Source: Bdellovibrio sp.
GTDB lineage: Bacteria; Bdellovibrionota; Bacteriovoracia; Bacteriovoracales; Bacteriovoracaceae
Direction: 5' to 3'
Length of the DNA: 64,000 nucleotides
Assembly: GCA_016187935.1 (NCBI GenBank)
Contig: JACPIU010000001.1
Location: 26,574 to 90,573 of the forward strand
Position numbers and translations under genes: made by a program. Below, piece by piece: positions 1-64,000 of the stretch (position 1 is the first letter of the stretch; the number at the start of each line of letters is the position of its first letter). The notes under the pieces are model-generated. The model did not search any database. It was not told the origin of the DNA and saw only the letters and a program-made list of their open reading frames with translations.

Positions 1-129
1 TGTGCTTCGCAGAAATTATTAGCATCGGACCAAGAGCTGAAACTAAATAAAGAAATGGCCAAAAAAAAGATTTTTAAGTTCATACGACAGTCTCCGTGGT
101 TGGTGCCATATCTCTATCATGGACCTTGA
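1..129 (+). CDS. 3' end of an unidentified protein (partial)
   Basis: An open frame enters from the left edge in frame 1 and stops at TGA 127-129, giving the last 42 residues of a protein. The tail is lysine-rich in its middle (a run of four Lys) and ends in a Trp/Tyr/Pro-containing segment (SPWLVPYLYHGP). No family can be recognised from so short a piece. It could be chance, because nothing upstream is visible, but the absence of stops and the ordinary codon use fit a real gene end. The 122 bases that follow contain no gene and presumably hold the promoter of the next operon. Confidence 0.5.
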   Translation, partial: CASQKLLASDQELKLNKEMAKKKIFKFIRQSPWLVPYLYHGP

Positions 130-251
130 TTAAACACCTCAATAATTTCTTAAGCCTATAAAAATTATGCTCTCTTATTTCTTGCAATTTTGATATGTTA
201 GGCGAGCCAACCTTTGCCATATCTGGTTAATCGCGGCATACTTTAAGCTTT

Positions 252-1763
252 ATGGCACAAACAACACGTCATTATCTGCTGATGTATATCAATGGGGAAC
301 GAGTCGAAGTTCGTGGTGAAGAAATTTTCCTGGATCTGGCCACGTTTTTGCGACGCAGACGAGGACTCACGGGAACAAAGGTAGTTTGCGCAGAAGGGGA
401 TTGTGGTGCCTGTACGGTTTTAATCGGGCGTTATCAAGAATCCCAGAACTTGGGTCTGTCCTATTTACATTTTGAGGCCATTAATTCCTGTATCGCCTTT
501 CTTCACGCGCTCGATCTCTCTCATGTTATCACGATCGAAGGTATTCCAGATAATGGTAGACTTCATGCAGTTCAGGAGTCTTTTATCAAAAATCACGCTG
601 CCCAATGTGGTTATTGTACTCCTGGATTTATCTGTTCAATTGTCGGAATGGTGGATGCTCTTAAAGGTGAAGGTCATCGATCGATCTCTATGAAAAATAT
701 GCAAAGCTATCTTTCCGGTAATTTATGTCGATGCACCGGACATGCACCCATATTGCACGCGGCAAGCGAGTTAAATATTTCTAAAATTGCCCGCCTCAGT
801 GAGCGCTACCACGATGCTCACATCTTGAATGATTTTGCCGCCAATGCGCCCATTCCGGTGGACATCGAATTTGGAGATCAGCATCTCTATCTTCCGGTAG
901 ATTTGAACGAGGCACTCAAACTCAAGGCAGAATTTCCAGATATCAAAATGATTGCTGGTGCCACTGATTTAGGTGTTTTAATCAATAAAGACCGATATGT
1001 GCCTAAAGCTCTTTTAAGTCTGCAAAATGTGCTTGAACAGTATAAGGTTCAAGATAGGCACGAAGACAGAAATGAATTTTTTGAGATTGGGACTCGGGTG
1101 ACAATCAATCGAGTCGAGAAAATTATTGGCCAAGCTTTTCCTGAATTTTCAAAATTGCTTCATTTTTTTGCCTCACACCAAATAAAGAATATGGCCACGC
1201 TAGGAGGCAATTTGGCCAACGCCTCTCCAGTCGGAGACACCATTCCTTTTCTAATGGTGGCCGAAGCCGAAATCGAATTGGCTTCAGTCAGAGGCCGGCG
1301 TTCGATGAATGTTAATGAATTTTTTCTGGATTACAAAAAACTCAATCTCGCCCCAGATGAAATTATCACAGGAATCAAATTGGCAAAACCTACAAAACCT
1401 ACAGATAGCAAGGACCAATTCAGACTCTATAAAGTTTCCGGACGGAAAGATTTAGATATTGCAACGGTTACTATGGCTGCCCGTTTTACTATTAAAGATG
1501 GTATCTTTGAAAAATTTTCTTTGGCATTAGGTGGAGTCGCTCCAACCGTGGTTAGACAAAGAGCGATTGAAAGTTTCATGCAAAAAAAACCGTGGAGACC
1601 GGATACTTTTATTCAGGCCTCAGAGATGTTGGCAACATCAATACAACCCATTAGTGATGTGCGCGGTTCGGCTGAATATCGACTTCTCCTTTGTCAGAAT
1701 CTGCTTTTAAAAATGGGAGATGTCCGACCTAAATGGGCACGCCACGGAGGCGCAGTACCATGA
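252..1763 (+). CDS. xdhA: Xanthine dehydrogenase-type small subunit (2Fe-2S and FAD domains)
   Basis: This is the iron-sulfur/flavin subunit of a xanthine dehydrogenase-family molybdenum hydroxylase, 503 residues. It would pass electrons from the molybdenum site of the partner subunit through two 2Fe-2S clusters to FAD. The plant-type ferredoxin cluster is visible (C46, C51, C54, C80), as is the second cluster (QCGYC near 118-122 and LCRC near 158-161). The FAD-binding half follows, with the motif IAGATDLG near residue 235 and LGGNLANASPVGD near 315-327. Its stop overlaps the start of the large subunit by ATGA, so the two are translationally coupled. XdhA-type fused Fe-S/FAD architecture is typical of bacterial XdhAB. 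The substrate cannot be read from sequence, so purine oxidation is an inference. Confidence 0.9.
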   Translation: MAQTTRHYLLMYINGERVEVRGEEIFLDLATFLRRRRGLTGTKVVCAEGDCGACTVLIGRYQESQNLGLSYLHFEAINSCIAFLHALDLSHVITIEGIPDNGRLHAVQESFIKNHAAQCGYCTPGFICSIVGMVDALKGEGHRSISMKNMQSYLSGNLCRCTGHAPILHAASELNISKIARLSERYHDAHILNDFAANAPIPVDIEFGDQHLYLPVDLNEALKLKAEFPDIKMIAGATDLGVLINKDRYVPKALLSLQNVLEQYKVQDRHEDRNEFFEIGTRVTINRVEKIIGQAFPEFSKLLHFFASHQIKNMATLGGNLANASPVGDTIPFLMVAEAEIELASVRGRRSMNVNEFFLDYKKLNLAPDEIITGIKLAKPTKPTDSKDQFRLYKVSGRKDLDIATVTMAARFTIKDGIFEKFSLALGGVAPTVVRQRAIESFMQKKPWRPDTFIQASEMLATSIQPISDVRGSAEYRLLLCQNLLLKMGDVRPKWARHGGAVP

Positions 1764-3973
1764 GCGTAGGTGAAAATATTCCGCATGATTCGGCGGTGTC
1801 TCATGCTACAGGAAAAAGTGTCTTTATCGATGACCGCCCTGAAGTTCATGGAGAAGTTTTTGTGGGAATCGTGACGTCATCGGTCGCTCACGGGAAAATC
1901 AAAAAGATTGATATGAAAGAGGCCTTACATCATCCTGATGTTCTGGGAATTTTTCGTGGTCGGGATTTTCATAAGAACACCTGGGGAACGATTGTAGAAG
2001 AACAGCCACTCTTGGCCGATCCCATCGTCTCATACATGGATGAACCTATTCTCTTGATTGCGGTGAATGATAGAAAGAGTCTTTCCACTGTTCGCAAACT
2101 TATAAAAATTGATATCGAGGAGATTCCCAGTATCTTCACTATCGATGAAGCTGTTGCCGCTCAGAAATTTATCCATGCTGCCAATCCCTTTGTGCAAGGT
2201 AATGTGGAAGAGAATTTAAAAAGATCACCCCATCGCCTCAAAGGGGTGTTTGAATGTGGCGGACAAGAGCATTTTTATTTGGAAAATCAGGCCAGCGTTG
2301 CCTATCCACTGGAAAATGGACAGTTGGAAATCCATTCTTCCTCCCAACATCCCACTGAAACGCAGCATCTGGTGGCCCATGCTCTCGGTCTTCGGTATTG
2401 CGATGTTGTAAGTATCGTTAAACGACTCGGAGGAGGATTTGGAGGGAAAGAAAGTCAGGCCGCTCCCTTTGCCGCCTATGCTGCTTTGGTAGCTTCCAAA
2501 TTAAGGAGACCTGCTCGTTGTGTGCTGAGCAAAGACGAAGACATGAAAATAACCGGGAAACGCCATCCCTTTAAAATTCATTACGAAATCGGCTTTGACG
2601 ATGCGGGATTACTCATCGCTTTACGTGTCCAACTTTATTCAGATGGCGGTGCTTACACCGATCTCTCACCTTCCATTTTAGAGCGGGCCATGTTTCATCT
2701 AGATGGGGCATATTACATTCCCAATATTGAAATCAAGGCCGCCGCTTGTCGTACAAACAATCATTCCAATACGGCCTTTCGCGGTTTTGGTGCGCCTCAA
2801 GGTAATATGGTCATAGAATCTATTATGGAAGATATTGCCGTTTATCTAAAAAAGGATTCATTCTCAGTTAGGCGTGCCAATTGCTATGGGATAAAAGAGC
2901 GCAATGTAACTCCCTATGGGCAGTGGGTGGAGAATAACCAACTTCCTTTTTTATTCGACGAACTTTATAAAATTTCAGCTTATGAAAAGCGCAGTCAGGA
3001 GATAAAAGATTTTAATCTCGAATATTCGGGTAAGGTACGTGGTATTTCAATGACGGCCACGAAGTTTGGCATTGCGTTTACAGCGCGCTTTCTCAATCAG
3101 GCCAATGCTTTAGTGAATGTTCATGCAGATGGCACTGTTCAAGTTTCAACTGGTGCTACGGAAATGGGGCAGGGAGTGAATACCAAACTGGCCCAGATTG
3201 TCGCCGATACTTTCGGCATTTCCACCGAGCTTGTGCGCGTGATGCCTACTTCTACAGAAAAAAATCATAACACATCACCTACCGCAGCCAGTTCTGGCGC
3301 GGATTTAAATGGGGCAGCTGTTTTGGAAGCCGCCACGAAAATCAAGCAAAGATTACTAAGTTTAGGAACGACGCTCTCATGGACTGATGTGGTGAAGAAG
3401 GCTTATTTCGAACGTATTTCATTGGGGGAATATGCTCATTTCAAAACTCCAGGATTGGATTTTGATAAAGAGATCGGTAAAGGAAGGGCCTTTAATTATT
3501 TCACCATGGGCACGGCCGTCACGGAAGTTGAAATAGATGAGTATACCGGGCAAAGTAAGGTGTTGCGAGTGGATATCCTCATGGATCTTGGGCGTTCCAT
3601 TAATCCCGGTATTGATCGAGGACAAGTGATCGGGGCCTTTGCCCAGGCCATGGGATGGGTAACGACAGAAAAATTGGTGTATGATAAGGCACGGCATCTC
3701 TTATCTCATTCGCCTACGACCTATAAAATTCCCTCGCTTCAAGATACTCCGCCGATATTAAATGTGAGCTTCATCGAAAATCATACCAACACCGTTAATG
3801 TCCATGCCTCAAAGGCGGTGGGAGAGCCTCCTTTCGTACTGGGGCTGTCTGTTTGGACGGCAATCAAACGCGCCATTGGAGTTCGTTTCGCCGGCAAAGT
3901 AATTCCTTTACAATCACCTGCTACCGGTGAGCAAATCCTTGGTCTCTTCAAAAAGATGTCTAAGGAAACTTAA
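1760..3973 (+). CDS. xdhB: Xanthine dehydrogenase-type large subunit (molybdopterin-binding)
   Basis: This is the molybdenum cofactor subunit that would complete an XdhAB enzyme with the preceding gene. I chose ATG 1760 because it overlaps the xdhA stop as ATGA and has GGAGG about nine bases upstream; a longer frame from 1733 exists. The product is 737 residues. Molybdopterin-contact motifs are present: GGGFGGKE near residue 225, RGFGAPQ near 342, and GEPP near 687, which holds the catalytic glutamate of the family. No xdhC chaperone or molybdenum cofactor gene is in the window. Which purine, aldehyde or N-heterocycle is oxidised is not visible. The 3' end overlaps the convergent downstream gene by four bases (TTAA). 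Confidence 0.9.
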   Translation: MSVGENIPHDSAVSHATGKSVFIDDRPEVHGEVFVGIVTSSVAHGKIKKIDMKEALHHPDVLGIFRGRDFHKNTWGTIVEEQPLLADPIVSYMDEPILLIAVNDRKSLSTVRKLIKIDIEEIPSIFTIDEAVAAQKFIHAANPFVQGNVEENLKRSPHRLKGVFECGGQEHFYLENQASVAYPLENGQLEIHSSSQHPTETQHLVAHALGLRYCDVVSIVKRLGGGFGGKESQAAPFAAYAALVASKLRRPARCVLSKDEDMKITGKRHPFKIHYEIGFDDAGLLIALRVQLYSDGGAYTDLSPSILERAMFHLDGAYYIPNIEIKAAACRTNNHSNTAFRGFGAPQGNMVIESIMEDIAVYLKKDSFSVRRANCYGIKERNVTPYGQWVENNQLPFLFDELYKISAYEKRSQEIKDFNLEYSGKVRGISMTATKFGIAFTARFLNQANALVNVHADGTVQVSTGATEMGQGVNTKLAQIVADTFGISTELVRVMPTSTEKNHNTSPTAASSGADLNGAAVLEAATKIKQRLLSLGTTLSWTDVVKKAYFERISLGEYAHFKTPGLDFDKEIGKGRAFNYFTMGTAVTEVEIDEYTGQSKVLRVDILMDLGRSINPGIDRGQVIGAFAQAMGWVTTEKLVYDKARHLLSHSPTTYKIPSLQDTPPILNVSFIENHTNTVNVHASKAVGEPPFVLGLSVWTAIKRAIGVRFAGKVIPLQSPATGEQILGLFKKMSKET

Positions 3974-4743
3974 AAAGCAATTGGTGGAACGTCCTGACAA
4001 AAAATTGGAATGCCCTCTTTTTGCAGAGGATAGGCCTTGCGATCAAGGCGCGCCATGATGCTTAAGGCCTGAAGGTGAACTTTAGCAAATTTTATTGACA
4101 AGGGAAGCGTGGATTTTAATCCCAGGGCCAGGGACTTAACATGATAAGTTGCTGCGTGTGTGAGCGCGAATCCGGTACTTTCCAGAAAGTGTCGCTCAAG
4201 ACAATTAACATGTGGAGCGGCATTTAATTCTTTTATTTTTAAGCTGAGCAGCTTGAGCGTTTTAGTAAAATGGATGTCATTATTGGCCTGATCTGCTTCC
4301 AGAGATTGCTGCAAATGAACTCGCAAATTTTTTACATCTTCGCGATCATCAGGTCTTTCAAATCTTCCCGGAATAATTCGCTGGCCCGAAAAATTGGGAG
4401 TCATTCCGATCGAAACAAGATCATTTTTTAATATTTCCACGCCAGCGCATAAAAATGGCTTGGCTTGCCAATCGAGAATTCGGGCAAAGGGAAGCATAAC
4501 ATGTTCATAAAACATCACTTTAGCAAAAACTTTTGCAGCTTTAGTGCCAAAATATTGTTGATATAATTTCTTGCGCGCCTGGTTCAAATGGATGGCCTCA
4601 AGCAGGTGTTTGGTGGTCGGTTTTTCATCGTAAAGGCATGGCGATGCATGCGCCACTTCGCTGGAGGTTACAAAAAGCATGATGCATAATATTCCGAGCG
4701 TAACATTTTTAAACATAGACCATAGACAGTACAACAGACCCAT
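3970..4743 (-). CDS. Exported protein of unknown function
   Basis: A 257-residue protein not matched to any family. An N-terminal hydrophobic stretch (about residues 11-28) followed by AHAS looks like a cleavable Sec signal. The mature part is mostly helical, with four or five cysteines that could form disulfides in the periplasm. The chosen ATG 4743 has GGGGA about ten bases upstream. An in-frame ATG at 4716 would give a more ordinary signal peptide, so the start is uncertain. The gene is convergent with xdhB, overlapping it by four bases, and divergent from the receiver-like gene at 4795. Confidence 0.75.
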   Translation of the reverse strand: MGLLYCLWSMFKNVTLGILCIMLFVTSSEVAHASPCLYDEKPTTKHLLEAIHLNQARKKLYQQYFGTKAAKVFAKVMFYEHVMLPFARILDWQAKPFLCAGVEILKNDLVSIGMTPNFSGQRIIPGRFERPDDREDVKNLRVHLQQSLEADQANNDIHFTKTLKLLSLKIKELNAAPHVNCLERHFLESTGFALTHAATYHVKSLALGLKSTLPLSIKFAKVHLQALSIMARLDRKAYPLQKEGIPIFCQDVPPIAF

Positions 4744-4760
4744 TTGGATAGGTCCCCACC

Positions 4761-4788
4761 TTGTAAATATTATATATTAGGGCATAAT
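4761..4788 (+). promoter_or_regulatory. Putative sigma70-type promoter giving a leaderless mRNA
   Basis: TTGTAA (4761-4766) and CATAAT (4783-4788) are separated by 16 bases, close to sigma70 -35/-10 spacing. The predicted start of transcription falls about 7 bases after the -10, at or next to the ATG at 4795. There is no room for a Shine-Dalgarno sequence, so the transcript would be leaderless. This is inference from spacing only. Confidence 0.45.
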
Positions 4789-4794
4789 TAAAAT

Positions 4795-5154
4795 ATGGCC
4801 GAGGATGCAGTAATACTATTAGTGGAAAGCGATGTCTCTCGAGCACTGGCATTGCGTTTGGCCGCCGAGAAAATGGGCGCTAAACTCTTTGATTTTTCTC
4901 AAGTTGAGAGCTTGGATTATTTTATCAATGATCTTGGGCCTTCAGTTATTATGGTTAATTTTGAACAATTTCTCGATGAGATACCCCTCCTCCTGGCCTT
5001 AGCGCACGCGAAAAATATCCCTGTTACCCTCTATGGTCCGGGTGATAAACAACCTGTAGATCTGTTGAGTGAGTGGGGAAGCTTGCTGCATGTGACTTAT
5101 GAGAAATTCCCTTTACGCCCATTAGATTTGTTCAAACGGATATTAGATGGATAA
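4795..5154 (+). CDS. Degenerate receiver-like protein
   Basis: A 119-residue protein whose start (AVILLVESDVSRALALRLAAEKMGA) has the beta-alpha layout of a CheY-type receiver domain, with an acidic residue pair replaced by ESD in the first loop. The position of the usual phospho-acceptor Asp is occupied by VNFEQF rather than a clear Asp, and near the end GPGDKQP stands where a conserved Lys loop would be. This suggests a pseudo-receiver that does not take part in ordinary phosphotransfer. It has no output domain and no kinase neighbour. The start has no ribosome-binding site and lies right behind a promoter-like sequence. Family assignment is from fold pattern only. Confidence 0.6.
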   Translation: MAEDAVILLVESDVSRALALRLAAEKMGAKLFDFSQVESLDYFINDLGPSVIMVNFEQFLDEIPLLLALAHAKNIPVTLYGPGDKQPVDLLSEWGSLLHVTYEKFPLRPLDLFKRILDG

Positions 5155-5239
5155 AGATTTGCTATTCATGATTGGTGGATTTTTTTTGGCGGTGATAATT
5201 TTTGGTCTAACCATCTATTTTCGGAGTGGGGCCTTCTAA
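5147..5239 (+). CDS. Single-span membrane microprotein (30 aa)
   Basis: ATG 5147 overlaps the stop of the receiver-like gene by eight bases and opens a 30-residue frame: a charged start (MDKDLL), a continuous hydrophobic segment of about 18 residues, then an Arg and a stop. This is the profile of a small inner-membrane protein. Its 3' end runs 33 bases into the convergent hflX gene. Translational coupling to the upstream gene would explain the lack of its own ribosome-binding site. It could be a chance frame; conservation in relatives would decide. Confidence 0.4.
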   Translation: MDKDLLFMIGGFFLAVIIFGLTIYFRSGAF

Positions 5240-6568
5240 AACATTTTTCCATTCTGCCATCTTTGGATCATCAGGCATGAGGACGTAGGGGAAAAGACCC
5301 AACTCATCAAAGATAAAAGCGGGAATTCTAATACGATAGAAAATGCCTCGTTCGTGATTATGGGATTTTTCCACATTGGTGTTTTTAGCTACCTTGGCCA
5401 TGGCAGCACCTTGCTCATATGGAATAAATAAATCATAGAGGTTTTGTTTATCTAAAAAAGTTTTGCAGATGTGCTCTCGAAGCGAATTAACATCCTCAGA
5501 ATCAAAACTGCTCACAACAAGACATCCTGGATAAGCGCGAGCAATAATCTTGGCCATATGCGGGGAAGATAATTTGTCGCGCTTGTTGAATATGATTCTT
5601 TGTTCTCGCTGATCAATCCCTAACTCTTTTAGAATTTGCATCGTAACTTCAAGGTGCTTTTTATAATGAGGATCAGAAATATCGCAGACGATTAATATAA
5701 GATCGGCTTCAAGTGCCGACTCAAAAGTTGTTTTGAACCCCTCGACAAGGGTGCTTGGGAGATTAGAAATAAATCCCACTGTATCAATTAAAATCATCGG
5801 AGGGTGAGTGTCAGGATTGAGGGTGCGATGGGTAGGGTCTAGTGTGGCGAAAAGTTTATTTTCTTCCACCACATCAACTCGGCAAAGTCGATTCAAGAGG
5901 GATGATTTACCGGCATTCGTGTAACCAACCAGCGCCGCAATAACCGCTTTGTTTTTACGTTTTTTCTTCTGTTCTTCACGAGATTTTGCCACTAAATCAA
6001 GATCATTCTTAAGTGTTTCAATGCGACTGCGAACAATTCGTCGATCCAATTCGATTTGTTGTTCTCCCTCACCACCTCGAACGCCAACTCCACCGCGCTG
6101 GCGTGAAAAATGGGCCCAAAGACCTGCCAGGCGTGGTAACAGATATTGGAGACGAGCAATTTCAATTTGCAGTTTGGCTTCACGTGTTCTGGCATGACGG
6201 GCAAAAATTTCGAGAATGACATAAACCCGATCCATGACATCAAGACCGGTAATTTCCTTGATATTACGGGCCTGACCGGCGCTGAGTTCAAAATCAAAGA
6301 CTAAGAGATCAGATTTTTGGGCCCGCGCACTTTCGGCAATCTCTAAGAGCTTGCCACTTCCCAACACTGTGCCGGCATCGATTTCTGTTTTCCGTTGGAT
6401 AAACTCTTCTCCTGCCCTGATTCCGAGGGTACGCAAGAGTTCTCGAAGTTCAAGTAGAGAACGATCAGTTTCGTTTTGGTCTTCATGGCCTTTAACTTTA
6501 ACGTTGATAATTGACACTAATGTTGCGTGGGATCCTGCCCTGATTTGGTATTCGTGATCAATATTCAT
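5207..6568 (-). CDS. hflX: Ribosome-associated GTPase HflX
   Basis: A 453-residue GTPase of the HflX family, known to bind and split stalled 70S or 100S ribosomes. The N-terminal HflX domain contains the glycine-rich signature RGGVGVRGGEGE (about residues 158-169) followed by a DRR motif and a helical linker. The G domain has G1 GYTNAGKSS near 215, G3 DTVGFI near 260 and G4 NKRD near 328. A C-terminal extension follows. The start overlaps panC (ATGA), so hflX is the last gene of the coenzyme A operon. Its 3' end overlaps a possible microprotein on the other strand. Confidence 0.95.
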   Translation of the reverse strand: MNIDHEYQIRAGSHATLVSIINVKVKGHEDQNETDRSLLELRELLRTLGIRAGEEFIQRKTEIDAGTVLGSGKLLEIAESARAQKSDLLVFDFELSAGQARNIKEITGLDVMDRVYVILEIFARHARTREAKLQIEIARLQYLLPRLAGLWAHFSRQRGGVGVRGGEGEQQIELDRRIVRSRIETLKNDLDLVAKSREEQKKKRKNKAVIAALVGYTNAGKSSLLNRLCRVDVVEENKLFATLDPTHRTLNPDTHPPMILIDTVGFISNLPSTLVEGFKTTFESALEADLILIVCDISDPHYKKHLEVTMQILKELGIDQREQRIIFNKRDKLSSPHMAKIIARAYPGCLVVSSFDSEDVNSLREHICKTFLDKQNLYDLFIPYEQGAAMAKVAKNTNVEKSHNHERGIFYRIRIPAFIFDELGLFPYVLMPDDPKMAEWKNVLEGPTPKIDG

Positions 6569-7425
6569 TTTTTTTGCACTGTTATATTGTCAATCAAGCG
6601 CGTCTTGCCAACTTTCATTGCACCAGCAATCACCCACTCTTGAGTCGCTGCAGACGGCGGTCGTAAAGTGGAAGCATCCAGAATGTCTAAATATTGCCAT
6701 TCAACTTGTGAATCGGCCAGGGACTCCTTGATGAAATTCGTTAGCTTGCGATCGGTTGTATTGTGATGACATTCTTTGAATAGTTGAGCACTTAGAGTCA
6801 AAGTTGAAGGGAGTTTTAATGCCAGCTGACGATCATCTTTGTCCAAATATTGGTTGCGACTAGACAAGGCCAAACCGTCGTGGTCGCGAATAATAGGCAT
6901 GGAGATAATTTCAACCGGGATGTCGAGATCCAAAACCATGCGTCTGATGATTGCCAGTTGCTGGAAGTCCTTGGCGCCAAAATAGGCGCTGTGAGGTCGG
7001 GTAATGGAAAAAAGACGATAGACAACTGTGGCGACACCGTCAAAATGACCAGGTCTGAATTTTCCACACAATGGCCGACTAAGCTCTCCTAAAGAAATAG
7101 TGGTATCAAATCCGTCTGGATAGATATCTTGAGTCGTTTCAGGTGCATAAACCAAGCATGGACGACCATTGCTTACACGATCTAGCAATTCCAGATCATC
7201 TTCAAGAGTCCGAGGATATCGGTGGAAATCTTCGTTTGGTCCAAATTGCTTGGGATTAACAAAAATGGTTACGATCGTGACCTCATTACGATTCACAGAT
7301 GCCTGCACCAGTGAAGCATGACCTCTATGGAGGTTTCCCATCGTCGGAACCAGTCCCACTTTTTGAGTGTTCAGTGTTGCTCGCCTGACTTTAAGTTCGG
7401 ATGTTGAACGAATTAGTTCAACCAT
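6565..7425 (-). CDS. panC: Pantothenate synthetase
   Basis: PanC ligates pantoate and beta-alanine with ATP to give pantothenate. The 286-residue length is normal. The N-terminal nucleotide-binding motif VPTMGNLHRGHASLV (near residue 27) and the later SSRNQYL loop (near 187, the KMSKS-like element of the family) are both present, together with GQFRPGHFDGV-like substrate loop residues (KFRPGHFDGVATVV near 133). It overlaps coaBC upstream by 13 bases and hflX downstream by four. No panD (aspartate decarboxylase) is in the operon, so beta-alanine must come from elsewhere. Confidence 0.95.
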   Translation of the reverse strand: MVELIRSTSELKVRRATLNTQKVGLVPTMGNLHRGHASLVQASVNRNEVTIVTIFVNPKQFGPNEDFHRYPRTLEDDLELLDRVSNGRPCLVYAPETTQDIYPDGFDTTISLGELSRPLCGKFRPGHFDGVATVVYRLFSITRPHSAYFGAKDFQQLAIIRRMVLDLDIPVEIISMPIIRDHDGLALSSRNQYLDKDDRQLALKLPSTLTLSAQLFKECHHNTTDRKLTNFIKESLADSQVEWQYLDILDASTLRPPSAATQEWVIAGAMKVGKTRLIDNITVQKK

Positions 7426-8657
7426 AGATTTACCTTGTTTAAGATTTCTTGTGCTAGTGCCGTTTTATGGAGGGCACCTTGAAAAGTGATTTGTCCATTT
7501 TCAAAAAAACAATATTCGGCATGATCAGTTTTAAATCCGCTGTTCTGATTGTTTTGAATTTGTCCATTGTGCACTTTGGTTCCAATCAAGAGATCCACCG
7601 GTTTCTTGTGGTACTTTTCTCGTAAAACATTTTCCGTCAGATCGGTTTCTGCCGCAAAACCAATGAGGTGTTGTTTGGGCCCTTTCATCTGGAGGGCCCG
7701 GGCCAAAACATCCGGCGCTTGCATTATGGTCAGGTTTTCAGGGAGAGAAGATTTTTTGAGCTTCCCTGCCCATGTCTCTTTAAAAAGAATATCTCCAATG
7801 GCCGCAGCAGAAATGTAGATAGCATGCTTCGGCCATAGAGTTTCAACCGAATTCAAAAAATCATTGGGGGTATCAAGAGAATGGAGTTTGACCCCGGGAA
7901 GATGGCGTAGATTTTTAATTCTCTCTGTGGAATATCGGCCATGTAAAATAGTGATGGGATGGCCTTGTCGATGGGCCTCTTGTGCCAGGAAGAGGCCGGT
8001 TATCCCAGATGATGGATTGGTCAGAAAGCGAACTGGATCGAGGGGAACCACCGTGGCGCCGGTAGAAATCAAAATACCAGGTTTGTTTATCAGACTCGCC
8101 GGCGTGGCAAATGGAATGGTGTCGAGCAACGTTTCCACCGAAGGGAGTTTCCCCTGACCTTCATCGCCACACACCAATTCTCCTTCCATCGGAGGATGAA
8201 GAAAAACATCTGAACATTTTTGAAGATGCTGACAATTTTCTTGAACAATCGGATTGTTCCACATCAATACGTTCATAGCAGGGTAAAGCAAGAGTGGGGT
8301 ACCCTGACGTCTGGCCAAGACCACTGAACAAAGCAAATCGTCCGCCATCCCGTGCGCAACTTTTGCCAAGGTATTTGCCGACAATGGGGCGAGCACTATC
8401 CGGTCGGCCCATTTTGCCAAATTAATATGCAGAACCGGTCCGGGAAGATCTTGGGATGATTGAGATTTGAAATCATCTTGTGGGCCATACACGGCTTCAG
8501 CTCCCAGGTATTTGAATACTTCGGGCCGAACAAATTCCAATCCACCTTTGGTGAGAATAATACGAATTTTGTGACCGGCCTTGACCAGTCCACGAGTGAC
8601 ATCCAAGATGCGATAGGCCGCAACGGAACCTGTTACCCCGATCAAAATGTTGGACAT
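7413..8657 (-). CDS. coaBC: Bifunctional phosphopantothenoylcysteine synthetase/decarboxylase
   Basis: CoaBC joins cysteine to phosphopantothenate (CoaB) and decarboxylates the product (CoaC). The N-terminal flavoprotein CoaC half shows IGVTGSVAAY at the start, PLSANTLAKVAHGMADDLL near 92-110, the PAMN motif near 126 and a Cys-containing flap GELVCGDEGQG near 160. The CoaB half begins near residue 190 with STGATVVPLDPVRFLTN and contains ISAAAIGD near 285. It has 414 residues, normal for the fusion. Both ends overlap neighbouring CoA genes, indicating one transcript and coupled translation. Confidence 0.95.
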   Translation of the reverse strand: MSNILIGVTGSVAAYRILDVTRGLVKAGHKIRIILTKGGLEFVRPEVFKYLGAEAVYGPQDDFKSQSSQDLPGPVLHINLAKWADRIVLAPLSANTLAKVAHGMADDLLCSVVLARRQGTPLLLYPAMNVLMWNNPIVQENCQHLQKCSDVFLHPPMEGELVCGDEGQGKLPSVETLLDTIPFATPASLINKPGILISTGATVVPLDPVRFLTNPSSGITGLFLAQEAHRQGHPITILHGRYSTERIKNLRHLPGVKLHSLDTPNDFLNSVETLWPKHAIYISAAAIGDILFKETWAGKLKKSSLPENLTIMQAPDVLARALQMKGPKQHLIGFAAETDLTENVLREKYHKKPVDLLIGTKVHNGQIQNNQNSGFKTDHAEYCFFENGQITFQGALHKTALAQEILNKVNLWLN

Positions 8658-9454
8658 AGCGGCTCCTTTATGGCGGGTGAGAGATTGGGATGATCTGTTG
8701 CTAACATCTTTGCGGCCAAAGAAAGAAGGGCGTAATGAATGAGGTGCTGTCGTACCTCGATCGTGACAGGTGATTTTTGTTCAGTGATAATTTCTTGAAT
8801 CAGAGGTCGTAAGTTTTGGGCCTGTCCACCAGTTAAAATTATTTTATCGGGACAATATTGTCGAAACCATTGACTAAAAAAACCTTCCATCATTTTCCAT
8901 ACCCCGAGTCCCATAGCGTGAGGAGTTGTTTGGGGCAGTTCTTTTTTCCTTTGATAGAAGGACAAAAGTTGATCCAGTGAAAGCGCCGAGAGTTTTGCCC
9001 CTTGCTCGAAACTGCGGGCCAATAAATTCAGACCTGGGATAATGTGCCCGCCCTCAAATCCCTGTTCCGTTATCAAGTCGACGGTTGTGAATGTCCCACT
9101 ATCGATAAGCTGTACAGTTTTATTGGAAGGCCGATCTGTTATGGAGAAAAATTCATTGAATAATTCGTGGGCCTGGACCAGCCGATCGGAACCAAGTGTG
9201 GTGGCATAATGCACTGGCATGTTAAAGAACTGGCCTGCGGAAAAATAATCCATGGGTGAACGCAGATTTAATTCATTGGCAATTTCTGGAGACAAATGAG
9301 GACGAACTTCAGCGCAAATATTGATGGACCCATCAAGACGAGGACCTTGCAAGAATTGAGCAAGGGGCACGACTTGTTTCAATTCGTTATTTATAAATTC
9401 CCCCACGCATGGGTGGGAATTACCCAGATCAAGAGTGTAGATGGCAAATTTCAT
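8642..9454 (-). CDS. coaX: Type III pantothenate kinase
   Basis: A 270-residue ASKHA-fold kinase that phosphorylates pantothenate. Family motifs are slightly divergent but all in place: DLGNSH (usually DxGNT) at residues 9-14, GSDR near 89 and DSGTFTTVD near 118 (usually DAGTAxTxD), with GGHIIPG near 135. Replacement of the first Thr by Ser and DAGT by DSGT are conservative. The operon position between panB and coaBC supports the call strongly. It overlaps panB by 26 bases upstream and coaBC by 16 downstream. Confidence 0.88.
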   Translation of the reverse strand: MKFAIYTLDLGNSHPCVGEFINNELKQVVPLAQFLQGPRLDGSINICAEVRPHLSPEIANELNLRSPMDYFSAGQFFNMPVHYATTLGSDRLVQAHELFNEFFSITDRPSNKTVQLIDSGTFTTVDLITEQGFEGGHIIPGLNLLARSFEQGAKLSALSLDQLLSFYQRKKELPQTTPHAMGLGVWKMMEGFFSQWFRQYCPDKIILTGGQAQNLRPLIQEIITEQKSPVTIEVRQHLIHYALLSLAAKMLATDHPNLSPAIKEPLCPTF

Positions 9455-10277
9455 TATGTATTGTTGGAGTAGGTGGAAGGTTTAATGTCTCTAAATATTG
9501 TGTGATGGCCTCTTTTTTTAAACTATAAAAGTCAGCCACAGGTTGGCAAAATTTAGGCGGTCGGTTAGGTCCCATTTTGAGAAGATCATTAATCACCAGG
9601 ATTTGGCCATCAACACTTTGTCCAGCTCCAATGCCAATCGTTGGAACAGTGACGAGCGCAGTAATTTCTGCTGCGACATTTTTTTCAATGCATTCAAGGA
9701 CAATGGCAAAGACACCGGCCTTTTCCAAGGACTGGGCCTCTCGCAGAAGGCGTTCACGTGAGGCTTCGTTTTTACCGTGTTGATAGTGTCCCCCGAGTGC
9801 ATGAACAGATTGAGGAATGAGGCCAATGTGTCCCATGACGGGAACACCGGAATCGGTGATGCGTGAAATAATTTCTAGAACATGAGGGAAAGCACCTTCT
9901 AATTTGACAGCTTCGGCGCGACAAGTTTGGAAAAGGCGAAGACAGTTTTCAACACCTTGGTTAAATGTTGCGTAAGTTCCAAAGGGCATATCCATAATCA
10001 GAAATTTATCAGGGGCCCCACGCCGCACGGCCTTGCCAAAAATTTCCATCTCACCTAACTCAACGCTAATGGTGTGATCGTAACCTAAAATGACGTTACC
10101 CAGACTGTCACCGACTAAGATAATATCGAGATTGGTTTCGTTTAAGAGTTGGGCAGTTTGAAAATCATAGCAGGTGAGTGCGGAAATTTGCGGGCGAATA
10201 GGATTCTTTTTCCAGTTTCTCAGGTCTCTGGTTGTCAGCTTTTTAACCGTGCTGCTGATTGTGCTATAACTCGACAC
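9429..10277 (-). CDS. panB: 3-methyl-2-oxobutanoate hydroxymethyltransferase
   Basis: PanB makes ketopantoate from alpha-ketoisovalerate using methylene-tetrahydrofolate. The 282-residue protein has the barrel motifs ALTCYDFQTAQL near 33, VGDSLGNVILGYDHT near 56 (metal-binding Asp), DMPFGTY near 98, KLEGA near 125, GHIGLIPQSVHALGG near 150 and IGIGAG near 215. Its start lies inside the end of the KARI-like gene (14-base overlap). The product, ketopantoate, must be reduced before PanC can act. No panE-type gene lies in the window, which makes the upstream reductase the natural candidate. Confidence 0.95.
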   Translation of the reverse strand: MSSYSTISSTVKKLTTRDLRNWKKNPIRPQISALTCYDFQTAQLLNETNLDIILVGDSLGNVILGYDHTISVELGEMEIFGKAVRRGAPDKFLIMDMPFGTYATFNQGVENCLRLFQTCRAEAVKLEGAFPHVLEIISRITDSGVPVMGHIGLIPQSVHALGGHYQHGKNEASRERLLREAQSLEKAGVFAIVLECIEKNVAAEITALVTVPTIGIGAGQSVDGQILVINDLLKMGPNRPPKFCQPVADFYSLKKEAITQYLETLNLPPTPTIHNEICHLHS

Positions 10278-11232
10278 CTTTTTTCTCCATACGCTTGTGA
10301 ATCTGGGCCAGATTTGTCGCTGCCCAATCGGCAGTGATGCGTTGCCTTAGCGTCTCAAAGTCTTGCTCCACAATTTCTTTAAAAAATTCCCCGGACCAGA
10401 TGTCATCAGCTAGTGTATCTAGCTTGTGATGGAATGACTTGTCAAAAATGATGTGGCGCGCCTTCTCGCCGCCATAAAGGGCATTTGGGCTTATTAGGCG
10501 ATGAAAATTGTCTGGACCGAACTTAATCATGGCATCTGCAATAAGCTTAACTTCTCGCCAGCACTCTAAGTAGGCGACTTCTCGTGAGATCCCGCGTTCA
10601 ACCATCTTTTCGAAGACTATTCTGGCCCCGTAAGGCAAAAGTGAGCACAGGAGGGCCTGTTCAGAGAAGAGATCGGCGAGAGTTTCTTCGCGAAAGGTGC
10701 TTTTAAAGGGGCCTTGATTAATCCCCAATTCCTTGGCCAAAAAGAGTAGGAGGGTTTCCGCAGTCTTAGCATCCTGGAGATTATGGCCCTCCGTGGAATA
10801 CACCGCTGCCAAGGGTTCACGGGAAAGATAATTGGCCCTCACTTCACTGGCAATTGCTTTCGGGGCGAGCAGTAAATGAGACCAGTTTGGATAAACGGTT
10901 TTCCATGCATGTTGGGTATAGCTGACGCCATGGGCGTAAATGAAAGTCAGTGGTACATCTTCGGCCAGTTGAGCAAAAAATTTCAACATTTCTTCGTGAG
11001 TGTGATCGGGAATGAGCATGACAAAAATGTCATTAGGTTGGGGGTGCCATTCTTGCAAGAACATAATGGGAAGGTCGAGTTTTTGGGCCGCTTGAAGGGA
11101 GTTACTTTTCTCTCGGAATAATATTTTGAAGGTTAGCTTTTGGTCGCGCCAGTTTTGGGCCCAGGCCTTGCCTTGAGACCCGAGTCCCAGAATAAAAAGT
11201 CTTTTTTGATGAAGAGGATTGGGCATATACAT
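10264..11232 (-). CDS. Ketol-acid reductoisomerase-family protein, probable ketopantoate reductase
   Basis: First gene of the CoA operon, 322 residues, clearly an IlvC (KARI) homologue but divergent. The dinucleotide loop GLGSQGKAWAQN lies near 16-27, the AHG motif near 101 and APKAIASEVR near 124 (classical IlvC has APKGPGH). The metal ligands of the knotted domain appear kept: an Asp and Glu in ADLFSEQ near 188-194 and two Glu four apart in LECWREVKLI near 225. IlvC is known to reduce ketopantoate as a side activity in several bacteria. Here its place directly before panB and the missing panE imply that this copy is dedicated to pantoate synthesis. That role is inference; a branched-chain amino acid role is possible but no ilv gene is near. 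ATG 11232 is preceded by AAGG. Confidence 0.8.
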   Translation of the reverse strand: MYMPNPLHQKRLFILGLGSQGKAWAQNWRDQKLTFKILFREKSNSLQAAQKLDLPIMFLQEWHPQPNDIFVMLIPDHTHEEMLKFFAQLAEDVPLTFIYAHGVSYTQHAWKTVYPNWSHLLLAPKAIASEVRANYLSREPLAAVYSTEGHNLQDAKTAETLLLFLAKELGINQGPFKSTFREETLADLFSEQALLCSLLPYGARIVFEKMVERGISREVAYLECWREVKLIADAMIKFGPDNFHRLISPNALYGGEKARHIIFDKSFHHKLDTLADDIWSGEFFKEIVEQDFETLRQRITADWAATNLAQIHKRMEKKGVEL

Positions 11233-11283
11233 TGAGGTGCCTTATCTTGTAATTTTAGGGAAGCATAATCTTAGGAGGAGCAG

Positions 11284-12108
11284 TTGGCCACGACCGTCTA
11301 TCGCTATTTTGGCAATGAAATCGAAAAGATTGATCAATTTAATGCTTCATTTCTCTATGGTGATTTAATTTTTAGTACTTTTCGCGCCTTTGGGAGTCTG
11401 GTTCCATGGTGGAAGCATCATATTGAAAGGCTTAAATGCGGAGCTTCTTTTCTGCAGGTTCATCCAAATTGGAATCTGATTTTGCATGATTTAGAAGATG
11501 GCAAGTCTAAATTGGTGCAGCATTTTCATGCTCATGAATGGATTGGTCGACCCACTCTGAGAAAAAAAGAGAATGACTTACAGCTAATGTTCTTCGCTTG
11601 GGAGGTGCCAGCTCTACAACAATCATCGCAAAAGCTTGCAGTGGCGTTGTCAGAGAGGAAGCGGGTATTACCATCAGAAATAAAGGGTGGAGATTACATC
11701 ATTGAAAATCAAGGAAAGCAATGGGCGACCGAAATGGGCATGGATGATATTCTTTTTTGGCAGGGGTCAGAAAAAAAAATTAGCGAAACTAGCAGTAGTA
11801 ATGTCTTCTTTGTCGATGATCATGAAGAGATACTAACTCCCTCCACTGTTGATGGAAACTGTTTATCGGGAATTACCCGAAAGCAGGTGATTGCCATGGT
11901 AAAACGTTTAGGTCTTAAAGTGAGCGAGAGAGAAATTTGCTTAACAGAATTGGGTCATTTTCGGGAAGCATTTTTAACCAATTGTGGGCAATTCATTCGT
12001 CCAGTGGGACAGATTGATAATAGTTTTTTTTCCTCCGCACATGACAATTCCTTGACCAACAAGTTAAAGAAGGAATTAAATTTTTGTATCCATGGTAGCG
12101 ATGTGTAA
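11284..12108 (+). CDS. Class IV PLP aminotransferase/lyase (aminodeoxychorismate lyase-like)
   Basis: A 274-residue fold-type IV PLP enzyme. The usual landmarks are seen: an N-terminal FSTFRAFGSLVPWWKHHIERLK segment split around the active site entrance, a Lys-Gly-Gly segment near 138 as likely Schiff-base lysine, SETSSSNVFFV near 167 and GNCLSGITRKQVI near 193. Members include branched-chain transaminase, D-amino acid transaminase and PabC; the short length and SSNVFFV/GITR pattern fit PabC-like enzymes best, but this cannot be settled by eye. The start is TTG 11284, chosen because AGGAGGAG lies just before it. It begins a plus-strand operon with yacG and the phosphatase, and is divergent from the CoA operon. 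Confidence 0.8.
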   Translation: MATTVYRYFGNEIEKIDQFNASFLYGDLIFSTFRAFGSLVPWWKHHIERLKCGASFLQVHPNWNLILHDLEDGKSKLVQHFHAHEWIGRPTLRKKENDLQLMFFAWEVPALQQSSQKLAVALSERKRVLPSEIKGGDYIIENQGKQWATEMGMDDILFWQGSEKKISETSSSNVFFVDDHEEILTPSTVDGNCLSGITRKQVIAMVKRLGLKVSEREICLTELGHFREAFLTNCGQFIRPVGQIDNSFFSSAHDNSLTNKLKKELNFCIHGSDV

Positions 12109-12128
12109 TTTGGATGAGGAAATAAATT

Positions 12129-12335
12129 GTGATCAAGAAAGATTGGTGGGTGAAATGCCCAACGTGCGGTGAAAAATTTAAATATCATGATTCAGATTAT
12201 CGGCCTTTTTGCAGTGAAAGATGTCAGCTCATAGACTTAGGCCACTGGTTGGAAGGTGATTATGCCATACCATCTGAGGGTGAGAGTGGGGAAGAGGGAG
12301 AGAATAAGATAGATGAAGAGAATGGAGAGGAATAG
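12129..12335 (+). CDS. yacG: DNA gyrase inhibitor YacG-type zinc protein
   Basis: A 68-residue protein with a GTG start. The four-cysteine zinc site CPTCGEKF and FCSERCQLIDLGHWL is the YacG signature; in E. coli YacG binds GyrB and blocks gyrase. The C-terminal third is a very acidic tail (Glu, Gly, Asp), usual for the family in this region. It follows the aminotransferase by 20 bases and precedes the phosphatase by five, so it is co-transcribed. Confidence 0.9.
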   Translation: MIKKDWWVKCPTCGEKFKYHDSDYRPFCSERCQLIDLGHWLEGDYAIPSEGESGEEGENKIDEENGEE

Positions 12336-12340
12336 TTTTT

Positions 12341-13207
12341 ATGAGAAATACTTCGAGAAATGAAAATCGTGATCTAAAAATACTATGCAAAGAAGTTATT
12401 CAATGGGCCCAAGGGGCGGGGAAAATAACCAGACGCCATCAGCGAAAATTGGGTTCGCTGACAATTTCAAGGAAGGTTGCCCTCGGCGTTGTGTCCAATG
12501 CTGATTTGGCCAGTGAAGATTACTTGTTGAAAAAAATTCGCACGGTCTTCAAGCATGATAGTGTCCTTGCGGAAGAATCGAGTTATCAAAGCTATCGCAG
12601 CAAGACCGCTATTTTGAACAGTTTTGCAAAAAAGGAGTGGTGTTGGACGGTTGATCCATTGGATGGGACCACGAATTTTTTAAATGGCATGGATTATTAT
12701 TCTATCGCTATTGCCCTTTTGCATTTTGGCAAGCCAGTTCTTGGCGTAGTCTATCGTCCGAGTAATGGTGATTGTTTTTATGCTTATCAAGGCGGAGGTG
12801 CGTATTTTTCCAATTTGAAAGAAAAAAGACCGCCGATGCGCTTGAATCCAAACCCCAATTCAAAAAACATTCGCGATACCCTTTTGGTTACCGGATTTGC
12901 CGGTGAAAAAGGGCAAACTCTCTTGAGTGAATTTACCCATTTTAAAAAACTGGTCCAGACTGCTCGCGGGGTAAGACGTTTAGGGTCCGCTGCCCTTGAC
13001 CTATGTTATGTGTCCCGTGGCATATTCGATGGTTTTTGGGAATCCGGTCTCGGACCTTGGGATGTGGCCGCGGCCGGAATCATTTGCCTTGAAGCAGGGG
13101 TGAATGTTGCCGATTTTAAGGGGAATGAATTCTCACCCTTTCAGAGTTCCATTATCGCTGCTCGCCCACCCCTCTTTAAATCCTTATTTAAGTTCATAAA
13201 AAAATAG
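12341..13207 (+). CDS. Inositol monophosphatase family protein
   Basis: A 288-residue Mg-dependent sugar phosphatase. The metal site motifs are EES near residue 86, DPLDGTTNFLNG near 105-116 and GPWDVAAAGIICLEAG near 234. Substrates in the family include inositol-1-phosphate, fructose-1,6-bisphosphate and 3'-phosphoadenosine phosphate; sequence alone does not decide. The N-terminal 25 residues are Arg/Lys-rich and slightly longer than usual. The gene ends the aminotransferase-yacG operon. Confidence 0.88.
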   Translation: MRNTSRNENRDLKILCKEVIQWAQGAGKITRRHQRKLGSLTISRKVALGVVSNADLASEDYLLKKIRTVFKHDSVLAEESSYQSYRSKTAILNSFAKKEWCWTVDPLDGTTNFLNGMDYYSIAIALLHFGKPVLGVVYRPSNGDCFYAYQGGGAYFSNLKEKRPPMRLNPNPNSKNIRDTLLVTGFAGEKGQTLLSEFTHFKKLVQTARGVRRLGSAALDLCYVSRGIFDGFWESGLGPWDVAAAGIICLEAGVNVADFKGNEFSPFQSSIIAARPPLFKSLFKFIKK

Positions 13208-13355
13208 AAACCGTCGGATATTTTTTTTGTTTTGAATAATGTCTCTCCCTGTTGAGTAATTAGAATTTCGGTTATCATAGATATGAGTACTTATGAGTGC
13301 GGTTTGAACGCCTCATGCACAGCATGGCTTGGTCAATTACCATGGAGGGGTGACG

Positions 13356-14321
13356 GTGAACGAGATTTTTCGCTTATCCACAAATTTCACTGATGAAATT
13401 ATCGCTCTTGCTCTTGGGCTTACAGGTTTTTTGGGTTGTATAATAATCGTTTACTGGCTTTACTATCGTCGTAAATTTCATCAACTTTCACACCAAATTC
13501 CTGCATCAGTCATAAAAAACTACCTTGATTCTATCATTCAAAATTCCAGTGCCCTAAAATCTTCACTTTTTAGAGGCGGTGGCATGGACCTGCCTGAGGG
13601 AGTTCCTTCCATCGTACCCGTGAGTGGTTTGGGTAGCGGACCTGTCAATCTTGGGGCCAATGATGAAGCCATAGCACAAAAAAATGCCGAAATTTCTTCC
13701 TTACTTGCACGTGTAAAAGAAAAGGATCGGACGCTGGCAGATTTGGAAGCTCGGCTTAGTGATGCCCTTGCTGCCAGCAAGAGTGGAGGAGCATCCAACG
13801 AAGAGGTGCAACTACTTAAAAAAGAAGTGGCCCGTTTGCAAAAAGAATTGGCCGCAGCTTCTGCTTCAAGTGGTGGAGATGCGGTGATGAAAGCAGAGCT
13901 TGGCAAAGTGATGAAAGAGCGCGATGAATTAAAAGAGCGCTTGATGGAATATGAAATTATCGAAGAAGATTTGGCCAATTTGAAGAGATTACAACAGGAA
14001 AATGAGCAACTGAAAGCGACCATTGCCCAACTGAAAGGCGGGAAAGTTGAAATCCCTGCAGCACCGGCGGTCGCCGCAGCACCCGCTGCTCCCGCTCCTG
14101 AACCCACGCCGGAACCTGAACCTGAAGTTGAATTGGCACCTGAACCGGTGGCGGAACCAGAACCTCTTGCCGCCGCTCCGGTTGATGATGATTTACCTGC
14201 ACCTGCGGGCGATCAAAAGATTGCGGTTCCAGACAATTTACCAGAAGCTCCCGTAGCGGGAGAAAATGAACAGAAGTCAGCTGAAGAATTACTCAGTGAA
14301 TTTGAAAAAATGCTCGGATAA
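13356..14321 (+). CDS. Membrane-anchored coiled-coil protein with Pro/Ala/Glu-rich tail
   Basis: GTG 13356 is chosen because GGAGGGG lies five bases before it, giving 321 residues. One transmembrane segment lies near residues 15-35 (LALGLTGFLGCIIIVYWLYY) followed by YRRK, so the long remainder is probably cytoplasmic. A coiled coil covers roughly 105-225 (many Lys/Glu/Leu heptads), then a repetitive Ala-Pro-Glu linker (about 228-300), then a conserved-looking tip SAEELLSEFEKMLG. Such a spacer plus short C-terminal peptide suggests the tip docks onto a partner. No known family was recognised. It is followed after 17 bases by the HEAT-repeat gene. Confidence 0.75.
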   Translation: MNEIFRLSTNFTDEIIALALGLTGFLGCIIIVYWLYYRRKFHQLSHQIPASVIKNYLDSIIQNSSALKSSLFRGGGMDLPEGVPSIVPVSGLGSGPVNLGANDEAIAQKNAEISSLLARVKEKDRTLADLEARLSDALAASKSGGASNEEVQLLKKEVARLQKELAAASASSGGDAVMKAELGKVMKERDELKERLMEYEIIEEDLANLKRLQQENEQLKATIAQLKGGKVEIPAAPAVAAAPAAPAPEPTPEPEPEVELAPEPVAEPEPLAAAPVDDDLPAPAGDQKIAVPDNLPEAPVAGENEQKSAEELLSEFEKMLG

Positions 14322-14338
14322 GTTTTTTTTAGGAGTGT

Positions 14339-15205
14339 ATGATGAAGATGAGATGGTTATCAGCATATTCGATCTTATGTTTGGTTCTGGCGTCTCCATT
14401 GTGTCTTGCCAATCGGACACCGGCCAAGGCATCGCCATCAACGGTTAAGTCCAAAGAACTCTTAAACGAAAAAAAATCGACGCCGCTCAGTCCTTTGGCA
14501 GAGGCGGAGAGGAGAAAACAAACTGAAGAAATAACCAAACGACTTGCTACTAAATTTTTGGCCGGATTCAAGGACAAAAAGGAACTGGATGCCTTCAATA
14601 AAGAAGTGCAAAGTTATGCCGGACGGGCGGTCCCGGCCTTGATTGAAGTCATGAAGAGTGCAAAATACCCTGACAAGTCACGATGGCTGGCAACTTTTAT
14701 GTTAGGCCGTGCAATGGGAAAAAAAGCAGTTCCCTTTATTGCTAAATTTGCCGCTCACCCGTCATGGGTTATGCGACTTGCCTCTCTCAAAGTACTGCTG
14801 GCCTTAAAACAACATGAGATGGCCGATTTATATGCGCGCATGCTGAAAGATGATTCCATGATCGTTCGATCACAGGCCTTGGCCAATGTTCGTGATCTTA
14901 AGCTGATTAAACTTGCACCTAACGTTTGGTCAATGCTTTATGATAAGCGTAATTATTATGACGGCAAAAATGCGACTAAACGAAGCAGCATTATTAAGGA
15001 AGTGATTAGCGCTATTGGCGAATTGCGTTTTGAAAAAGCACGTGGACCACTGCTGACCATGATTCAAAAAGATAAATACAGTGATGTTTTTGACGAAATT
15101 AATAAATCCTTGGAAAAAATTACTGGTCAGGACGCTCCCAAAGGGGACCGTCAGGTAAAACGGCATTATTGGTCACGCTACGTGCTGGCACAGAAAACGA
15201 TCTAG
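14339..15205 (+). CDS. Exported HEAT-repeat-like protein
   Basis: A 288-residue protein with a signal peptide (MMKMRWLSAYSILCLVLASPLCLA) and AGGAG just before the ATG. The mature part has repeated alpha-helical pairs with the HEAT pattern, for example around residues 95-160 (SRWLATFMLGRAMGKKAVPFI, HPSWVMRLASLKVLLAL and DSMIVRSQALANVRDL as three units). It is likely a periplasmic scaffold. It is adjacent to the coiled-coil membrane protein and overlaps the convergent lipoprotein gene by four bases (CTAG). Confidence 0.75.
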   Translation: MMKMRWLSAYSILCLVLASPLCLANRTPAKASPSTVKSKELLNEKKSTPLSPLAEAERRKQTEEITKRLATKFLAGFKDKKELDAFNKEVQSYAGRAVPALIEVMKSAKYPDKSRWLATFMLGRAMGKKAVPFIAKFAAHPSWVMRLASLKVLLALKQHEMADLYARMLKDDSMIVRSQALANVRDLKLIKLAPNVWSMLYDKRNYYDGKNATKRSSIIKEVISAIGELRFEKARGPLLTMIQKDKYSDVFDEINKSLEKITGQDAPKGDRQVKRHYWSRYVLAQKTI

Positions 15206-15747
15206 AAAGAAGCCTCTTGCTCTTTGCTCTTGTTCTCTTCAATCTTTTTTAGTTTGTTATCAATCATTACAGTCCGCTCAATCCGATAAAGGATTGTTTC
15301 TTCTAGAATTTGATCGGAAGGAGTTACTTTCCAGCCGGTTAAGAAATCATGGTTCACCATCTGACGTTTAAAAACTGTGACTTTAGTAACTTCACGTGAT
15401 CCGCGAAAGCCTTTAATGACATTCACAATGACTTTAAAACGCGCAGATTTGACAGCGTCTGAAGAGCCAAAGGAGTCGGCAAAATTCAGTTCCAGTGTAT
15501 TATCTACCCAACGTGTTTTTATGATACCGGCCTCTTGATTTTGCAATTCAAGATCGTAACTTTTCATTACGGACAAGACAGCTTGCCAGGTTTGAGCATA
15601 ATCTGCTTTGAAAACCTTGGTGGGAATCTCTAATTCATCTGTCATATACTGGAAGTCACGATAGGAGGAACATCCAATAGCTAAACTTGCTAATGTGACC
15701 AGGGTAACTGCCAAATAGAGCTTCAGTTTACACTTTGCAAAATTCAT
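15202..15747 (-). CDS. Outer-membrane-type lipoprotein, BamC/NlpB-like repeat
   Basis: From ATG 15747 the protein has 181 residues. It begins with a 25-residue lipoprotein signal ending LASLAIGC. A GTG at 15777 would add ten residues but weaken the signal. The mature part contains one alpha/beta unit (FKADYAQTWQAVLSVMKSYDLELQNQEAGIIKTRW) that resembles the helix-grip repeat of BamC, found in many lipoproteins of this type. The C-terminus is Lys/Glu-rich. Function is unknown; a role in outer-membrane protein assembly is only a family-level guess. Confidence 0.7.
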   Translation of the reverse strand: MNFAKCKLKLYLAVTLVTLASLAIGCSSYRDFQYMTDELEIPTKVFKADYAQTWQAVLSVMKSYDLELQNQEAGIIKTRWVDNTLELNFADSFGSSDAVKSARFKVIVNVIKGFRGSREVTKVTVFKRQMVNHDFLTGWKVTPSDQILEETILYRIERTVMIDNKLKKIEENKSKEQEASF

Positions 15748-15824
15748 TGTATTTTCTTCACAGTTATTTGTGTTCACACTACTATCTTACCAGGCCTTGG
15801 GCCCATAAAAAAAGAAGAATTTTT

Positions 15825-16832
15825 ATGTCTGTTATGGCCAATGACTTGCTGTCTCTTATGCAAAATGTTCTTCAACTTGAAGCCTTGGCCTTATCCAAGG
15901 CCAGTGCTCGGCTCGGGCAAAAGCAAATAGCAGCTCTTTCTACAATGATTGATGGACTGATCCAACAAGATTCCCATGTGATTTTTTGTGGAGTGGGGAA
16001 GTCTGGGCATATTGCCATTAAGTTAGCAGCGACTTTTTGTTCCTTGGCCCGACCTGCCTTTTTTCTTCATCCAACCGAAGCTTTGCATGGTGATTTAGGA
16101 CGTGTGAGACCTCAAGATATTCTTGTTTTGATTTCTAAGTCTGGAACAACCGAAGAAATTCTCAAATTATTGCCATTCATCAATGTGCCAGTAGAGCATG
16201 TGATAGGGCTTTTGGGTGATGTGAATTCCCCCATCGCCAAAAAATGTCATGTTGTCTTGGATTGTTCCGTAGATAAAGAGGCCTGTTTGAATAACCAAGC
16301 TCCCACCACCAGTTCTACATTGGCCATGGCCATGGGAGATGCTCTGGCGGTACTTTATGAACACAAAGTCGGCCTCTCACGCGAGGGCTTCGCTCTTTCC
16401 CATCCTGGCGGCATTTTAGGCAAAATGTTAAGGATGAAAGTTCGTGATCTGATGAAGACATTGGAAGAATGTCCTGTGCTCACTTCGGGACATTGCCTGA
16501 AAGATGCTATTTTGGCCATGACGGAAAAAAATGTCGGAGGATTGGCCATCTTGGATGAGAAGTCTAAATTTGAAGGCATTTTAGTCGAAGGAGACATTAG
16601 ACGTACTTTTGCCAAGAGTGAGTTCGGTTTGGACACGAAATTATCGGTCTTAATGAATCGGAAACCGATTATGGTGGAGCCTGATGCCCTTGCCAGTTTT
16701 GCCCTAGAGTTAATGGAAAAAAGATCAGGACAGATTAGTGTATTACCCGTTATCGACCAAAATGGATATTTTCTTGGTCTTGTGCGCTTACATGATTTGG
16801 TAAAAGAAGGTTTTCAAATTCGTCAAAACTGA
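15825..16832 (+). CDS. kdsD: Arabinose-5-phosphate isomerase, KdsD/KpsF type
   Basis: KdsD converts ribulose-5-phosphate to arabinose-5-phosphate, the first step of KDO synthesis for lipopolysaccharide. I take ATG 15825, giving 335 residues, close to the family's usual 325-330. The SIS domain holds GVGKSGHIAIKLAATFCSLA near 51, HPTEALHGDLG near 80 and SKSGTTEEI near 103. Two CBS domains follow (about 205-265 and 270-330). The enzyme implies an LPS-bearing outer membrane. No other kds gene is adjacent. The 3' end overlaps the convergent CoA-binding protein gene by ten bases. Confidence 0.92.
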   Translation: MSVMANDLLSLMQNVLQLEALALSKASARLGQKQIAALSTMIDGLIQQDSHVIFCGVGKSGHIAIKLAATFCSLARPAFFLHPTEALHGDLGRVRPQDILVLISKSGTTEEILKLLPFINVPVEHVIGLLGDVNSPIAKKCHVVLDCSVDKEACLNNQAPTTSSTLAMAMGDALAVLYEHKVGLSREGFALSHPGGILGKMLRMKVRDLMKTLEECPVLTSGHCLKDAILAMTEKNVGGLAILDEKSKFEGILVEGDIRRTFAKSEFGLDTKLSVLMNRKPIMVEPDALASFALELMEKRSGQISVLPVIDQNGYFLGLVRLHDLVKEGFQIRQN

Positions 16833-17200
16833 CCAGTTTTGAGTAGTACTAATGTGCAAGCATTCTCAGTGGCAATGCCGTTTTTATTTAGAGTCTCAGT
16901 TAAAACAACATTTTCACTTCCAGGATTAAAAATAACTCGATTTGGTTTTAAATTGAGTAAATCCTTGGCCAATCCTGTACTTATGGAAGGATTAACATAG
17001 ATGGTGACAGTGTGAACTTTAATACCAGATTGCTTAATTATTTTGAGATCTTTAAAACATTTCACACCATCTATCTCGGGATGTTCCGGATGAACGGGGA
17101 GACAAGTATGCCCGTGCTCTGTTAACAACTTCAATGCCTGATAAGAATAGCGGTCAGGACGATTTGAAGCCCCGATAATAACCACATTCTCCTTTTCCAT
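16823..17200 (-). CDS. CoA-binding domain protein (YccU family)
   Basis: A single Rossmann-type CoA-binding domain of 125 residues: VVIIGASNRPDRYSYQALKLL at the start, PVHPEHPEIDG near 37, then TIYVNP near 67 and RVIFNPGSEN near 85. Members are small stand-alone proteins with no settled function. I use ATG 17200 with GAGG upstream; a GTG at 17215 would add five residues. The gene follows lnt by 72 bases on the same strand, so the two may share a transcript. Confidence 0.85.
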   Translation of the reverse strand: MEKENVVIIGASNRPDRYSYQALKLLTEHGHTCLPVHPEHPEIDGVKCFKDLKIIKQSGIKVHTVTIYVNPSISTGLAKDLLNLKPNRVIFNPGSENVVLTETLNKNGIATENACTLVLLKTGQF

Positions 17201-17272
17201 TTTGAGGCACCTCACAAAACTTAGCTTATAATTCTGAAGGGCATTTTATCATTAATCGGTCATGAGTGCCAA

Positions 17273-18913
17273 TCAAGAAGCTCTACAATTCTCAGTTGTT
17301 TTGTTCTTTCTTAATCCTTGGAAAAGAAGAAAACCCACCACCATTCCCCATAAGATCCATAAGACAACATTGCCAAATCTGGCGTAGAAAGTTGGAAGTT
17401 GATTGAGATAGTCAATCTTTAGGTCAAGATTGCCAACTTCGGATACCGCAAGTCTCTCGCTTTCACTGCCATCTGGGTGGATAACCACACTGATACCAGT
17501 ATTGGTAGACCGAATAATCGGTAGGCCAAATTCAAGCGCCCGCCACTTGGCCAAAAAAAGATGTTGTTCTGGTTCTGCGGTATCACCATACCAAGAATCA
17601 TTGGTCAGATTGATTATAAAATGAGGGTAGGTTGATACATTTGCAAAATATGTTCGTAAAAAATCGGGAAAAAGAATTTCGTAGCAAATTGCTGTGATAA
17701 AGTTGGTCCCTTTGGATAATTGGAATAAGGGAAACTCAGTACCTTTGGCAAAGAAACTTATGTTCGACAACAGAGCACTTAACGGACGATTTAAAGGGCC
17801 AAAGGGTAATCCTTCGCCAAAAGGGATCAGTTGATGCTTGTGATAGACGGCCGAAAGAGACGAGTCTGGGGCAAGCATGAAGGCAGTATTATACTCACTT
17901 TCAAAAAAATCATAGCGTTCGTTATTTGAGTTCAGGTCATAGCCACCGAACAAAATATGGGCCTGCGAAGCTTCGAGTATTTTTCCAAAAACTTGTGGAA
18001 CAGCATCAGAGTGAGTCCGTATTTTGGCGCTTGAAATCAATATTGGGTAAGCGGTTTCGGGCCAGATGATGAGATCCGGGCCTGTGGGGTTTGGATTGAT
18101 TGAAAGTCCCTGATACAAGGCCAATACATTTTCCAAGGAATCTTTATGGCCGGCTTCGGCGGAGATTTTAAGATTATTACCAATATTGGCCTGAATGATT
18201 TTTGTGGCCAGGGTTTGCTTGGGGCTCCTCTGTCGTTCTTTCATTTGCCAGTGGCCCAAAATGGCGTTGAGGCAGACAAAAATGACGAAGGAGATAAGGA
18301 TGATTAGGATATTTTTTTTGTTCCTGGCGGAAAAGAGGAAGTAAAACGCCATAAAATAGCTGAAGGTCGAAAAAATTCCAACCCCACAATATGCTGCCAA
18401 ACCGGTGTATGGCGCCAGAGCAAACCAACTGTGCCCGAGATGAATAGGGAATTGTTGCGGAATCAGGATTTCAAAGAGTGCACCCGTGACGGCCAAAAAT
18501 ACTGACCATTGTAGAGGTTTTTGCCTAAGAGGAATTTTTTTATTAAGCACAAAAATGGTGGGAAGCAGGAAATAGAATTGTGGCAAAAGGAAAACGGAAA
18601 AGAGGATCCCCAAAAAATAGTTTAGTGGAACAGGGATGGCCCCAAATTCTTTAAGCGTATAGGGAATCCAGTAAAGGCCTAAAAGGTAAAGGGCGAGAGA
18701 AAAAACAAGCAAGGCCTTACTCCAAGAGGCAATTCTATCTCTGTGAAGTTCCGAAGAAAGCAATGGCATCAACAAGCATACCAGGGCCAAAGTGGGGCCA
18801 AGGAAAAAATAGATTCTTGAACCAAGTAAAGGAAAGCCGGCAGCGTAGATAAGCCCTCCGAAGAAGGCCCAACAGAGATATTTCCTATCGTGACTAAAAA
18901 TTTTTGTTAGCAT
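17273..18913 (-). CDS. lnt: Apolipoprotein N-acyltransferase
   Basis: Lnt adds the third acyl chain to lipoproteins in the inner membrane. The N-terminal half has about six hydrophobic spans; the C-terminal half is a nitrilase-fold domain with the Glu-Lys-Cys catalytic set: Glu in IWPETAYP near residue 285, Lys in YHKHQLIPFGEGLPFG near 350 and Cys in AICYEILFPDF near 405. A final transmembrane span precedes the basic C-terminus. The 546-residue length is in range. Start choice is soft: ATG 18913 or a GTG at 18928. The many lipoprotein genes in this window are its likely clients. Confidence 0.92.
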   Translation of the reverse strand: MLTKIFSHDRKYLCWAFFGGLIYAAGFPLLGSRIYFFLGPTLALVCLLMPLLSSELHRDRIASWSKALLVFSLALYLLGLYWIPYTLKEFGAIPVPLNYFLGILFSVFLLPQFYFLLPTIFVLNKKIPLRQKPLQWSVFLAVTGALFEILIPQQFPIHLGHSWFALAPYTGLAAYCGVGIFSTFSYFMAFYFLFSARNKKNILIILISFVIFVCLNAILGHWQMKERQRSPKQTLATKIIQANIGNNLKISAEAGHKDSLENVLALYQGLSINPNPTGPDLIIWPETAYPILISSAKIRTHSDAVPQVFGKILEASQAHILFGGYDLNSNNERYDFFESEYNTAFMLAPDSSLSAVYHKHQLIPFGEGLPFGPLNRPLSALLSNISFFAKGTEFPLFQLSKGTNFITAICYEILFPDFLRTYFANVSTYPHFIINLTNDSWYGDTAEPEQHLFLAKWRALEFGLPIIRSTNTGISVVIHPDGSESERLAVSEVGNLDLKIDYLNQLPTFYARFGNVVLWILWGMVVGFLLFQGLRKNKTTENCRAS

Positions 18914-18986
18914 GTTGGCCCAAATCACTGGAGTATTTATTTTACGGGTGCCTCAGGTCTTTTGCCAACATACATATTGACTGTAA

Positions 18987-19289
18987 TCACGGGGCATTTT
19001 TCCAAGGAACATTTTCAGATAATTCTTCGGATAGGATTTGCACGGACATACTTTCACAGAGAGCTGTGAACATCACATCAAATTCGGCCCGCATGGAAAT
19101 AGGGACTCCGATTGCGATGTCGCGATAGGTTTGACCGATTGTCGCATCTAAGGTTGAGTAAAAGCATAAGTTTTCATTGGCTTCAAGAGTGAAATAAAAA
19201 AAAGCAGAATCTTCTTTATTGGTGCGCACGACGATTTTCCAAATTTGGTAAGAAGAGGTTTGGGAAAGTTGATCAGTTTTGCCTGGCAT
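18987..19289 (-). CDS. Small DUF4911-like protein
   Basis: A 100-residue protein resembling the small DUF4911 group: an alternating beta-alpha-beta pattern with the core IVVRTNKEDSAFFYFTLEAN, then STLD near 47 and a second helix in the C-terminal half. Nothing is known of its biochemistry. It lies 73 bases upstream of lnt on the same strand and could be in the same transcript. It is divergent from the TPR lipoprotein gene at 19439. Family assignment is by recollection of pattern and moderate. Confidence 0.6.
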   Translation of the reverse strand: MPGKTDQLSQTSSYQIWKIVVRTNKEDSAFFYFTLEANENLCFYSTLDATIGQTYRDIAIGVPISMRAEFDVMFTALCESMSVQILSEELSENVPWKNAP

Positions 19290-19438
19290 TGATTCCTCCC
19301 CCTTAGTTTACATTGACTTGAGTTCGGCATCCTCTACAATAGTAATTAAATCAAGTCAAAGGCATGAGGCCTTTGTCACGACTTAAATTGCAGTATTTGC
19401 TGCATACGAGTCATTGGCCCAATATGGAGGGGCCTTGC

Positions 19439-20170
19439 ATGAGATCCAATCGGAAATTAAATTTGTTGGTAATTTTATTAGGAACCTCCCTTCTTCTTTC
19501 CAATTGTTCTTGGTTGTCAAAACGGCGATCACTTTTTTCATCCAGTGGCGATGAGACAAAAACTCCTATGGTGCCAAAAGCTCAATACGATGAACTCTTA
19601 CAAAAATATGAGGAACTTCTAAGGCAATCACGCGGCGAGCAAACTATAAGCTCCGAAGAAGCTGGAGTTCGTACAGAAAAAGTTGATTTAGTGGATGATC
19701 TTAAGAAGGCCGGTGCCGGACCGGCCCTTGATACCACAGTTTCATTGGAGAATCAGACTGCAGTTTCCAATCAGGAATACAGCAAGGATACCGTTTATGA
19801 TGAGATTAAGAAACTTGAAAAGGCCAAAAATATGCTCGCGCAGAAACAATTTGATGGCAGTTTGAAATTATTGCGTGAGATTGAGCAATCAAAAGTTAAC
19901 ACGCTGAAAGTGCATGCAAAGTTTTATATTGGTGAACTTCTTTTTATGCAGGGAGAATATGATTTGGCGATGCAGTTGTTTGAGGAGATTCTTCAAAATT
20001 ACGCATTTTCTGGAGTAGTCTATAAGGCCTTGGGCCGTTTAATTGCGTGCAGTGAAAAATTAAAGCTGGCTTCAAAAAAAGATAAATATTTTTCTATTTT
20101 ACATGATTTTTTTGAAGCTGAACCTGGAGATGGTATGCAGGGCGGAGCCAGTGCCCCTGCTGGAGTATAG
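19439..20170 (+). CDS. TPR-like lipoprotein
   Basis: ATG 19439 has GGAGGGG six to eight bases before it and begins a lipoprotein signal with lipobox LLSNC at residues 20-24, so the protein (243 residues) is lipid-anchored. After a low-complexity linker, residues 145-215 form helices of TPR/YbgF-type: KNMLAQKQFDGSLKLLREIEQ, HAKFYIGELLFMQGEYDLAMQLFEEIL. Such proteins often act as periplasmic assembly partners. It is followed after six bases by the acidic LysM protein, so the two are probably translated together and may act together. Confidence 0.8.
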   Translation: MRSNRKLNLLVILLGTSLLLSNCSWLSKRRSLFSSSGDETKTPMVPKAQYDELLQKYEELLRQSRGEQTISSEEAGVRTEKVDLVDDLKKAGAGPALDTTVSLENQTAVSNQEYSKDTVYDEIKKLEKAKNMLAQKQFDGSLKLLREIEQSKVNTLKVHAKFYIGELLFMQGEYDLAMQLFEEILQNYAFSGVVYKALGRLIACSEKLKLASKKDKYFSILHDFFEAEPGDGMQGGASAPAGV

Positions 20171-20176
20171 TCGAGC

Positions 20177-22330
20177 GTGACAAAATTGTGGTTCATCACA
20201 TTTATGTTGTTGTTGGGACTTGATCCTCACTTAGGTCACTCTCAAGGTGTTGATTTGGAAAATCTGGATCTGCTTGATGAGAAGGATTCGGAAATTTTGC
20301 AAAGTGGGGATATAAAAAATCAAGCCGAACAAGGTGATCTCAATCAGTCAGAGTTGGAAGAGAAGGATGATCTTGAATCATTGAAAGAAGATGTTGGAGA
20401 TGTCTTGTTTAAAGATGGACCGGAAGGAGAGTTTAAGGCAGAGAAAGAGGGAAATGGGGAGGGTGCTAAAGTTGATGTGGGTAAAGCTCTTAATGAACCC
20501 AGTTTGAAGGAAGGTGATGAGCAGGGCCCTGTTATTTTCGATGTTGGTAATGAAGAGAAAAAACTCTTAGAGCTTTCTAAGTTTGTGGAAAATAAAATTC
20601 CTGAGAAAGAATGGAATACTATTGCTTCCACCTCCAAGACCCAAAAGTATGTTGTACAAGAAGGTGATTATCTGTGGAAAATAGCTAAAACTTTGTTTGG
20701 ATCGGGGTTTTATTATTCAAAAATCTGGTCGCTCAATCCTCATATTTCGAATCCTCATGAAATCGAACCGGGAATGGTGCTGGTTTTTGAAACAGGTGAT
20801 TCGGATACCCCTCCCAGCGTTCAGTTGGGGGATTTTGAAGGGGTAGCACCAGTGACTTCGTCAGAAGTGCAGGCCAAAGGGGATCAGCAATTTTTTGATT
20901 TTAAGGAATTTGGAGATGAAGCTAAGCCGGAATGGTTGAATCAAAGGAAAAAACTTCAAGACCAAGGAATCTTCTTTCAATATTCATCAGATGCCACCTA
21001 TGAAGATCTAGCTGTCGCAGGGGAAAGAAATTTAAATAAGGAATATCAAAAATATGAACCGCCTGAAACTGAAATTGTCATCCAAGAACCTGGGGAAAAT
21101 TATGATGAAGGCGGGTTTGATAAATCATCCAAAATTACCTTTGATGTTAAGGAAGGTTTTTTCCTCAACAGTTTTATTACCACCAATATAGTTCAGGATT
21201 TTGGATTTATCGATTCCATTGCCCATGAAGCGGTTTTTATCAATCGTTTTGATAAAGTGTATGTGCTCTTTGATGAAGGGGTAAAAGTCAAACCGGGAGA
21301 TTTATTTTCAGTTTACACCGCTGACGGGAAGGTTTCTCATGCCGTCTCGGACAGGTCCGGCTATCGTTACACGATTGTTGCTCAAATTAAAACATTGAGA
21401 AAGATTAATAATGTCTGGGAATGTACCGTCACAGAAATTTCAGGATTAGTGGAACGCAAAAATCGCGTGACTGTCTATACTCCAAAAATTAATCGCATTG
21501 TTCAGACTTTTTCCAAGAAAAATATTGAAGCAGCTATAGTTGACGCTTATCGAGAAACCGCCAATGGAATCAGTTTTGGTGATGTGGTTTATCTCGACAG
21601 GGGACGGGCCGACGGGGTGGAGATGGGAACGGTTTTTGAAGCCTACTCCTATTTTGATCGTGGCACAGGGAAAAAAATAACTCCCGATCCTACCTATAAA
21701 ATCGGTGAGCTGACTGTCATTTCACTTACTGATGATTTCGCGACAGCGATTATTTCAAATTCATCCTCAGAATTAGGATTAGGAGCGGTGTGCCTTTCTA
21801 AGACTGCGGAACAAGCGGCCCGTGCTGCTCGTGTTCAAAGTAAAGATATGCTAAAAGGTGTCAAAGATATGGAAGGCCAGGCCCTGGATGAATTGGATGT
21901 TGAGCTGAACGTCGATGAAGTATCAGATGATCTCTTGAAAAAGGCCGATTCAGTTCAGTTAACTGAGGATGAATTGGAAGAATTGGAAAGACAGGAACGT
22001 GAGAAATCAGTGATTCAAGATCAGGAAAAAGATTTAAAAGAGCTTGATCGCCTTGAGTCTGAAATTCTTGAGAATGAAGGAAAGTTAAATGAAGTCAAAG
22101 TAGATGAAGATAAATTTCTTGAGCAGCAAGATTTAAATAAAGTTGAGAAAACTGACCAGGCCAAGCAAGATCCGAATGCTTTTGAATCATTAGAGGACAT
22201 TGAGCAAGAGCTTGGGCGTCAATATATGGATGAAGATCTTAATGCAAAAGATAATCCTTATGGCCTATCAGAGTTTGACCTTGAAGAAATAGACGAGTTA
22301 TTGAATACTGGTTCTGATTCTAAGAAGTAA
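20177..22330 (+). CDS. Exported acidic LysM protein
   Basis: A 717-residue exported protein with a GTG start and signal peptide ending near GHSQG. Residues 24-130 are strongly acidic and of low complexity. One LysM domain lies near 155-205 (YVVQEGDYLWKIAKTLFGS to IEPGMVLVFE), giving peptidoglycan binding. A beta-rich central region follows (about 300-560), then a charged Glu/Lys/Asp helical tail with ELEELERQEREK and similar stretches. The combination of LysM, beta-domain and acidic arms, next to a TPR lipoprotein, suggests an envelope scaffold. No defined family was recognised beyond LysM. Confidence 0.8.
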   Translation: MTKLWFITFMLLLGLDPHLGHSQGVDLENLDLLDEKDSEILQSGDIKNQAEQGDLNQSELEEKDDLESLKEDVGDVLFKDGPEGEFKAEKEGNGEGAKVDVGKALNEPSLKEGDEQGPVIFDVGNEEKKLLELSKFVENKIPEKEWNTIASTSKTQKYVVQEGDYLWKIAKTLFGSGFYYSKIWSLNPHISNPHEIEPGMVLVFETGDSDTPPSVQLGDFEGVAPVTSSEVQAKGDQQFFDFKEFGDEAKPEWLNQRKKLQDQGIFFQYSSDATYEDLAVAGERNLNKEYQKYEPPETEIVIQEPGENYDEGGFDKSSKITFDVKEGFFLNSFITTNIVQDFGFIDSIAHEAVFINRFDKVYVLFDEGVKVKPGDLFSVYTADGKVSHAVSDRSGYRYTIVAQIKTLRKINNVWECTVTEISGLVERKNRVTVYTPKINRIVQTFSKKNIEAAIVDAYRETANGISFGDVVYLDRGRADGVEMGTVFEAYSYFDRGTGKKITPDPTYKIGELTVISLTDDFATAIISNSSSELGLGAVCLSKTAEQAARAARVQSKDMLKGVKDMEGQALDELDVELNVDEVSDDLLKKADSVQLTEDELEELERQEREKSVIQDQEKDLKELDRLESEILENEGKLNEVKVDEDKFLEQQDLNKVEKTDQAKQDPNAFESLEDIEQELGRQYMDEDLNAKDNPYGLSEFDLEEIDELLNTGSDSKK

Positions 22331-22411
22331 ATACAGACTAAACTAAATTAGTAATGAATTAACACTCAACGTTCAAAACTAATTTTTATATTGCGAAATT
22401 AGGGTGGATGC

Positions 22412-24949
22412 ATGCTAGCAGGACAAAAGGCCAAGACAAAAACTAAAACCAAGGCAAAGGCCAAAGCCAAGGCCCAAACTAAAACAGACGCGAAGACCAA
22501 GGCCCAAGCCAAACCCAAAACCAAAGTTTCGGCCAAAACAAAAACAAAAGTGAAATCACCGGTTGCAAAACCCCAGAATCTTAAGCGCAGTACCGCGCAA
22601 GGAAATTACGATCTTGTTGTGGTCGAGTCCCCTTCCAAAGCTAAAACGATAAAAAAATATTTGGGCCCCGGTTTTCAGGTGGTAGCGAGTAATGGGCATA
22701 TCAAGGATTTACCAAAATCAAAACTGGGAGTTGATATTAAAAAAAATTTCGCTATGGAGCTTGTGCCTATCACAGGGAAACAGGACAAGATTGACCGTAT
22801 TTGTGAAATGGCGCTCCATGCTAAAGAAATTTATCTGGCCCCTGATATGGACCGCGAAGGTGAAGCTATTGCTTATCATATTGCGGAAGTTATCGGTGGA
22901 AAAAATATTCATCGAGTGGTCTTTAATGCGGTAACGAAATCGGCGATAAAAGCAGCCATTTCACATCCGACTCATCTGAATCATCACATGTATGATTCCC
23001 AGAAGACTCGTCGCATTCTAGATCGACTTGTGGGGTATAAGATTTCACCTCTACTATGGGACAAGGTGCAGCGAGGAATTTCCGCTGGGCGTGTTCAGTC
23101 TGTGGCCTTAAGAATTATTGTTGAGCGCGATGATGAGATCAAGGCCTTTAAACCTGAACAATGGTTTTCAATTGAAGGAAGTATCGAGAAAAAGGGCCTT
23201 GTTTTCAATGTGCATTACTATGGTGAGACTCCCGATAAAAAATTTGAACTTAAAGTATTAGAAGATGCGAAAAAGATTTTAAAAGATTGTCAGGGGCGTC
23301 CTTTTAATGTGTTCGATATAAAGAGGAAGGAGCGTCGACAAAATCCGACTCCACCTTTTACCACTTCTAAATTGCAGCAAGATGCTGCCAATAAACTGAG
23401 TTTCACCGCCAAAAAAACTATGATGATTGCGCAGAGACTTTATGAGGGCGTGGAATTAGGTGCGCATGGTCTCCAAGGTCTCATTACCTATATGCGTACT
23501 GACTCAGTTCGGACTGAACCTGAATCTCTCTCTTTGGTGCGAGAATATATCGCAAAAAAATATGGTCATAATTATCTTTCAGAAACGCCCATTATTTATA
23601 AGAAGAAAGGTACAAGTAAAGTTCAAGACGCACACGAGGCCATTCGTCCAACCAATCTGGAATTCACTCCGGAGTCTGTGCGTGGTGATCTTGATGCCGA
23701 TCAATTTGCATTGTATGAATTGATTTGGAATAAGTTTATTTCTTCTCAAATGGCCCAGGCAATCATTGATCAGACCACAGTCATTTTTGATTGCAATAAA
23801 CATTATTTCAAGGCCAATGGTTCTATTGTCAAGTTTGCCGGATTTCGAACTGTTTATTTTGAGGCAGCGGCAGAGCGTGCCTTGCGTAATAATACCGATG
23901 ATAAAAGTAATGAGGACGAAGAGAGTCCTGTCTCCGACCATTCGAATGAATTACCTGAGTTGCAACTAGCAGAAAAATTACCACTGAAAAACCCTCTTAA
24001 AGATGAAGAACATTGGACTTCGCCCCCACCACGTTTTTCAGAAGCCAGTCTTGTAAAGGCATTGGAAGAACAAGGGATTGGTCGACCATCAACATATGCT
24101 GCTATTATTTCCAATATTCAAGACCGAAAATATGTCGAGAAAATTGAGAATCGCTTTACACCGACGGAACTTGGAATTGTTGTCTGCCGTATGCTGATTC
24201 AGGCCTTCCCTGTCATTATGGAAGTCGCCTTTACTGCTAAGGTGGAAGACCTTTTAGATAAAATCGAAGATGGTGAGATCAAGTGGAATCAGGTTCTTAA
24301 AGATTTTTGGAAAGATTTTGAACCGACGTTGGAGAAGGCCAAAGAGGAAATGAAGAACCTCAAACGCCAGCAAATTCCCACAGGGATCAAGTGTTTCAAA
24401 TGCGCCAATGGTGAATATCAAATCCGTTGGGGGCGAAACGGCCAGTTTTTGGCCTGCTCAAATTATCCTGAGTGTAATTCGAGCCAGGATTTTAAAAAAG
24501 ATCTTCAAGGCAAAATACACATTTTGGAAAAACAATATTTTCGCGAAAATTGTCCAAAATGCGGTGCCAAAACTGAAGTTAAAACCGGTCGCTATGGGCG
24601 TTTTGTTCGTTGCAGTGAATATCCAACCTGTGACACTACCTTACCATATACTCTTGATGTGACATGCCCAGAATGTAAAAAGGGTAAATTCGCTGAAAAG
24701 AAAAGTCGTTTCGGGAAAGTTTTTTATGGCTGTTCAAGCTATCCGGAATGTAATAAGGCCCTTTGGTCAATGCCCCATGCTTATGAATGTCCAGGCTGTG
24801 GTTATCCCGTCATGTGTGAAAAGTGGTCCAAAAAAAGAGGGCCGGAGTTAGAATGTCCCGAATGTAGACATAAAATCCCTAATCCCTTTGCGGCTTCGGC
24901 GATCTCAGAGTCTTCCGGACAGGCGGAAGTGGCCACTGATTCGGCCTAG
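22412..24949 (+). CDS. topA: DNA topoisomerase I
   Basis: TopA relaxes negative supercoils. The 845-residue protein has a toprim domain starting VVVESPSKAKTIKKYLG near 71, with DMDREGEAI near 148, and the active-site Tyr in YMRTDSVRT near 358. Four C-terminal zinc ribbons carry paired cysteines (CFKC/CSNYPEC, CPKC/CSEYPTC, CPEC/CSSYPEC, CPGC/CPEC). Unusual is the first 60 residues: an almost pure Lys/Ala/Thr/Gln repeat (KTKTKAKAK style) like a histone H1 tail, absent from ordinary TopA. Codons in it are built on AAGGCC/AAAACC repeats. The gene is followed by tRNA-Arg. Confidence 0.95.
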   Translation: MLAGQKAKTKTKTKAKAKAKAQTKTDAKTKAQAKPKTKVSAKTKTKVKSPVAKPQNLKRSTAQGNYDLVVVESPSKAKTIKKYLGPGFQVVASNGHIKDLPKSKLGVDIKKNFAMELVPITGKQDKIDRICEMALHAKEIYLAPDMDREGEAIAYHIAEVIGGKNIHRVVFNAVTKSAIKAAISHPTHLNHHMYDSQKTRRILDRLVGYKISPLLWDKVQRGISAGRVQSVALRIIVERDDEIKAFKPEQWFSIEGSIEKKGLVFNVHYYGETPDKKFELKVLEDAKKILKDCQGRPFNVFDIKRKERRQNPTPPFTTSKLQQDAANKLSFTAKKTMMIAQRLYEGVELGAHGLQGLITYMRTDSVRTEPESLSLVREYIAKKYGHNYLSETPIIYKKKGTSKVQDAHEAIRPTNLEFTPESVRGDLDADQFALYELIWNKFISSQMAQAIIDQTTVIFDCNKHYFKANGSIVKFAGFRTVYFEAAAERALRNNTDDKSNEDEESPVSDHSNELPELQLAEKLPLKNPLKDEEHWTSPPPRFSEASLVKALEEQGIGRPSTYAAIISNIQDRKYVEKIENRFTPTELGIVVCRMLIQAFPVIMEVAFTAKVEDLLDKIEDGEIKWNQVLKDFWKDFEPTLEKAKEEMKNLKRQQIPTGIKCFKCANGEYQIRWGRNGQFLACSNYPECNSSQDFKKDLQGKIHILEKQYFRENCPKCGAKTEVKTGRYGRFVRCSEYPTCDTTLPYTLDVTCPECKKGKFAEKKSRFGKVFYGCSSYPECNKALWSMPHAYECPGCGYPVMCEKWSKKRGPELECPECRHKIPNPFAASAISESSGQAEVATDSA

Positions 24950-24992
24950 CCGCTTTTCTGGCAAACAAGTGAATAAGGCCTAAAATTGTCTC

Positions 24993-25021
24993 TTCCAAAT
25001 GGGCCATCATCGGAGTATATT
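24993..25021 (+). promoter_or_regulatory. Putative promoter of tRNA-Arg
   Basis: TTCCAA (24993-24998) and TATATT (25016-25021) are separated by exactly 17 bases and lie 14 bases before the first base of the tRNA. The -35 is weak; the assignment rests on spacing and position. Confidence 0.45.
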
Positions 25022-25034
25022 TTTCAAGCTCTAC

Positions 25035-25111
25035 GCGGTGTTAGCTCAGCTGGATAGAGTAGCAGGCTTCGAACCTGTTGGTCGGGGGTTCGAATCCCTC
25101 ACACCGCGCCA
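25035..25111 (+). tRNA. tRNA-Arg (anticodon UCG)
   Basis: A complete 77-base cloverleaf. The acceptor GCGGTGT (25035-25041) pairs with ACACCGC (25101-25107), the D stem is GCTC/GAGT, and the anticodon stem GCAGG/CCTGT encloses CTTCGAA with anticodon TCG. The T arm is GGGGG-TTCGAAT-CCCTC, then the discriminator G and an encoded CCA. It reads CGA codons. It stands alone between topA and a lipoprotein gene. No integrase or repeated 3' end is seen nearby, so it does not look used as an attachment site here. Confidence 0.97.
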
Positions 25112-25338
25112 TCTCCCACTATAAACCGTGAAGACCCAATCTTGTTGCCTGTGCCACATTTTTTCGCCAGTAAGTTGGCCCCTCCTCAAAAGAATACAAT
25201 TGCAACATGCTGAAATTGCTAGCTTTTGCAAGTTGAGTCAAGAATCCCGCGAGTTACCTATTCGAGAGGGATAAAATACTTATAAGTGAGCTAAGTTTTA
25301 GTCTTGTTACTGTCGAAAAGAGTATGAGGTGGAACTCG

Positions 25339-27339
25339 ATGACTGGGCACAATAAGAGCGCATTGATCAATCGCACTGCCGTAGTTATGGCGTTGCTGCT
25401 TTTGGCAGTTGGGTTGTTGAGTTGTGTGGAGAATCAGGGGCAGCGATCCGGTGCAAGGCGGTTGGCTTCTGTTGGACAAAATGGAGCATCTGCTGGAAAT
25501 GGCAATAACAATGGTTCTCTGGCCGGGGCGGGCAGTGGAGGATTTGGGGAACTGGTCAGCAATGTCACTTCCAATGGCAAATCTGAATTGAGACATGTGG
25601 TTGATCCCTTCGATGGGACGGCCCGTAAACAAGTCACTATTCCAAAAAATTTCAAGGGATTTTTTTATCTCTCTGGTCTTAATATAACCGCTCTCTCGAA
25701 TCGACTTGTATCAGTGCGTTTCAGTTTTGGTCGTGAAATGGAAACGATCACAATTCCCGCAACTGTAGGGCGTGCAGCAGGTCTGACACCACAGACAGAC
25801 ATTGAGGTTTTAATTTTGGATATGTATAACCGACCTTTTGAAAATATTCGTCTTTTGTACGATTTATACGATTATAACGATTACCGTGATGCCAGCGATG
25901 GTACTACTGAGACCAAGGAGCCAACCAAGGACCCACGCAGCACTGGACTCTATTGTCGCGGACTGAAACTTGAGCACGATCCAACTTTTGTTCGAACTTC
26001 CACGAATAGCAAGTGCGATACCAAAGGTGAAGTATGCCGTTACGCTTACGCCAAAATTAGAGATAACTCTATTTATCAGCTCTCCTCTCCAGGGGACGCG
26101 AGCAGTGCCTATGTCACGACTGATCCAACTTTACCGCAATTGGATTTTCAAGGCAGCGGATTTACCAGCGATACTGTCGCTAATAAACTTAAAAAATGTT
26201 TGCCCGACAATATGACCCTTGGTGAATTTAATGCCAATTTTGGTACTTCAGGCATAGGCTCATTAGGTTCTGGTACAGGCAATGGAACCCCTTTCCAGCT
26301 TGAGGCCGGAGGGGCTTCGTACCGATATAAAGGTCCTTTCCGGGCGATTGGTGAGAGTCAATGGGAAATAAGCGGAGGGGCGATCTTTTTTGAGACTACA
26401 TCAGGTTCAGGAACAGGTATCGGTCTGAATTATCCAGCAGGAATTTTCCAACACTCTTTGAGTAATTCTCTCAATGCAAATTTTGGCTATGGTTCGTTTC
26501 TTTTTCCTCGTGCCGGTAAAATGTCGATCAATGCCGAGATTGATCACTTTAGTTCGATCACGCCTTTTGGGGAAAGTGCTGGCTCAGGATCTGGAGCCGC
26601 TTCGCGCTCCCTCACCAGCCTTGTTGCTGCAGGCGATACCGCTTGGATGTATGGATGCAATATACGTGTCACAAATTACGATTCATTTACCAATGAAGGC
26701 ATTGGTTCTTGTAATGTGTCAGCCACCATTGAAGTGATCACTGAAGAAAATGGCAAAGAGATTGTTCTTGCTACCAGCACTGATGTGAAGCTGCAATTAA
26801 TTCGTCCAAGCCTCACAAACTATCAGGGCCAGGAAGTGCTCTATCAGAGTATGAAAACATGTACATCAAGTCGCAGTTGTGGCGGCAATGAATGTTGTTT
26901 TAATAATCGTTGCTGGGATCGCTCGCTTGTTTCTCAATGTCTTGACGATGTTGCCATCGTAGGAAATCGCGGCGTTGGTGAAGCTTGTGTCTCTGATTAT
27001 GAATGTTCCAGTTTATGCTGTAATAAGGCCACGGGGGCCTGTACCGTTCACACCAATATAGGTTCTGATCCAGTATTATGCTCAAAGGGTGCTAGTGAGC
27101 AATGTGTGGCCAAGGAGTGGTGTAGAAAGGATAATATTTCGGATTGTTATATCGTCAAAACCGGGGTGTCCCCAACTGGAGTACAAGAGTGTGCGCTACG
27201 CTGTTACAACGTACCTACACATGCCAACTGTACCGATGGTATATGCGTACCTGTTGTTCAACCGACACCACCACCTTTCAATCCCACCAATCCTGACTGT
27301 TCTACTGCTCGTGATCCTCTTCTAAGCCTGCCGAATTAA
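25339..27339 (+). CDS. Large lipoprotein with cysteine-rich C-terminal region
   Basis: ATG 25339 has GAGGTGG upstream and gives 666 residues with a lipoprotein signal ending VGLLSC. A Gly/Ser/Asn-rich spacer (about 35-75) leads into a beta-rich body. Residues from about 510 to the end hold roughly 20 cysteines, with a compact knot-like unit SCGGNECCFNNRCW and a second CSSLCCNKATGAC, similar to small disulfide-rich modules in eukaryotic-like secreted proteins. The very C-terminus is Pro/Asn-rich. It is lipid-anchored and probably surface-exposed. Function is unknown; binding to host, prey or matrix would be speculation. The 227 bases upstream, after the tRNA, contain no gene. Confidence 0.75.
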   Translation: MTGHNKSALINRTAVVMALLLLAVGLLSCVENQGQRSGARRLASVGQNGASAGNGNNNGSLAGAGSGGFGELVSNVTSNGKSELRHVVDPFDGTARKQVTIPKNFKGFFYLSGLNITALSNRLVSVRFSFGREMETITIPATVGRAAGLTPQTDIEVLILDMYNRPFENIRLLYDLYDYNDYRDASDGTTETKEPTKDPRSTGLYCRGLKLEHDPTFVRTSTNSKCDTKGEVCRYAYAKIRDNSIYQLSSPGDASSAYVTTDPTLPQLDFQGSGFTSDTVANKLKKCLPDNMTLGEFNANFGTSGIGSLGSGTGNGTPFQLEAGGASYRYKGPFRAIGESQWEISGGAIFFETTSGSGTGIGLNYPAGIFQHSLSNSLNANFGYGSFLFPRAGKMSINAEIDHFSSITPFGESAGSGSGAASRSLTSLVAAGDTAWMYGCNIRVTNYDSFTNEGIGSCNVSATIEVITEENGKEIVLATSTDVKLQLIRPSLTNYQGQEVLYQSMKTCTSSRSCGGNECCFNNRCWDRSLVSQCLDDVAIVGNRGVGEACVSDYECSSLCCNKATGACTVHTNIGSDPVLCSKGASEQCVAKEWCRKDNISDCYIVKTGVSPTGVQECALRCYNVPTHANCTDGICVPVVQPTPPPFNPTNPDCSTARDPLLSLPN

Positions 27340-27465
27340 TTTGTTCAGGAACATGGTAGCTGCAGTGTTTCAATTTTCCTAAAACTCTTGCTTCTTTAAA
27401 TCATCTTTTTTTGGCACAATGGCTTAAATATAAATAGAGAGACTGTATAAAGCGATTTGTGAGTT

Positions 27466-27783
27466 ATGAAAAAGAATGCCATTTTGTTTTTACTTATGCT
27501 TCCCTGGTCAATCGAGATGGGGTTTACTGAAGAACTTCCATTGGATTTTAAGCAATCGGTAAAAGAATTTTCTTCTGATGAACATTTAAAAAAAATATTT
27601 GCAAAGAGCGTAGAGCAACGTGCTGAGCGACTTTTTAAACTGATAAACAATTCGATTGCCAAAGCTGAAAAAATGGCGATTAAAGAGGTCATCGCCAAAC
27701 GAGGAGTGAATGGTATCATGGACAAAATCGAATGGGATTCTTTGGTAGGGCGTTGGCAAAAAAGATTGCAGAATCAAAGGTGA
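27466..27783 (+). CDS. Small secreted protein of unknown function
   Basis: A 105-residue protein with an N-terminal signal (KKNAILFLLMLPWSIEMGFT) and a charged helical mature part. No family recognised. Its stop lies three bases before the start of the epimerase gene, so it is co-transcribed with it and the rhomboid-like gene. The 126 bases before it form the likely promoter region of this small operon. Confidence 0.65.
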   Translation: MKKNAILFLLMLPWSIEMGFTEELPLDFKQSVKEFSSDEHLKKIFAKSVEQRAERLFKLINNSIAKAEKMAIKEVIAKRGVNGIMDKIEWDSLVGRWQKRLQNQR

Positions 27784-27786
27784 AGT

Positions 27787-28227
27787 ATGAAAAAAGGCCA
27801 CGATGAAGCAAGATTCGGAGATGAGGATACATGCCTTGACCATATTGCTATCGCCGTAAAGTCTTTGAATTTGGGTAGACGAGTGTATGAAGATTTGGGA
27901 CTAACTTTTGACCCCAAGTCTGAGGTGGTGGCCAGTGAGGGCGTCGAGACTCTCTTTGCGGCGATAGATAAGCGTGCTCATTTAGAATTATTGAGTCCTT
28001 ATGGTGAGCATGGACCTATTCATAAATTTTTAGATAAAAATGGCCCTGGAATCCATCATCTATGTTTTTGTGTTCCTGACATCAAAAAAAAATGTGAAGA
28101 GTTACGATCAAAAGGATATCAATTGCTTTACGATATTCCACGAACCGGTGCCCGTGGAATGAAAGTTAATTTTGTTCACCCTAAATCAGCAGATGGGGTG
28201 TTAATTGAATTAGTGCAGAAGGATTAG
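27787..28227 (+). CDS. mce: Methylmalonyl-CoA epimerase
   Basis: A 146-residue VOC-fold protein. The three metal ligands are visible in order: His in CLDHIAIAV (residue about 19), His in GIHHLCF near 91 and Glu in LIELVQ near 142, with the glyoxalase-type double beta-alpha-beta-beta-beta fold. Residues such as LELLSPYGEHGPIHKFLDKNGPGIHH match methylmalonyl-CoA epimerases, which link propionyl-CoA and odd-chain fatty acid or branched amino acid breakdown to succinyl-CoA. No mutase is in the window. A lactoylglutathione lyase role is less likely. Confidence 0.85.
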   Translation: MKKGHDEARFGDEDTCLDHIAIAVKSLNLGRRVYEDLGLTFDPKSEVVASEGVETLFAAIDKRAHLELLSPYGEHGPIHKFLDKNGPGIHHLCFCVPDIKKKCEELRSKGYQLLYDIPRTGARGMKVNFVHPKSADGVLIELVQKD

Positions 28228-28232
28228 AAAAA

Positions 28233-28919
28233 ATGAGCTATCGTTTTGTATGGCCTCCCGCTGATCGTTTTATCAAAATTTGGTTAGGCATTTATGTCGG
28301 TTTTTTTATTTTTAATACCTTGGCCCATGCCATTGGTCTTTTCTCGTCCTTTTCTGTTTGGTCACTCTCTTGGTCTCAAATCACTGAATTGAAGATATGG
28401 ACAATATTGTCGTACTGGTCTGTGTCCTTGGACCTGCTGGAGGTTCTCTTTAATGGTCTGCTCTTTTGGTTTATTGGCGGTGAGTTGTATGCCCTTTGGG
28501 GACAAAAACGTTTTTGTTACTTTCTTGCCGTGTGTATTTTAGGTGCCGGTTGCGGTTACTTGGTCATGGATATTCTCTTTGGGCCATTACCGCCTTTGTA
28601 CGGCCCACATAGTGTATCCACAGCACTTATTTTAATTTATGCCTTTATGTATCCAGATCGAGAACTTTTTTTACTTTTTTTTCCAGTAAAGGGTCGATAT
28701 TTTTGCATGATTCTATTGGGAATGGAGGCCTTTCGATTTCTCCAGGCACCTTCCAAATTAAATTATTTAGGACATTTGTTAGGTGCCAGTTTGGGCATTC
28801 TCTGGTGGTGGATGAGCTTTCGCCGTGGCCCTCGTGGGCCGTGGTCAAAAAATAGTCGCGCGAAGAATAAGAAGTTGAGCTTGATTAAAACCGATAACAC
28901 AACGCAGTACTGGCAATGA
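28233..28919 (+). CDS. Rhomboid-like integral membrane protein
   Basis: A 228-residue protein with about six hydrophobic spans. It has the outline of a rhomboid: a loop segment WSVSLDLLEVLFNGLLFWFIGGELYALWGQKRF (like the conserved N-rich loop with ExxWG) and a late NYLGHLLGASLGILWW that supplies the His helix. The catalytic GxSG is replaced by GPHSVST, so it may be an inactive rhomboid or an outlying active one. The C-terminal tail is basic. It follows the epimerase by five bases. Confidence 0.65.
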   Translation: MSYRFVWPPADRFIKIWLGIYVGFFIFNTLAHAIGLFSSFSVWSLSWSQITELKIWTILSYWSVSLDLLEVLFNGLLFWFIGGELYALWGQKRFCYFLAVCILGAGCGYLVMDILFGPLPPLYGPHSVSTALILIYAFMYPDRELFLLFFPVKGRYFCMILLGMEAFRFLQAPSKLNYLGHLLGASLGILWWWMSFRRGPRGPWSKNSRAKNKKLSLIKTDNTTQYWQ

Positions 28920-29003
28920 TTGGCATGCCATCTGTACATAGCAAGGTGGCGTATGCTAAATACCTGTTTCAATATATTATCATTACCTGTTTGAGGATAG
29001 ATT

Positions 29004-29183
29004 ATGCGTTTAAGCAAGGCCTTGCATGATAAACTGATGGATGTGCGTCTTCGTGATAAATTGGTGGCCGAAGGCAAGATCACTAAAAAGGAACTTGAGG
29101 AATATTTAAAATCCATTCCAGATGAAAGCAAGAGCGCTGCTTATACCCCTGTTGCCGATGTTCCAGCTTCTCAGCGTCACTAA
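29004..29183 (+). CDS. Small acidic-basic helical protein (59 aa)
   Basis: ATG 29004 (GAGG 10 bases upstream) to TAA 29183. The product is a single helix-rich peptide: an amphipathic start (RLSKALHDKLMDVRLRDKLVAEGKITKKELEEYLKSIPDE) and a short disordered tail. KITKKELEEYL resembles helical hairpin units in which a short Lys/Glu helix binds a partner. The AT-to-GC pattern and ribosome-binding site support a real gene. The function is unknown. It is convergent with fliL. Confidence 0.55.
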   Translation: MRLSKALHDKLMDVRLRDKLVAEGKITKKELEEYLKSIPDESKSAAYTPVADVPASQRH

Positions 29184-29204
29184 ATATTTTTTAAGAATAA
29201 GAAT

Positions 29205-29717
29205 TTACTGAACCACAAATGATGTGAAGTAGATCTCACGAACTATTTGGTCGTTAAAATCTTCATTGATCTTTCTTTTAAGACGATCTTCAAACAAAAT
29301 TTTACCAGAGATGGAATTTAGGTCTTCTGGTGTCATTTTTGCAGCCACTTGTCCGATGCGATCATAAATCATTGGGGAGGCCTTCTCTAATATTTCTTTA
29401 TGTTTAGCGCTGAACGGAATGATGTGCATCGCCAGTTCCAAAAAGCGTAGACGGGCCGTTTCAGATTTGATGTTAACAGCAATTTTCTCAATCTTGAGAC
29501 CTTCTTTTGGCATATTATTTTTCAGATTTTGGTCCAATGAAAGCTTTTCTGCTGATTCATCCACGAGTGGCCGTTGATACATGAATTCAGTAAAGCCAAA
29601 GATACCGGCCGTAACAACAGTGATGAGCACTAATACGCCCATGATAATAAGATCTACAAATTTCTTGCCAGTCACTGCGATTGATTCCTGTGCATAGTTA
29701 TTTATATTATAACTCAT
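29205..29717 (-). CDS. fliL: Flagellar basal-body protein FliL
   Basis: A 170-residue protein with one N-terminal transmembrane span (about 25-47) and a periplasmic domain. The conserved FliL C-terminus is clear: RLKRKINEDFNDQIVREIYFTSFVVQ ends the protein, with VREIYFTxFVVQ as the family hallmark. FliL associates with the stator and supports torque or swarming. No other flagellar gene is within the window, so this copy is orphaned. The start gives a cytoplasmic tail of about 22 residues. Confidence 0.85.
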   Translation of the reverse strand: MSYNINNYAQESIAVTGKKFVDLIIMGVLVLITVVTAGIFGFTEFMYQRPLVDESAEKLSLDQNLKNNMPKEGLKIEKIAVNIKSETARLRFLELAMHIIPFSAKHKEILEKASPMIYDRIGQVAAKMTPEDLNSISGKILFEDRLKRKINEDFNDQIVREIYFTSFVVQ

Positions 29718-29874
29718 GAAATTATGGTGGGCGTACTAGGTAAAGATAGCAGAAATTATAAGAACCCTAGAATACCCGACAATAAAGATAGGTTTTGTTA
29801 GATTCAGAGCGTTGCCAACCCCCATGTAAAAAAGTAAGTAGCACTATGGAAAAGTTACTCACAGAGGGGCTTTT

Positions 29875-30810
29875 ATGATGCGGTGCGTTTTTCTTTTTGT
29901 CATGGTTTTCACTTCAACCCAACTGTTTGCCAAAGTTTTGCCTAAGGTTATCTACGGCATAGACAATAGAGCGGAGTTGAATAATACCCCCCGAACTATG
30001 TTTGAGACATTAGGCCGTTCAACCGCTGCGATGGTCCGTGATGAAGCGCTCGTCCTCGATTCGAGTGGTGGCTCATACTCTCTCGCTCCAAGTGTGAAGA
30101 CACTTAAAGAGTCTCTCCGTCTTTGCAGTAAAGAGCGTTTTGGCGATCAGCCATTTTTGGCCTCTTGTTCAGGCTTTCTTGTTGCTGAGAATATTCTGGT
30201 GACCGCAGGACACTGTTATCAGGGAATGATGAACTCTGCATGTGATGATCACGTTTGGGTATTTGATTATAAGCTAGAAGATGAAACTCGTCCTTTCAGC
30301 TTTTCTTTTCCAAAGGAAAATGTTTATCGATGCAAGCGTGTTTTGAAGGCGGTCCTCAATTCTTCAGACCGTAGTGATTATTCAATTATTGAGTTGGATC
30401 GCAAGGTGACGGATAGACTCCCTCTACGTTTGCGTAAGAGCGGTGCTGTGAAGGTGGGAGAGCAGGTAACTGTTATTGGTCATCCGTGGGGTTTACCTTC
30501 GAAAATCGCTGAAGGCGGTAAAATTCTTCATGCCGATCAGTCCCAATATTTTACCACCACTCTAGATACTTTTCAGGGTAATTCAGGATCGGCCGTATTC
30601 AATTCTCAAACGGGGATTGTCGAAGGTATTCTGGTGCGTGGACGTTCAGATGCACTGATGTCTTTTGGGTCCGATGAAGGAGTATGTCGAACTCTGAATG
30701 TTTGTAATGAGGATGGTTCTTCTTGCTCCGTCAAAGATGAGAATTCTAAAGGTGAAGACGTAAGTCGAATAACGGTCGTTGCCGCAGAGTTAACAAAACT
30801 TGGGTTGTAG
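29875..30810 (+). CDS. Secreted trypsin-like serine protease
   Basis: A 311-residue exported S1-fold protease. A signal peptide ends at LFAKV (residue about 21), with GAGGGGC-type Shine-Dalgarno GAGGGG five bases before the ATG. The catalytic triad is complete: His in VTAGHCYQ near 115, Asp in DRSDYSIIELDR near 170 and Ser in TFQGNSGSAVF near 235. Four or more cysteines suggest periplasmic or extracellular folding. It resembles V8/glutamyl endopeptidase-like secreted enzymes. A strong terminator follows. It stands alone on its own transcript. Confidence 0.88.
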   Translation: MMRCVFLFVMVFTSTQLFAKVLPKVIYGIDNRAELNNTPRTMFETLGRSTAAMVRDEALVLDSSGGSYSLAPSVKTLKESLRLCSKERFGDQPFLASCSGFLVAENILVTAGHCYQGMMNSACDDHVWVFDYKLEDETRPFSFSFPKENVYRCKRVLKAVLNSSDRSDYSIIELDRKVTDRLPLRLRKSGAVKVGEQVTVIGHPWGLPSKIAEGGKILHADQSQYFTTTLDTFQGNSGSAVFNSQTGIVEGILVRGRSDALMSFGSDEGVCRTLNVCNEDGSSCSVKDENSKGEDVSRITVVAAELTKLGL

Positions 30811-30826
30811 CCACTGTGAAATAAAT

Positions 30827-30860
30827 AAAAAAGGCCGGTGAAATAACCGGCCTTTTTTTT
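30827..30860. terminator. Bidirectional rho-independent terminator
   Basis: A perfect stem (AAAAGGCCGGT pairing with ACCGGCCTTTT around loop GAAATA) is flanked by A and T runs on both sides, so it can end both the protease transcript (plus) and the ald transcript (minus). It is the clearest terminator in the window. Confidence 0.9.
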
Positions 30861-30884
30861 GTCACTAAATCAGCTAAATCACAA

Positions 30885-31991
30885 TTAGAGCTTCAACTCG
30901 GTGTAGGGCAAATCGAGGTCTCGAGCAATTTGCTCATAAACGAGATCGCCTTTGTAAGTATTGAGGCCACGCAGAAGGGCATGATCCTGTCTTGCGGACT
31001 TATCAACACCCAGAGCGGCCAGCAGACGGGCATATTTCAATGTTACGTTGGTTAGGGCATAGGTTGAGGTATAAGCAACAGCTCCCGGCATGTTGGCAAC
31101 GCAATAGTGAATAACACCATCAATAACAAAAGTAGGATTTTCATGAGTGGTTGGACGGCAAGTCTCGATACATCCACCCTGGTCGACAGCAATGTCAACG
31201 ACGACAGAACCGCGTTCCATGCGAGAAATCATATCTCGAGTCACAAGTTTAGGTGCTTTGGCCCCTGCGATAAGTACCGCGCCAATGACTAAGTCGGAGT
31301 TAAGCACGGCCCGTTCAATATTTTCGATATTTGAAAAGAGAGTAGTAATGCGGCTGTCGAAAAGGTCGTCAAGCTCGGCCAATCTCTTGGTAGAAAGGTC
31401 GATAGCTGTAACATCGGCGCCCATTCCGACCGCCATTTTCATTGCATTGGTTCCGGCAATACCGCAACCAATAACGGTTACTTTTCCACGTCGAACACCA
31501 GGAACGCCTCCGAGGAGAAGACCTTTTCCGCCATGATCAACTTGAAGATTATTAGCGCCAACTTGTGTGGCCATTCTTCCAGCGACTTCTGACATAGGCA
31601 CGAGAAGTGGAAGTGAGCCGTCAGGATTCTGGATAGTTTCATAGGCGACCCCGGTGCAACCTGTTTTCATAAGTCCGCGAGTAAGCTCAAGGTCGGCCGC
31701 GAGATGAAGATACGTGTAAAGAATGTGTCGTGGTCGAAGCATGGACAGTTCAACGGGTTGAGGCTCTTTCACCTTCACAATCATCTCTGCCTTGTCAAAG
31801 ACATCCTCGGCCTTTGGAAGAATCTTGGCGCCGGCATTAATGTAGTCTTGGTCACTAATACCAATGCCAATTCCTGCATTAGTTTGTACATAAAGTTCGT
31901 GGCCGTCTTTTACCAATTGGCGCACTCCTGCAGGCACAAGACCAACGCGATTTTCTTTGATTTTGATCTCTTTAGGGACACCGATCTTCAT
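30885..31991 (-). CDS. ald: Alanine dehydrogenase
   Basis: A 368-residue NAD-dependent enzyme that interconverts alanine and pyruvate plus ammonia. The N-terminal motif [17 protein letters not shown], the conserved [14 protein letters not shown] near 155, the dinucleotide loop [15 protein letters not shown] near 174 and AIDLSTKRL near 198 are typical of Ald. Length matches the family. It is a monocistronic gene bounded by the bidirectional terminator downstream and 123 bases of intergenic sequence before the next gene. Confidence 0.93.
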
Positions 31992-32114
31992 AACTTTTGC
32001 TCCTCAACTTAACCTGTGGTTAGTTAAAAAAATACTCTGCGATACATACTTAGAATTGACTCAACAATATATGCGGTGGGCCCTTAAATTTAAAGCAAAA
32101 TCTACTAACAGGGG

Positions 32115-32930
32115 CTAATACAAGACTTGCTGCATGTCGCAAGCCGGCGTCACAGATGCCCCAAACTGATCTTTTGCCATTTTGGTGAAGTCTACATGCG
32201 AAAGATCATGATTCATATGGGTGAGATAGGCCCGTTTAGGGGCAATTTCACGGATGTATTCAAAGGCCTTTGTGACATTAAGATGTGTCTGGTGGGGGGC
32301 GCGTTGCAGGCAATCGATGATGAGGACATTGGTATTGCCTTTCAAGATAGTCATCGCTGCGGGCGGAATTTCTTGGCAGTCCACCACATAGGCCATTCCT
32401 TCATGATAGATCCCCATGGTGATACCGTGCCCATGGGGGAGTTCAAACAGGGTAAATTGTTCGCCATAAAGAGTCTGTGTTCCTGGAGAGATAATATGCA
32501 GATTGAGGAGGGGAAGTCCGCCTCCGAGGTATGGGTTTTTTTCGTTGAAAATTTTTTGCCGTTGGAAGATATAGGAAAAGCGAGTCTCCAAGATTTGCCG
32601 GTGTGCTTCGAAAATGACAATGTCAATATCCTTAGAAGGAGGGCCAAAGCAAAATGGTCTGACATCGTCAATGCCATGAAGGTGGTCAGCGTGATCATGA
32701 GTGATAAAGCAAAAATCCAGTTTGGTGAGATTGGAACGTAAAAACTGGGAGCGCATATCGGGAGATGTATCGACTAAAATGTGTCTATGCTGTTTAGTGG
32801 TCAAGTAAATGGATTGTCGCATACGTTTGTCACGCTCGTCACTGGAATGACAAACCTGACAAGGGCACCCGATCATTGGGATTCCGGTACTTGTGCCGGT
32901 GCCTAAAAATGTTATTTGATTGCTGGTCAT
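32115..32930 (-). CDS. Metallo-beta-lactamase-fold hydrolase (PhnP-like)
   Basis: A 271-residue MBL-fold protein. The metal motif HDHADHLHGIDD (near residue 77) is intact, with HGHG near 165, VVDC near 178 and a late His in THMNHDLSH near 237. The N-terminal TFLGTGTSTGIPMIGCPCQVC with two or three Cys matches the PhnP/cyclic phosphodiesterase group, which carries a structural zinc site there. The substrate is unknown; PhnP acts on ribosyl cyclic phosphate but no phosphonate genes are near. It is divergent from the M16 gene pair. Confidence 0.85.
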   Translation of the reverse strand: MTSNQITFLGTGTSTGIPMIGCPCQVCHSSDERDKRMRQSIYLTTKQHRHILVDTSPDMRSQFLRSNLTKLDFCFITHDHADHLHGIDDVRPFCFGPPSKDIDIVIFEAHRQILETRFSYIFQRQKIFNEKNPYLGGGLPLLNLHIISPGTQTLYGEQFTLFELPHGHGITMGIYHEGMAYVVDCQEIPPAAMTILKGNTNVLIIDCLQRAPHQTHLNVTKAFEYIREIAPKRAYLTHMNHDLSHVDFTKMAKDQFGASVTPACDMQQVLY

Positions 32931-33037
32931 TTCTTCGTTTTTGTCGTGTTAAAAGTTGTAAAGATTCCCATGCACGTTTAATCTTGTTCTATAATCTACA
33001 CTTATTTTTATTCTACCTCAATTCGGGAGAATTTTTC

Positions 33038-34468
33038 ATGAAGGTTCATTCTGTCATCATTCTAAAAGTCATCGTGTGTTTATGGGCGATTGCTTTGTGG
33101 GGATGCTCTCATCAGGCAAAATCTCCAGCTTCACCCGTAACCCAGACTTCACAGAGTTCACAAAACAGCTATGAACTCCCGAAGCTCACTGTGCACAAGA
33201 AGATTTTAAACAACGGTCTTGTGGTCTTAGTCCATGAAAATCATCTCCTGCCCATTATGAGTTACTATACTTTTTTCGATGTGGGGGGGCGCTATGAGTC
33301 GCGCGATGATGGAACCACCGGTGCCACTCATTTTTTAGAGCATATGATGTTTAAAGGTGCAAAAAAATATGGCCCAGGTCTTTTTGACTCAAAATTAGAA
33401 GCATTGGGAGGTTCAACCAATGCCTACACCACCTTTGACGATACGGTTTATCATCAAGAACTACCTTCTTCGGGACTTGAGTTGATTATGGATATGGAAG
33501 CCGATCGGATGGGCCATTTACTCTTAGAGGAAGAAGCTTTTGAAAAAGAACGCGCTGTTATTTTTGAAGAACGAAAAATGCGTTACGAGAATTCTCCCCA
33601 CGGAAAATTATTATTGGCCATGATGCAGGAGGTTTTCAAAGAGACTCCTTATGGTGGATCTGTCATAGGTGATGAGACAGATCTGAAGAATCTCACGCGT
33701 CCGCAAGTTCAGGCATTTTTTAAAAGATTCTATGCACCCAATAATGCCATCATTGTAATCGTGGGGGATGTTGATCACGAAAAAGTGTTTGCATTGGCAG
33801 AACAGAAATTTGGTAGTTTACAAGCAAATAACGTGCTAGCGGTCTGGAAGAAAAACAAAGATACTGCCGCGTCTTATCTCGGTGATAGTAAAGTCTTTGG
33901 CCGCACGATACGTAAAAAAGGCAACAATCCCACACCGTTGTTTTACTTTGCCTACAAGGGTGAACCATTGGGAACCAGGCGTGCTTTCGTCATGGACATC
34001 CTCGCGGCCATGTTAGGCACGGGCTCTTCATCTTATTTGAACCAAAAATATGTGAAGGGGCAAAAGCCGACTTTGAATTCGATTTATGTTGGGAATTATA
34101 ATTTGAAATATAGTGGAGTCTTTTATATTAACGGTGAGCTTCTGCATAAGCGTCACCTGCAACGTTTTGAGCGTGAGTTTCAAAATGATTTAAGGCATAT
34201 ATGTAGCAAGGCCATAACTGAACGGGCGCTTCAGAAGGCCAAGAACCAATTCATGGTTAGCTATTTCAATCAACTGGCCGGCAACGATGAGTTGGCAAGT
34301 TTTCTGGGAATGAGAGAGAGTGCGTTTGGGGATTATAATTATTATGTAAAGGAGCTTGAGATATATCATTCGATCACCCGTGAGGAAGTTCTCAATGTAT
34401 GTAGCGAAGTTATGGAAAAAAGCAAATATGTGTACCTTAGCATGGTCGATGGCGATGGAAAAAATTAA
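33038..34468 (+). CDS. M16 zinc peptidase lipoprotein (active subunit)
   Basis: ATG 33038 follows GGGAGA and opens a lipoprotein signal with lipobox ALWGC, so I use it rather than the longer frame from 32876. The 476-residue protein is an M16 peptidase with the inverted zinc motif HFLEHMMFKG near 93 and a downstream Glu region EEAFEKERAVIFEERKM near 163 that supplies the third ligand. These enzymes act in pairs with a catalytically dead partner, here the next gene, probably in the periplasm or outer membrane. Processing of peptides or unfolded proteins is the family role. Confidence 0.88.
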   Translation: MKVHSVIILKVIVCLWAIALWGCSHQAKSPASPVTQTSQSSQNSYELPKLTVHKKILNNGLVVLVHENHLLPIMSYYTFFDVGGRYESRDDGTTGATHFLEHMMFKGAKKYGPGLFDSKLEALGGSTNAYTTFDDTVYHQELPSSGLELIMDMEADRMGHLLLEEEAFEKERAVIFEERKMRYENSPHGKLLLAMMQEVFKETPYGGSVIGDETDLKNLTRPQVQAFFKRFYAPNNAIIVIVGDVDHEKVFALAEQKFGSLQANNVLAVWKKNKDTAASYLGDSKVFGRTIRKKGNNPTPLFYFAYKGEPLGTRRAFVMDILAAMLGTGSSSYLNQKYVKGQKPTLNSIYVGNYNLKYSGVFYINGELLHKRHLQRFEREFQNDLRHICSKAITERALQKAKNQFMVSYFNQLAGNDELASFLGMRESAFGDYNYYVKELEIYHSITREEVLNVCSEVMEKSKYVYLSMVDGDGKN

Positions 34469-34490
34469 TCTAAAGGTGAGGTCTGGTTCT

Positions 34491-35879
34491 ATGTATACAT
34501 TAAAAAAAATCTTAATCATGTTCACTCTATTTAATTTAAGCAGCGTTTTTTGGGGAGCGAGTAGGGCCGAAGATTTTACTAAAAATATCAAGAAATATGA
34601 TTGGAATGGATTGGAAGTTACTTGGTTGCAAGATGAACGACTTCCCCTCTATCAAATTCTTATTTATTTTGCGGACGGGGCCTTGAGTGATGACAGTGGT
34701 GGCAAGTCAGTTACCAATGCCATGTTTAGTTTATTGGATGCCGGGACTCGAAGATATACGCAAAAGGATATCAGTGAAAATTTAGAATACTTTGGAGTTG
34801 AATATGGCGCCTACGTTACACATGAGTATTCTACCTATGCCATTTCTGGGCCGGTCAAAGACATTGTTCCCACCATGAAGCAAATTTGCCATCTGTTTAG
34901 TGAAGCCACCTTTCCCGCCCAAGAGATAAAAAGAGAAGTGCAACAGGCAGAGAGTACCATTTACTCCATGATTAACAATCATGGTTCTCTGGCTTCTCAT
35001 ATATTCCGCGAGCTAAGTCTGCAAGGTTCTCCTTATAATTATCCGGTTGTTGGTAAGTTGAAGGACTTAAAAAAACTTAACACCAAAACACTGCTTGCTA
35101 AACTCGACTATTTCAATAAAAACGTGAAGAAGAAGATCTATATTTCAGGCCCAGAGCGAGCGCTCATCGTGCGCGAAATTATCAATGAAGAATGTGGATG
35201 GAAAGGCCAAGGAGCAACTTTTGAAAGAAATATGGTTTACGATCCTGTTTTGATCGAGAAACCACGTGTGGTCTTTGTTTCTGTACCGAAGGCCAATCAG
35301 GCCCAAATCAGAATCGGACGTTTTTTAAATAGAGAAGAAATCAAAAATGCCGAAATGTTAGACTTGGTTTCAAACCTTCTGGGCGGTGGTTTTACTTCAC
35401 TCTTAATGAAGGCCGTCCGTTCTAATGAAGGATTAACATATAACGTGAGCGCATTCGCGGCGGGACAGAAAGAGTATGGTCGTTCAGTTGTTTCATCATT
35501 TACGAAAAATGAAACGGTGATTCCCTTGTTAGAAGTTGTTCGTAATACGCTTGATCAAGTTGCAAAGAGAGAATTCAACTTGGCAGATTTCGAAAGAATG
35601 AAAAGCAATTTGATTGGCAGCCATCCGTTTGCATTTGAGAAAAGTAGCGCTCTTCTCACACAACTGGCCACTCTCGATCACTCCGGACGTCCTTATTCTG
35701 ACTTGGCGGATTTTCCTGCAATCGTACAGAAGTTTGGTCCAGATGATACAGCTAAAGCTGCACACGCAATATTCGATTGGAATCGCCAAACGATTTTAAT
35801 ATTAGGGGATGAGAGCTTAAAGAAAAAAATCAAAGAATTGGGAGAGTTTGAAAGTAAATCGTACAAAGACTTTCTATAA
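34491..35879 (+). CDS. M16-family non-catalytic partner, exported
   Basis: ATG 34491 has AGGTGAG upstream and starts a signal peptide ending near ASRAED, giving 462 residues. It has the M16 fold but the zinc motif is missing: the corresponding strand-helix reads GGKSVTNAMFSLLDAGTRRY with no HxxEH. The C-terminal domain shows the R/Y substrate-cleft pair (RSNEGLTYNVSAF near 300). It follows the active subunit by 22 bases. Together they look like a bacterial two-subunit M16B peptidase. It might itself bind substrate rather than cut. Confidence 0.87.
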   Translation: MYTLKKILIMFTLFNLSSVFWGASRAEDFTKNIKKYDWNGLEVTWLQDERLPLYQILIYFADGALSDDSGGKSVTNAMFSLLDAGTRRYTQKDISENLEYFGVEYGAYVTHEYSTYAISGPVKDIVPTMKQICHLFSEATFPAQEIKREVQQAESTIYSMINNHGSLASHIFRELSLQGSPYNYPVVGKLKDLKKLNTKTLLAKLDYFNKNVKKKIYISGPERALIVREIINEECGWKGQGATFERNMVYDPVLIEKPRVVFVSVPKANQAQIRIGRFLNREEIKNAEMLDLVSNLLGGGFTSLLMKAVRSNEGLTYNVSAFAAGQKEYGRSVVSSFTKNETVIPLLEVVRNTLDQVAKREFNLADFERMKSNLIGSHPFAFEKSSALLTQLATLDHSGRPYSDLADFPAIVQKFGPDDTAKAAHAIFDWNRQTILILGDESLKKKIKELGEFESKSYKDFL

Positions 35880-35892
35880 AATGAGTGGCTTG

Positions 35893-36243
35893 TTAGGCCT
35901 TTTCATTGGTGTGAAGATCAGTATTGAGAATGGCGCCCGGTTTAATGATAACATTGGTGGCGTTGATCTCCCCCGAAACACGCGCGGTATGATGGATGAT
36001 GATAGTGCCACGAGCGTAAATAATACCTTCAAAATGACCGTAAATTTCTAAATCAAAACAACGAATATTCCCTTTGACCTTACCCAATATTTCTATAGTG
36101 AGGTGGTCACTCGGCCCCATTTCAATTTCACCCTCTAATTCGGCACTGATTTTCGTAGGGCCTTGGAGCTGAAAGACTCCTGTATATTTGGAACCACGGC
36201 CCAAAAAAGAAAAGTGTTGCTCGCTTAAGTGTAAATAATCCAT
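35893..36243 (-). CDS. Bactofilin
   Basis: A 116-residue right-handed beta-helix protein: repeats such as GPTKISAELEGEIEMG, GKVKGNIRCFDLEIYGHFEGIIYARGTIIIHHTARVSGEI match the bactofilin domain. Bactofilins polymerise without nucleotide and, in several bacteria, recruit peptidoglycan-modifying enzymes. Its start directly follows the stop of the membrane coiled-coil gene (three-base gap), which itself follows an L,D-transpeptidase gene. This module probably positions cell-wall remodelling. N- and C-terminal extensions are short. Confidence 0.88.
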   Translation of the reverse strand: MDYLHLSEQHFSFLGRGSKYTGVFQLQGPTKISAELEGEIEMGPSDHLTIEILGKVKGNIRCFDLEIYGHFEGIIYARGTIIIHHTARVSGEINATNVIIKPGAILNTDLHTNEKA

Positions 36244-36246
36244 AAA

Positions 36247-36993
36247 TTATGATCGTAATTTTTTGATGAAAGTCTGCTTATGCACCAGATCGCCGGTACG
36301 GGAAAAAATGAATACGTTAAAGACACCCTGTTCACCTCGGGGAGGGACCTTAAAGGTCGCTTCGACAGGTCGAAATCGCGTGGTAGCAAAGGCCTCACCT
36401 TGGTTAAATTGAATTTTGAAATTATCAGCGCTCATCGATTCTGATGGATATACATGGTAGGCATTTTCATCTTTAAAAATGACGAAAACATGGCCTGAAT
36501 ATTTTTGATTTTCTTTTGTTTGATTCACGATATTAAATCGGAAATGGAGTTGATCTTTAATAAAAATGACTTCAGGGTCTTCAATGGTGAAGATGTTGGT
36601 ATTGGATAAATCCTTCATCCCATGAATCTGGGTAAAAATATCAAAAACGTTAGAAGCTAATGCTCCTTCAGCAGAAGGAGGTAGCATTTGGGGTGCCGCC
36701 AGTTTGGCCTGGAGTTCTTGGTTTAGGGCATGTAAGTCCTTAATCTCTGTTTGCAAAGATAAGCGTTCAGCGTTGAATTGATCAACAACCGAAGGCACGA
36801 TTTGATGATCCTGATGCCTAATTTTAAAGTATTTGCGAAGCGAATAATATGTTAAGCCGGTCAGGAGTGCAAAACACAGTGGGAGAATGAAAAATATCAG
36901 ACGTAATGTGGATTTTTGTACTTCAAAATAACGTGGAGGATTTCTTTTTTCGTAGAGTAAAAATGAGTATTTCGAAAGGTCTGCGTCTGACAT
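36247..36993 (-). CDS. Membrane coiled-coil protein linked to bactofilin
   Basis: A 248-residue protein from ATG 36993; the open frame extends to 37050 but would overlap the upstream gene by 32 bases, and the shorter start puts a normal 25-base gap between genes. An N-terminal cytoplasmic segment of about 35 residues precedes a hydrophobic span (LIFFILPLCFALLTGLTYYSL), then a short coiled coil (VVDQFNAERLSLQTEIKDLHALNQELQAKL) and a beta-rich periplasmic domain. The layout resembles the N-terminus of membrane proteins that link bactofilins to the periplasm, but lacks a peptidase domain. Confidence 0.75.
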   Translation of the reverse strand: MSDADLSKYSFLLYEKRNPPRYFEVQKSTLRLIFFILPLCFALLTGLTYYSLRKYFKIRHQDHQIVPSVVDQFNAERLSLQTEIKDLHALNQELQAKLAAPQMLPPSAEGALASNVFDIFTQIHGMKDLSNTNIFTIEDPEVIFIKDQLHFRFNIVNQTKENQKYSGHVFVIFKDENAYHVYPSESMSADNFKIQFNQGEAFATTRFRPVEATFKVPPRGEQGVFNVFIFSRTGDLVHKQTFIKKLRS

Positions 36994-37018
36994 TTTTGCA
37001 TTATACCTAGTGGAGAAG

Positions 37019-38095
37019 CTAATTGCTATTCTTGATTTGTGAATATTCACCGTCCTTAAAAAAGCGCATGGACGGTCTGAATGCTACTTGTTCTGAACCT
37101 GTAGGGTGACCTGACTTGGACCAGTTTTCATTTACAATCTTCCAGTTGTAGTACTCATCTCTTTTGAGATACAGCGTTTTTCGGCCAACGTCGGTTATTT
37201 TGTCGGAAGCGTAATCTTGAGTAAAATTAATCACCGCATAATGGTCAGTGGCGAAGGCCGAAACATCGCGTGCCTTGATTTCGGGGCGACCGGGGTTTTG
37301 AAAAACGGCCTTTTTGTATGTTTTGAATTGGGCAAAATTACCTCGAATTGGATCTTGAAATTGGTCGGGATGATAGGAAGAAATATAGTTATCAAAGTCT
37401 TCATTCTTCCATGATTCAAGCCAACTGTTAAAAGTATCCAGCAGGTTCTTGCGTTCGGTTTTCCAAGTCAAGCTATTCCAAAAATGGATATCGTGGACGA
37501 TGATAACAATTGTTCGATCGAGTTCAATATATTGAGAGAGATTTTTTAGGTCTAGATTGGCCACAACCAGACAGCCTCTGGAATCTAGCCCCTTTTCAAT
37601 GCGTGTTTCGTCATTGGTAGAGTGAAGCCAAATACCTCCGCCTGTTTTCGCCTGGCGACGATCTATAGGATTGGGATAATCCATAACAAAAGCGCCTACG
37701 CCATAAATTTCACTCTCTTTACCAAAGCGTTCAAGCAGTGTTTGGTGAGGGATAAATTCTGTCAGGAAGTAAATTCCTTCAGGGGTTCTAAAATCCCCTT
37801 GAAATGTTTTATTGCCTGCTTTTTTTCCAGATACGACTTGAAATTGCTGAATGAGTTTGGGGAGACCTTGATTATTTTGATAAAGATAGAGTGTATGTGT
37901 TGATTTTTCGGCCAAAAGTATGTGGTGAGTATAAGTATCATCCATCTGAAAAATATTGATCGGCATGACTTCAGGTGATTGGGCCCGTACTGTATTTTGC
38001 GAGCAGTATACCGCCAAAGTGATTGAGACCAATGCCAAGACCTTCATGGACCTTATGAGCAGATGATCTTTTGTAACAGTTCGCAGTACATCCAT
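37019..38095 (-). CDS. L,D-transpeptidase (YkuD domain) with C-terminal NTF2-like domain
   Basis: ATG 38095 is preceded by GGAG at five bases, giving 358 residues with a signal sequence (about 17-38). The YkuD catalytic domain holds ILLAEKSTHTLYLYQ near 60 and the catalytic triad region GGIWLHSTND...SRGCLVV near 155-175, with the nucleophile Cys in SRGC. A second domain (about 230-340) has the layout of an NTF2-like/SnoaL domain (LDTFNSWLESWKNEDFDNYISSYHP). Such enzymes make 3-3 cross-links or attach proteins to peptidoglycan. It heads the bactofilin module. Confidence 0.88.
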   Translation of the reverse strand: MDVLRTVTKDHLLIRSMKVLALVSITLAVYCSQNTVRAQSPEVMPINIFQMDDTYTHHILLAEKSTHTLYLYQNNQGLPKLIQQFQVVSGKKAGNKTFQGDFRTPEGIYFLTEFIPHQTLLERFGKESEIYGVGAFVMDYPNPIDRRQAKTGGGIWLHSTNDETRIEKGLDSRGCLVVANLDLKNLSQYIELDRTIVIIVHDIHFWNSLTWKTERKNLLDTFNSWLESWKNEDFDNYISSYHPDQFQDPIRGNFAQFKTYKKAVFQNPGRPEIKARDVSAFATDHYAVINFTQDYASDKITDVGRKTLYLKRDEYYNWKIVNENWSKSGHPTGSEQVAFRPSMRFFKDGEYSQIKNSN

Positions 38096-38283
38096 ACTAA
38101 CTCCAAAATACATTTTAAAAATCTACCCGAGCGATATTGTCAGAAATGTCTCAAAATAATCAAATCCCTTTGTTTCGATTCTAACAGAACATGCCCTGTA
38201 TTTTCAACCTGACTCAGGGGGATAAAAGTGCCCAACTCGTTCAAATCAAAGGACATGTTAAAATTTGAAAAATAGGCAATGCC

Positions 38284-40659
38284 ATGAAAGTACACATAAT
38301 TTCAGAGAACCCTTCAGATGCGGAGTTTGCCGAACAGGCAATCTCATTTGAAGCAGTTACAGGGCCTCCCGATTCCACGCCTGATGTGGGTGAAGGAGAA
38401 GTTGTCGTTTTTGATTATGCTTTAGGCAAGAAAAGAATCCTTGAGAATATCGACTCTAGCTCCGGTGCTATTTTTGTTGTTTTTTATGATGACATAAAAA
38501 GCAAAGATCAACGGGATATGGAGGGGGCCGATTCACCACCGCATGCTCTCCTCAAACGTCCAGTTACGGAAGATTTTTTCATGGATGTCATATCTGATTT
38601 TGTGGATTGTGCCCAAGAGGACGGTCCGACAAATGAACGGACTCGCACAAATTCCGGTTTGGCGGATTTGACTTTTATCGGTCAGAAAAAAAAACAAAAA
38701 ACGGAAGAGAAAGAATCCCCTGCTCAATCTCAAGAGAATGAAGATGATGCTGATTTTGATCTTAGGCAACCGATGCAAGAATTTAAAATGTCGGGAGAGA
38801 TTAAAGAAATTATCAAAAAGCATTCCTTGTCACCTGATAGAACTCCAGCATTTAATTCACCAGAAAACCAAAATATTCAAAGGAAGTTTGATCTAGTATT
38901 TCCAGATGCCAGCATACCGAGATCTGAAGCGAAAGAAGTTAAGCTTCAACCTATTGATGAAGAGCTATTACATGGTATTTCAGAAGATATTAAACCAATC
39001 GATGGAGCGTCACTTGATCTCGATGGAATGGTAGAAGATTTAACCGCAAGCAAAAAAGATCTTCTTTCCGTCGAGGAAACGGTAACTGAATCAGAAGAAG
39101 TGATTTCAACTCCACACAAAAAAGAACAACCAATAAAGGCCGATAAGGCCCCAAAGCCAGAGGGTTCTATGACACAGCAGAAGACTGACCAAAAGGAAGA
39201 CGCAAGCCTGATGTTCGACCTGGGTGCCGATCTTGACAAGGAACTTGTCGGGGATGCCAAACCTGCTGAGAAAAGCACATCGACGGCCACTCCGGCCGCA
39301 GGCAAAGATGATTTGGGATTAGGTGATTTGGATTTGAATTTTTCGATTGATGCAACGGAAACTGAAGCTCAGACAGAAGAAAAATCTTCCACCCCTGGAG
39401 AAAGTGTCGATTTGCCATCTGCCGATAATTTGGAATTGGGGAATGATGAGGCCCAAAGTACAACTGTATTTAAGGGAAAATCGGTTGAACTAGGGGGAAT
39501 GGATTTACCGGATGGAGATGATCTGGTTCTCGATACACTGTCGGATGATGAAAAGCCGGAAAAAAAAGAAACCGCAGCAGAGAATATCGAATTTGATAGT
39601 CCTGGCAAAGCTGAGCCGTCCAAGACCAGCGCAAAGGCCAAAGCGGAAGATAAAAAAGCGGATGATCTTGATTTGGATTTAGATCTTGATATGGCCGATG
39701 AGGGCCCGACAAAAGTTGCGACTGAGGATATATCGGATGAACCGATTCAGGAATTCGATTATAAATCAGCGGTTAAAACCAACACCAAATTACCCGAAGC
39801 CGAGGATGATCTTGATATCGACCTGGATGATGATCTTCAATCCGAAGCCGTGGCGGCTAGTAGTAGTGAGTTGGATGATATTATCAATGTAGAAGAAGAT
39901 GAAGAAGATGATGCGCCTACGCGTATTTTAACCGCCAATAAGCGAGAAGAGTCAAATAACAAGAAACCGGTTGAGGTCATTGATGTTTCAGAAGGAGAAG
40001 ATGACGGGCCAATGATCATTGGCACAGAAAAAATTCCCACCGCTTCTTTAAATGAAAATGACCTAGTGCGCTTGCAGGCCACCATCCGACACCTAAAAGG
40101 TGAACGGGAGAATTTATTGAAAGAAGTAGAGTCTCTTAAGGATCAGAAACGGGAAATTGCCCAGGAAAATATAGGACTGCGTGCAGAAATCGATGATTTA
40201 AAGATTGAGATTTCTATTATTAGGAAGCGTCATGATAAAGAGGCAGATCAGACAAAAGAACAATTATTGCTCCACGAAGAAAGAAAAACGATGTATGAAG
40301 AAAAGCTAAAACAGTATCAAAAAGAAATAGAGCGACTTAATCATAAGCTCAGAGTAGATTTCACTAAAGTGAAGCAGAGAGAAAAAGAGTTGGAAAGCCA
40401 GCTCGAATTGCAGGCGATGGATTCTGAAAATCAAATTAAGTCGCGAGACAAGAAGATTCTTGAATTAAAAAGGAAAATTGATTCATTGGAATTTAATATG
40501 GAGAATGCCAGCATTCGAGAACAAAAATTCAGAGAGGATAAAGATAAAATCGAAGAGCGAATGAGTAAAATTATTCATACTCTCAGGAATTCGATCAATG
40601 TGTTGGAAGATGATCTGGATTTGGACGAAGAGACTTTAGAGAAAATCAAAAAGGTATAG
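38284..40659 (+). CDS. Large acidic protein with degenerate receiver domain and coiled coil
   Basis: A 791-residue protein. Residues 1-115 have a receiver-like pattern: start MKVHIISENPSD, a likely phospho-acceptor region VVVFDYALG near 40 and a terminal KRPVTEDFFMDVISDFV like the conserved Lys-Pro and last helix, but with the first acidic pair reduced. Then follow about 400 residues of strongly acidic disordered sequence with repeated DLDLDLD and DDLDIDLDDDL. Next comes a coiled coil (about 590-760) with charged heptads, and a DDLDLDEETLEKIKK ending. No known family. It precedes a diguanylate cyclase by 13 bases, so the two are probably one operon and may be a signalling pair. Confidence 0.78.
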   Translation: MKVHIISENPSDAEFAEQAISFEAVTGPPDSTPDVGEGEVVVFDYALGKKRILENIDSSSGAIFVVFYDDIKSKDQRDMEGADSPPHALLKRPVTEDFFMDVISDFVDCAQEDGPTNERTRTNSGLADLTFIGQKKKQKTEEKESPAQSQENEDDADFDLRQPMQEFKMSGEIKEIIKKHSLSPDRTPAFNSPENQNIQRKFDLVFPDASIPRSEAKEVKLQPIDEELLHGISEDIKPIDGASLDLDGMVEDLTASKKDLLSVEETVTESEEVISTPHKKEQPIKADKAPKPEGSMTQQKTDQKEDASLMFDLGADLDKELVGDAKPAEKSTSTATPAAGKDDLGLGDLDLNFSIDATETEAQTEEKSSTPGESVDLPSADNLELGNDEAQSTTVFKGKSVELGGMDLPDGDDLVLDTLSDDEKPEKKETAAENIEFDSPGKAEPSKTSAKAKAEDKKADDLDLDLDLDMADEGPTKVATEDISDEPIQEFDYKSAVKTNTKLPEAEDDLDIDLDDDLQSEAVAASSSELDDIINVEEDEEDDAPTRILTANKREESNNKKPVEVIDVSEGEDDGPMIIGTEKIPTASLNENDLVRLQATIRHLKGERENLLKEVESLKDQKREIAQENIGLRAEIDDLKIEISIIRKRHDKEADQTKEQLLLHEERKTMYEEKLKQYQKEIERLNHKLRVDFTKVKQREKELESQLELQAMDSENQIKSRDKKILELKRKIDSLEFNMENASIREQKFREDKDKIEERMSKIIHTLRNSINVLEDDLDLDEETLEKIKKV

Positions 40660-40672
40660 GTGAAAAGCCGAA

Positions 40673-41695
40673 ATGAAGAGATCGAGGAAAGGCCTTGGGC
40701 AATTAAAATCGCTGATGAAGTTTTTGGGTAATCCGAAGGAATTGGATGGACCAGAATCTTTTTATTTGAAGCTGTATCTTTATCTGCATAATGCCTATCA
40801 AATGGAGAGTATGGCGATTTGGGCCTTACCGCAAGATTATAAGAGTGGACGCAATCTTATGCGCCCACGCTTGGTTTGGTTCCAGGGTGCCAAGAGGCCG
40901 GTTTATAAGGCCATCCCATTCCATCAGAAATTAGAGCGTTGGGAAAAAAATAAAGGTCTTTTGAAAAGTCAAAAATATATGAATCTCTTTTTCTCCCTAG
41001 GTGTTTTTGCAGGACATCGCTTTTATTTGGATGCCAGAGTACCTGCTAAGTCCAGCGTGTTTTTGGAATTATGGGATTATACCCGTGAATATTTAGAAAA
41101 TATGTTTTTATTATCTAATCGACTAGCTGAATTGATGAAAGTCAAAAATCTAGTGCATATTGATGATATTTCAGGATTGTACAATCAACGCAAGTTAAGC
41201 CTTGATCTCAGAGAACTCATACAATCGCACACCCAAACTCATGGACAATTTTCAGTGCTTTTCATCGATATTGATCATTTTAAACATATCAATGACAATT
41301 ATGGACATGTTATCGGGACAAAAATTTTGGCAGAATTGGCCAAAACGATGAGAGCACGTTTGCGTGACAATGATTTAGTCTATCGCTATGGTGGTGATGA
41401 GTTTGTGATGTTACTTCCCAATGTTGATGCCGAGCTTGCAAAAAAGATTGCCATGAGAATTCTTGGCGACATCAGAGGCCAACCCATAGTCGTGGATGGA
41501 GGGTTGAAATTTCCAATTTCTGTATCAATAGGTGTCGCGGTCTTTCCGAGGGACGCTGAGACCCCAGAAGAGATTCTCACAATGGCCGACAAGATGATGT
41601 ATGAGGCAAAGAGAGGTGGGCGTGGGCGAGTGTGCTATGCCGGTGAGGTATTATCGACATTAAGATCGGAAGCAACGGTCCGCACTCGTGTTTGA
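40673..41695 (+). CDS. Diguanylate cyclase (GGDEF) with N-terminal sensory domain
   Basis: A 340-residue protein that should make c-di-GMP. The catalytic signature is YRYGGDEFVML near residue 240, with an inhibitory I-site RDND five residues before GGDEF. Metal and nucleotide residues appear in DIDHFKHINDNYGH near 200. Residues 1-155 have no recognised domain: a basic start and a GAF-like mix of strands and helices. It follows the acidic receiver-like protein by 13 bases and precedes a metallophosphoesterase by 46. The I-site suggests product feedback. Confidence 0.92.
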   Translation: MKRSRKGLGQLKSLMKFLGNPKELDGPESFYLKLYLYLHNAYQMESMAIWALPQDYKSGRNLMRPRLVWFQGAKRPVYKAIPFHQKLERWEKNKGLLKSQKYMNLFFSLGVFAGHRFYLDARVPAKSSVFLELWDYTREYLENMFLLSNRLAELMKVKNLVHIDDISGLYNQRKLSLDLRELIQSHTQTHGQFSVLFIDIDHFKHINDNYGHVIGTKILAELAKTMRARLRDNDLVYRYGGDEFVMLLPNVDAELAKKIAMRILGDIRGQPIVVDGGLKFPISVSIGVAVFPRDAETPEEILTMADKMMYEAKRGGRGRVCYAGEVLSTLRSEATVRTRV

Positions 41696-41741
41696 ATGCG
41701 GTCAAGCAAGCAAGAACAAAAGCAAGCCAGAAAGATAAAAT

Positions 41742-42827
41742 ATGTTGATATTAATAATTAGTGATCTTCATTTAGGCCGAGGGAAATTTTTCAAAAATGG
41801 TCAAGCCAACATTCTTGAAGATTTTCATGAAGATGATCGTTTCGTGGAATTTATGGAGCATTATTCCTCCGGGAAATATTACAATGCTCCCGTCCATCTT
41901 GTGCTGAATGGTGATCTGCTCAACCTCATACAGATTGATCTTGATGGTGTCTTTACCCACATTATTGATGAAGAAGTTACCGTTCGTGCTCTTCACTCCA
42001 TCCGCGAGGGGCATCATGCGTTCTTTGAAGCCATTAAACATTTCGCGGATACTCCCAATAAAAAAATTACCTATGTGATTGGAAATCATGATGCAGGAAT
42101 GGCCTTTTTGAAGGCCCAGGAAGCATTTCGAGACATGACACATTCATTGATTGAGTTTTGCTTTGAGATTAACCTTGGTGGGATTCACATCGAACATGGG
42201 CATCGATTTGAGGCCATCAATACTGTGCCTACGCAAAAATATTTTATTCCAGGACCTCGCGGAAAACCGATTTTAAATCTTCCATGGGGAAGTCTCTTTT
42301 GTATTTCCCTTCTCCCGATCCTTAAAAAAGAGCGTCCTTATATCGATCGAGTGAGGCCCATGCGGATGTACGTAAAGTGGTGTTTGTTGAATGATTTTTT
42401 CTTTTTTTGGCGGATGGCATGGGTCATGGCCAGGTATTTTATAGAGAGTAATTTTGATGTGTATGTAAAACAAAACAGAAATTTTAAAACTAATTTGAAA
42501 ATGCTTAAGCAAGTGACGATCTATCCCAGGTATGAGCGGAAGGCAAAAACGATTCTAAAAAAGGATCGAAGTGTACATACTGTGATCATGGGGCACACCC
42601 ATCTGGTCGAGTGGCGTCGTTTCCCTGAGGGGAAATATTATTTTAATAGTGGAACATGGAATAGCATTCCCTCGATAGATGCCGCCATGCATGCCCATAC
42701 AACCAGTTTGACTTATCTATTGATTGAACTTGATTTGAAGGAATCAAAAATGAAAGCGGCATCCATTCATGTATGGAAAGGCAAATGGCGACCATTTCGC
42801 GAGGAAGTTTCAACCACTGCTCTTTGA
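41742..42827 (+). CDS. Metallophosphoesterase (calcineurin-like)
   Basis: A 361-residue phosphoesterase. The metal motifs run in order: SDLHLGRG near 8, GDLLNL near 60, GNHDAG near 109, HGH near 146 and GHTHLVEW near 282. Insertions give it about 100 residues more than LpxH, with a hydrophobic stretch (FFFFWRMAWVMARYF) suggestive of membrane contact. The closest known relatives are UDP-2,3-diacylglucosamine hydrolase-like enzymes, but substrate is not decided. It overlaps the convergent MFS pseudogene by 18 bases. Confidence 0.85.
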   Translation: MLILIISDLHLGRGKFFKNGQANILEDFHEDDRFVEFMEHYSSGKYYNAPVHLVLNGDLLNLIQIDLDGVFTHIIDEEVTVRALHSIREGHHAFFEAIKHFADTPNKKITYVIGNHDAGMAFLKAQEAFRDMTHSLIEFCFEINLGGIHIEHGHRFEAINTVPTQKYFIPGPRGKPILNLPWGSLFCISLLPILKKERPYIDRVRPMRMYVKWCLLNDFFFFWRMAWVMARYFIESNFDVYVKQNRNFKTNLKMLKQVTIYPRYERKAKTILKKDRSVHTVIMGHTHLVEWRRFPEGKYYFNSGTWNSIPSIDAAMHAHTTSLTYLLIELDLKESKMKAASIHVWKGKWRPFREEVSTTAL

Positions 42828-43878
42828 GCATCCTATAAATTTATATTTTAACAAAATGGCCAATGCTAAGATGAGAAAAACAGGGCCGGGCAATAGTGCG
42901 ACTCTAATCCCCCAGTAGTCCGTCGCCATACCCACAAGATAGTGCATCCCTGAAAGCCAAAGTCCTCCAAGCACGATTGATTTTGCGATATAGGAAGGCG
43001 CAGTCTCCTTGAATTGATCGGTAACAGCGTCCATAGTCAGGGGAAAAAAATACGACATGAAAAAACCTGTCATGAGAAAGGTCATGGGATATTTAAATCC
43101 AAGTGCAAAACAAGCGGTACTGGCAATCAGTGAAATGAGGAGCATCGCTGAATTATTGACTCTTATCGGAAGAACGGCAATGAGAACTCTGCCTATGGTC
43201 AGGCTCATAAAAAAATAAAAATTATAGGCCGTCGCCTGATGATAGTCCCATTGCAATGCGTGTTCCAAATATTGGGATAAACGCGTGGCCAGGAGTACTT
43301 CTGCGCAAACGTAGAAGGCCAGCATACTTCCGGGATATATAAGACCGGTTAAAAACGGGAGTGTGCTCTTGGAACGCACCTGGGTGACCAATGGGTGAAC
43401 ATCATTTCGGAAGGAAATAAGCGCTATAATCAGAAAAATCAATGCCGGCATCATTGATAAGAGAAAAGCATATGGCCACAGCTTGGGACCAAAGAGCGTA
43501 GCAATTAAGGGAGCACAAAGAGAAGCAAGGCCATACATCGCGTGGAGACCTGAAAAAAGCTGGCGTCGATGGGGGGCTGGGGCCACTTGGCCTAACAAAA
43601 TATTGATGCAAATAGAGCAAAAGCCGTTGCCGATCCCAAATATAATTGCACCCAACACCATTGGCCAGAAGGTGGTTCCTGCGAGTGATGCCAGACTGAA
43701 GATGAGTGAGCCAATCCCCATAAAAAACAAGGATAAATACATACTTTTTTTGGCCCCTAGAAAATTGAGGGAAGAGGGGGCCGCGCAAATTATCGATCAA
43801 TCCTAAGGTGAAGAGACCACCATAAGTCACTACCAGGACAGGTAAAATTTTTTCAGCATTTTTATTAACGCCTATCAC
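42810..43878 (-). pseudogene. MFS transporter, interrupted by a one-base frameshift
   Basis: Two frames join into one MFS protein. The first, from GTG 43878, encodes LPVLVVTYGGLFTLGLIDNLRGPLFPQF, a typical first transmembrane helix and the N-x-x-GP signature. The second frame continues with LGAKKSMYLSLFFMGIG and ten or so further helices to 42810. Removing one T from the TTTT run (AAAA on the plus strand at 43761-43764) restores a continuous 355-residue frame; 1069 minus 1 is divisible by three. The break could be a real mutation or a sequencing error in a homopolymer. A sugar/organic-substrate transporter of the FucP-like type is the nearest resemblance. Conservation of the later helices argues for a recent event. 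Confidence 0.8.
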
Positions 43879-43916
43879 GTTTGAGCTATCGGTAAGGAAA
43901 ACTCAAACGTGATAGG
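43871..43916. repeat. 15-bp perfect inverted repeat at the MFS start
   Basis: CCTATCACGTTTGAG (43871-43885) and its exact reverse complement (43902-43916) are separated by 16 bases. The left arm contains the GTG start codon of the MFS frame (43876-43878). There is no T run on either side, so it is not a normal terminator. It could be a regulator's operator, or an RNA hairpin covering the start. Confidence 0.85.
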
Positions 43917-43928
43917 ACTAATTGAAGA

Positions 43929-44396
43929 TCAGGTGGTTGTTGCATGAGTGGCGCTTTTACTTGGAGTACGTCGAGTTGATTTGCGTTTTGTTGTACCAGC
44001 TGCTTTGACAGTGGAACGGCGTTGGGTCTTTTTCACGGGTTTTTTGGTTCGAACAAAACCCTCTACTTTTTTTTGCAGCTTGCTCAATTCATTTTTTTGT
44101 AGGTCGACAAATTGTTTGGCCTTTTTCACTTCGGCCTGGATAACTTTATCCACCAGTAATTCGAGTTGCTTTTTTTCATCTTTAAATTTTCTTTTAATGT
44201 CAGTAAGGTCTTTCCCCACAATTCCATTGAAATCATTTTTGGCATTTCTCACGAAGGCCTTTACAGAGCTTTGGATTTCCTTGATCTTCTTTTCCTTCAC
44301 AAAATTATGCAATTCTTGTTTCACTTTATTCCATGATTCCAGAACAGTTTTTACTTGAACTCTTTGACTCTTGGTTTCGCTTTGTTCATTTGTCAT
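43929..44396 (-). CDS. Lysine-rich coiled-coil protein with histone-like tail
   Basis: A 155-residue protein with a strong AGGAGG before the ATG. Residues 10-115 are helical and highly charged (repeated Lys/Glu/Val heptads such as DIKRKFKDEKKQLELLVDKVIQAEVKKAKQF), similar in outline to phasin or apolipoprotein-like helical bundles. The last 40 residues are a Lys/Arg/Thr/Ala tail (TKKPVKKTQRRSTVKAAGTTKRKSTRR), which would bind nucleic acid or phosphate polymers. It lies between nadE and the MFS gene on the same strand. Function is unknown. Confidence 0.7.
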   Translation of the reverse strand: MTNEQSETKSQRVQVKTVLESWNKVKQELHNFVKEKKIKEIQSSVKAFVRNAKNDFNGIVGKDLTDIKRKFKDEKKQLELLVDKVIQAEVKKAKQFVDLQKNELSKLQKKVEGFVRTKKPVKKTQRRSTVKAAGTTKRKSTRRTPSKSATHATTT

Positions 44397-44430
44397 ATGG
44401 GTCCTCCTTTATTTCTCAAGCGTGCTGATA

Positions 44431-46209
44431 CTAAATCATTTTTTTGCAAATGGGTACTCTATAACCGAAACCGAAGCTTTTCGGCTTAATTTTAATAATG
44501 GGTGCGAATTGCTTCCTTTTGTACTCTGAATTCAAGTAAAGTCGGTAAGTTCGATCAATTTCCTCTTGAGGAAGTCCCATTTTACTTAAATCGGATAATG
44601 ATAAGCGGTAACTCAAAATACCTTCGAGGATAGGGTCAAGCCTGTCGTAGGGGGGTAGACTGTCTGTGTCTTGCTGGCCTTTGCGTAATTCCGCGGTAGG
44701 GGGCCGAGTGATAATCTCTTCGGGAATGAGGGCCCCGTATTTTTGATTGATATAGCGGGCCAGTTGATAAACTTCAGTTTTATAGAGGTCACCAAGTAGG
44801 GAAATGGCCCCTACACTATCGCCATAGATAGTGGAATAGCCCACTGATAGCTCGCTTTTGTTTGAAGTATTTAATACTAAAAACCCTCCGCGGTTGGACT
44901 TAGCATAAAGCAGTAAGCCGCGCAGACGACTTTGGACATTTTCATCAGATAACCCGTTCAATTCTTCGCCACAATTATCTCTATAAACATTGCGGATAGT
45001 GCTGTGGAGAAACTTGATGGGAAGAGTATGCATTTTAATTTCAAGTTGTTTGGCAAAATTGCTGGCGAGAGTGTAGCTTAAGCTTGAGGTAAATTGGCTA
45101 GGCATGAAGATGGATTCGAGTACCTGTCCAGGTGCCAGAGAGAGTTTTGCCAGGACCAAGACCAGGGCGGAATCAATTCCGCCGGAAACCGCCACGAGAA
45201 ACTTACGATGACCTGTTTTGAGAGCATATTCTTGGAGGCCGAAGCACAAACCCTTAACGATTTCTTCGCAATCACTTGGACTAAACTCTTTCAACTGGGC
45301 AATGGGATGTGTGGGTTTGATACGAGGATCAAACAAGGATTCCCAGGTGTTGACTGTCTTGCCGCCAAGTGGATGATACTGTCCTGTCTTCGAGGGGAGT
45401 TCAAGCGTCAGTAAATCGGTTGTGAATTGGGAAGCCAAGCCGAGAACTTTATCGCCGTTGACGGCAAAACTTCCACCATCAAAGAGAATTTCGTCTTCTC
45501 CACCAATACGGTTACAGTAGAAAAAAGGGGCTGCTAAGGTATGTGAAATTTCTTTGGCGCGTTCAAGGCGTTTTCCCAATTTGCCTACGTGATATGGGCT
45601 GGCCGAGATATTTATGATGAAGTCAAACGGACGATTTTCTTGCTTTGTGAGTTGTAGCAAATCATTAACAGGATTACATGCATGTAAAGTCGACGGCCAC
45701 ATATCTTCGCAAATCATCAAAGCAATATTTTTTTCTGCAAAGGTGACATTGGCAATTGAAGTCCCGGGAGTAAAATATTTTTTCTCATCGAAAATATCAT
45801 AATTGGGTAAAAGCATCTTGCTATAAAGATGTTTTAAGGGTTTACCTGGCTCAATCAAGAAAATGGCATTTTCGATTTTTGTCGGATAATTTTGAGCATC
45901 AAAAGTATATTGCAAACCTCCCAAGAAGAGAGCAATGGGAGCCCCGGATTTTTGCCGGTGAAAATCTTGTAACGCCCATTGGTTGAGACGTTCAATGAAA
46001 TTCAGGTAACGCTCGATAAATGGACGCTGCAGACATAAATCTTGCAAGGGATAACCAGTGAGAAAAAGTTCCGGAAAAATATGCGGACCTGGTAAAGGAG
46101 GTTTGTTTTGATCGGTTCCAAAATTATCTTTTAGATAGGTAAAAATACTCTCGAAATCTCCAATATTATGGTGGGGTTGATGGAGATGAATTTGAAAGGC
46201 TTGGTTCAT
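44431..46209 (-). CDS. nadE: Glutamine-dependent NAD+ synthetase
   Basis: NadE amidates nicotinic acid adenine dinucleotide with glutamine-derived ammonia. I use ATG 46209, preceded by AGGA at eight bases; a TTG at 46269 gives 20 more residues but no ribosome-binding site. The N-terminal nitrilase-type glutaminase shows FPELFLTGYP near 50 and the catalytic Cys in ALMICEDMWPS near 165. The synthetase half has the P-loop SGGIDSALVLVLAKL near 342 and STIYGDSVGAIS near 463 region. 592 residues, near the normal length. It runs downstream into the basic helical protein gene. Confidence 0.93.
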   Translation of the reverse strand: MNQAFQIHLHQPHHNIGDFESIFTYLKDNFGTDQNKPPLPGPHIFPELFLTGYPLQDLCLQRPFIERYLNFIERLNQWALQDFHRQKSGAPIALFLGGLQYTFDAQNYPTKIENAIFLIEPGKPLKHLYSKMLLPNYDIFDEKKYFTPGTSIANVTFAEKNIALMICEDMWPSTLHACNPVNDLLQLTKQENRPFDFIINISASPYHVGKLGKRLERAKEISHTLAAPFFYCNRIGGEDEILFDGGSFAVNGDKVLGLASQFTTDLLTLELPSKTGQYHPLGGKTVNTWESLFDPRIKPTHPIAQLKEFSPSDCEEIVKGLCFGLQEYALKTGHRKFLVAVSGGIDSALVLVLAKLSLAPGQVLESIFMPSQFTSSLSYTLASNFAKQLEIKMHTLPIKFLHSTIRNVYRDNCGEELNGLSDENVQSRLRGLLLYAKSNRGGFLVLNTSNKSELSVGYSTIYGDSVGAISLLGDLYKTEVYQLARYINQKYGALIPEEIITRPPTAELRKGQQDTDSLPPYDRLDPILEGILSYRLSLSDLSKMGLPQEEIDRTYRLYLNSEYKRKQFAPIIKIKPKSFGFGYRVPICKKMI

Positions 46210-46305
46210 CAGAAACATCCTGTACATAAAGGGTTGACTCGGTGTGCCCAAGAGGCTACAACCATCCAAGGATTAAGACTATAACAGAAATTATTGAGTT
46301 CTCCC

Positions 46306-47709
46306 ATGTTCCACTTAAACGATATTTCATTAATGGGCCCGACAACAAATTTTTTGCCCCGTGTGCTGGTTATTGGTGCCGGTTTGGCGGGATGTGAAGC
46401 CGCTTATTATTTGGCCAATCATAAAGTGCCGGTAATCTTGGCGGATGGTAAGAAAACTAAGCTGGGCCCAGCTCAAAAGACTTCAACCCTTGCAGAGCTA
46501 GTTTGTACCAACTCTCTTAAGTCCGTAGATTCTTCGACCGGTCATGGATTGCTTAAACAGGAAATGCAGGCATTGGATTCTTTGGTTTTAAAGGCAGCGT
46601 ACCAACATCGCGTTCCTGCTGGCCAGGCCTTGGCGGTAGATCGTGAGAAATTCTCAAATTTAATTCAAGAGACAATTCTTACACATCCCTTAATTCGATT
46701 CGTTGATACTGAGATTACTAATCCCTTGGAAGCCATGCGGTTCTTGGAATGTAGTAAGGTTATCATTGCCACCGGCCCTCTTACCTCCGGAGCGTTGGCA
46801 GAATGGATTGCCAAGCATATCTCGGAGGAAGATTTTTATTTTTATGATGCCATCGCTCCGGTCGTCGATGGTGATTCACTGAACATGGACAAACTGTACG
46901 TTAAAGATCGCTATGGCAATATAGGTGAAGGTGATTACCTCAATGCTCCCATGACTAAAGATGAGTATCTTGCTTTCGTTGAGACCCTTGTCCAAGCAGA
47001 GAAAACCCCGGCAAAAAATTTTGAGGAGCTAAAGTATTTTGAAGGATGTCTACCGATTGATACCATGGCTTCACGTGGTCTTGAAACCCTTCGCTTTTCT
47101 TGTATGAAGCCGGTTGGTCTGGAAAACGGCGATGGAAAAAGACCTTTTGCCGTTGTTCAATTGAGAAAAGAAAATCTGTTGGGCTCGGCTTACAATTTGG
47201 TAGGATTTCAAACTAGATTGACTCACAAGGAACAATTGCGGATTTTTCGTATGATTCCGGGGTTTGAGAGCGCGCGTTTTCTACATCTTGGATCTTGCCA
47301 TCGCAATTCTTTTTTAAATTCACGAAAATTATTAAATAAAGATTTTTCTTGTCAGAAATTTCCCAATGTTTTCTTTGCCGGGCAACTCACGGGTGTTGAG
47401 GGATACACCGAGAGCGCTGCCATGGGGATATATACGGCAATTCAAGTTGTGGAGCAAATGGCAGGTCGGCCTGCTCTTATTTTTCCTGTGGATTGTGCCA
47501 TCGGTGCTCTTGTAAACTATGTGATGACGGCTGAGCGACCATCTCCCAGCAACATTAACTTCGGTCTTTTTCCTGTGCCGATGTCGGAAGAAACTGATGG
47601 CTTGAGCAAGAAACCGCGCCGCGGATTGAGAAAGGATATGAAAAAAGAACACATTCGGCGAAGGGCCCAGGAGAGTTTTAAAAGAGTGTTACAGTCACTA
47701 CCAGGATAA
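46306..47709 (+). CDS. trmFO: Folate-dependent tRNA U54 methyltransferase TrmFO
   Basis: TrmFO (formerly Gid) uses methylene-THF and FAD to make ribothymidine in the T arm. The FAD loop VLVIGAGLAGCEAAYYLA lies near 20, SLKSVDSSTGHGLLKQEM near 70, FEGCLPIDTMASRG near 245 and a C-terminal FAGQLTGVEGYTESAAMG near 363, all family hallmarks. I start at ATG 46306 (467 residues); a second ATG at 46333 would also leave the FAD motif intact. It is divergent from nadE with only 96 bases between starts, and is followed by the EamA gene after six bases. Confidence 0.93.
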   Translation: MFHLNDISLMGPTTNFLPRVLVIGAGLAGCEAAYYLANHKVPVILADGKKTKLGPAQKTSTLAELVCTNSLKSVDSSTGHGLLKQEMQALDSLVLKAAYQHRVPAGQALAVDREKFSNLIQETILTHPLIRFVDTEITNPLEAMRFLECSKVIIATGPLTSGALAEWIAKHISEEDFYFYDAIAPVVDGDSLNMDKLYVKDRYGNIGEGDYLNAPMTKDEYLAFVETLVQAEKTPAKNFEELKYFEGCLPIDTMASRGLETLRFSCMKPVGLENGDGKRPFAVVQLRKENLLGSAYNLVGFQTRLTHKEQLRIFRMIPGFESARFLHLGSCHRNSFLNSRKLLNKDFSCQKFPNVFFAGQLTGVEGYTESAAMGIYTAIQVVEQMAGRPALIFPVDCAIGALVNYVMTAERPSPSNINFGLFPVPMSEETDGLSKKPRRGLRKDMKKEHIRRRAQESFKRVLQSLPG

Positions 47710-47715
47710 TTCACC

Positions 47716-48630
47716 ATGGCCGGTATTGGGTTTATCATTTTAGCTTCTTTGTGTTGGGCACTCGATGGGCCGATACGCTATCCGCTCCTTCAGAGCGGGG
47801 TCAGTGCTTCACGTATTGTTTTCACCGAACATCTCTTTTTGACACTTCTTTTTCTGCCAATCTTTGTGCGGCAAAAATCTCACGGGTTGCTAAAATTTAA
47901 AAGATTGCGCCCGGGTGAATGGGCCGCCTTTTTGGCGGTAGGTGCTTTTGGGTCCGCCTTGGCAACCTTGGCCTTTACACGGGCCTTTCTCTATCTCAAT
48001 CCCACCCATGTTATTTTGTTACAGAAATTGCAGCCGGTGGTGGCCATTTTTTTGGCCAATTTATTTTTAAAAGAACGCTTAGATAAGCATTTTGCCATTT
48101 GGGCAATGGTATGTCTGAGCGGTGGCCTAATCATTGGCCATCGTGAAATTGTTCAGGGAGTACAAGAACTTTTTCATACCGGCCATGTCCTAAGTTCGCT
48201 TGATGCTTATAAGGGGATTGGCCTCGCTTTGGTTGCCGTTCTTGGATGGGGAGGGGCTACGGTGTTTGGCAAGAAACTTTCTGCTCAAGGATTTTCCACC
48301 GCAGAAATCATGGCAGGACGTTATTTGGCAGGTTTTGTGGTGTTGCTTCCTTTGCCTTTGGCCGGTCTTATGGAAGTTGATGCGCAACCGAATGTCTGGT
48401 TGAAAATCTTTGGCCTGGTTTTATTGTCCGGACTTTTGGGAATGTTTCTCTATTATCAAGGTCTAAAGAGATTATCAGCAAGGCTCACGAGTTTAACCGA
48501 AATGTTTTTTCCCTTTTTGGCGGTAGTTGTGAATTGGATCTGGCTTGGGGCCACTTTAGATCTCGGCCAAGTTTTTGGAGCAATTATTCTGCTCGTGGGT
48601 TCCATGGTAATTCAAAAGAAACATTACTAA
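47716..48630 (+). CDS. EamA/DMT-family transporter
   Basis: A 304-residue protein with about ten hydrophobic spans in two EamA repeats (roughly 3-140 and 155-300). Typical features include WALDGPIRYPLLQSGVS near 14 and the glycine-rich closing helices GMFLYYQGLKRLSARLTSLTEMFFPFLAVVVNW near 245. DMT transporters export small metabolites, amino acids or cofactors; the substrate cannot be read. It follows trmFO closely and overlaps the convergent metalloprotease gene by four bases. Confidence 0.88.
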   Translation: MAGIGFIILASLCWALDGPIRYPLLQSGVSASRIVFTEHLFLTLLFLPIFVRQKSHGLLKFKRLRPGEWAAFLAVGAFGSALATLAFTRAFLYLNPTHVILLQKLQPVVAIFLANLFLKERLDKHFAIWAMVCLSGGLIIGHREIVQGVQELFHTGHVLSSLDAYKGIGLALVAVLGWGGATVFGKKLSAQGFSTAEIMAGRYLAGFVVLLPLPLAGLMEVDAQPNVWLKIFGLVLLSGLLGMFLYYQGLKRLSARLTSLTEMFFPFLAVVVNWIWLGATLDLGQVFGAIILLVGSMVIQKKHY

Positions 48631-49364
48631 AGAGAACAAAGCATTCGTCGCATGATCAAATAATAGTGATATGGATACGGCCGCTGATTGGTGCACATAA
48701 TGGAGCGGCGATCACAATAAGTTAACTTTGGAAAAGGCGTATTGCTGTATTCATCGTCCAATCCCATTACATGGCCCATTTCATGGGATATGGTACTCGC
48801 CCCCCAATGAGTGGTCCAAAGGCTGAAATAAGGGCCTCTTGTATAGCGATCAATTAATAATTTGGTTTTGACATCCCCATCGGAACGCAGCTTGGTAATG
48901 GGAAACTGAAAAGTTACTGAAAACGGATAAGGGTTATACCGGGTCCATTTTGCCGCAGCTTCATTCAGCTTGTCTTGCATTTCAATCAAAGTTTGCTCAC
49001 TTAGTTCTTCATGATTGGTAAAATAAACATTGGCCTGAATAAGAATGCCATTGTCGGGAGTCACGCTCATACGATAACCGTAAGGCGCTGGAAATAATCC
49101 AAGAAAGGCATTGCGACCATGTACTGAAACTTCATTTAGACCGGCATCATGGGCAAGCTGAGGAGTCGTTCCCACATATTTGGGATCAATCTGACAACCC
49201 TTGAGATCGCGAATTAAATGTCGTTTCACAATGCGAGGGCAGATGGAGTCTTGGCAACCGACTTTTTGTGAAATTTCGGTACGCGAGAGTCGTGACAACC
49301 GCGCTTCCACACTGGAGGAGAAAGTTAGGACGATAAGTAAACAAACAAGGAGTGTTTTTTTCAT
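48627..49364 (-). CDS. Exported zinc metalloprotease (HExxHxxGxxD/H type)
   Basis: A 245-residue exported protein with a signal peptide ending SSVEARL. The metal motif HEMGHVMGLDDEY near residue 195 fits the matrixin-like metzincin pattern HExGHxxGxxD, with Asp as third ligand. The N-terminal half would serve as a prodomain or substrate-binding part, with five cysteines overall. There is no evident extra domain. It is divergent from the gene at 49551, with 186 bases of shared upstream sequence. Confidence 0.82.
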   Translation of the reverse strand: MKKTLLVCLLIVLTFSSSVEARLSRLSRTEISQKVGCQDSICPRIVKRHLIRDLKGCQIDPKYVGTTPQLAHDAGLNEVSVHGRNAFLGLFPAPYGYRMSVTPDNGILIQANVYFTNHEELSEQTLIEMQDKLNEAAAKWTRYNPYPFSVTFQFPITKLRSDGDVKTKLLIDRYTRGPYFSLWTTHWGASTISHEMGHVMGLDDEYSNTPFPKLTYCDRRSIMCTNQRPYPYHYYLIMRRMLCSL

Positions 49365-49550
49365 GTGGCATTGCTACTACTCCAAACCGTAAAATGCAAA
49401 TAAGTATGTAAGAATTTTAGCCGGTTAGGACCATGAGCAGGATCATCCCTTTGCTTGATTACAGATTGAATATAATTTCAAAATAGTTGACTAATTGTTC
49501 AATTTGGGGGATTTGTGCATTATCTTTTTGATGGGTTAAGGGAGGAACGT

Positions 49551-50918
49551 ATGAATGGCGCAATCATTCTTGTCTTGCTTTTACTTTTTGGCCGCAGTGT
49601 ATTTGCTTCACATAGGGTGTGGCTTGAGCATGTGATTGAATCCCAGCACCCATATGATAATTCATCTCGGCAAGTGTGGAAGGTAAACTCTCTTTATGCC
49701 AATAAGATCACTTTTGTCTTTGAACGGTTGGTTTTGGCCAAGGGGGATTCGTTGATTTTAGAAAATAATACAGGTGAAGTTCTCGCCCAATATAACGGGC
49801 CGGTGGATTTAAGTAATTTTGAAACGTCTGAATTAAATTCCGGTGCTATTAAAATGTTGTTGTTTTCGGACGCCCATAACAATCAATGGGGTTTTAAGCT
49901 GAAAGGTTTCTTCTATACTCGTGAACAGTTGTCTTCACCTAAAGTTGTTTATCATCATCACCTTATGATGCAAAACAGGGCCCTACTAAAAGGCTTTACA
50001 TTCTTTCAAGATGAAACTTTACATGTGATGGAAAGGATTTATCAAGACAATGGCCTACCGATTTCCGGAAAGATAACCAGCGTAAAGTTTTCTGATGCAG
50101 GGGTTGAAATTCTTCCCAACATCTATACCGGCCATGTTGCAGATGGACCACTGGCCATGATTGAGGGAACGATTGTCGGTGGTTTTGAGGGAAGAATTGC
50201 TCAATTGCCCCGTGGATACTCATTTGAAATGTACCGTCCCTATGCCAATGTTTCGCAACTCTTTTATCAAGACAATACAGTGGTTGCCCTGGCCGGTACG
50301 CGGATTCATGCAATTGATATCAAAGGCGAAAATGGCTGGCAGTATACCATGGAAAGAGATGCTCTCTTGGCAATCACTCTCGATGACAGTGATCGTATCG
50401 CATTCAAAGATCAGAGACTCGTCGTCAATCAGGGATGGACTTCGAAAAAAATTGAAATCTACAATTTAGATGATCCATACAATCTCTTTTATGTTGCCAC
50501 TATAAGGATCAATCTGGCGGAACAAGAGCGCCTGGTGTTTTCTGGTTGGGTGCCAACGATTGGTAACGGACATGTTTATCTTCCCAATGGTCATGGAATA
50601 AGTGTTTATTCGCTTCAGACAGGTAATGAGGTGGGATTCCTCACTCTGCCCGAAAGAGTGGGAGTGACCGCCAATTCATTTTTCGTGGACAAAGATGTTC
50701 TTTATGTTCCCGGACATTTCAAGGTTTATCGCGTTGACATATCCGATCCGGCCGATCCCAAACGGATCGATGAAATTGAGGTGACGCGGGATTTGAGATC
50801 GCAAGGGATATTTTCTTTATGGGTGGAAAATAAAAAGCTCTATGTTCTAAGAAAAAATCAGGATTTTGAACGGAATGGGGAGAACGGATTTATTTTGACA
50901 TTAGTAAGCTTGCCCTAG
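49551..50918 (+). CDS. Exported beta-rich protein, CUB-like and propeller-like
   Basis: ATG 49551, preceded by GGGAGG, gives 455 residues with a signal peptide ending VFASH. The first 125 residues form a beta-sandwich with LVLAKGDSLILENNTGEVLAQYNG, resembling CUB-type extracellular domains. The rest has repeated blades (YVPGHFKVYRVDISDPADPKRIDEIEV near 400), like LVIVD beta-propellers found in secreted bacterial proteins. It is probably surface or periplasmic. No enzymatic motif was seen. It overlaps the convergent EcfT gene by 18 bases. Confidence 0.72.
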   Translation: MNGAIILVLLLLFGRSVFASHRVWLEHVIESQHPYDNSSRQVWKVNSLYANKITFVFERLVLAKGDSLILENNTGEVLAQYNGPVDLSNFETSELNSGAIKMLLFSDAHNNQWGFKLKGFFYTREQLSSPKVVYHHHLMMQNRALLKGFTFFQDETLHVMERIYQDNGLPISGKITSVKFSDAGVEILPNIYTGHVADGPLAMIEGTIVGGFEGRIAQLPRGYSFEMYRPYANVSQLFYQDNTVVALAGTRIHAIDIKGENGWQYTMERDALLAITLDDSDRIAFKDQRLVVNQGWTSKKIEIYNLDDPYNLFYVATIRINLAEQERLVFSGWVPTIGNGHVYLPNGHGISVYSLQTGNEVGFLTLPERVGVTANSFFVDKDVLYVPGHFKVYRVDISDPADPKRIDEIEVTRDLRSQGIFSLWVENKKLYVLRKNQDFERNGENGFILTLVSLP

Positions 50919-51551
50919 AACGAAGACTGCAAGTTGCAATAAGAGAAAAATTGCTCCGATGTAAAAATCCTTTTTAGGAATAGTGTAATCAAAGTAAAAA
51001 ACTTTTTGATCGTTGAGACCACGTGCGATCATAGCGGTTGCGGCCCTTTGCGAATGCCTGAGCGCAAAAACTAAAAGGGGCATGATCTGATGCAATTGAT
51101 AACGGAAGTGCGTAAGTCCGCGCATGCGTGCAAGATGACTCAGTCTTTTCTTTTCCTCTTTCAACTGCTCAAGCGCATTAATGGCAGCAAAGATGGGATA
51201 GCCAGTCGTTGCAGAAAGAACTCTTTTACTCATGAGGAATAAAAGTAAGCGTTCAAAATCAATAATTAGTCCGGCACTGAGAGAAAAAGAAGTGAGAAGG
51301 ATGGCCCGGGCGAAATTGTAATTGGCCACTTCCAGTGTGGTGTAAAGATAATTTAAGATGAAGAGAGAGAGAGAAAAAAAGAATGCTAAGAGAAAGACAT
51401 TTAAAAATGTAAGAGGGCGTAAACCGGTTTTCAAGCAAATAAGACCATGAAGAATGAATAAAATTCCCGTGGTACGGCAAGGTCCCAGAATCAGCACCGC
51501 AATGATGCTGATCAAGGATAGGACCAGGAGAATGCATGGATGGATTTTCAT
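50901..51551 (-). CDS. ECF transporter T component (CbiQ/YkoC-like)
   Basis: A 216-residue membrane protein with about five hydrophobic spans and the T-component coupling motif with ARA/ARG-type signature near 140 (LSHLARMRGLTHFRYQLHQIMPLLVFALRHSQRAATAMIARGL near 135-178). It lies in an overlapping operon (four-base overlap with the ATPase gene). In ykoEDC-type systems, YkoC is this subunit. With a riboswitch upstream, the substrate is most likely a thiamine precursor. Confidence 0.87.
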   Translation of the reverse strand: MKIHPCILLVLSLISIIAVLILGPCRTTGILFILHGLICLKTGLRPLTFLNVFLLAFFFSLSLFILNYLYTTLEVANYNFARAILLTSFSLSAGLIIDFERLLLFLMSKRVLSATTGYPIFAAINALEQLKEEKKRLSHLARMRGLTHFRYQLHQIMPLLVFALRHSQRAATAMIARGLNDQKVFYFDYTIPKKDFYIGAIFLLLQLAVFVLGQAY

Positions 51552-52900
51552 TGTCGCACCAGCTTTTGATTTTCTAAGTGATAAACCTCATCCGAAATTT
51601 TATGCGCCCATGGGCGATCGTGAGTAATTATAATTTGCAAACGATTGGCATCCTTAAGTGCCAGCATGAGTCGTGTAATGAGCGAGATATTCTCACTATC
51701 TTGTCCATAGGTGGGTTCATCGTAGAGAATGAGTGGTTTACCTTGAGCAATAGCGATGAGTATGGAAAGCCGGCGCTTTTGTCCTTCTGAGAGCATGTAA
51801 GGGGAGCGATCCAAAGTTTTCTTAAGTCCCAGAAGTGTGGCAAGCTCCATCACCAAGTCAAGCTGGGATGTTTGAAAGGAGAGTTCTTCTCGAACTGTGT
51901 CAAAATAAAATTGCGCTTCTGAATTTTGATATATGATGCTCATAGCTTCAAAGCATTTCTTACCGGAAAGTTTTTGTTGTCCGAGAAAAAAATCAATCTT
52001 TGCCTCTCGTAGCTTAAGCATTTGAGACAGAATTTTGAAAAAAGTGGTTTTGCCCGAACCATTCTCACCAAGAATGGAAATAATTTTTTGCGTATCGGCC
52101 TGGAAATTCATGTTTTGAAAAATGTTCTTGCCGGGATAAGCAAAAGAAATATTATGGCAGTTTAGATGAAAATCTTTACAAGGGGGCAGTGGTGGGATGG
52201 AAGTCAATTCCATCGTGGATGCACCTGTGGTGACTGGCCAGAAAATTTTTTTATCACAGAGGGATGAGAGTTGGGGGACATTGTGGTCTATGACTATAAT
52301 GGTAAACTTGCCTTTAAGGGTGCGAAGGAGTTCATAAAAATCTTTTTTTGTTTGAGGGTCCATAAAGGCCGTCGGTTCATCAAAAAGAAGAATGCGCGGA
52401 TTGCAGGCCAACGAGGATGCCAAGACTAAACGTTGACATTGCCCTCCGGAAAGAGTGTAGGTTTTTTGCTCAAGTAGGAGGGTAAGCCTGAATTTTTCCG
52501 CCCAGAGGTGAGATTCGGCCTCAATCAGTGGCGTAGAAAATTGATAATTTTCCATTCCGAAAATTAGTTCTTCTTTGGCCCTAGGAGTGACCATCTGAGA
52601 ATAGGGGTTTTGAAAAACATAAACGGTTTTTTGATCCAGTTCCTTGGGATAGGTTTGTAAAATGTCTTGGCCCAAATAGGTGAATTCTCCTGCAATTTTG
52701 GCGAAGATGTAACGCGGAATAATACCTTTTATCAAATGCATCAAGGTAGATTTTCCCGCGCCTGAGATGCCATCAATCCACAAAAACTCATTTTCCTGAA
52801 CCTCGCCATCAGGGAAGTTAATGGACTCCGAAGGAATAGAGGTTTCGTGAGTTGGAAAACTGACAGAGATATTTTTCCAGCTGAGAAGAGGATTAGGCAT
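51548..52900 (-). CDS. ECF transporter double ATPase (YkoD-like)
   Basis: A single 450-residue chain with two ABC ATPase domains. Domain 1 has Walker A GISGAGKST near 45, signature LSGGQCQRL near 152 and Walker B ILLFDEPTAFMD near 175. Domain 2 has Walker A LGENGSGKTT near 275, signature LSEGQKRRL near 370 and LILYDEPTYGQD near 388. Two fused nucleotide-binding domains are the YkoD layout, unlike separate EcfA1/A2. It overlaps ykoE by eight bases upstream. Confidence 0.9.
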   Translation of the reverse strand: MPNPLLSWKNISVSFPTHETSIPSESINFPDGEVQENEFLWIDGISGAGKSTLMHLIKGIIPRYIFAKIAGEFTYLGQDILQTYPKELDQKTVYVFQNPYSQMVTPRAKEELIFGMENYQFSTPLIEAESHLWAEKFRLTLLLEQKTYTLSGGQCQRLVLASSLACNPRILLFDEPTAFMDPQTKKDFYELLRTLKGKFTIIVIDHNVPQLSSLCDKKIFWPVTTGASTMELTSIPPLPPCKDFHLNCHNISFAYPGKNIFQNMNFQADTQKIISILGENGSGKTTFFKILSQMLKLREAKIDFFLGQQKLSGKKCFEAMSIIYQNSEAQFYFDTVREELSFQTSQLDLVMELATLLGLKKTLDRSPYMLSEGQKRRLSILIAIAQGKPLILYDEPTYGQDSENISLITRLMLALKDANRLQIIITHDRPWAHKISDEVYHLENQKLVRQ

Positions 52901-53465
52901 TGTCTCCTCGGATGATACGGAAGTTATTAAGCAGCCCGGTTTTTTTCAATCTCAGACATAGTAAATAAGTCGGGATAGCGCAAAGTACCGCCCCCGAGAG
53001 AAGAAATGAGAGCCATTGGAGAAAATTGAGATGAATGGGCAAGCTTTTGTAGTTGTAATAAAAGAAGTCAAGACAGTAGCTAAAGGTGGCCGAAAACATG
53101 GATGCTAAGATAAGTGTCCAGATATTCCACTTTTTATAACCCAGTCCGAGAAAAACAACTTCTGCACCAAGCCCTTGTACAAGCCCCCACGCGCCAGACA
53201 TCAGCCCCCAACTTGCCAGGAAACCCTGAACCACGGCCGCAAGAGTTTCTGCTGCCAGAGCAACACCTGGCTTGCGAATGATGAAGGCAGGAATCATGGC
53301 GGCCAGTAACCACGGGCCGGAAGTGAGGTATTTCAGCCCTATTCCTGAAAGAAAAGGAGAAAAAATTTCGTAGATGAAAGTCCAGCCCCAAAAGGCCACG
53401 CCAAGAGTCACGGCAAGCATGCAAGTGAGAACAGTTTCAAAGATATTGAGTTTTTTTGAAGTCAT
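52893..53465 (-). CDS. ykoE: ECF S component for thiamine precursor HMP (YkoE-like)
   Basis: ATG 53465 has GGAGA four bases upstream; a longer frame to 53507 lacks a ribosome-binding site. The 190-residue product has about five hydrophobic spans and the YkoE-like motif WGLMSGAWGLVQGLGAEVVF near 98. YkoE proteins carry hydroxymethylpyrimidine in known systems, together with YkoD and YkoC. The TPP riboswitch in front confirms the thiamine link. No other thiamine gene lies in the window. Whether thiamine or HMP itself is the substrate is not decided. Confidence 0.88.
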   Translation of the reverse strand: MTSKKLNIFETVLTCMLAVTLGVAFWGWTFIYEIFSPFLSGIGLKYLTSGPWLLAAMIPAFIIRKPGVALAAETLAAVVQGFLASWGLMSGAWGLVQGLGAEVVFLGLGYKKWNIWTLILASMFSATFSYCLDFFYYNYKSLPIHLNFLQWLSFLLSGAVLCAIPTYLLCLRLKKTGLLNNFRIIRGDNA

Positions 53466-53470
53466 TGATT

Positions 53471-53616
53471 CTCCAGTGTGAGGATCGTAAAAAATACCGG
53501 GGACCATGAGCAGATCAAGAGCAGATTGAGACTGGAGCGCGTTTCTCTAACAGTTGTTCTGTTCAAGTCCTAAGGGTATAATCTCAGACCGTGTTGATGC
53601 TGGTCACCCCTACGCA
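53471..53616 (-). promoter_or_regulatory. TPP riboswitch (THI element) with SD-sequestering platform
   Basis: The minus strand from about 53616 to 53538 reads GCGTAGGGGTGACC, then GGTCTGAGATTATACCC, then a GGACTTGAACAG...CTGTTAGAG arm and closes with AAACGC. CTGAGA, ACCC, and GGGGTGACC/GGTC stems are the conserved THI-element blocks, and the closing helix pairs GCGT with ACGC. Beyond it, CTCCAGT (53537-53531) is exactly complementary to ACTGGAG (53477-53471), which contains the ykoE ribosome-binding site. This supports translational control by sequestering. The recognition is by consensus; the 3' arm is somewhat divergent from textbook examples. Confidence 0.85.
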
Positions 53617-53638
53617 AAATATGCAATGATGTCATCTT

Positions 53639-53809
53639 ATGGGAAGAAAGAATAAAGAGCAAGAAGAACAACATCAAAAAATTCGGCATGCTTATTTGCA
53701 AGAACGATCCTCGATCAAGGCCATTTATAATGAAGTGATTGAGAAAACCACAGCCACTTTTGCGACTGAAGTGAAGTTTCATATAAGGCAATTAATCCTT
53801 CAAAAATAA
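53639..53809 (+). CDS. Small charged helical protein (56 aa)
   Basis: ATG 53639 to TAA 53807-53809 encodes a 56-residue peptide, mostly helical and rich in Lys, Glu and Gln (MGRKNKEQEEQHQKIRHAY start). It ends 13 bases before the OmpA gene, on the same strand, so it might be its leader partner. No Shine-Dalgarno is obvious. It lies just beyond the riboswitch of the divergent operon. It may be real or chance; conservation is needed. Confidence 0.45.
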   Translation: MGRKNKEQEEQHQKIRHAYLQERSSIKAIYNEVIEKTTATFATEVKFHIRQLILQK

Positions 53810-53822
53810 ATAAGGTGAATTT

Positions 53823-54710
53823 ATGAAAACTGTTTTTCTAATTCCTGTTGCTATGTATTGGGTTGTATTGGCAGCAATTGGTGCCGAGAATCCAGATGAA
53901 AAATTGCTCACCCCTTATCCGGGAACTGAGGTTATCACTAACGAAGTGAAGGACTTTGATGAGTTGGATATTCCTCTTGCTCCAAAGACCAATGGAAAGA
54001 TCGCTGTTCAGCAGAAAGTTCAAGGGCGCTGGACTCGTCTTGAGTACTCTTTTCCTCAGGGGCGTTCGGCCCTAGAGGTGTACAAAAATTATAGTGATGC
54101 CCTGACAAAAGGTGGTTTTAAAATCATTTTTAGCTGTCGTAAGGAAGAATGTGGTTTTGATGGTGGTCCGGTAAAAGGGCTAGGGTACTGGCCTTATGAT
54201 ACTTCACATTATCTGGTGGCCCAGCTCAGTAGAAAAGGTGAGCGTGTTTGGGTCGTTCTTGATGTGCGCACCAACAGTTCCATCTATGTGAATGTCTTGC
54301 GCGAGAAAGCTATGGAGACAGACCTGGTTGTTGTAAACGCTGCTGTTTTAGAAAAAAGCATTGCTGATGAAGGGCATGTGGCAGTGTATGGGATAGAATT
54401 TGATACGGGAAATGCCGAACTCAAGCCGACGTCATCACCGATTATTACCGAGATCGCAAAACTTCTGAATGCAGATCCCAAACTTAAAATTTATATTGTC
54501 GGGCATACTGACAATGTCGGTGGTCTGGAGCAAAATCTTGATCTCGCACGCAAACGTGCAGCTAGTGTGTGCAAAGTACTTATCACTCACCATAAAATAG
54601 GAGCAGATCGATTGTCTCCGCAAGGTGTTGGCCCGCTAGTTCCGCTTGCCACAAACGGTACTCATGAGGGGCGCGCGCGCAATCGACGAGTTGATCTGGT
54701 TAAACAATAG
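53823..54710 (+). CDS. Exported OmpA-domain protein with DUF4892-like N-terminus
   Basis: A 295-residue protein with a signal peptide and AAGGTGA upstream. Residues 30-165 resemble DUF4892 (RWTRLEYSFPQGRSALEVYKNYSDALTKGGFKI, then LVAQLSRKGERVWVVLDV). The C-terminal OmpA domain has GIEFDTGNAELKPTSSPIITEIAKLL near 190, IVGHTDNVGG near 223 and an NRRVDLV ending, so it binds peptidoglycan non-covalently. It belongs to an envelope protein class known from many proteobacteria. It is followed after two bases by a membrane protein gene. Confidence 0.85.
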   Translation: MKTVFLIPVAMYWVVLAAIGAENPDEKLLTPYPGTEVITNEVKDFDELDIPLAPKTNGKIAVQQKVQGRWTRLEYSFPQGRSALEVYKNYSDALTKGGFKIIFSCRKEECGFDGGPVKGLGYWPYDTSHYLVAQLSRKGERVWVVLDVRTNSSIYVNVLREKAMETDLVVVNAAVLEKSIADEGHVAVYGIEFDTGNAELKPTSSPIITEIAKLLNADPKLKIYIVGHTDNVGGLEQNLDLARKRAASVCKVLITHHKIGADRLSPQGVGPLVPLATNGTHEGRARNRRVDLVKQ

Positions 54711-54712
54711 TC

Positions 54713-55750
54713 GTGCGCACCATTCTCAATCTCTTCAAACGTGATTCGACACCAATTGGGGCCGGTGATTTTTTTAAAAAAACATTAGGGATTACTTATT
54801 GGGTACTGCCTATTAATTTAGGATTTCTCTTCCTTTGGAAATGGAAAGGTGCCGATCTGGATAATTGCATTGCCTGCGCAGCTTTGGCCGGATTGCTCAT
54901 CAACAATTTTATCGCATTATGGATCTATGCGCCACTTTGGGACAGGCGGCTTACCGATTTTTATCGAGCACGAGAAATCAAACTAAGATGGTATTTACGG
55001 GCCCTTTGGGGGACGGTAACGCTTTCACCTATTATAGGTCTCTATTTTCATATTCTCTTTTCACGAGTTTCGGGCGAAGCAATTCACTGGAGTCTGAAAA
55101 AGCATTTCACACTGGCGCTCATTTGTTCAAGTCTGATTCAAGGAATTTTAACTCTCAGCTTTAGGCCTATGTTAACAGCAAATTTTAACACAACAGTAAA
55201 TTATGTAACGAAAGTGGCCATTGATGCGTCGAGAGTTTTAAATATAAAGACCAAACACGCCAAAAGCATCCACGTTTTTCTCGACGAGTATCGTCGACAA
55301 CATAAGAAAGACAGATTTGGTGAAACAGGACAGATTCTTGCCGATGCTTCTGCCGCTACGATCGTGTACAAAACTAATATGGTAGAAAGAACATCGCGAA
55401 AAATGGATGAAAATAATTTAAATGCCTATTTAGAATTGGTCGATTCTGTAATAGCAATACAGCAAATGGGTTTTTCAAATGTGCTGGCGTTAACTTATCC
55501 TTATGGTCTGTATTTATTTATTGGCAATATCGAGCTTCCTATATTGATGGCCATTGAAGTGCTGATTTACACCAAAAAGAAAAAACTTTTGATCAAGCTT
55601 TTATCAGAAAAACATCCTCGAACGATGGATGTTTTTCGTAATACATATAAAAAAACTTTATCTAGAAGCAAATATAAATATTACGAGAAAAAATTGAATA
55701 TTATCGGTGCTAAAATTGAGTCAATGAAATTGAAATTTTCATATTTTTAA
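54713..55750 (+). CDS. Multi-span membrane protein of unknown function
   Basis: A 345-residue protein from GTG 54713, two bases after the OmpA stop. Hydrophobic spans lie near 24-44, 55-75, 100-120 and 145-160. The region from about 180 is soluble and helical with many Lys/Arg (MDENNLNAYLELVDSVIAIQQM), then a hydrophobic patch near 265-285 and a Lys/Tyr-rich C-terminus. No family recognised. The tight spacing suggests coupling with the OmpA protein. The C-terminal third is AT-richer than its neighbours. Confidence 0.65.
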   Translation: MRTILNLFKRDSTPIGAGDFFKKTLGITYWVLPINLGFLFLWKWKGADLDNCIACAALAGLLINNFIALWIYAPLWDRRLTDFYRAREIKLRWYLRALWGTVTLSPIIGLYFHILFSRVSGEAIHWSLKKHFTLALICSSLIQGILTLSFRPMLTANFNTTVNYVTKVAIDASRVLNIKTKHAKSIHVFLDEYRRQHKKDRFGETGQILADASAATIVYKTNMVERTSRKMDENNLNAYLELVDSVIAIQQMGFSNVLALTYPYGLYLFIGNIELPILMAIEVLIYTKKKKLLIKLLSEKHPRTMDVFRNTYKKTLSRSKYKYYEKKLNIIGAKIESMKLKFSYF

Positions 55751-55917
55751 ATCATGAAATATTTCCTCACATTTGTCATGTAATTGCATTCAATCGAAAT
55801 ATTTTTGTCAGCGCGAATAATTATAGTCATTCGATGTCTAGGGAATTGTTATTGAAAAAGACTTCGCGTGAATCTAGGATAAAAAACAACAACACAAATT
55901 ACAATTGTGAGTTTCCT

Positions 55918-56448
55918 ATGAGGAAAAAATTAGATTTTGCCACACTTAATTTACAAGATGCCCTGGATCTGGCCATTTTGATCGAGGATGAAGCAAAAGA
56001 GCGCTATCAGGAATTTGTCAGACAACTTGGCCCACTCCGTTCAGGCAATGCTACCGAATTTTTTGTATTTATGGCGAAAAATGAAACTAAGCATAGCGCT
56101 TATCTTTCAGCGCAAAGAAAAAAAATATTTGGCAATAATCCTAGTACTGTGACTCAAGATATGTTGATTGAAATTCAAGAAGCTGAAGCTCCAGAATTTT
56201 ATCAAGTCAGAAGTTTTATGTCTCAAAGGAGGGCACTGGAAGTCGCTCTGGCCTGTGAAATAAAAGCTTATAATTTTTATGACAAATGCTTGGCCTTTGT
56301 TAAAAACCAGGATGTAAAAAAACTTTTTATCGAACTCAAAAGAGAGGAAGTAAAGCACCAGGAAATGGTGAGAGAGATGTTGGACCGAACATCAGAAAGT
56401 CTTGAGCCTGAAGTTCCCGTCGAAGATGTCGATACTCCTGAACTATAA
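55918..56448 (+). CDS. Rubrerythrin/ferritin-like diiron protein
   Basis: ATG 55918 has GTGAG about seven bases before it; the longer frame from 55834 has no ribosome-binding site. The 176-residue product is a four-helix bundle with diiron motifs: Glu in EDEAKERYQEF near 22, KNETKHSAYL (ExxH) near 58, EIKAYNFYD near 115 and REEVKHQEMV (ExxH) near 145. This pattern is that of rubrerythrin-type ferritin-like domains, used against peroxide or to hold iron. The rubredoxin domain of full rubrerythrin is absent. The C-terminus is acidic. Confidence 0.85.
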   Translation: MRKKLDFATLNLQDALDLAILIEDEAKERYQEFVRQLGPLRSGNATEFFVFMAKNETKHSAYLSAQRKKIFGNNPSTVTQDMLIEIQEAEAPEFYQVRSFMSQRRALEVALACEIKAYNFYDKCLAFVKNQDVKKLFIELKREEVKHQEMVREMLDRTSESLEPEVPVEDVDTPEL

Positions 56449-56462
56449 AGTTGCGGAGATGC

Positions 56463-57815
56463 TTAGAAGCTAATTGTGAATCCTGTAGAATCCTGCAAGT
56501 CGCCAAAAAATCCATCCATGTCGATGCCATCATTATTTTTTACTCCAACAGCGATTGACGTGCAACCTGTGGTCGAAATATCGTCGGCCGTGAAGGTATA
56601 AGTCACCGAGTTTGTCGCTGACCATGATTGAAGCTCTGATGCTAAGAAACAGTTTCTAAAAAGTCGAAATACATACTCCAGTGGCAATCCAAAAGGATCA
56701 GAAGCATTGGCGACTATCGTGACGGTGTCGCCAACATGAAACGATCTAGAAGCGGTTTCGTTCATGCTTGAATCAAATACCCTAAGCGGGGTTGCCGTAG
56801 GTGGTAAACGTCCGTCTCGAATAGTAAACATCGTTCCGATTTGAACATCACCAAAGATGCCATCGAGATCGGTTCCATCATTATTTTTGACACCCAGGAA
56901 AATGGCGGTACAATTCGTTAGATCGTCTGCTGTGAAGGTATAAGTTATGTCGTTGTCCGGTGACCAATCTTGCAAAGTGCCATCGAGTGTACAGTGTCGA
57001 TAAATTCTAAATACATATTGGAGGGGAAGTCCAAAGAGATCGACCGCGTTAGCCGTGAGGGTGATGGTATCTCCGACGTTAAATGATGTAGCTTGTGTGA
57101 TATTTCCCTGTCCATCACGAATTATGGTAGGCAGTCCCAGCGGTGCGATTTTTATCAGGTCAGTATTACTGATATCGGTTTCAGTACTTGCATTTAATTT
57201 TGTACGGAAAGACTCTTCATTTATGATGGCGTCATAGGCAGAAGAAAAATCAGGAGAATTTTCGATGAGCAGAATATTTTCTGCGATCGTTGAAAGGTCA
57301 TCTAATTTTGTATTTGATAATTCATTCACTGAAGCACTGGTCAACCCTAAGGCAGATCGAATAGACATGTAAACAGTACTGCTGCTCATGCCGAGATCGG
57401 CGCTTTCGCCGCTTACAAAAGAAACATACCTTTTTGCAGTATTCTGAGGATCAGTGGCCACTATAATCACATTCGGATTGCCCGTGTCTGTATTTGCAGG
57501 AATATCTATTTCGAAGGTCCCGTCAGCATTGGTTAAACCATTGCCCAGTTCTGAAGCGGTCACGCGTCCTTTGGTATCTATTTGATAGGCACGCACATCG
57601 GCTCCTGAAACGATTGAATAGCTGGCCCATGCTGGTTGAATCAGAAAATCGAGCGGGCCTTGTGTGATCGCGCCATTGGGACCGGTAACGGTGCCGGAAA
57701 TAGTCTTAGTAGCTGATGAGGAACTCGCTGATGTGCTCTCAGAGTTCTTGGAGCTGCAGCCAATAACGGCAAATAAGACGATTCCTATCGCCAGATGGGT
57801 TTGCTTTGCCAGCAT
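56463..57815 (-). CDS. Lipoprotein with two tandem beta-repeats
   Basis: A 450-residue lipoprotein with GAGGAG before the ATG and lipobox AVIGC (Cys 20), then a Ser-rich spacer. A carboxypeptidase-regulatory-like beta-domain may lie near 37-130 (GTVTGPNGA, ADGTFEIDIPANTDTGNPN). The C-terminal 220 residues hold two copies of one unit of about 105 residues (SFNVGDTITLTANAVDLFGLPLQYVFRIYRHC and SFHVGDTVTIVANASDPFGLPLEYVFRLFRNC), each with Cys pairs and the FGDxQ end. The repeat suggests a surface-exposed binding protein made by internal duplication. No enzymatic motif. Confidence 0.78.
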   Translation of the reverse strand: MLAKQTHLAIGIVLFAVIGCSSKNSESTSASSSSATKTISGTVTGPNGAITQGPLDFLIQPAWASYSIVSGADVRAYQIDTKGRVTASELGNGLTNADGTFEIDIPANTDTGNPNVIIVATDPQNTAKRYVSFVSGESADLGMSSSTVYMSIRSALGLTSASVNELSNTKLDDLSTIAENILLIENSPDFSSAYDAIINEESFRTKLNASTETDISNTDLIKIAPLGLPTIIRDGQGNITQATSFNVGDTITLTANAVDLFGLPLQYVFRIYRHCTLDGTLQDWSPDNDITYTFTADDLTNCTAIFLGVKNNDGTDLDGIFGDVQIGTMFTIRDGRLPPTATPLRVFDSSMNETASRSFHVGDTVTIVANASDPFGLPLEYVFRLFRNCFLASELQSWSATNSVTYTFTADDISTTGCTSIAVGVKNNDGIDMDGFFGDLQDSTGFTISF

Positions 57816-57911
57816 CTATATTTCTCCTCTCGATCTCTATCGAGACTCAGGAAAATTGGAATTGGTTACATGCTTATCGGAATTCTTATTTTTTTCTTAA
57901 ATTAATTTTTT

Positions 57912-58565
57912 TCAAACTGAAGAAGTCCTTCTGGCCAGCAAAATTTCTGAAGGGAAACCGCACTGACGGAGTGTCTCACGCTGTACATCAACCAAACCTG
58001 CTTTTTTAAGATAATCCTCGAGTTCAACTCCACGACAGCCGCCTAAGAGTTCAGGTTTCAAGCGATAAATAGTTTCCCACCACCAACTCCCGGTGGTCAT
58101 ATTAACCAGTACCATGCGTCCTCCCGGCGCAAGCACTCGGCGAAATTCACTTAACACGCGGGCAAAATCGGCCTCGGGCAACAGATCAAACATATAATTG
58201 TTAACGATCAGGTCAAAAGAGTTATCGGGTAAGTCGAGAGCATAGGCATCACCTATTTTGAGTTCCCAGTTTTTATGATCGGTGATTTTTTCGGCCTTCG
58301 TGCGCGCCCTCTCTAACATGGCATGGGTAAGATCCAACCCTACACATCGACCACTGGGGTTTTGTCGGAGGAGTTCTCGAAAAACAAGACCTGTCCCAAC
58401 GGCCACCTCTAACACTCGTTCGCTATCATGCACCTGTGCCAGTTTTAAGCAACGTTTGCGTGCCTTGGTTTCGGTCATCAAGGACCACAGGTCATAGATG
58501 GGAGCAACACGTGAGTAGACGGTGGAAACTTGATCTTTTTTAACGTAGGCGGGAAGGGTGGTCAT
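57912..58565 (-). CDS. SAM-dependent methyltransferase, UbiE/Methyltransf_11-type
   Basis: From ATG 58565 (AGGAG five bases upstream) the product is 217 residues; a longer frame to 58655 runs over the operators. The SAM-binding motifs are VLEVAVGTGLVFRELL near 52 (GxGxG variant with AVGTG), LDLTHAMLERA near 75, IGDAYALDLPDNSFDLIVNNYMFDLLP near 100-126 and LAPGGRMVLVNM near 145. The substrate may be a small molecule or a lipid; the family includes UbiE-like and phospholipid methyltransferases. The gene is preceded by two operator-like palindromes. Confidence 0.82.
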   Translation of the reverse strand: MTTLPAYVKKDQVSTVYSRVAPIYDLWSLMTETKARKRCLKLAQVHDSERVLEVAVGTGLVFRELLRQNPSGRCVGLDLTHAMLERARTKAEKITDHKNWELKIGDAYALDLPDNSFDLIVNNYMFDLLPEADFARVLSEFRRVLAPGGRMVLVNMTTGSWWWETIYRLKPELLGGCRGVELEDYLKKAGLVDVQRETLRQCGFPSEILLARRTSSV

Positions 58566-58609
58566 AGGGGCTCCTGGTTCATTGTGAAACAGTTTGAGAC
58601 TAAAATGAT

Positions 58610-58661
58610 ATTTGCATAAATATGCAAATGACGCAAGAAATATTTGCACCCTCATGCAAAT
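58610..58661. promoter_or_regulatory. Two identical 7-6-7 palindromes (operator pair)
   Basis: ATTTGCA-N6-TGCAAAT occurs twice, at 58610-58629 and 58642-58661. The half-sites are identical in both copies and the copies start 32 bp apart, three helical turns. The first lies 45 bases upstream of the methyltransferase start. It looks like a binding site for a dimeric transcription factor that binds as a pair of dimers. No regulator gene lies beside it. Confidence 0.8.
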
Positions 58662-58774
58662 GTGTGAACTCCTTAAAGAATTCCGTTCTCAATTAACATG
58701 AAAAAGTGTGATAATTTCACCTTTTTTGCTACAAATTATTGCCATTTTTCACGTTTTTTGAAATAATTCTTTTA

Positions 58775-60079
58775 ATGGAAAGAGATATATACGCAAAATT
58801 AAATAGTTGGAAGTTATTAAAAGACAGAAAGCCGCTTATCCTTCAAGGTGCCCGCCAAGTCGGAAAGACCTATCTTTTGAAAGAGTTTGGAAAAAAAGAA
58901 TATGAGGATTTTGCCTATTTCAATTTCGAAGAGGAACCTCGTCTCGCCGATTTTTTCAAGGGAAGTCTTGCCCCTGACAAAATCATTGCAACACTTTCTC
59001 TTTTTCTCGGGAAAAAAATTGTTCCTGAAAAAACGCTGGTTTTTTTTGACGAAATTCAGGCGGCCCCGAATGCTCTTAACTCCTTAAAATATTTTTGTGA
59101 AGATGCCCCCCAATATCATATCGTTGCGGCAGGATCACTTCTCGGTGTCGCCCTCGAATCCACCAAATCATTTCCGGTAGGTAAAGTTAATTTTCTGCAA
59201 ATACATCCCATGACTTTTTTTGAATTTTTAAACGCCATTGGAAAGTCAGATTTAAGAAAATATCTCGAGGACATAATCTCTCCCGAACCGATTGAAAATA
59301 TTTTCCATGAGGAATGTTGTGAGCTTCTGAAGAGATATTATTTCATAGGAGGAATGCCGGCGGTTGTTGCCAAATATGTTGAAAATTCAGATTGGGATGA
59401 ACTCAGAAGAGTTCAGAAAGAAATTTTGGCGAGTTACATCCTGGATTTTTCCAAGCACGCTGCAAAATCAGAGGCCATCAGAATAATGGCCATCTGGGAT
59501 TCCATGCCAAGGCAATTGGCCCAAGAAAGCAAGAAATTCAAATATTCTCTAATAAAAAGGACCGCCCGTGCCAGAGATTATGAGGAAGCAGTTCAATGGA
59601 TTTATCGTGCCGGACTTATCAATCTTTCACGGCAAGTGTCGACTGCTAAAATTCCGTTTAAAAGTTATACTGGCGAGGGAAATTTCAAGGCCTATCTTTT
59701 TGATACAGGGTTACTTTGTGCGCTGGTTGATCTTCGGCCACAAATTATCATTGATGGAGATAAAATCTTCAGTGAATTCAAGGGATCATTGGCAGAAAAC
59801 TTTGTGGCACAAGAGCTGCGGGCGGGAGATTCACAAGAACTTTATTACTGGAGCGAGGAGCAAGTTGCCGAGATAGAGTTTCTGCTTGAGGGAAAATCAG
59901 GAATTTATCCTTTGGAAGTGAAATCAGGTTTTTCTCGCAAGAAACAAAGTCTTTTGCGCTATCAGAAAAAATTTCATCCAAAACTCTTATTAAGGACAGG
60001 CCTTCTTAATCTGAAAAAGAATGGAGAAATTCTTAACTGTCCGCTTTATCTTATTTCAAGGATTGCCAATTTCATCTAA
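58775..60079 (+). CDS. AAA+ ATPase with C-terminal DUF4143
   Basis: A 434-residue protein from ATG 58775, the first in-frame ATG in a region with no clear ribosome-binding site. Walker A GARQVGKTYLL near 25 and Walker B LVFFDEIQ near 92 define the AAA domain, and sensor/arginine residues follow. The C-terminal 150 residues fit DUF4143 (GLLCALVDLRP, then LAENFVAQELRAG and the ending EVKSGFS-like PLEVKSGFSRKK, which resembles a nuclease fold). Such genes are often in variable regions. It stands alone. Confidence 0.88.
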   Translation: MERDIYAKLNSWKLLKDRKPLILQGARQVGKTYLLKEFGKKEYEDFAYFNFEEEPRLADFFKGSLAPDKIIATLSLFLGKKIVPEKTLVFFDEIQAAPNALNSLKYFCEDAPQYHIVAAGSLLGVALESTKSFPVGKVNFLQIHPMTFFEFLNAIGKSDLRKYLEDIISPEPIENIFHEECCELLKRYYFIGGMPAVVAKYVENSDWDELRRVQKEILASYILDFSKHAAKSEAIRIMAIWDSMPRQLAQESKKFKYSLIKRTARARDYEEAVQWIYRAGLINLSRQVSTAKIPFKSYTGEGNFKAYLFDTGLLCALVDLRPQIIIDGDKIFSEFKGSLAENFVAQELRAGDSQELYYWSEEQVAEIEFLLEGKSGIYPLEVKSGFSRKKQSLLRYQKKFHPKLLLRTGLLNLKKNGEILNCPLYLISRIANFI

Positions 60080-60312
60080 TTGTATTTTCGTTACCACACC
60101 TCGACAGAGGACATCTCGCAATAATTCAAAACATCAAATAAGTATTGAATGTGTAATCTGTCTTCTGAATATCTTCTGTGTAGTGGTAAAGCGCTTCAAA
60201 ATCAAAGAGTAGAATGTCACAAAAGTCTGGGGAAATTTTCGGAGAAAAAATATTTGCGCCACATAATTTGGCGGTTAAAAATCTCGAATATCTCGGAAAT
60301 GTCTGTGAAATT

Positions 60313-60331
60313 CACTTCCGCAGGGGAAGTG
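60313..60331. repeat. Short hairpin in a gene-free stretch
   Basis: CACTTCC-GCAGG-GGAAGTG is a perfect 7-5-7 inverted repeat in the 275-base gap (60080-60354) between the ATPase and phosphatase-like genes, which converge here. There is no T run, so it is at best a weak terminator for either. Nothing else in the gap looks like a gene or a known RNA. Confidence 0.5.
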
Positions 60332-60354
60332 CAACGTGCCAAATGATTTGAGTT

Positions 60355-61122
60355 CTAGCAGCGGCAAAAAAAATGTCGAAGTTGCATGTCTTCAGGGCAA
60401 TCTTGGTTGTGATCACCGCGATTGGTGGAAGGGTCCATGTGGGCGCCATGATCTGGGGTGAAAGCTAAGAGATAGTTATTTTTCCACGCCTGCTGAGCAG
60501 CGGGGAGAAATTGTTCCCACGTTTCTAAATGATTTTGGAGTGCCTTGACCGCGAGAGGAGAAAAAGGTTCGGTGTGATGGAGGAGATCATCATATTCCTG
60601 GTGGTAGGCCACAATGACATCGTGTTTGTTTTGTTGTAGCAGTTCTAATGTTTGCACGGTGACCAGAGAATCATATGTCTTGGAAAAATAATCAATGTTA
60701 CGATTTTTAAAAATCGTATCGACGCTTGATCCCGCAACCGCCACGATGGCCACCTTCTTCCCCGCACGTACGAAAGCATCAAAGAGTGTGTCGCAGGTTA
60801 GGACTGGCCTCTCATATTTTTTGATTCCATGTTCCTCCGTGCTTCCGCCAGTAAAAAGAGTGGCAAAACAAACAGGTGTTTTTGGAGGAATCATGGAAGA
60901 TAAAGCCACTTCATGCGTGCTCGCGCGTCTAAGCCGCTCGTGCATATTCGGAAAACGCTGAAGGGCGTGATATCCAAAGGCATCTGGGCAGTAGATTAAG
61001 GCCTTTGATATTGGTGTGCGGGAATGCAACAGCTCTGAGATAGGCGAGGCAAGGCCAAACTTCGGTGACGGCACACCCATCATCTGACAAATTGTTGGAG
61101 TAAAAGACCGTAAATCGTACAT
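60355..61122 (-). CDS. Alkaline phosphatase superfamily protein
   Basis: ATG 61122 has AGAGGA nine bases upstream, giving 255 residues. The metal-binding motifs of the superfamily are visible: an Asp in YCPDAFGYHAL near 47, a conserved TPVCFATLFTGG near 85 that should hold the nucleophile Thr, and a late metal site DHGAHMDPSTNRGDHNQDCPED near 230. It resembles the phosphoglycerate mutase/nucleotide pyrophosphatase branch. The substrate is unknown; length is short for the superfamily, so some elements may be missing. The C-terminus is Cys-containing (FFCRC). Confidence 0.75.
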   Translation of the reverse strand: MYDLRSFTPTICQMMGVPSPKFGLASPISELLHSRTPISKALIYCPDAFGYHALQRFPNMHERLRRASTHEVALSSMIPPKTPVCFATLFTGGSTEEHGIKKYERPVLTCDTLFDAFVRAGKKVAIVAVAGSSVDTIFKNRNIDYFSKTYDSLVTVQTLELLQQNKHDVIVAYHQEYDDLLHHTEPFSPLAVKALQNHLETWEQFLPAAQQAWKNNYLLAFTPDHGAHMDPSTNRGDHNQDCPEDMQLRHFFCRC

Positions 61123-61348
61123 CTGGAATCCTCTGTGTGTATCCACTGCATATCACACTTCATTTTAAAAGTTGAGGTTGAGTGATAGTCGCGAAAGGAT
61201 GAGCAGGCACTATTTTTTTTCTTTTTAATATTCACAACTTACGAATGATATAACGGACTTAACCCTTTTTGATTTTCATCTTCTCTCATCCTTTTTCATG
61301 GTTTTTCATGTTCGGACTGGAACAGATTGGAACAGAAAACCTTTACTT

Positions 61349-61367
61349 TTACTTCATTTTGAAGTAA
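61349..61367. promoter_or_regulatory. 8-3-8 palindrome at higBA (likely operator)
   Basis: TTACTTCA-TTT-TGAAGTAA ends nine bases before the toxin ATG. HigA and similar HTH antitoxins bind such inverted repeats over their own promoter, so this is a likely autoregulatory site. Upstream at 61316-61336 are short repeated GGAACAG and TTTTTCATG units that might also be part of the control region. Confidence 0.65.
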
Positions 61368-61376
61368 TGTGGAACC

Positions 61377-61658
61377 ATGGAAGTCAGCACTAGAATATCG
61401 CGCAGTAAGACTTTTGAAAAAAAGCTTACCAAGGTTCCAGATTTTATCCGAAAGAAGGTAATGTTCTGGGTCTTTTTGGTGGAATCGAGTGGGGTGGCCG
61501 AGGTGATGAAATCACCAGGCTACCACGATGAACCATTAAAAGGTGAGCGCAAAGGACAGCCTTCGGTGCGGCTTAATAAGGCCTACAGGCTTATTTATCG
61601 TATTATTGAAGCTCGAATCCATATCGAACTTCTAGAGGTGCATAAACATGACTACTAA
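61377..61658 (+). CDS. higB: HigB/RelE-type toxin
   Basis: A 93-residue protein with RelE/HigB-type features: a helical start (TRISRSKTFEKKLTKVPDFIRKKVMFWVF), a middle GYHDEPLKGERKGQPSVRLNKAYRLIYRI and a last beta-strand ending IELLEVHKHDY. Basic and His residues at the C-terminus (His-Lys-His-Asp-Tyr) fit the RNase active region of ribosome-dependent mRNA interferases. It overlaps the antitoxin gene by 11 bases, in toxin-first higBA order. Confidence 0.88.
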   Translation: MEVSTRISRSKTFEKKLTKVPDFIRKKVMFWVFLVESSGVAEVMKSPGYHDEPLKGERKGQPSVRLNKAYRLIYRIIEARIHIELLEVHKHDY

Positions 61659-61950
61659 ATCTTATTTGGAAGAACTTGAAAAAAAGTACGGGACCTTAAC
61701 CTTTGGGGAATTCCTCAAGGCCTGGCGTGAGGCCGATGACCTGACTCAAACCGCTTTTGCCAAAAAAATCGGTCTCTCCGTTCAAAACCTAAACGACCTG
61801 GAGAAGGGACGAAGAATCCCTTCACCAACCCGTGTTGCAAAAATTGCCAAAAAGCTTGGACTCCCAGAAATGGGACTTATCCAATTGGCCTTGCGAGACT
61901 CTCTGCTTAAGGAAGGTTTTGATTACGAAGTTAAGTTGAAATCTGCATAG
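61648..61950 (+). CDS. higA: HigA-type HTH antitoxin
   Basis: A 100-residue protein with an XRE/Cro helix-turn-helix near 32-65 (LTQTAFAKKIGLSVQNLNDLEKGRRIPSPTRVAKIAKKLG). It would neutralise HigB and repress the operon at the palindrome upstream. The short N-terminus before the HTH and 35-residue C-terminal tail resemble type II antitoxins. The pair is intact in sequence, with no frameshift. Confidence 0.88.
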   Translation: MTTKSYLEELEKKYGTLTFGEFLKAWREADDLTQTAFAKKIGLSVQNLNDLEKGRRIPSPTRVAKIAKKLGLPEMGLIQLALRDSLLKEGFDYEVKLKSA

Positions 61951-61963
61951 ATAGATCGAGAAC

Positions 61964-62467
61964 TTGGAGAGAAAGAAAGAGGCGCTTATAAATGAAACAC
62001 ATAACATTTCTTTTTGCATTACAATTTTTTTTACATCATGTACTGTATTGAAAACAAATAATCCTGATCATTGCTTTAATATTTCATATAATGGCCCATA
62101 TTCATTTTTTTATTCACCCCCAAGTTTTGAATGGATTCGAACTCATGGCCAAAAGGTATTGGTTTGTGCATCAATGCTTGGCTACGCAATGAAAGATATT
62201 CCGAGGAGAGATAAAGCAGCAAATGGAAACCTCATCGAGGGTGAAGTTGTTGAGAGTTATGCCACAAAGAACTATGTCTATATCAAAGCGAAATGTTGTA
62301 TTAATGGAATGCAAATTATGTATTCCGATCGTTATTCTGGCTCAAGCGATTTTTTAGAGAAATCTGATTCGTTGATTCACATTAATAGAACGAGATTAAA
62401 GCCAGGTCAAAAAATAACGATTAAGTACAGGGAAGATGACCTAAGTATTTTCATGTTTATCGTATGA
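61964..62467 (+). CDS. Unknown, lipoprotein-like N-terminus (start uncertain)
   Basis: A 167-residue frame after higA, starting at TTG 61964 or later. Near its start it reads ISFCITIFFTSC, which could be a lipoprotein signal with Cys. A shadow frame from ATG 61992 reads MKHITFLFALQFF and stops after 20 residues, so a lost base in the N-terminus cannot be excluded. The mature part is a beta-rich domain with paired Cys (KAKCCINGMQI) and no known family. It begins the AT-richer tail of the window. Confidence 0.45.
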   Translation: MERKKEALINETHNISFCITIFFTSCTVLKTNNPDHCFNISYNGPYSFFYSPPSFEWIRTHGQKVLVCASMLGYAMKDIPRRDKAANGNLIEGEVVESYATKNYVYIKAKCCINGMQIMYSDRYSGSSDFLEKSDSLIHINRTRLKPGQKITIKYREDDLSIFMFIV

Positions 62468-62582
62468 AGTGCCTGCATTTAAATTTGTTAGGCGAAGCCG
62501 AGGTGAAGAATAAAGATACGCAGGTGTGAGGATGTTGTAGATATGGTTCCAGGTGCTTTTTCTGGCAGTGTAGGAGTTAGAA

Positions 62583-62965
62583 ATGGATTTAAGAATTTCC
62601 CAAAGCGAAATCAAAGGTCTAGAAAAAACAAATTTATTGGAAAATTTGAATTTCATTACAGATATTCACTTATCAAAGACATCCGAATCTCAATTCGATG
62701 TTGTGATATCGCTGGGCTTCGATTATAAGTTGTAACAAATGATGGACATGAACAGGTGAAATGGGAATTATCTGATTATGAAGATGATATGATTTTGTTG
62801 TACGCGTATGGTATTGAGTCCCTAGGGGGATGGCCCGTGCGAACTTTCGTCATTTCTCTAAAAACGGGATTAATTCAACGATTTTCTGATGAATTAACGG
62901 GCATCAAGACAATTGACTCTCGTGACTTTCAAAGTAAACTACTACAATTCAAAGCGAAGGAGTAG
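62583..62965 (+). pseudogene. Small unknown protein split by a frameshift (immunity-like)
   Basis: ATG 62583 has AGGAG six bases upstream. The first frame runs MDLRISQSEIKGLE to FDYKL and stops at 62733. The second, from about 62729, continues VVTNDGHEQVKWELSDYEDDMILL to a stop at 62965. Adding one A to the AA run near 62727 joins them into 127 residues with FDYKVVTND at the join; the total length of 383 plus one is divisible by three. A small acidic beta-rich protein like this, in a cluster of short genes, resembles toxin immunity proteins. No family was matched. Confidence 0.65.
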
Positions 62966-62968
62966 TTG

Positions 62969-63418
62969 GTGAATACTCAAGCGTTAAACATGTTTGAAAG
63001 GGTTATTAAGTGCTCCTTCGAAGACAGACATAAACTAATAGAAGAATATGTGATTAAATTTGATGGTGTTATTAAAGAAATCGATATTATTTTGAGGGAT
63101 TATTTAGCAACCAATAATGAAAAGTTATTGCGCGAAATGGTGCTACTCTATTCAACATTAGCAAGGGAGCCATTTAGTGCTGCCTTTAATTTGGTGTCAG
63201 AATATTTTGACAAAGGGGTCCTATCAATCAGTGATGTGTATGCTTTTGTTAAAAACATTAAATACAGCGAACTTGAATCCTTAAAGAATGATGAGCGTGA
63301 ATTTGTAGAGATGATGATATTGCTGTGTGAGGATATTGAGGAAGGATATGAAAAATTTGAAGATAATATTAATGCATTTGCTATGATTCGGGATTTTTAT
63401 AAGATAAAACTTGGATGA
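62969..63418 (+). CDS. Unknown small helical protein (immunity-like)
   Basis: GTG 62969 is chosen because AAGGAG lies six bases before it; its stop is 63418. The 149-residue product is all-helical and acidic with several amphipathic helices (KLLREMVLLYSTLAREPFSAAFNLVSEYF). It lies four bases after the split gene. The region is notably AT-rich (one line of 60 bases near 63001 has 18 G or C). Its function is unknown, and an immunity role is inferred only from neighbours and size. Confidence 0.6.
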   Translation: MNTQALNMFERVIKCSFEDRHKLIEEYVIKFDGVIKEIDIILRDYLATNNEKLLREMVLLYSTLAREPFSAAFNLVSEYFDKGVLSISDVYAFVKNIKYSELESLKNDEREFVEMMILLCEDIEEGYEKFEDNINAFAMIRDFYKIKLG

Positions 63419-63534
63419 ACTGCGGTTTACCTGTAGTACAAAAATGAAATAACGGGAAGAAACTATTGTTCCCTTGCAACCGTTGCTGTCGGAGCCTCAC
63501 TTTGTTATCTTCGCCTATAAATCCAATAGAGGAA

Positions 63535-63728
63535 TGAAATCGAGTGATGAATTTGCGGCAATTAGAAAGCCCTTTAAAATGACAGATGTGAAGCATGATA
63601 GTTTAGGAAGGCCAAGCCAGAAATATATTGGGGAAAAATCTACCGTAGCCGTAAATCCAGTGAGTGGGAAAATAGCTACTGTATATCCTAATTCGAGTAA
63701 TACTGCGAAGAAACTGCAAGGTAACTAG
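63535..63728 (+). pseudogene. Possible truncated toxin tip
   Basis: A short open frame (from ATG 63535, reachable from TTG 63474) ending at 63728 has HDSLGRPSQKYIGEKSTVAVNPVSGKIATVYP, the type of glycine/serine/valine-rich C-terminal strand pattern seen in small BECR-like RNase toxin domains at the ends of polymorphic or contact-dependent toxins. There is no long upstream frame for a delivery domain. It could be a remnant of a displaced toxin C-terminus. The assignment is by resemblance and weak. Confidence 0.45.
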
Positions 63729-63737
63729 GTTGCAATC

Positions 63738-63986
63738 ATGAAAGTAAAGCTATCGAAAGAAGAAGTTATTTTATTGCAGGTAGTAGCAAAATTACATGGT
63801 ATTTCTAATTTAGATATTGTCCCAATGGAAAATATCTTTATTTTGAATGTCGATTTAGAAAATACGAATAAGTTAAGAGACTATGTTAGTGATCGGCTTT
63901 TAGAATCAGGTTTTGATATTGATTACAATCCGACTTCTGAAGGCAAAATCCTTGAGAGATTAATTGATAAACTTTTTACGGAATGA
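63738..63986 (+). CDS. Small immunity-like protein
   Basis: An 82-residue acidic protein (ATG 63738, ten bases after the toxin-like stop). It is alpha/beta with VKLSKEEVILLQVVAKLHGISNLDI and a helical C-terminus EGKILERLIDKLF. It would be the natural immunity partner of the preceding toxin-like fragment, based only on position and size. No family matched. It ends 14 bases before the window's edge. Confidence 0.55.
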   Translation: MKVKLSKEEVILLQVVAKLHGISNLDIVPMENIFILNVDLENTNKLRDYVSDRLLESGFDIDYNPTSEGKILERLIDKLFTE

Positions 63987-64000
63987 TATTTGGCAGACAG

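Follow-up and report, generated by a model that had tools for sequence, protein, structure and literature searches.

A relative of ketol-acid reductoisomerase in the coenzyme A operon of Bacteriovorax-group predators is predicted to be a dedicated ketopantoate reductase

RESULTS

The operon and its genome

The gene that heads a coenzyme A operon in this Bdellovibrio sp. genome most probably descends from the ketol-acid reductoisomerase (KARI) family and codes for a ketopantoate (2-dehydropantoate) 2-reductase dedicated to that reaction. We infer this activity from genomic evidence and give the reading a probability of about 0.88. In its genomic role the gene corresponds to ketopantoate reductase (EC 1.1.1.169), as it occupies the one vacant step from PanB to PanC and can be replaced by PanG.

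The operon lies in the window, the whole 64,000-nucleotide stretch of DNA that was analyzed. Pfam searches of the window's open reading frames recovered all six genes that an earlier note on this DNA had listed, in the order KARI-panB-coaX-coaBC-panC-hflX on a single strand (Table 1). The overlaps described there are also present, with adjacent frames sharing 4 to 26 bp at every junction, given the start codons as called. The coaX gene is very divergent by its PF03309 score, yet it is conserved within the operon. In 57 of 66 related loci the class IV aminotransferase gene points away from the KARI gene; it could supply 2-ketoisovalerate from valine or encode a PabC-like lyase. Scans for promoters and terminators returned matches at chance level only.

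Table 1. Genes of the coenzyme A operon and its divergent neighbor, in positions of the window.
Feature	Positions	Strand	Remarks
KARI-family protein, proposed dedicated ketopantoate reductase	10264..11232	-	First operon gene; 322 aa, ATG start as called
panB, ketopantoate hydroxymethyltransferase	9429..10277	-	Pfam; GTG start as called; 14 bp overlap with KARI gene
coaX, type III pantothenate kinase, divergent	8642..9454	-	56 bits to PF03309; short of all NCBIfam cut-offs for type III kinases
coaBC	7413..8657	-	Pfam
panC, pantoate-beta-alanine ligase	6565..7425	-	Pfam
hflX GTPase, final gene of conserved block	5207..6568	-	Pfam
Class IV aminotransferase, divergent neighbor of KARI gene	11284..12108	+	Role putative; under all NCBIfam cut-offs

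We searched the assembly of this genome (4.4 Mb, 48 contigs, 99.25% complete) for the enzymes that could act at the same step. It encodes exactly one KARI, the operon gene, and has no ApbA_C match that would indicate panE and no DUF2520 match that would indicate PanG. Ketopantoate reductase had been named as the only missing step of the operon, and the genome-wide search agrees with this; the KARI is the sole candidate among the tested families for the single step missing between panB and panC. No ilvD was found in the genome, and its best IlvB-like thiamine pyrophosphate (TPP) enzyme scores 311 bits against an IlvB cut-off of 538; therefore, the KARI cannot serve branched-chain amino-acid synthesis, and acetohydroxy acids cannot be its natural substrates on that route. 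A canonical branched-chain aminotransferase (BCAT) is encoded elsewhere in the genome. Aspartate decarboxylase (panD, PF02261) was not found in the genome, though panC is present, and beta-alanine must come from a source other than PanD.

Domains, fold, and active site

The protein matches KARI_N (PF07991) at 61.4 bits and KARI_C (PF01450) at 92 bits, above the Pfam gathering cut-offs of 20.6 and 29.1, respectively, and it has no Pfam match to the ApbA domains or DUF2520. It falls below all NCBIfam ilvC equivalog cut-offs (157.6 versus 336 bits and 145.7 versus 226 bits). KARIs are its best relatives by sequence in the PDB, and its predicted fold is that of a KARI (AlphaFold pLDDT 95.5). The 50 best PDB structure matches are all KARIs, including BurG and, among the best, the Corynebacterium glutamicum enzyme, with TM scores up to 0.85. 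The protein is a member of the KARI superfamily that lies outside the IlvC equivalog, PanE, and PanG.

All eight catalytic polar positions of KARIs are retained, as H101, K125, E183, D187, E191, E223, E227, and S248; we take their Escherichia coli counterparts to be H132, K155, E213, D217, E221, E389, E393, and S414. The metal set of one Asp and three Glu reported earlier is among them. These eight residues are invariant across 68 members of the window's family, with the exception of one locus (L074), which has N at two metal-ligand positions. Beside the catalytic residues, the pocket differs consistently from that of IlvC: P127-G128 becomes I-A/G, the GG at 197-198 becomes S-L, T250 becomes N, E252 becomes L, L234 becomes A/T, and L225 becomes W.

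The earlier note had contrasted the motif APKAIASEVR with APKGPGH of IlvC and concluded that the active site has drifted. The motif is present, and the contrast is true of class I IlvC; since class II IlvC of E. coli presumably reads APKCPGTEVR, only PG is truly replaced, by IA. Drift likewise describes the pocket motifs and not the catalytic residues, and we rejected the reading of the altered motif as a sign that catalysis is lost, because all eight polar residues are intact. A changed pocket around a conserved catalytic set is the pattern that would be expected for a new substrate handled by the same chemistry. The loop residues R40, S43, and S45 resemble those of NADPH-binding KARIs, which suggests a similar cofactor, and with the canonical catalytic set intact the enzyme might still show isomeroreductase activity in vitro.

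Linkage to panB

Wherever both genes were recovered, in 76 loci from nine families, KARI immediately precedes panB and is read from the same strand. The gap between the two genes ranges from -91 to 63 bp, and they overlap in 50 of the 76 loci. Most of the window's family retains the order of the six genes, and the arrangement KARI-panB-(coaX)-coaBC-panC, complete or partial, occurs in eight other families. Two genomes of the window's family have a KARI apart from panB: G223 (L044) and G231 (L075).

A scan of 84,980 species' genomes found 74 loci, chiefly under Bacteriovoracaceae, Bacteriovorax, and Halobacteriovorax, using patterns of the window's family only, so that more distant pan-linked KARIs in other phyla were beyond its reach. 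A few of the 74 loci carry broader titles (Delta-, Epsilon-, or Proteobacteria). The nearest relative in the scan is in Bdellovibrionales bacterium GWA2_49_15 (78%). On plasmids, the best relatives reach an identity of only about 30%, and those with an annotation are called ilvC.

One genome of interest, G233, encodes two KARIs. One (L003) is of the IlvC type, scores above the NCBIfam ilvC cut-offs, and sits beside ilvD and ilvB; the other (L061) is of the window's type and sits within a pan operon. Therefore, the window's type is kept even alongside a real IlvC. In G229 (contig C96) and G233 (contig C92), ilvB, ilvD, and ilvC occur together on one contig, while the family is otherwise without branched-chain synthesis.

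Replacement across the phylum

We counted the relevant genes in 241 Bdellovibrionota genomes. KARI is present in 100, panB in 210, DUF2520 in 105, ApbA_C in 13, and ilvD in 3. DUF2520 marks PanG, which was shown to be a ketopantoate reductase in Francisella according to a passage of PMC4572677 that cites Miller 2013. The 210 panB-bearing genomes divide into 98 with KARI only, 104 with DUF2520 only, 1 with both, and 7 with neither (Fisher p 7e-50, a rough guide because the genomes are not independent samples and the test ignores relatedness). Within the window's family the corresponding counts are 68, 8, 1, and 0 (p 4e-10, relatedness again ignored). The KARI of the single genome with both (G229) is the canonical ilvC that shares a contig with ilvB and ilvD. 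Three of the seven genomes with neither have PanE, and another (G036) leaves this class on account of a weak DUF2520 gene directly before panB (33 bits, above the cut-off). In total, 207 of the 210 panB-bearing genomes have KARI, DUF2520, or PanE.

The remaining three (G018, G045, and G158, with loci L222, L225, and L226, respectively) carry panB and gave no match to KARI, DUF2520, or ApbA_C; they have either an undetected fourth reductase or a broken pathway. The panB genes of G045 and G158 belong to the lineage that is paired elsewhere with the pan-linked KARI.

The reductases are also lost together with panB. Genomes lacking panB almost never have KARI or DUF2520 (KARI in 1 of 31 across the phylum), and in the window's family KARI occurs in 69 of 77 genomes with panB and 0 of 6 without it (p=8e-6, ignoring relatedness). 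Within a single genus (g52, family f11), two genomes (G087 and G149) have KARI, five have DUF2520, and the three without panB have neither. The DUF2520 gene lies just upstream of panB in nearly all cases seen, with G021 as an exception. We gave no weight to the absence of panE by itself, since PanE is missing from most genomes of the phylum; the search for DUF2520 (PanG) settled the point.

Phylogeny of KARI and panB

In the KARI tree, 25 pan-linked sequences from nine families fall on one side of a branch with 100/98 support, although the branches inside the pan-linked side are long and attraction may be a partial cause. On the opposite side are 39 others, comprising IlvC of several bacterial phyla and archaea, orphan KARIs of the phylum that lie apart from panB, and KARIs from natural-product clusters. 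A tree constrained to place the window's group together with IlvC was rejected (p-AU 0.00017). The phylogeny called for by the earlier note thus separates the pan-linked KARIs from IlvC, and their specialization is best read as ancient. The panB tree has a 100/99 split between a lineage with the pan-linked KARI and a lineage with PanG or an unlinked KARI. We had considered exclusion gene by gene, but this tree shows that it is mainly whole operons that alternate, each type carrying one reductase of its own.

In families f3, f4, f5, f9, f12, and f15, the KARI is encoded apart from panB, and ilvD and DUF2520 are absent. IlvB gave no match above the cut-off in the twelve unlinked-KARI genomes tested. 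In four of these KARIs (L018, L020, L022, and L023, families f4 and f12), a metal-ligand D is changed to N and an E to K or G, and these are possibly reductase-only enzymes. The unlinked KARIs may also be ketopantoate reductases, reached by a separate route; the neighbors of three that we inspected gave no functional clue. A different KARI-like kind (L077 in G223, L204, and L205) branches together near an archaeal KARI, and two of these genes are beside polyketide or peptide synthesis genes.

DISCUSSION

We propose the following pathway. PanB would convert 2-ketoisovalerate to ketopantoate, the KARI-like enzyme would reduce the 2-keto group of ketopantoate with NAD(P)H to give pantoate, PanC would couple pantoate with beta-alanine, and CoaX and CoaBC would continue towards coenzyme A. 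Because there is no IlvD and no clear IlvB, valine, imported or derived from prey, is the probable source of the 2-ketoisovalerate, by way of the canonical BCAT. Ketopantoate resembles the enzyme-bound IlvC intermediate 3-hydroxy-3-methyl-2-ketobutyrate but for one additional CH2; therefore, only the reductase half of the KARI reaction would be needed. Gene content, linkage, the replacement pattern, the tree, the catalytic residues, and the predicted fold come directly from the analysis; from them we infer the substrate, the cofactor preference, the loss of isomerase function, and the source of 2-ketoisovalerate.

A KARI-fold enzyme acting as ketopantoate reductase has precedent, as the earlier note had stated. 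IlvC has this activity in C. glutamicum and Buchnera, neither of which has panE (PMC4306246), and in Bacillus subtilis (PMC11487621); a passage of PMC4353338 cites the same for Salmonella. In C. glutamicum, Buchnera, and B. subtilis, a single IlvC covers both reactions, and branched-chain synthesis is intact. In contrast, the window's KARI, assigned this role from genes, belongs to its own operon-borne subfamily, and the branched-chain pathway is gone. It shares with class I IlvC (C. glutamicum 6jx2 and Campylobacter jejuni 8upq) the fold (TM 0.78 to 0.85), both Pfam domains, and the eight catalytic polar residues at 24 to 28% identity, but it scores under every ilvC equivalog cut-off, groups on the separate 100/98 branch, carries I[AG] for PG, N for T, L for E, and SL for GG near the active site, lacks the pathway partners, and sits in a coenzyme A operon. 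PanG, which fills the same step, is from a different protein family and has its gene just before panB in related genomes without KARI, whereas DUF2520 is absent from the window's protein and genome. PanE/ApbA has the same proposed reaction, and neither an ApbA domain in the protein nor ApbA_C in the genome was detected. BurG (7pce) and KARI-like enzymes of natural-product clusters likewise show the fold put to use in a new reaction; of the cluster enzymes, L077, L204, and L205 fall on the IlvC side of the tree, away from the pan-linked KARIs. Among open-licence papers, a scope that makes this weak evidence, we came upon no account of such a dedicated KARI subfamily, carried in an operon by organisms that lack the IlvC pathway, and no paper on Bdellovibrio ketol-acid reductoisomerase or Bacteriovorax pantothenate.

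Family membership, the fold, and the eight retained residues would also suit an ordinary IlvC that still works in valine and isoleucine synthesis, is in the operon by chance, and reduces ketopantoate as a side activity at most. We regard this as highly improbable, given scores far below all ilvC equivalog cut-offs and a genome without ilvD or an IlvB above the cut-off. The same holds more widely: ilvD is found in 3 of the 241 genomes, compared with 100 for KARI, and among 26 sampled genomes the IlvB cut-off is exceeded in just two, both of which carry ilvD and canonical ilvC on that contig as well. There is very little chance, too, of a double function in vivo, in which the enzyme would reduce ketopantoate and also process an acetohydroxy acid that the cell gets by another route. 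Every catalytic residue for isomerization is still there, and the genome encodes the divergent IlvB-like TPP enzyme, but without dihydroxyacid dehydratase the product would be a dead end for amino-acid synthesis, and metal-ligand residues have been lost in L074 (N at two positions) and in some of the phylum's KARIs that are not linked to panB (D to N, E to K/G).

KARIs show promiscuity as reductases (PMC4353338), which leaves room for a broad 2-keto-acid reductase, acting for example on 2-ketoisovalerate or other branched keto acids and cotranscribed with the pan genes, while another enzyme reduces ketopantoate. The three panB-bearing genomes that have none of the three known or candidate reductases fit such a role, but an accessory activity would not be expected to alternate so cleanly with PanG or to be lost along with panB, and 207 of 210 panB-bearing genomes have KARI, DUF2520, or PanE; we consider it improbable. 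The prediction of a dedicated ketopantoate reductase from the IlvC family, first made in the earlier note, is favored by the lack of panE, of a second KARI, and of ilvD and ilvB, the PanG replacement pattern, the linkage to panB, and the tree. We hold with less assurance, as somewhat more likely than not, the wider view that all pan-linked KARIs belong to one old enzyme family that, like PanE and PanG, is dedicated to ketopantoate reduction. In this view the enzyme family gave up acetohydroxy-acid isomeroreduction in the cell and spans at least nine Bdellovibrionota families, and other orphan KARIs independently did likewise, some of them losing metal ligands needed for isomerization.

Annotation by similarity would name this gene ilvC, wrongly implying branched-chain synthesis in predators without the pathway. 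If our reading is true, it would add a dedicated ketopantoate reductase family, account for the absence of panE from roughly half of the panB-bearing genomes in our sample of the phylum, and provide a clear example from nature of a side activity of a promiscuous enzyme turned into its sole job, with the isomerase half-reaction of KARI, freed from selection, open to comparative study. It looks as though Bacteriovorax-group predators, having lost branched-chain synthesis, kept an IlvC relative as the missing reductase of vitamin B5 and coenzyme A synthesis.
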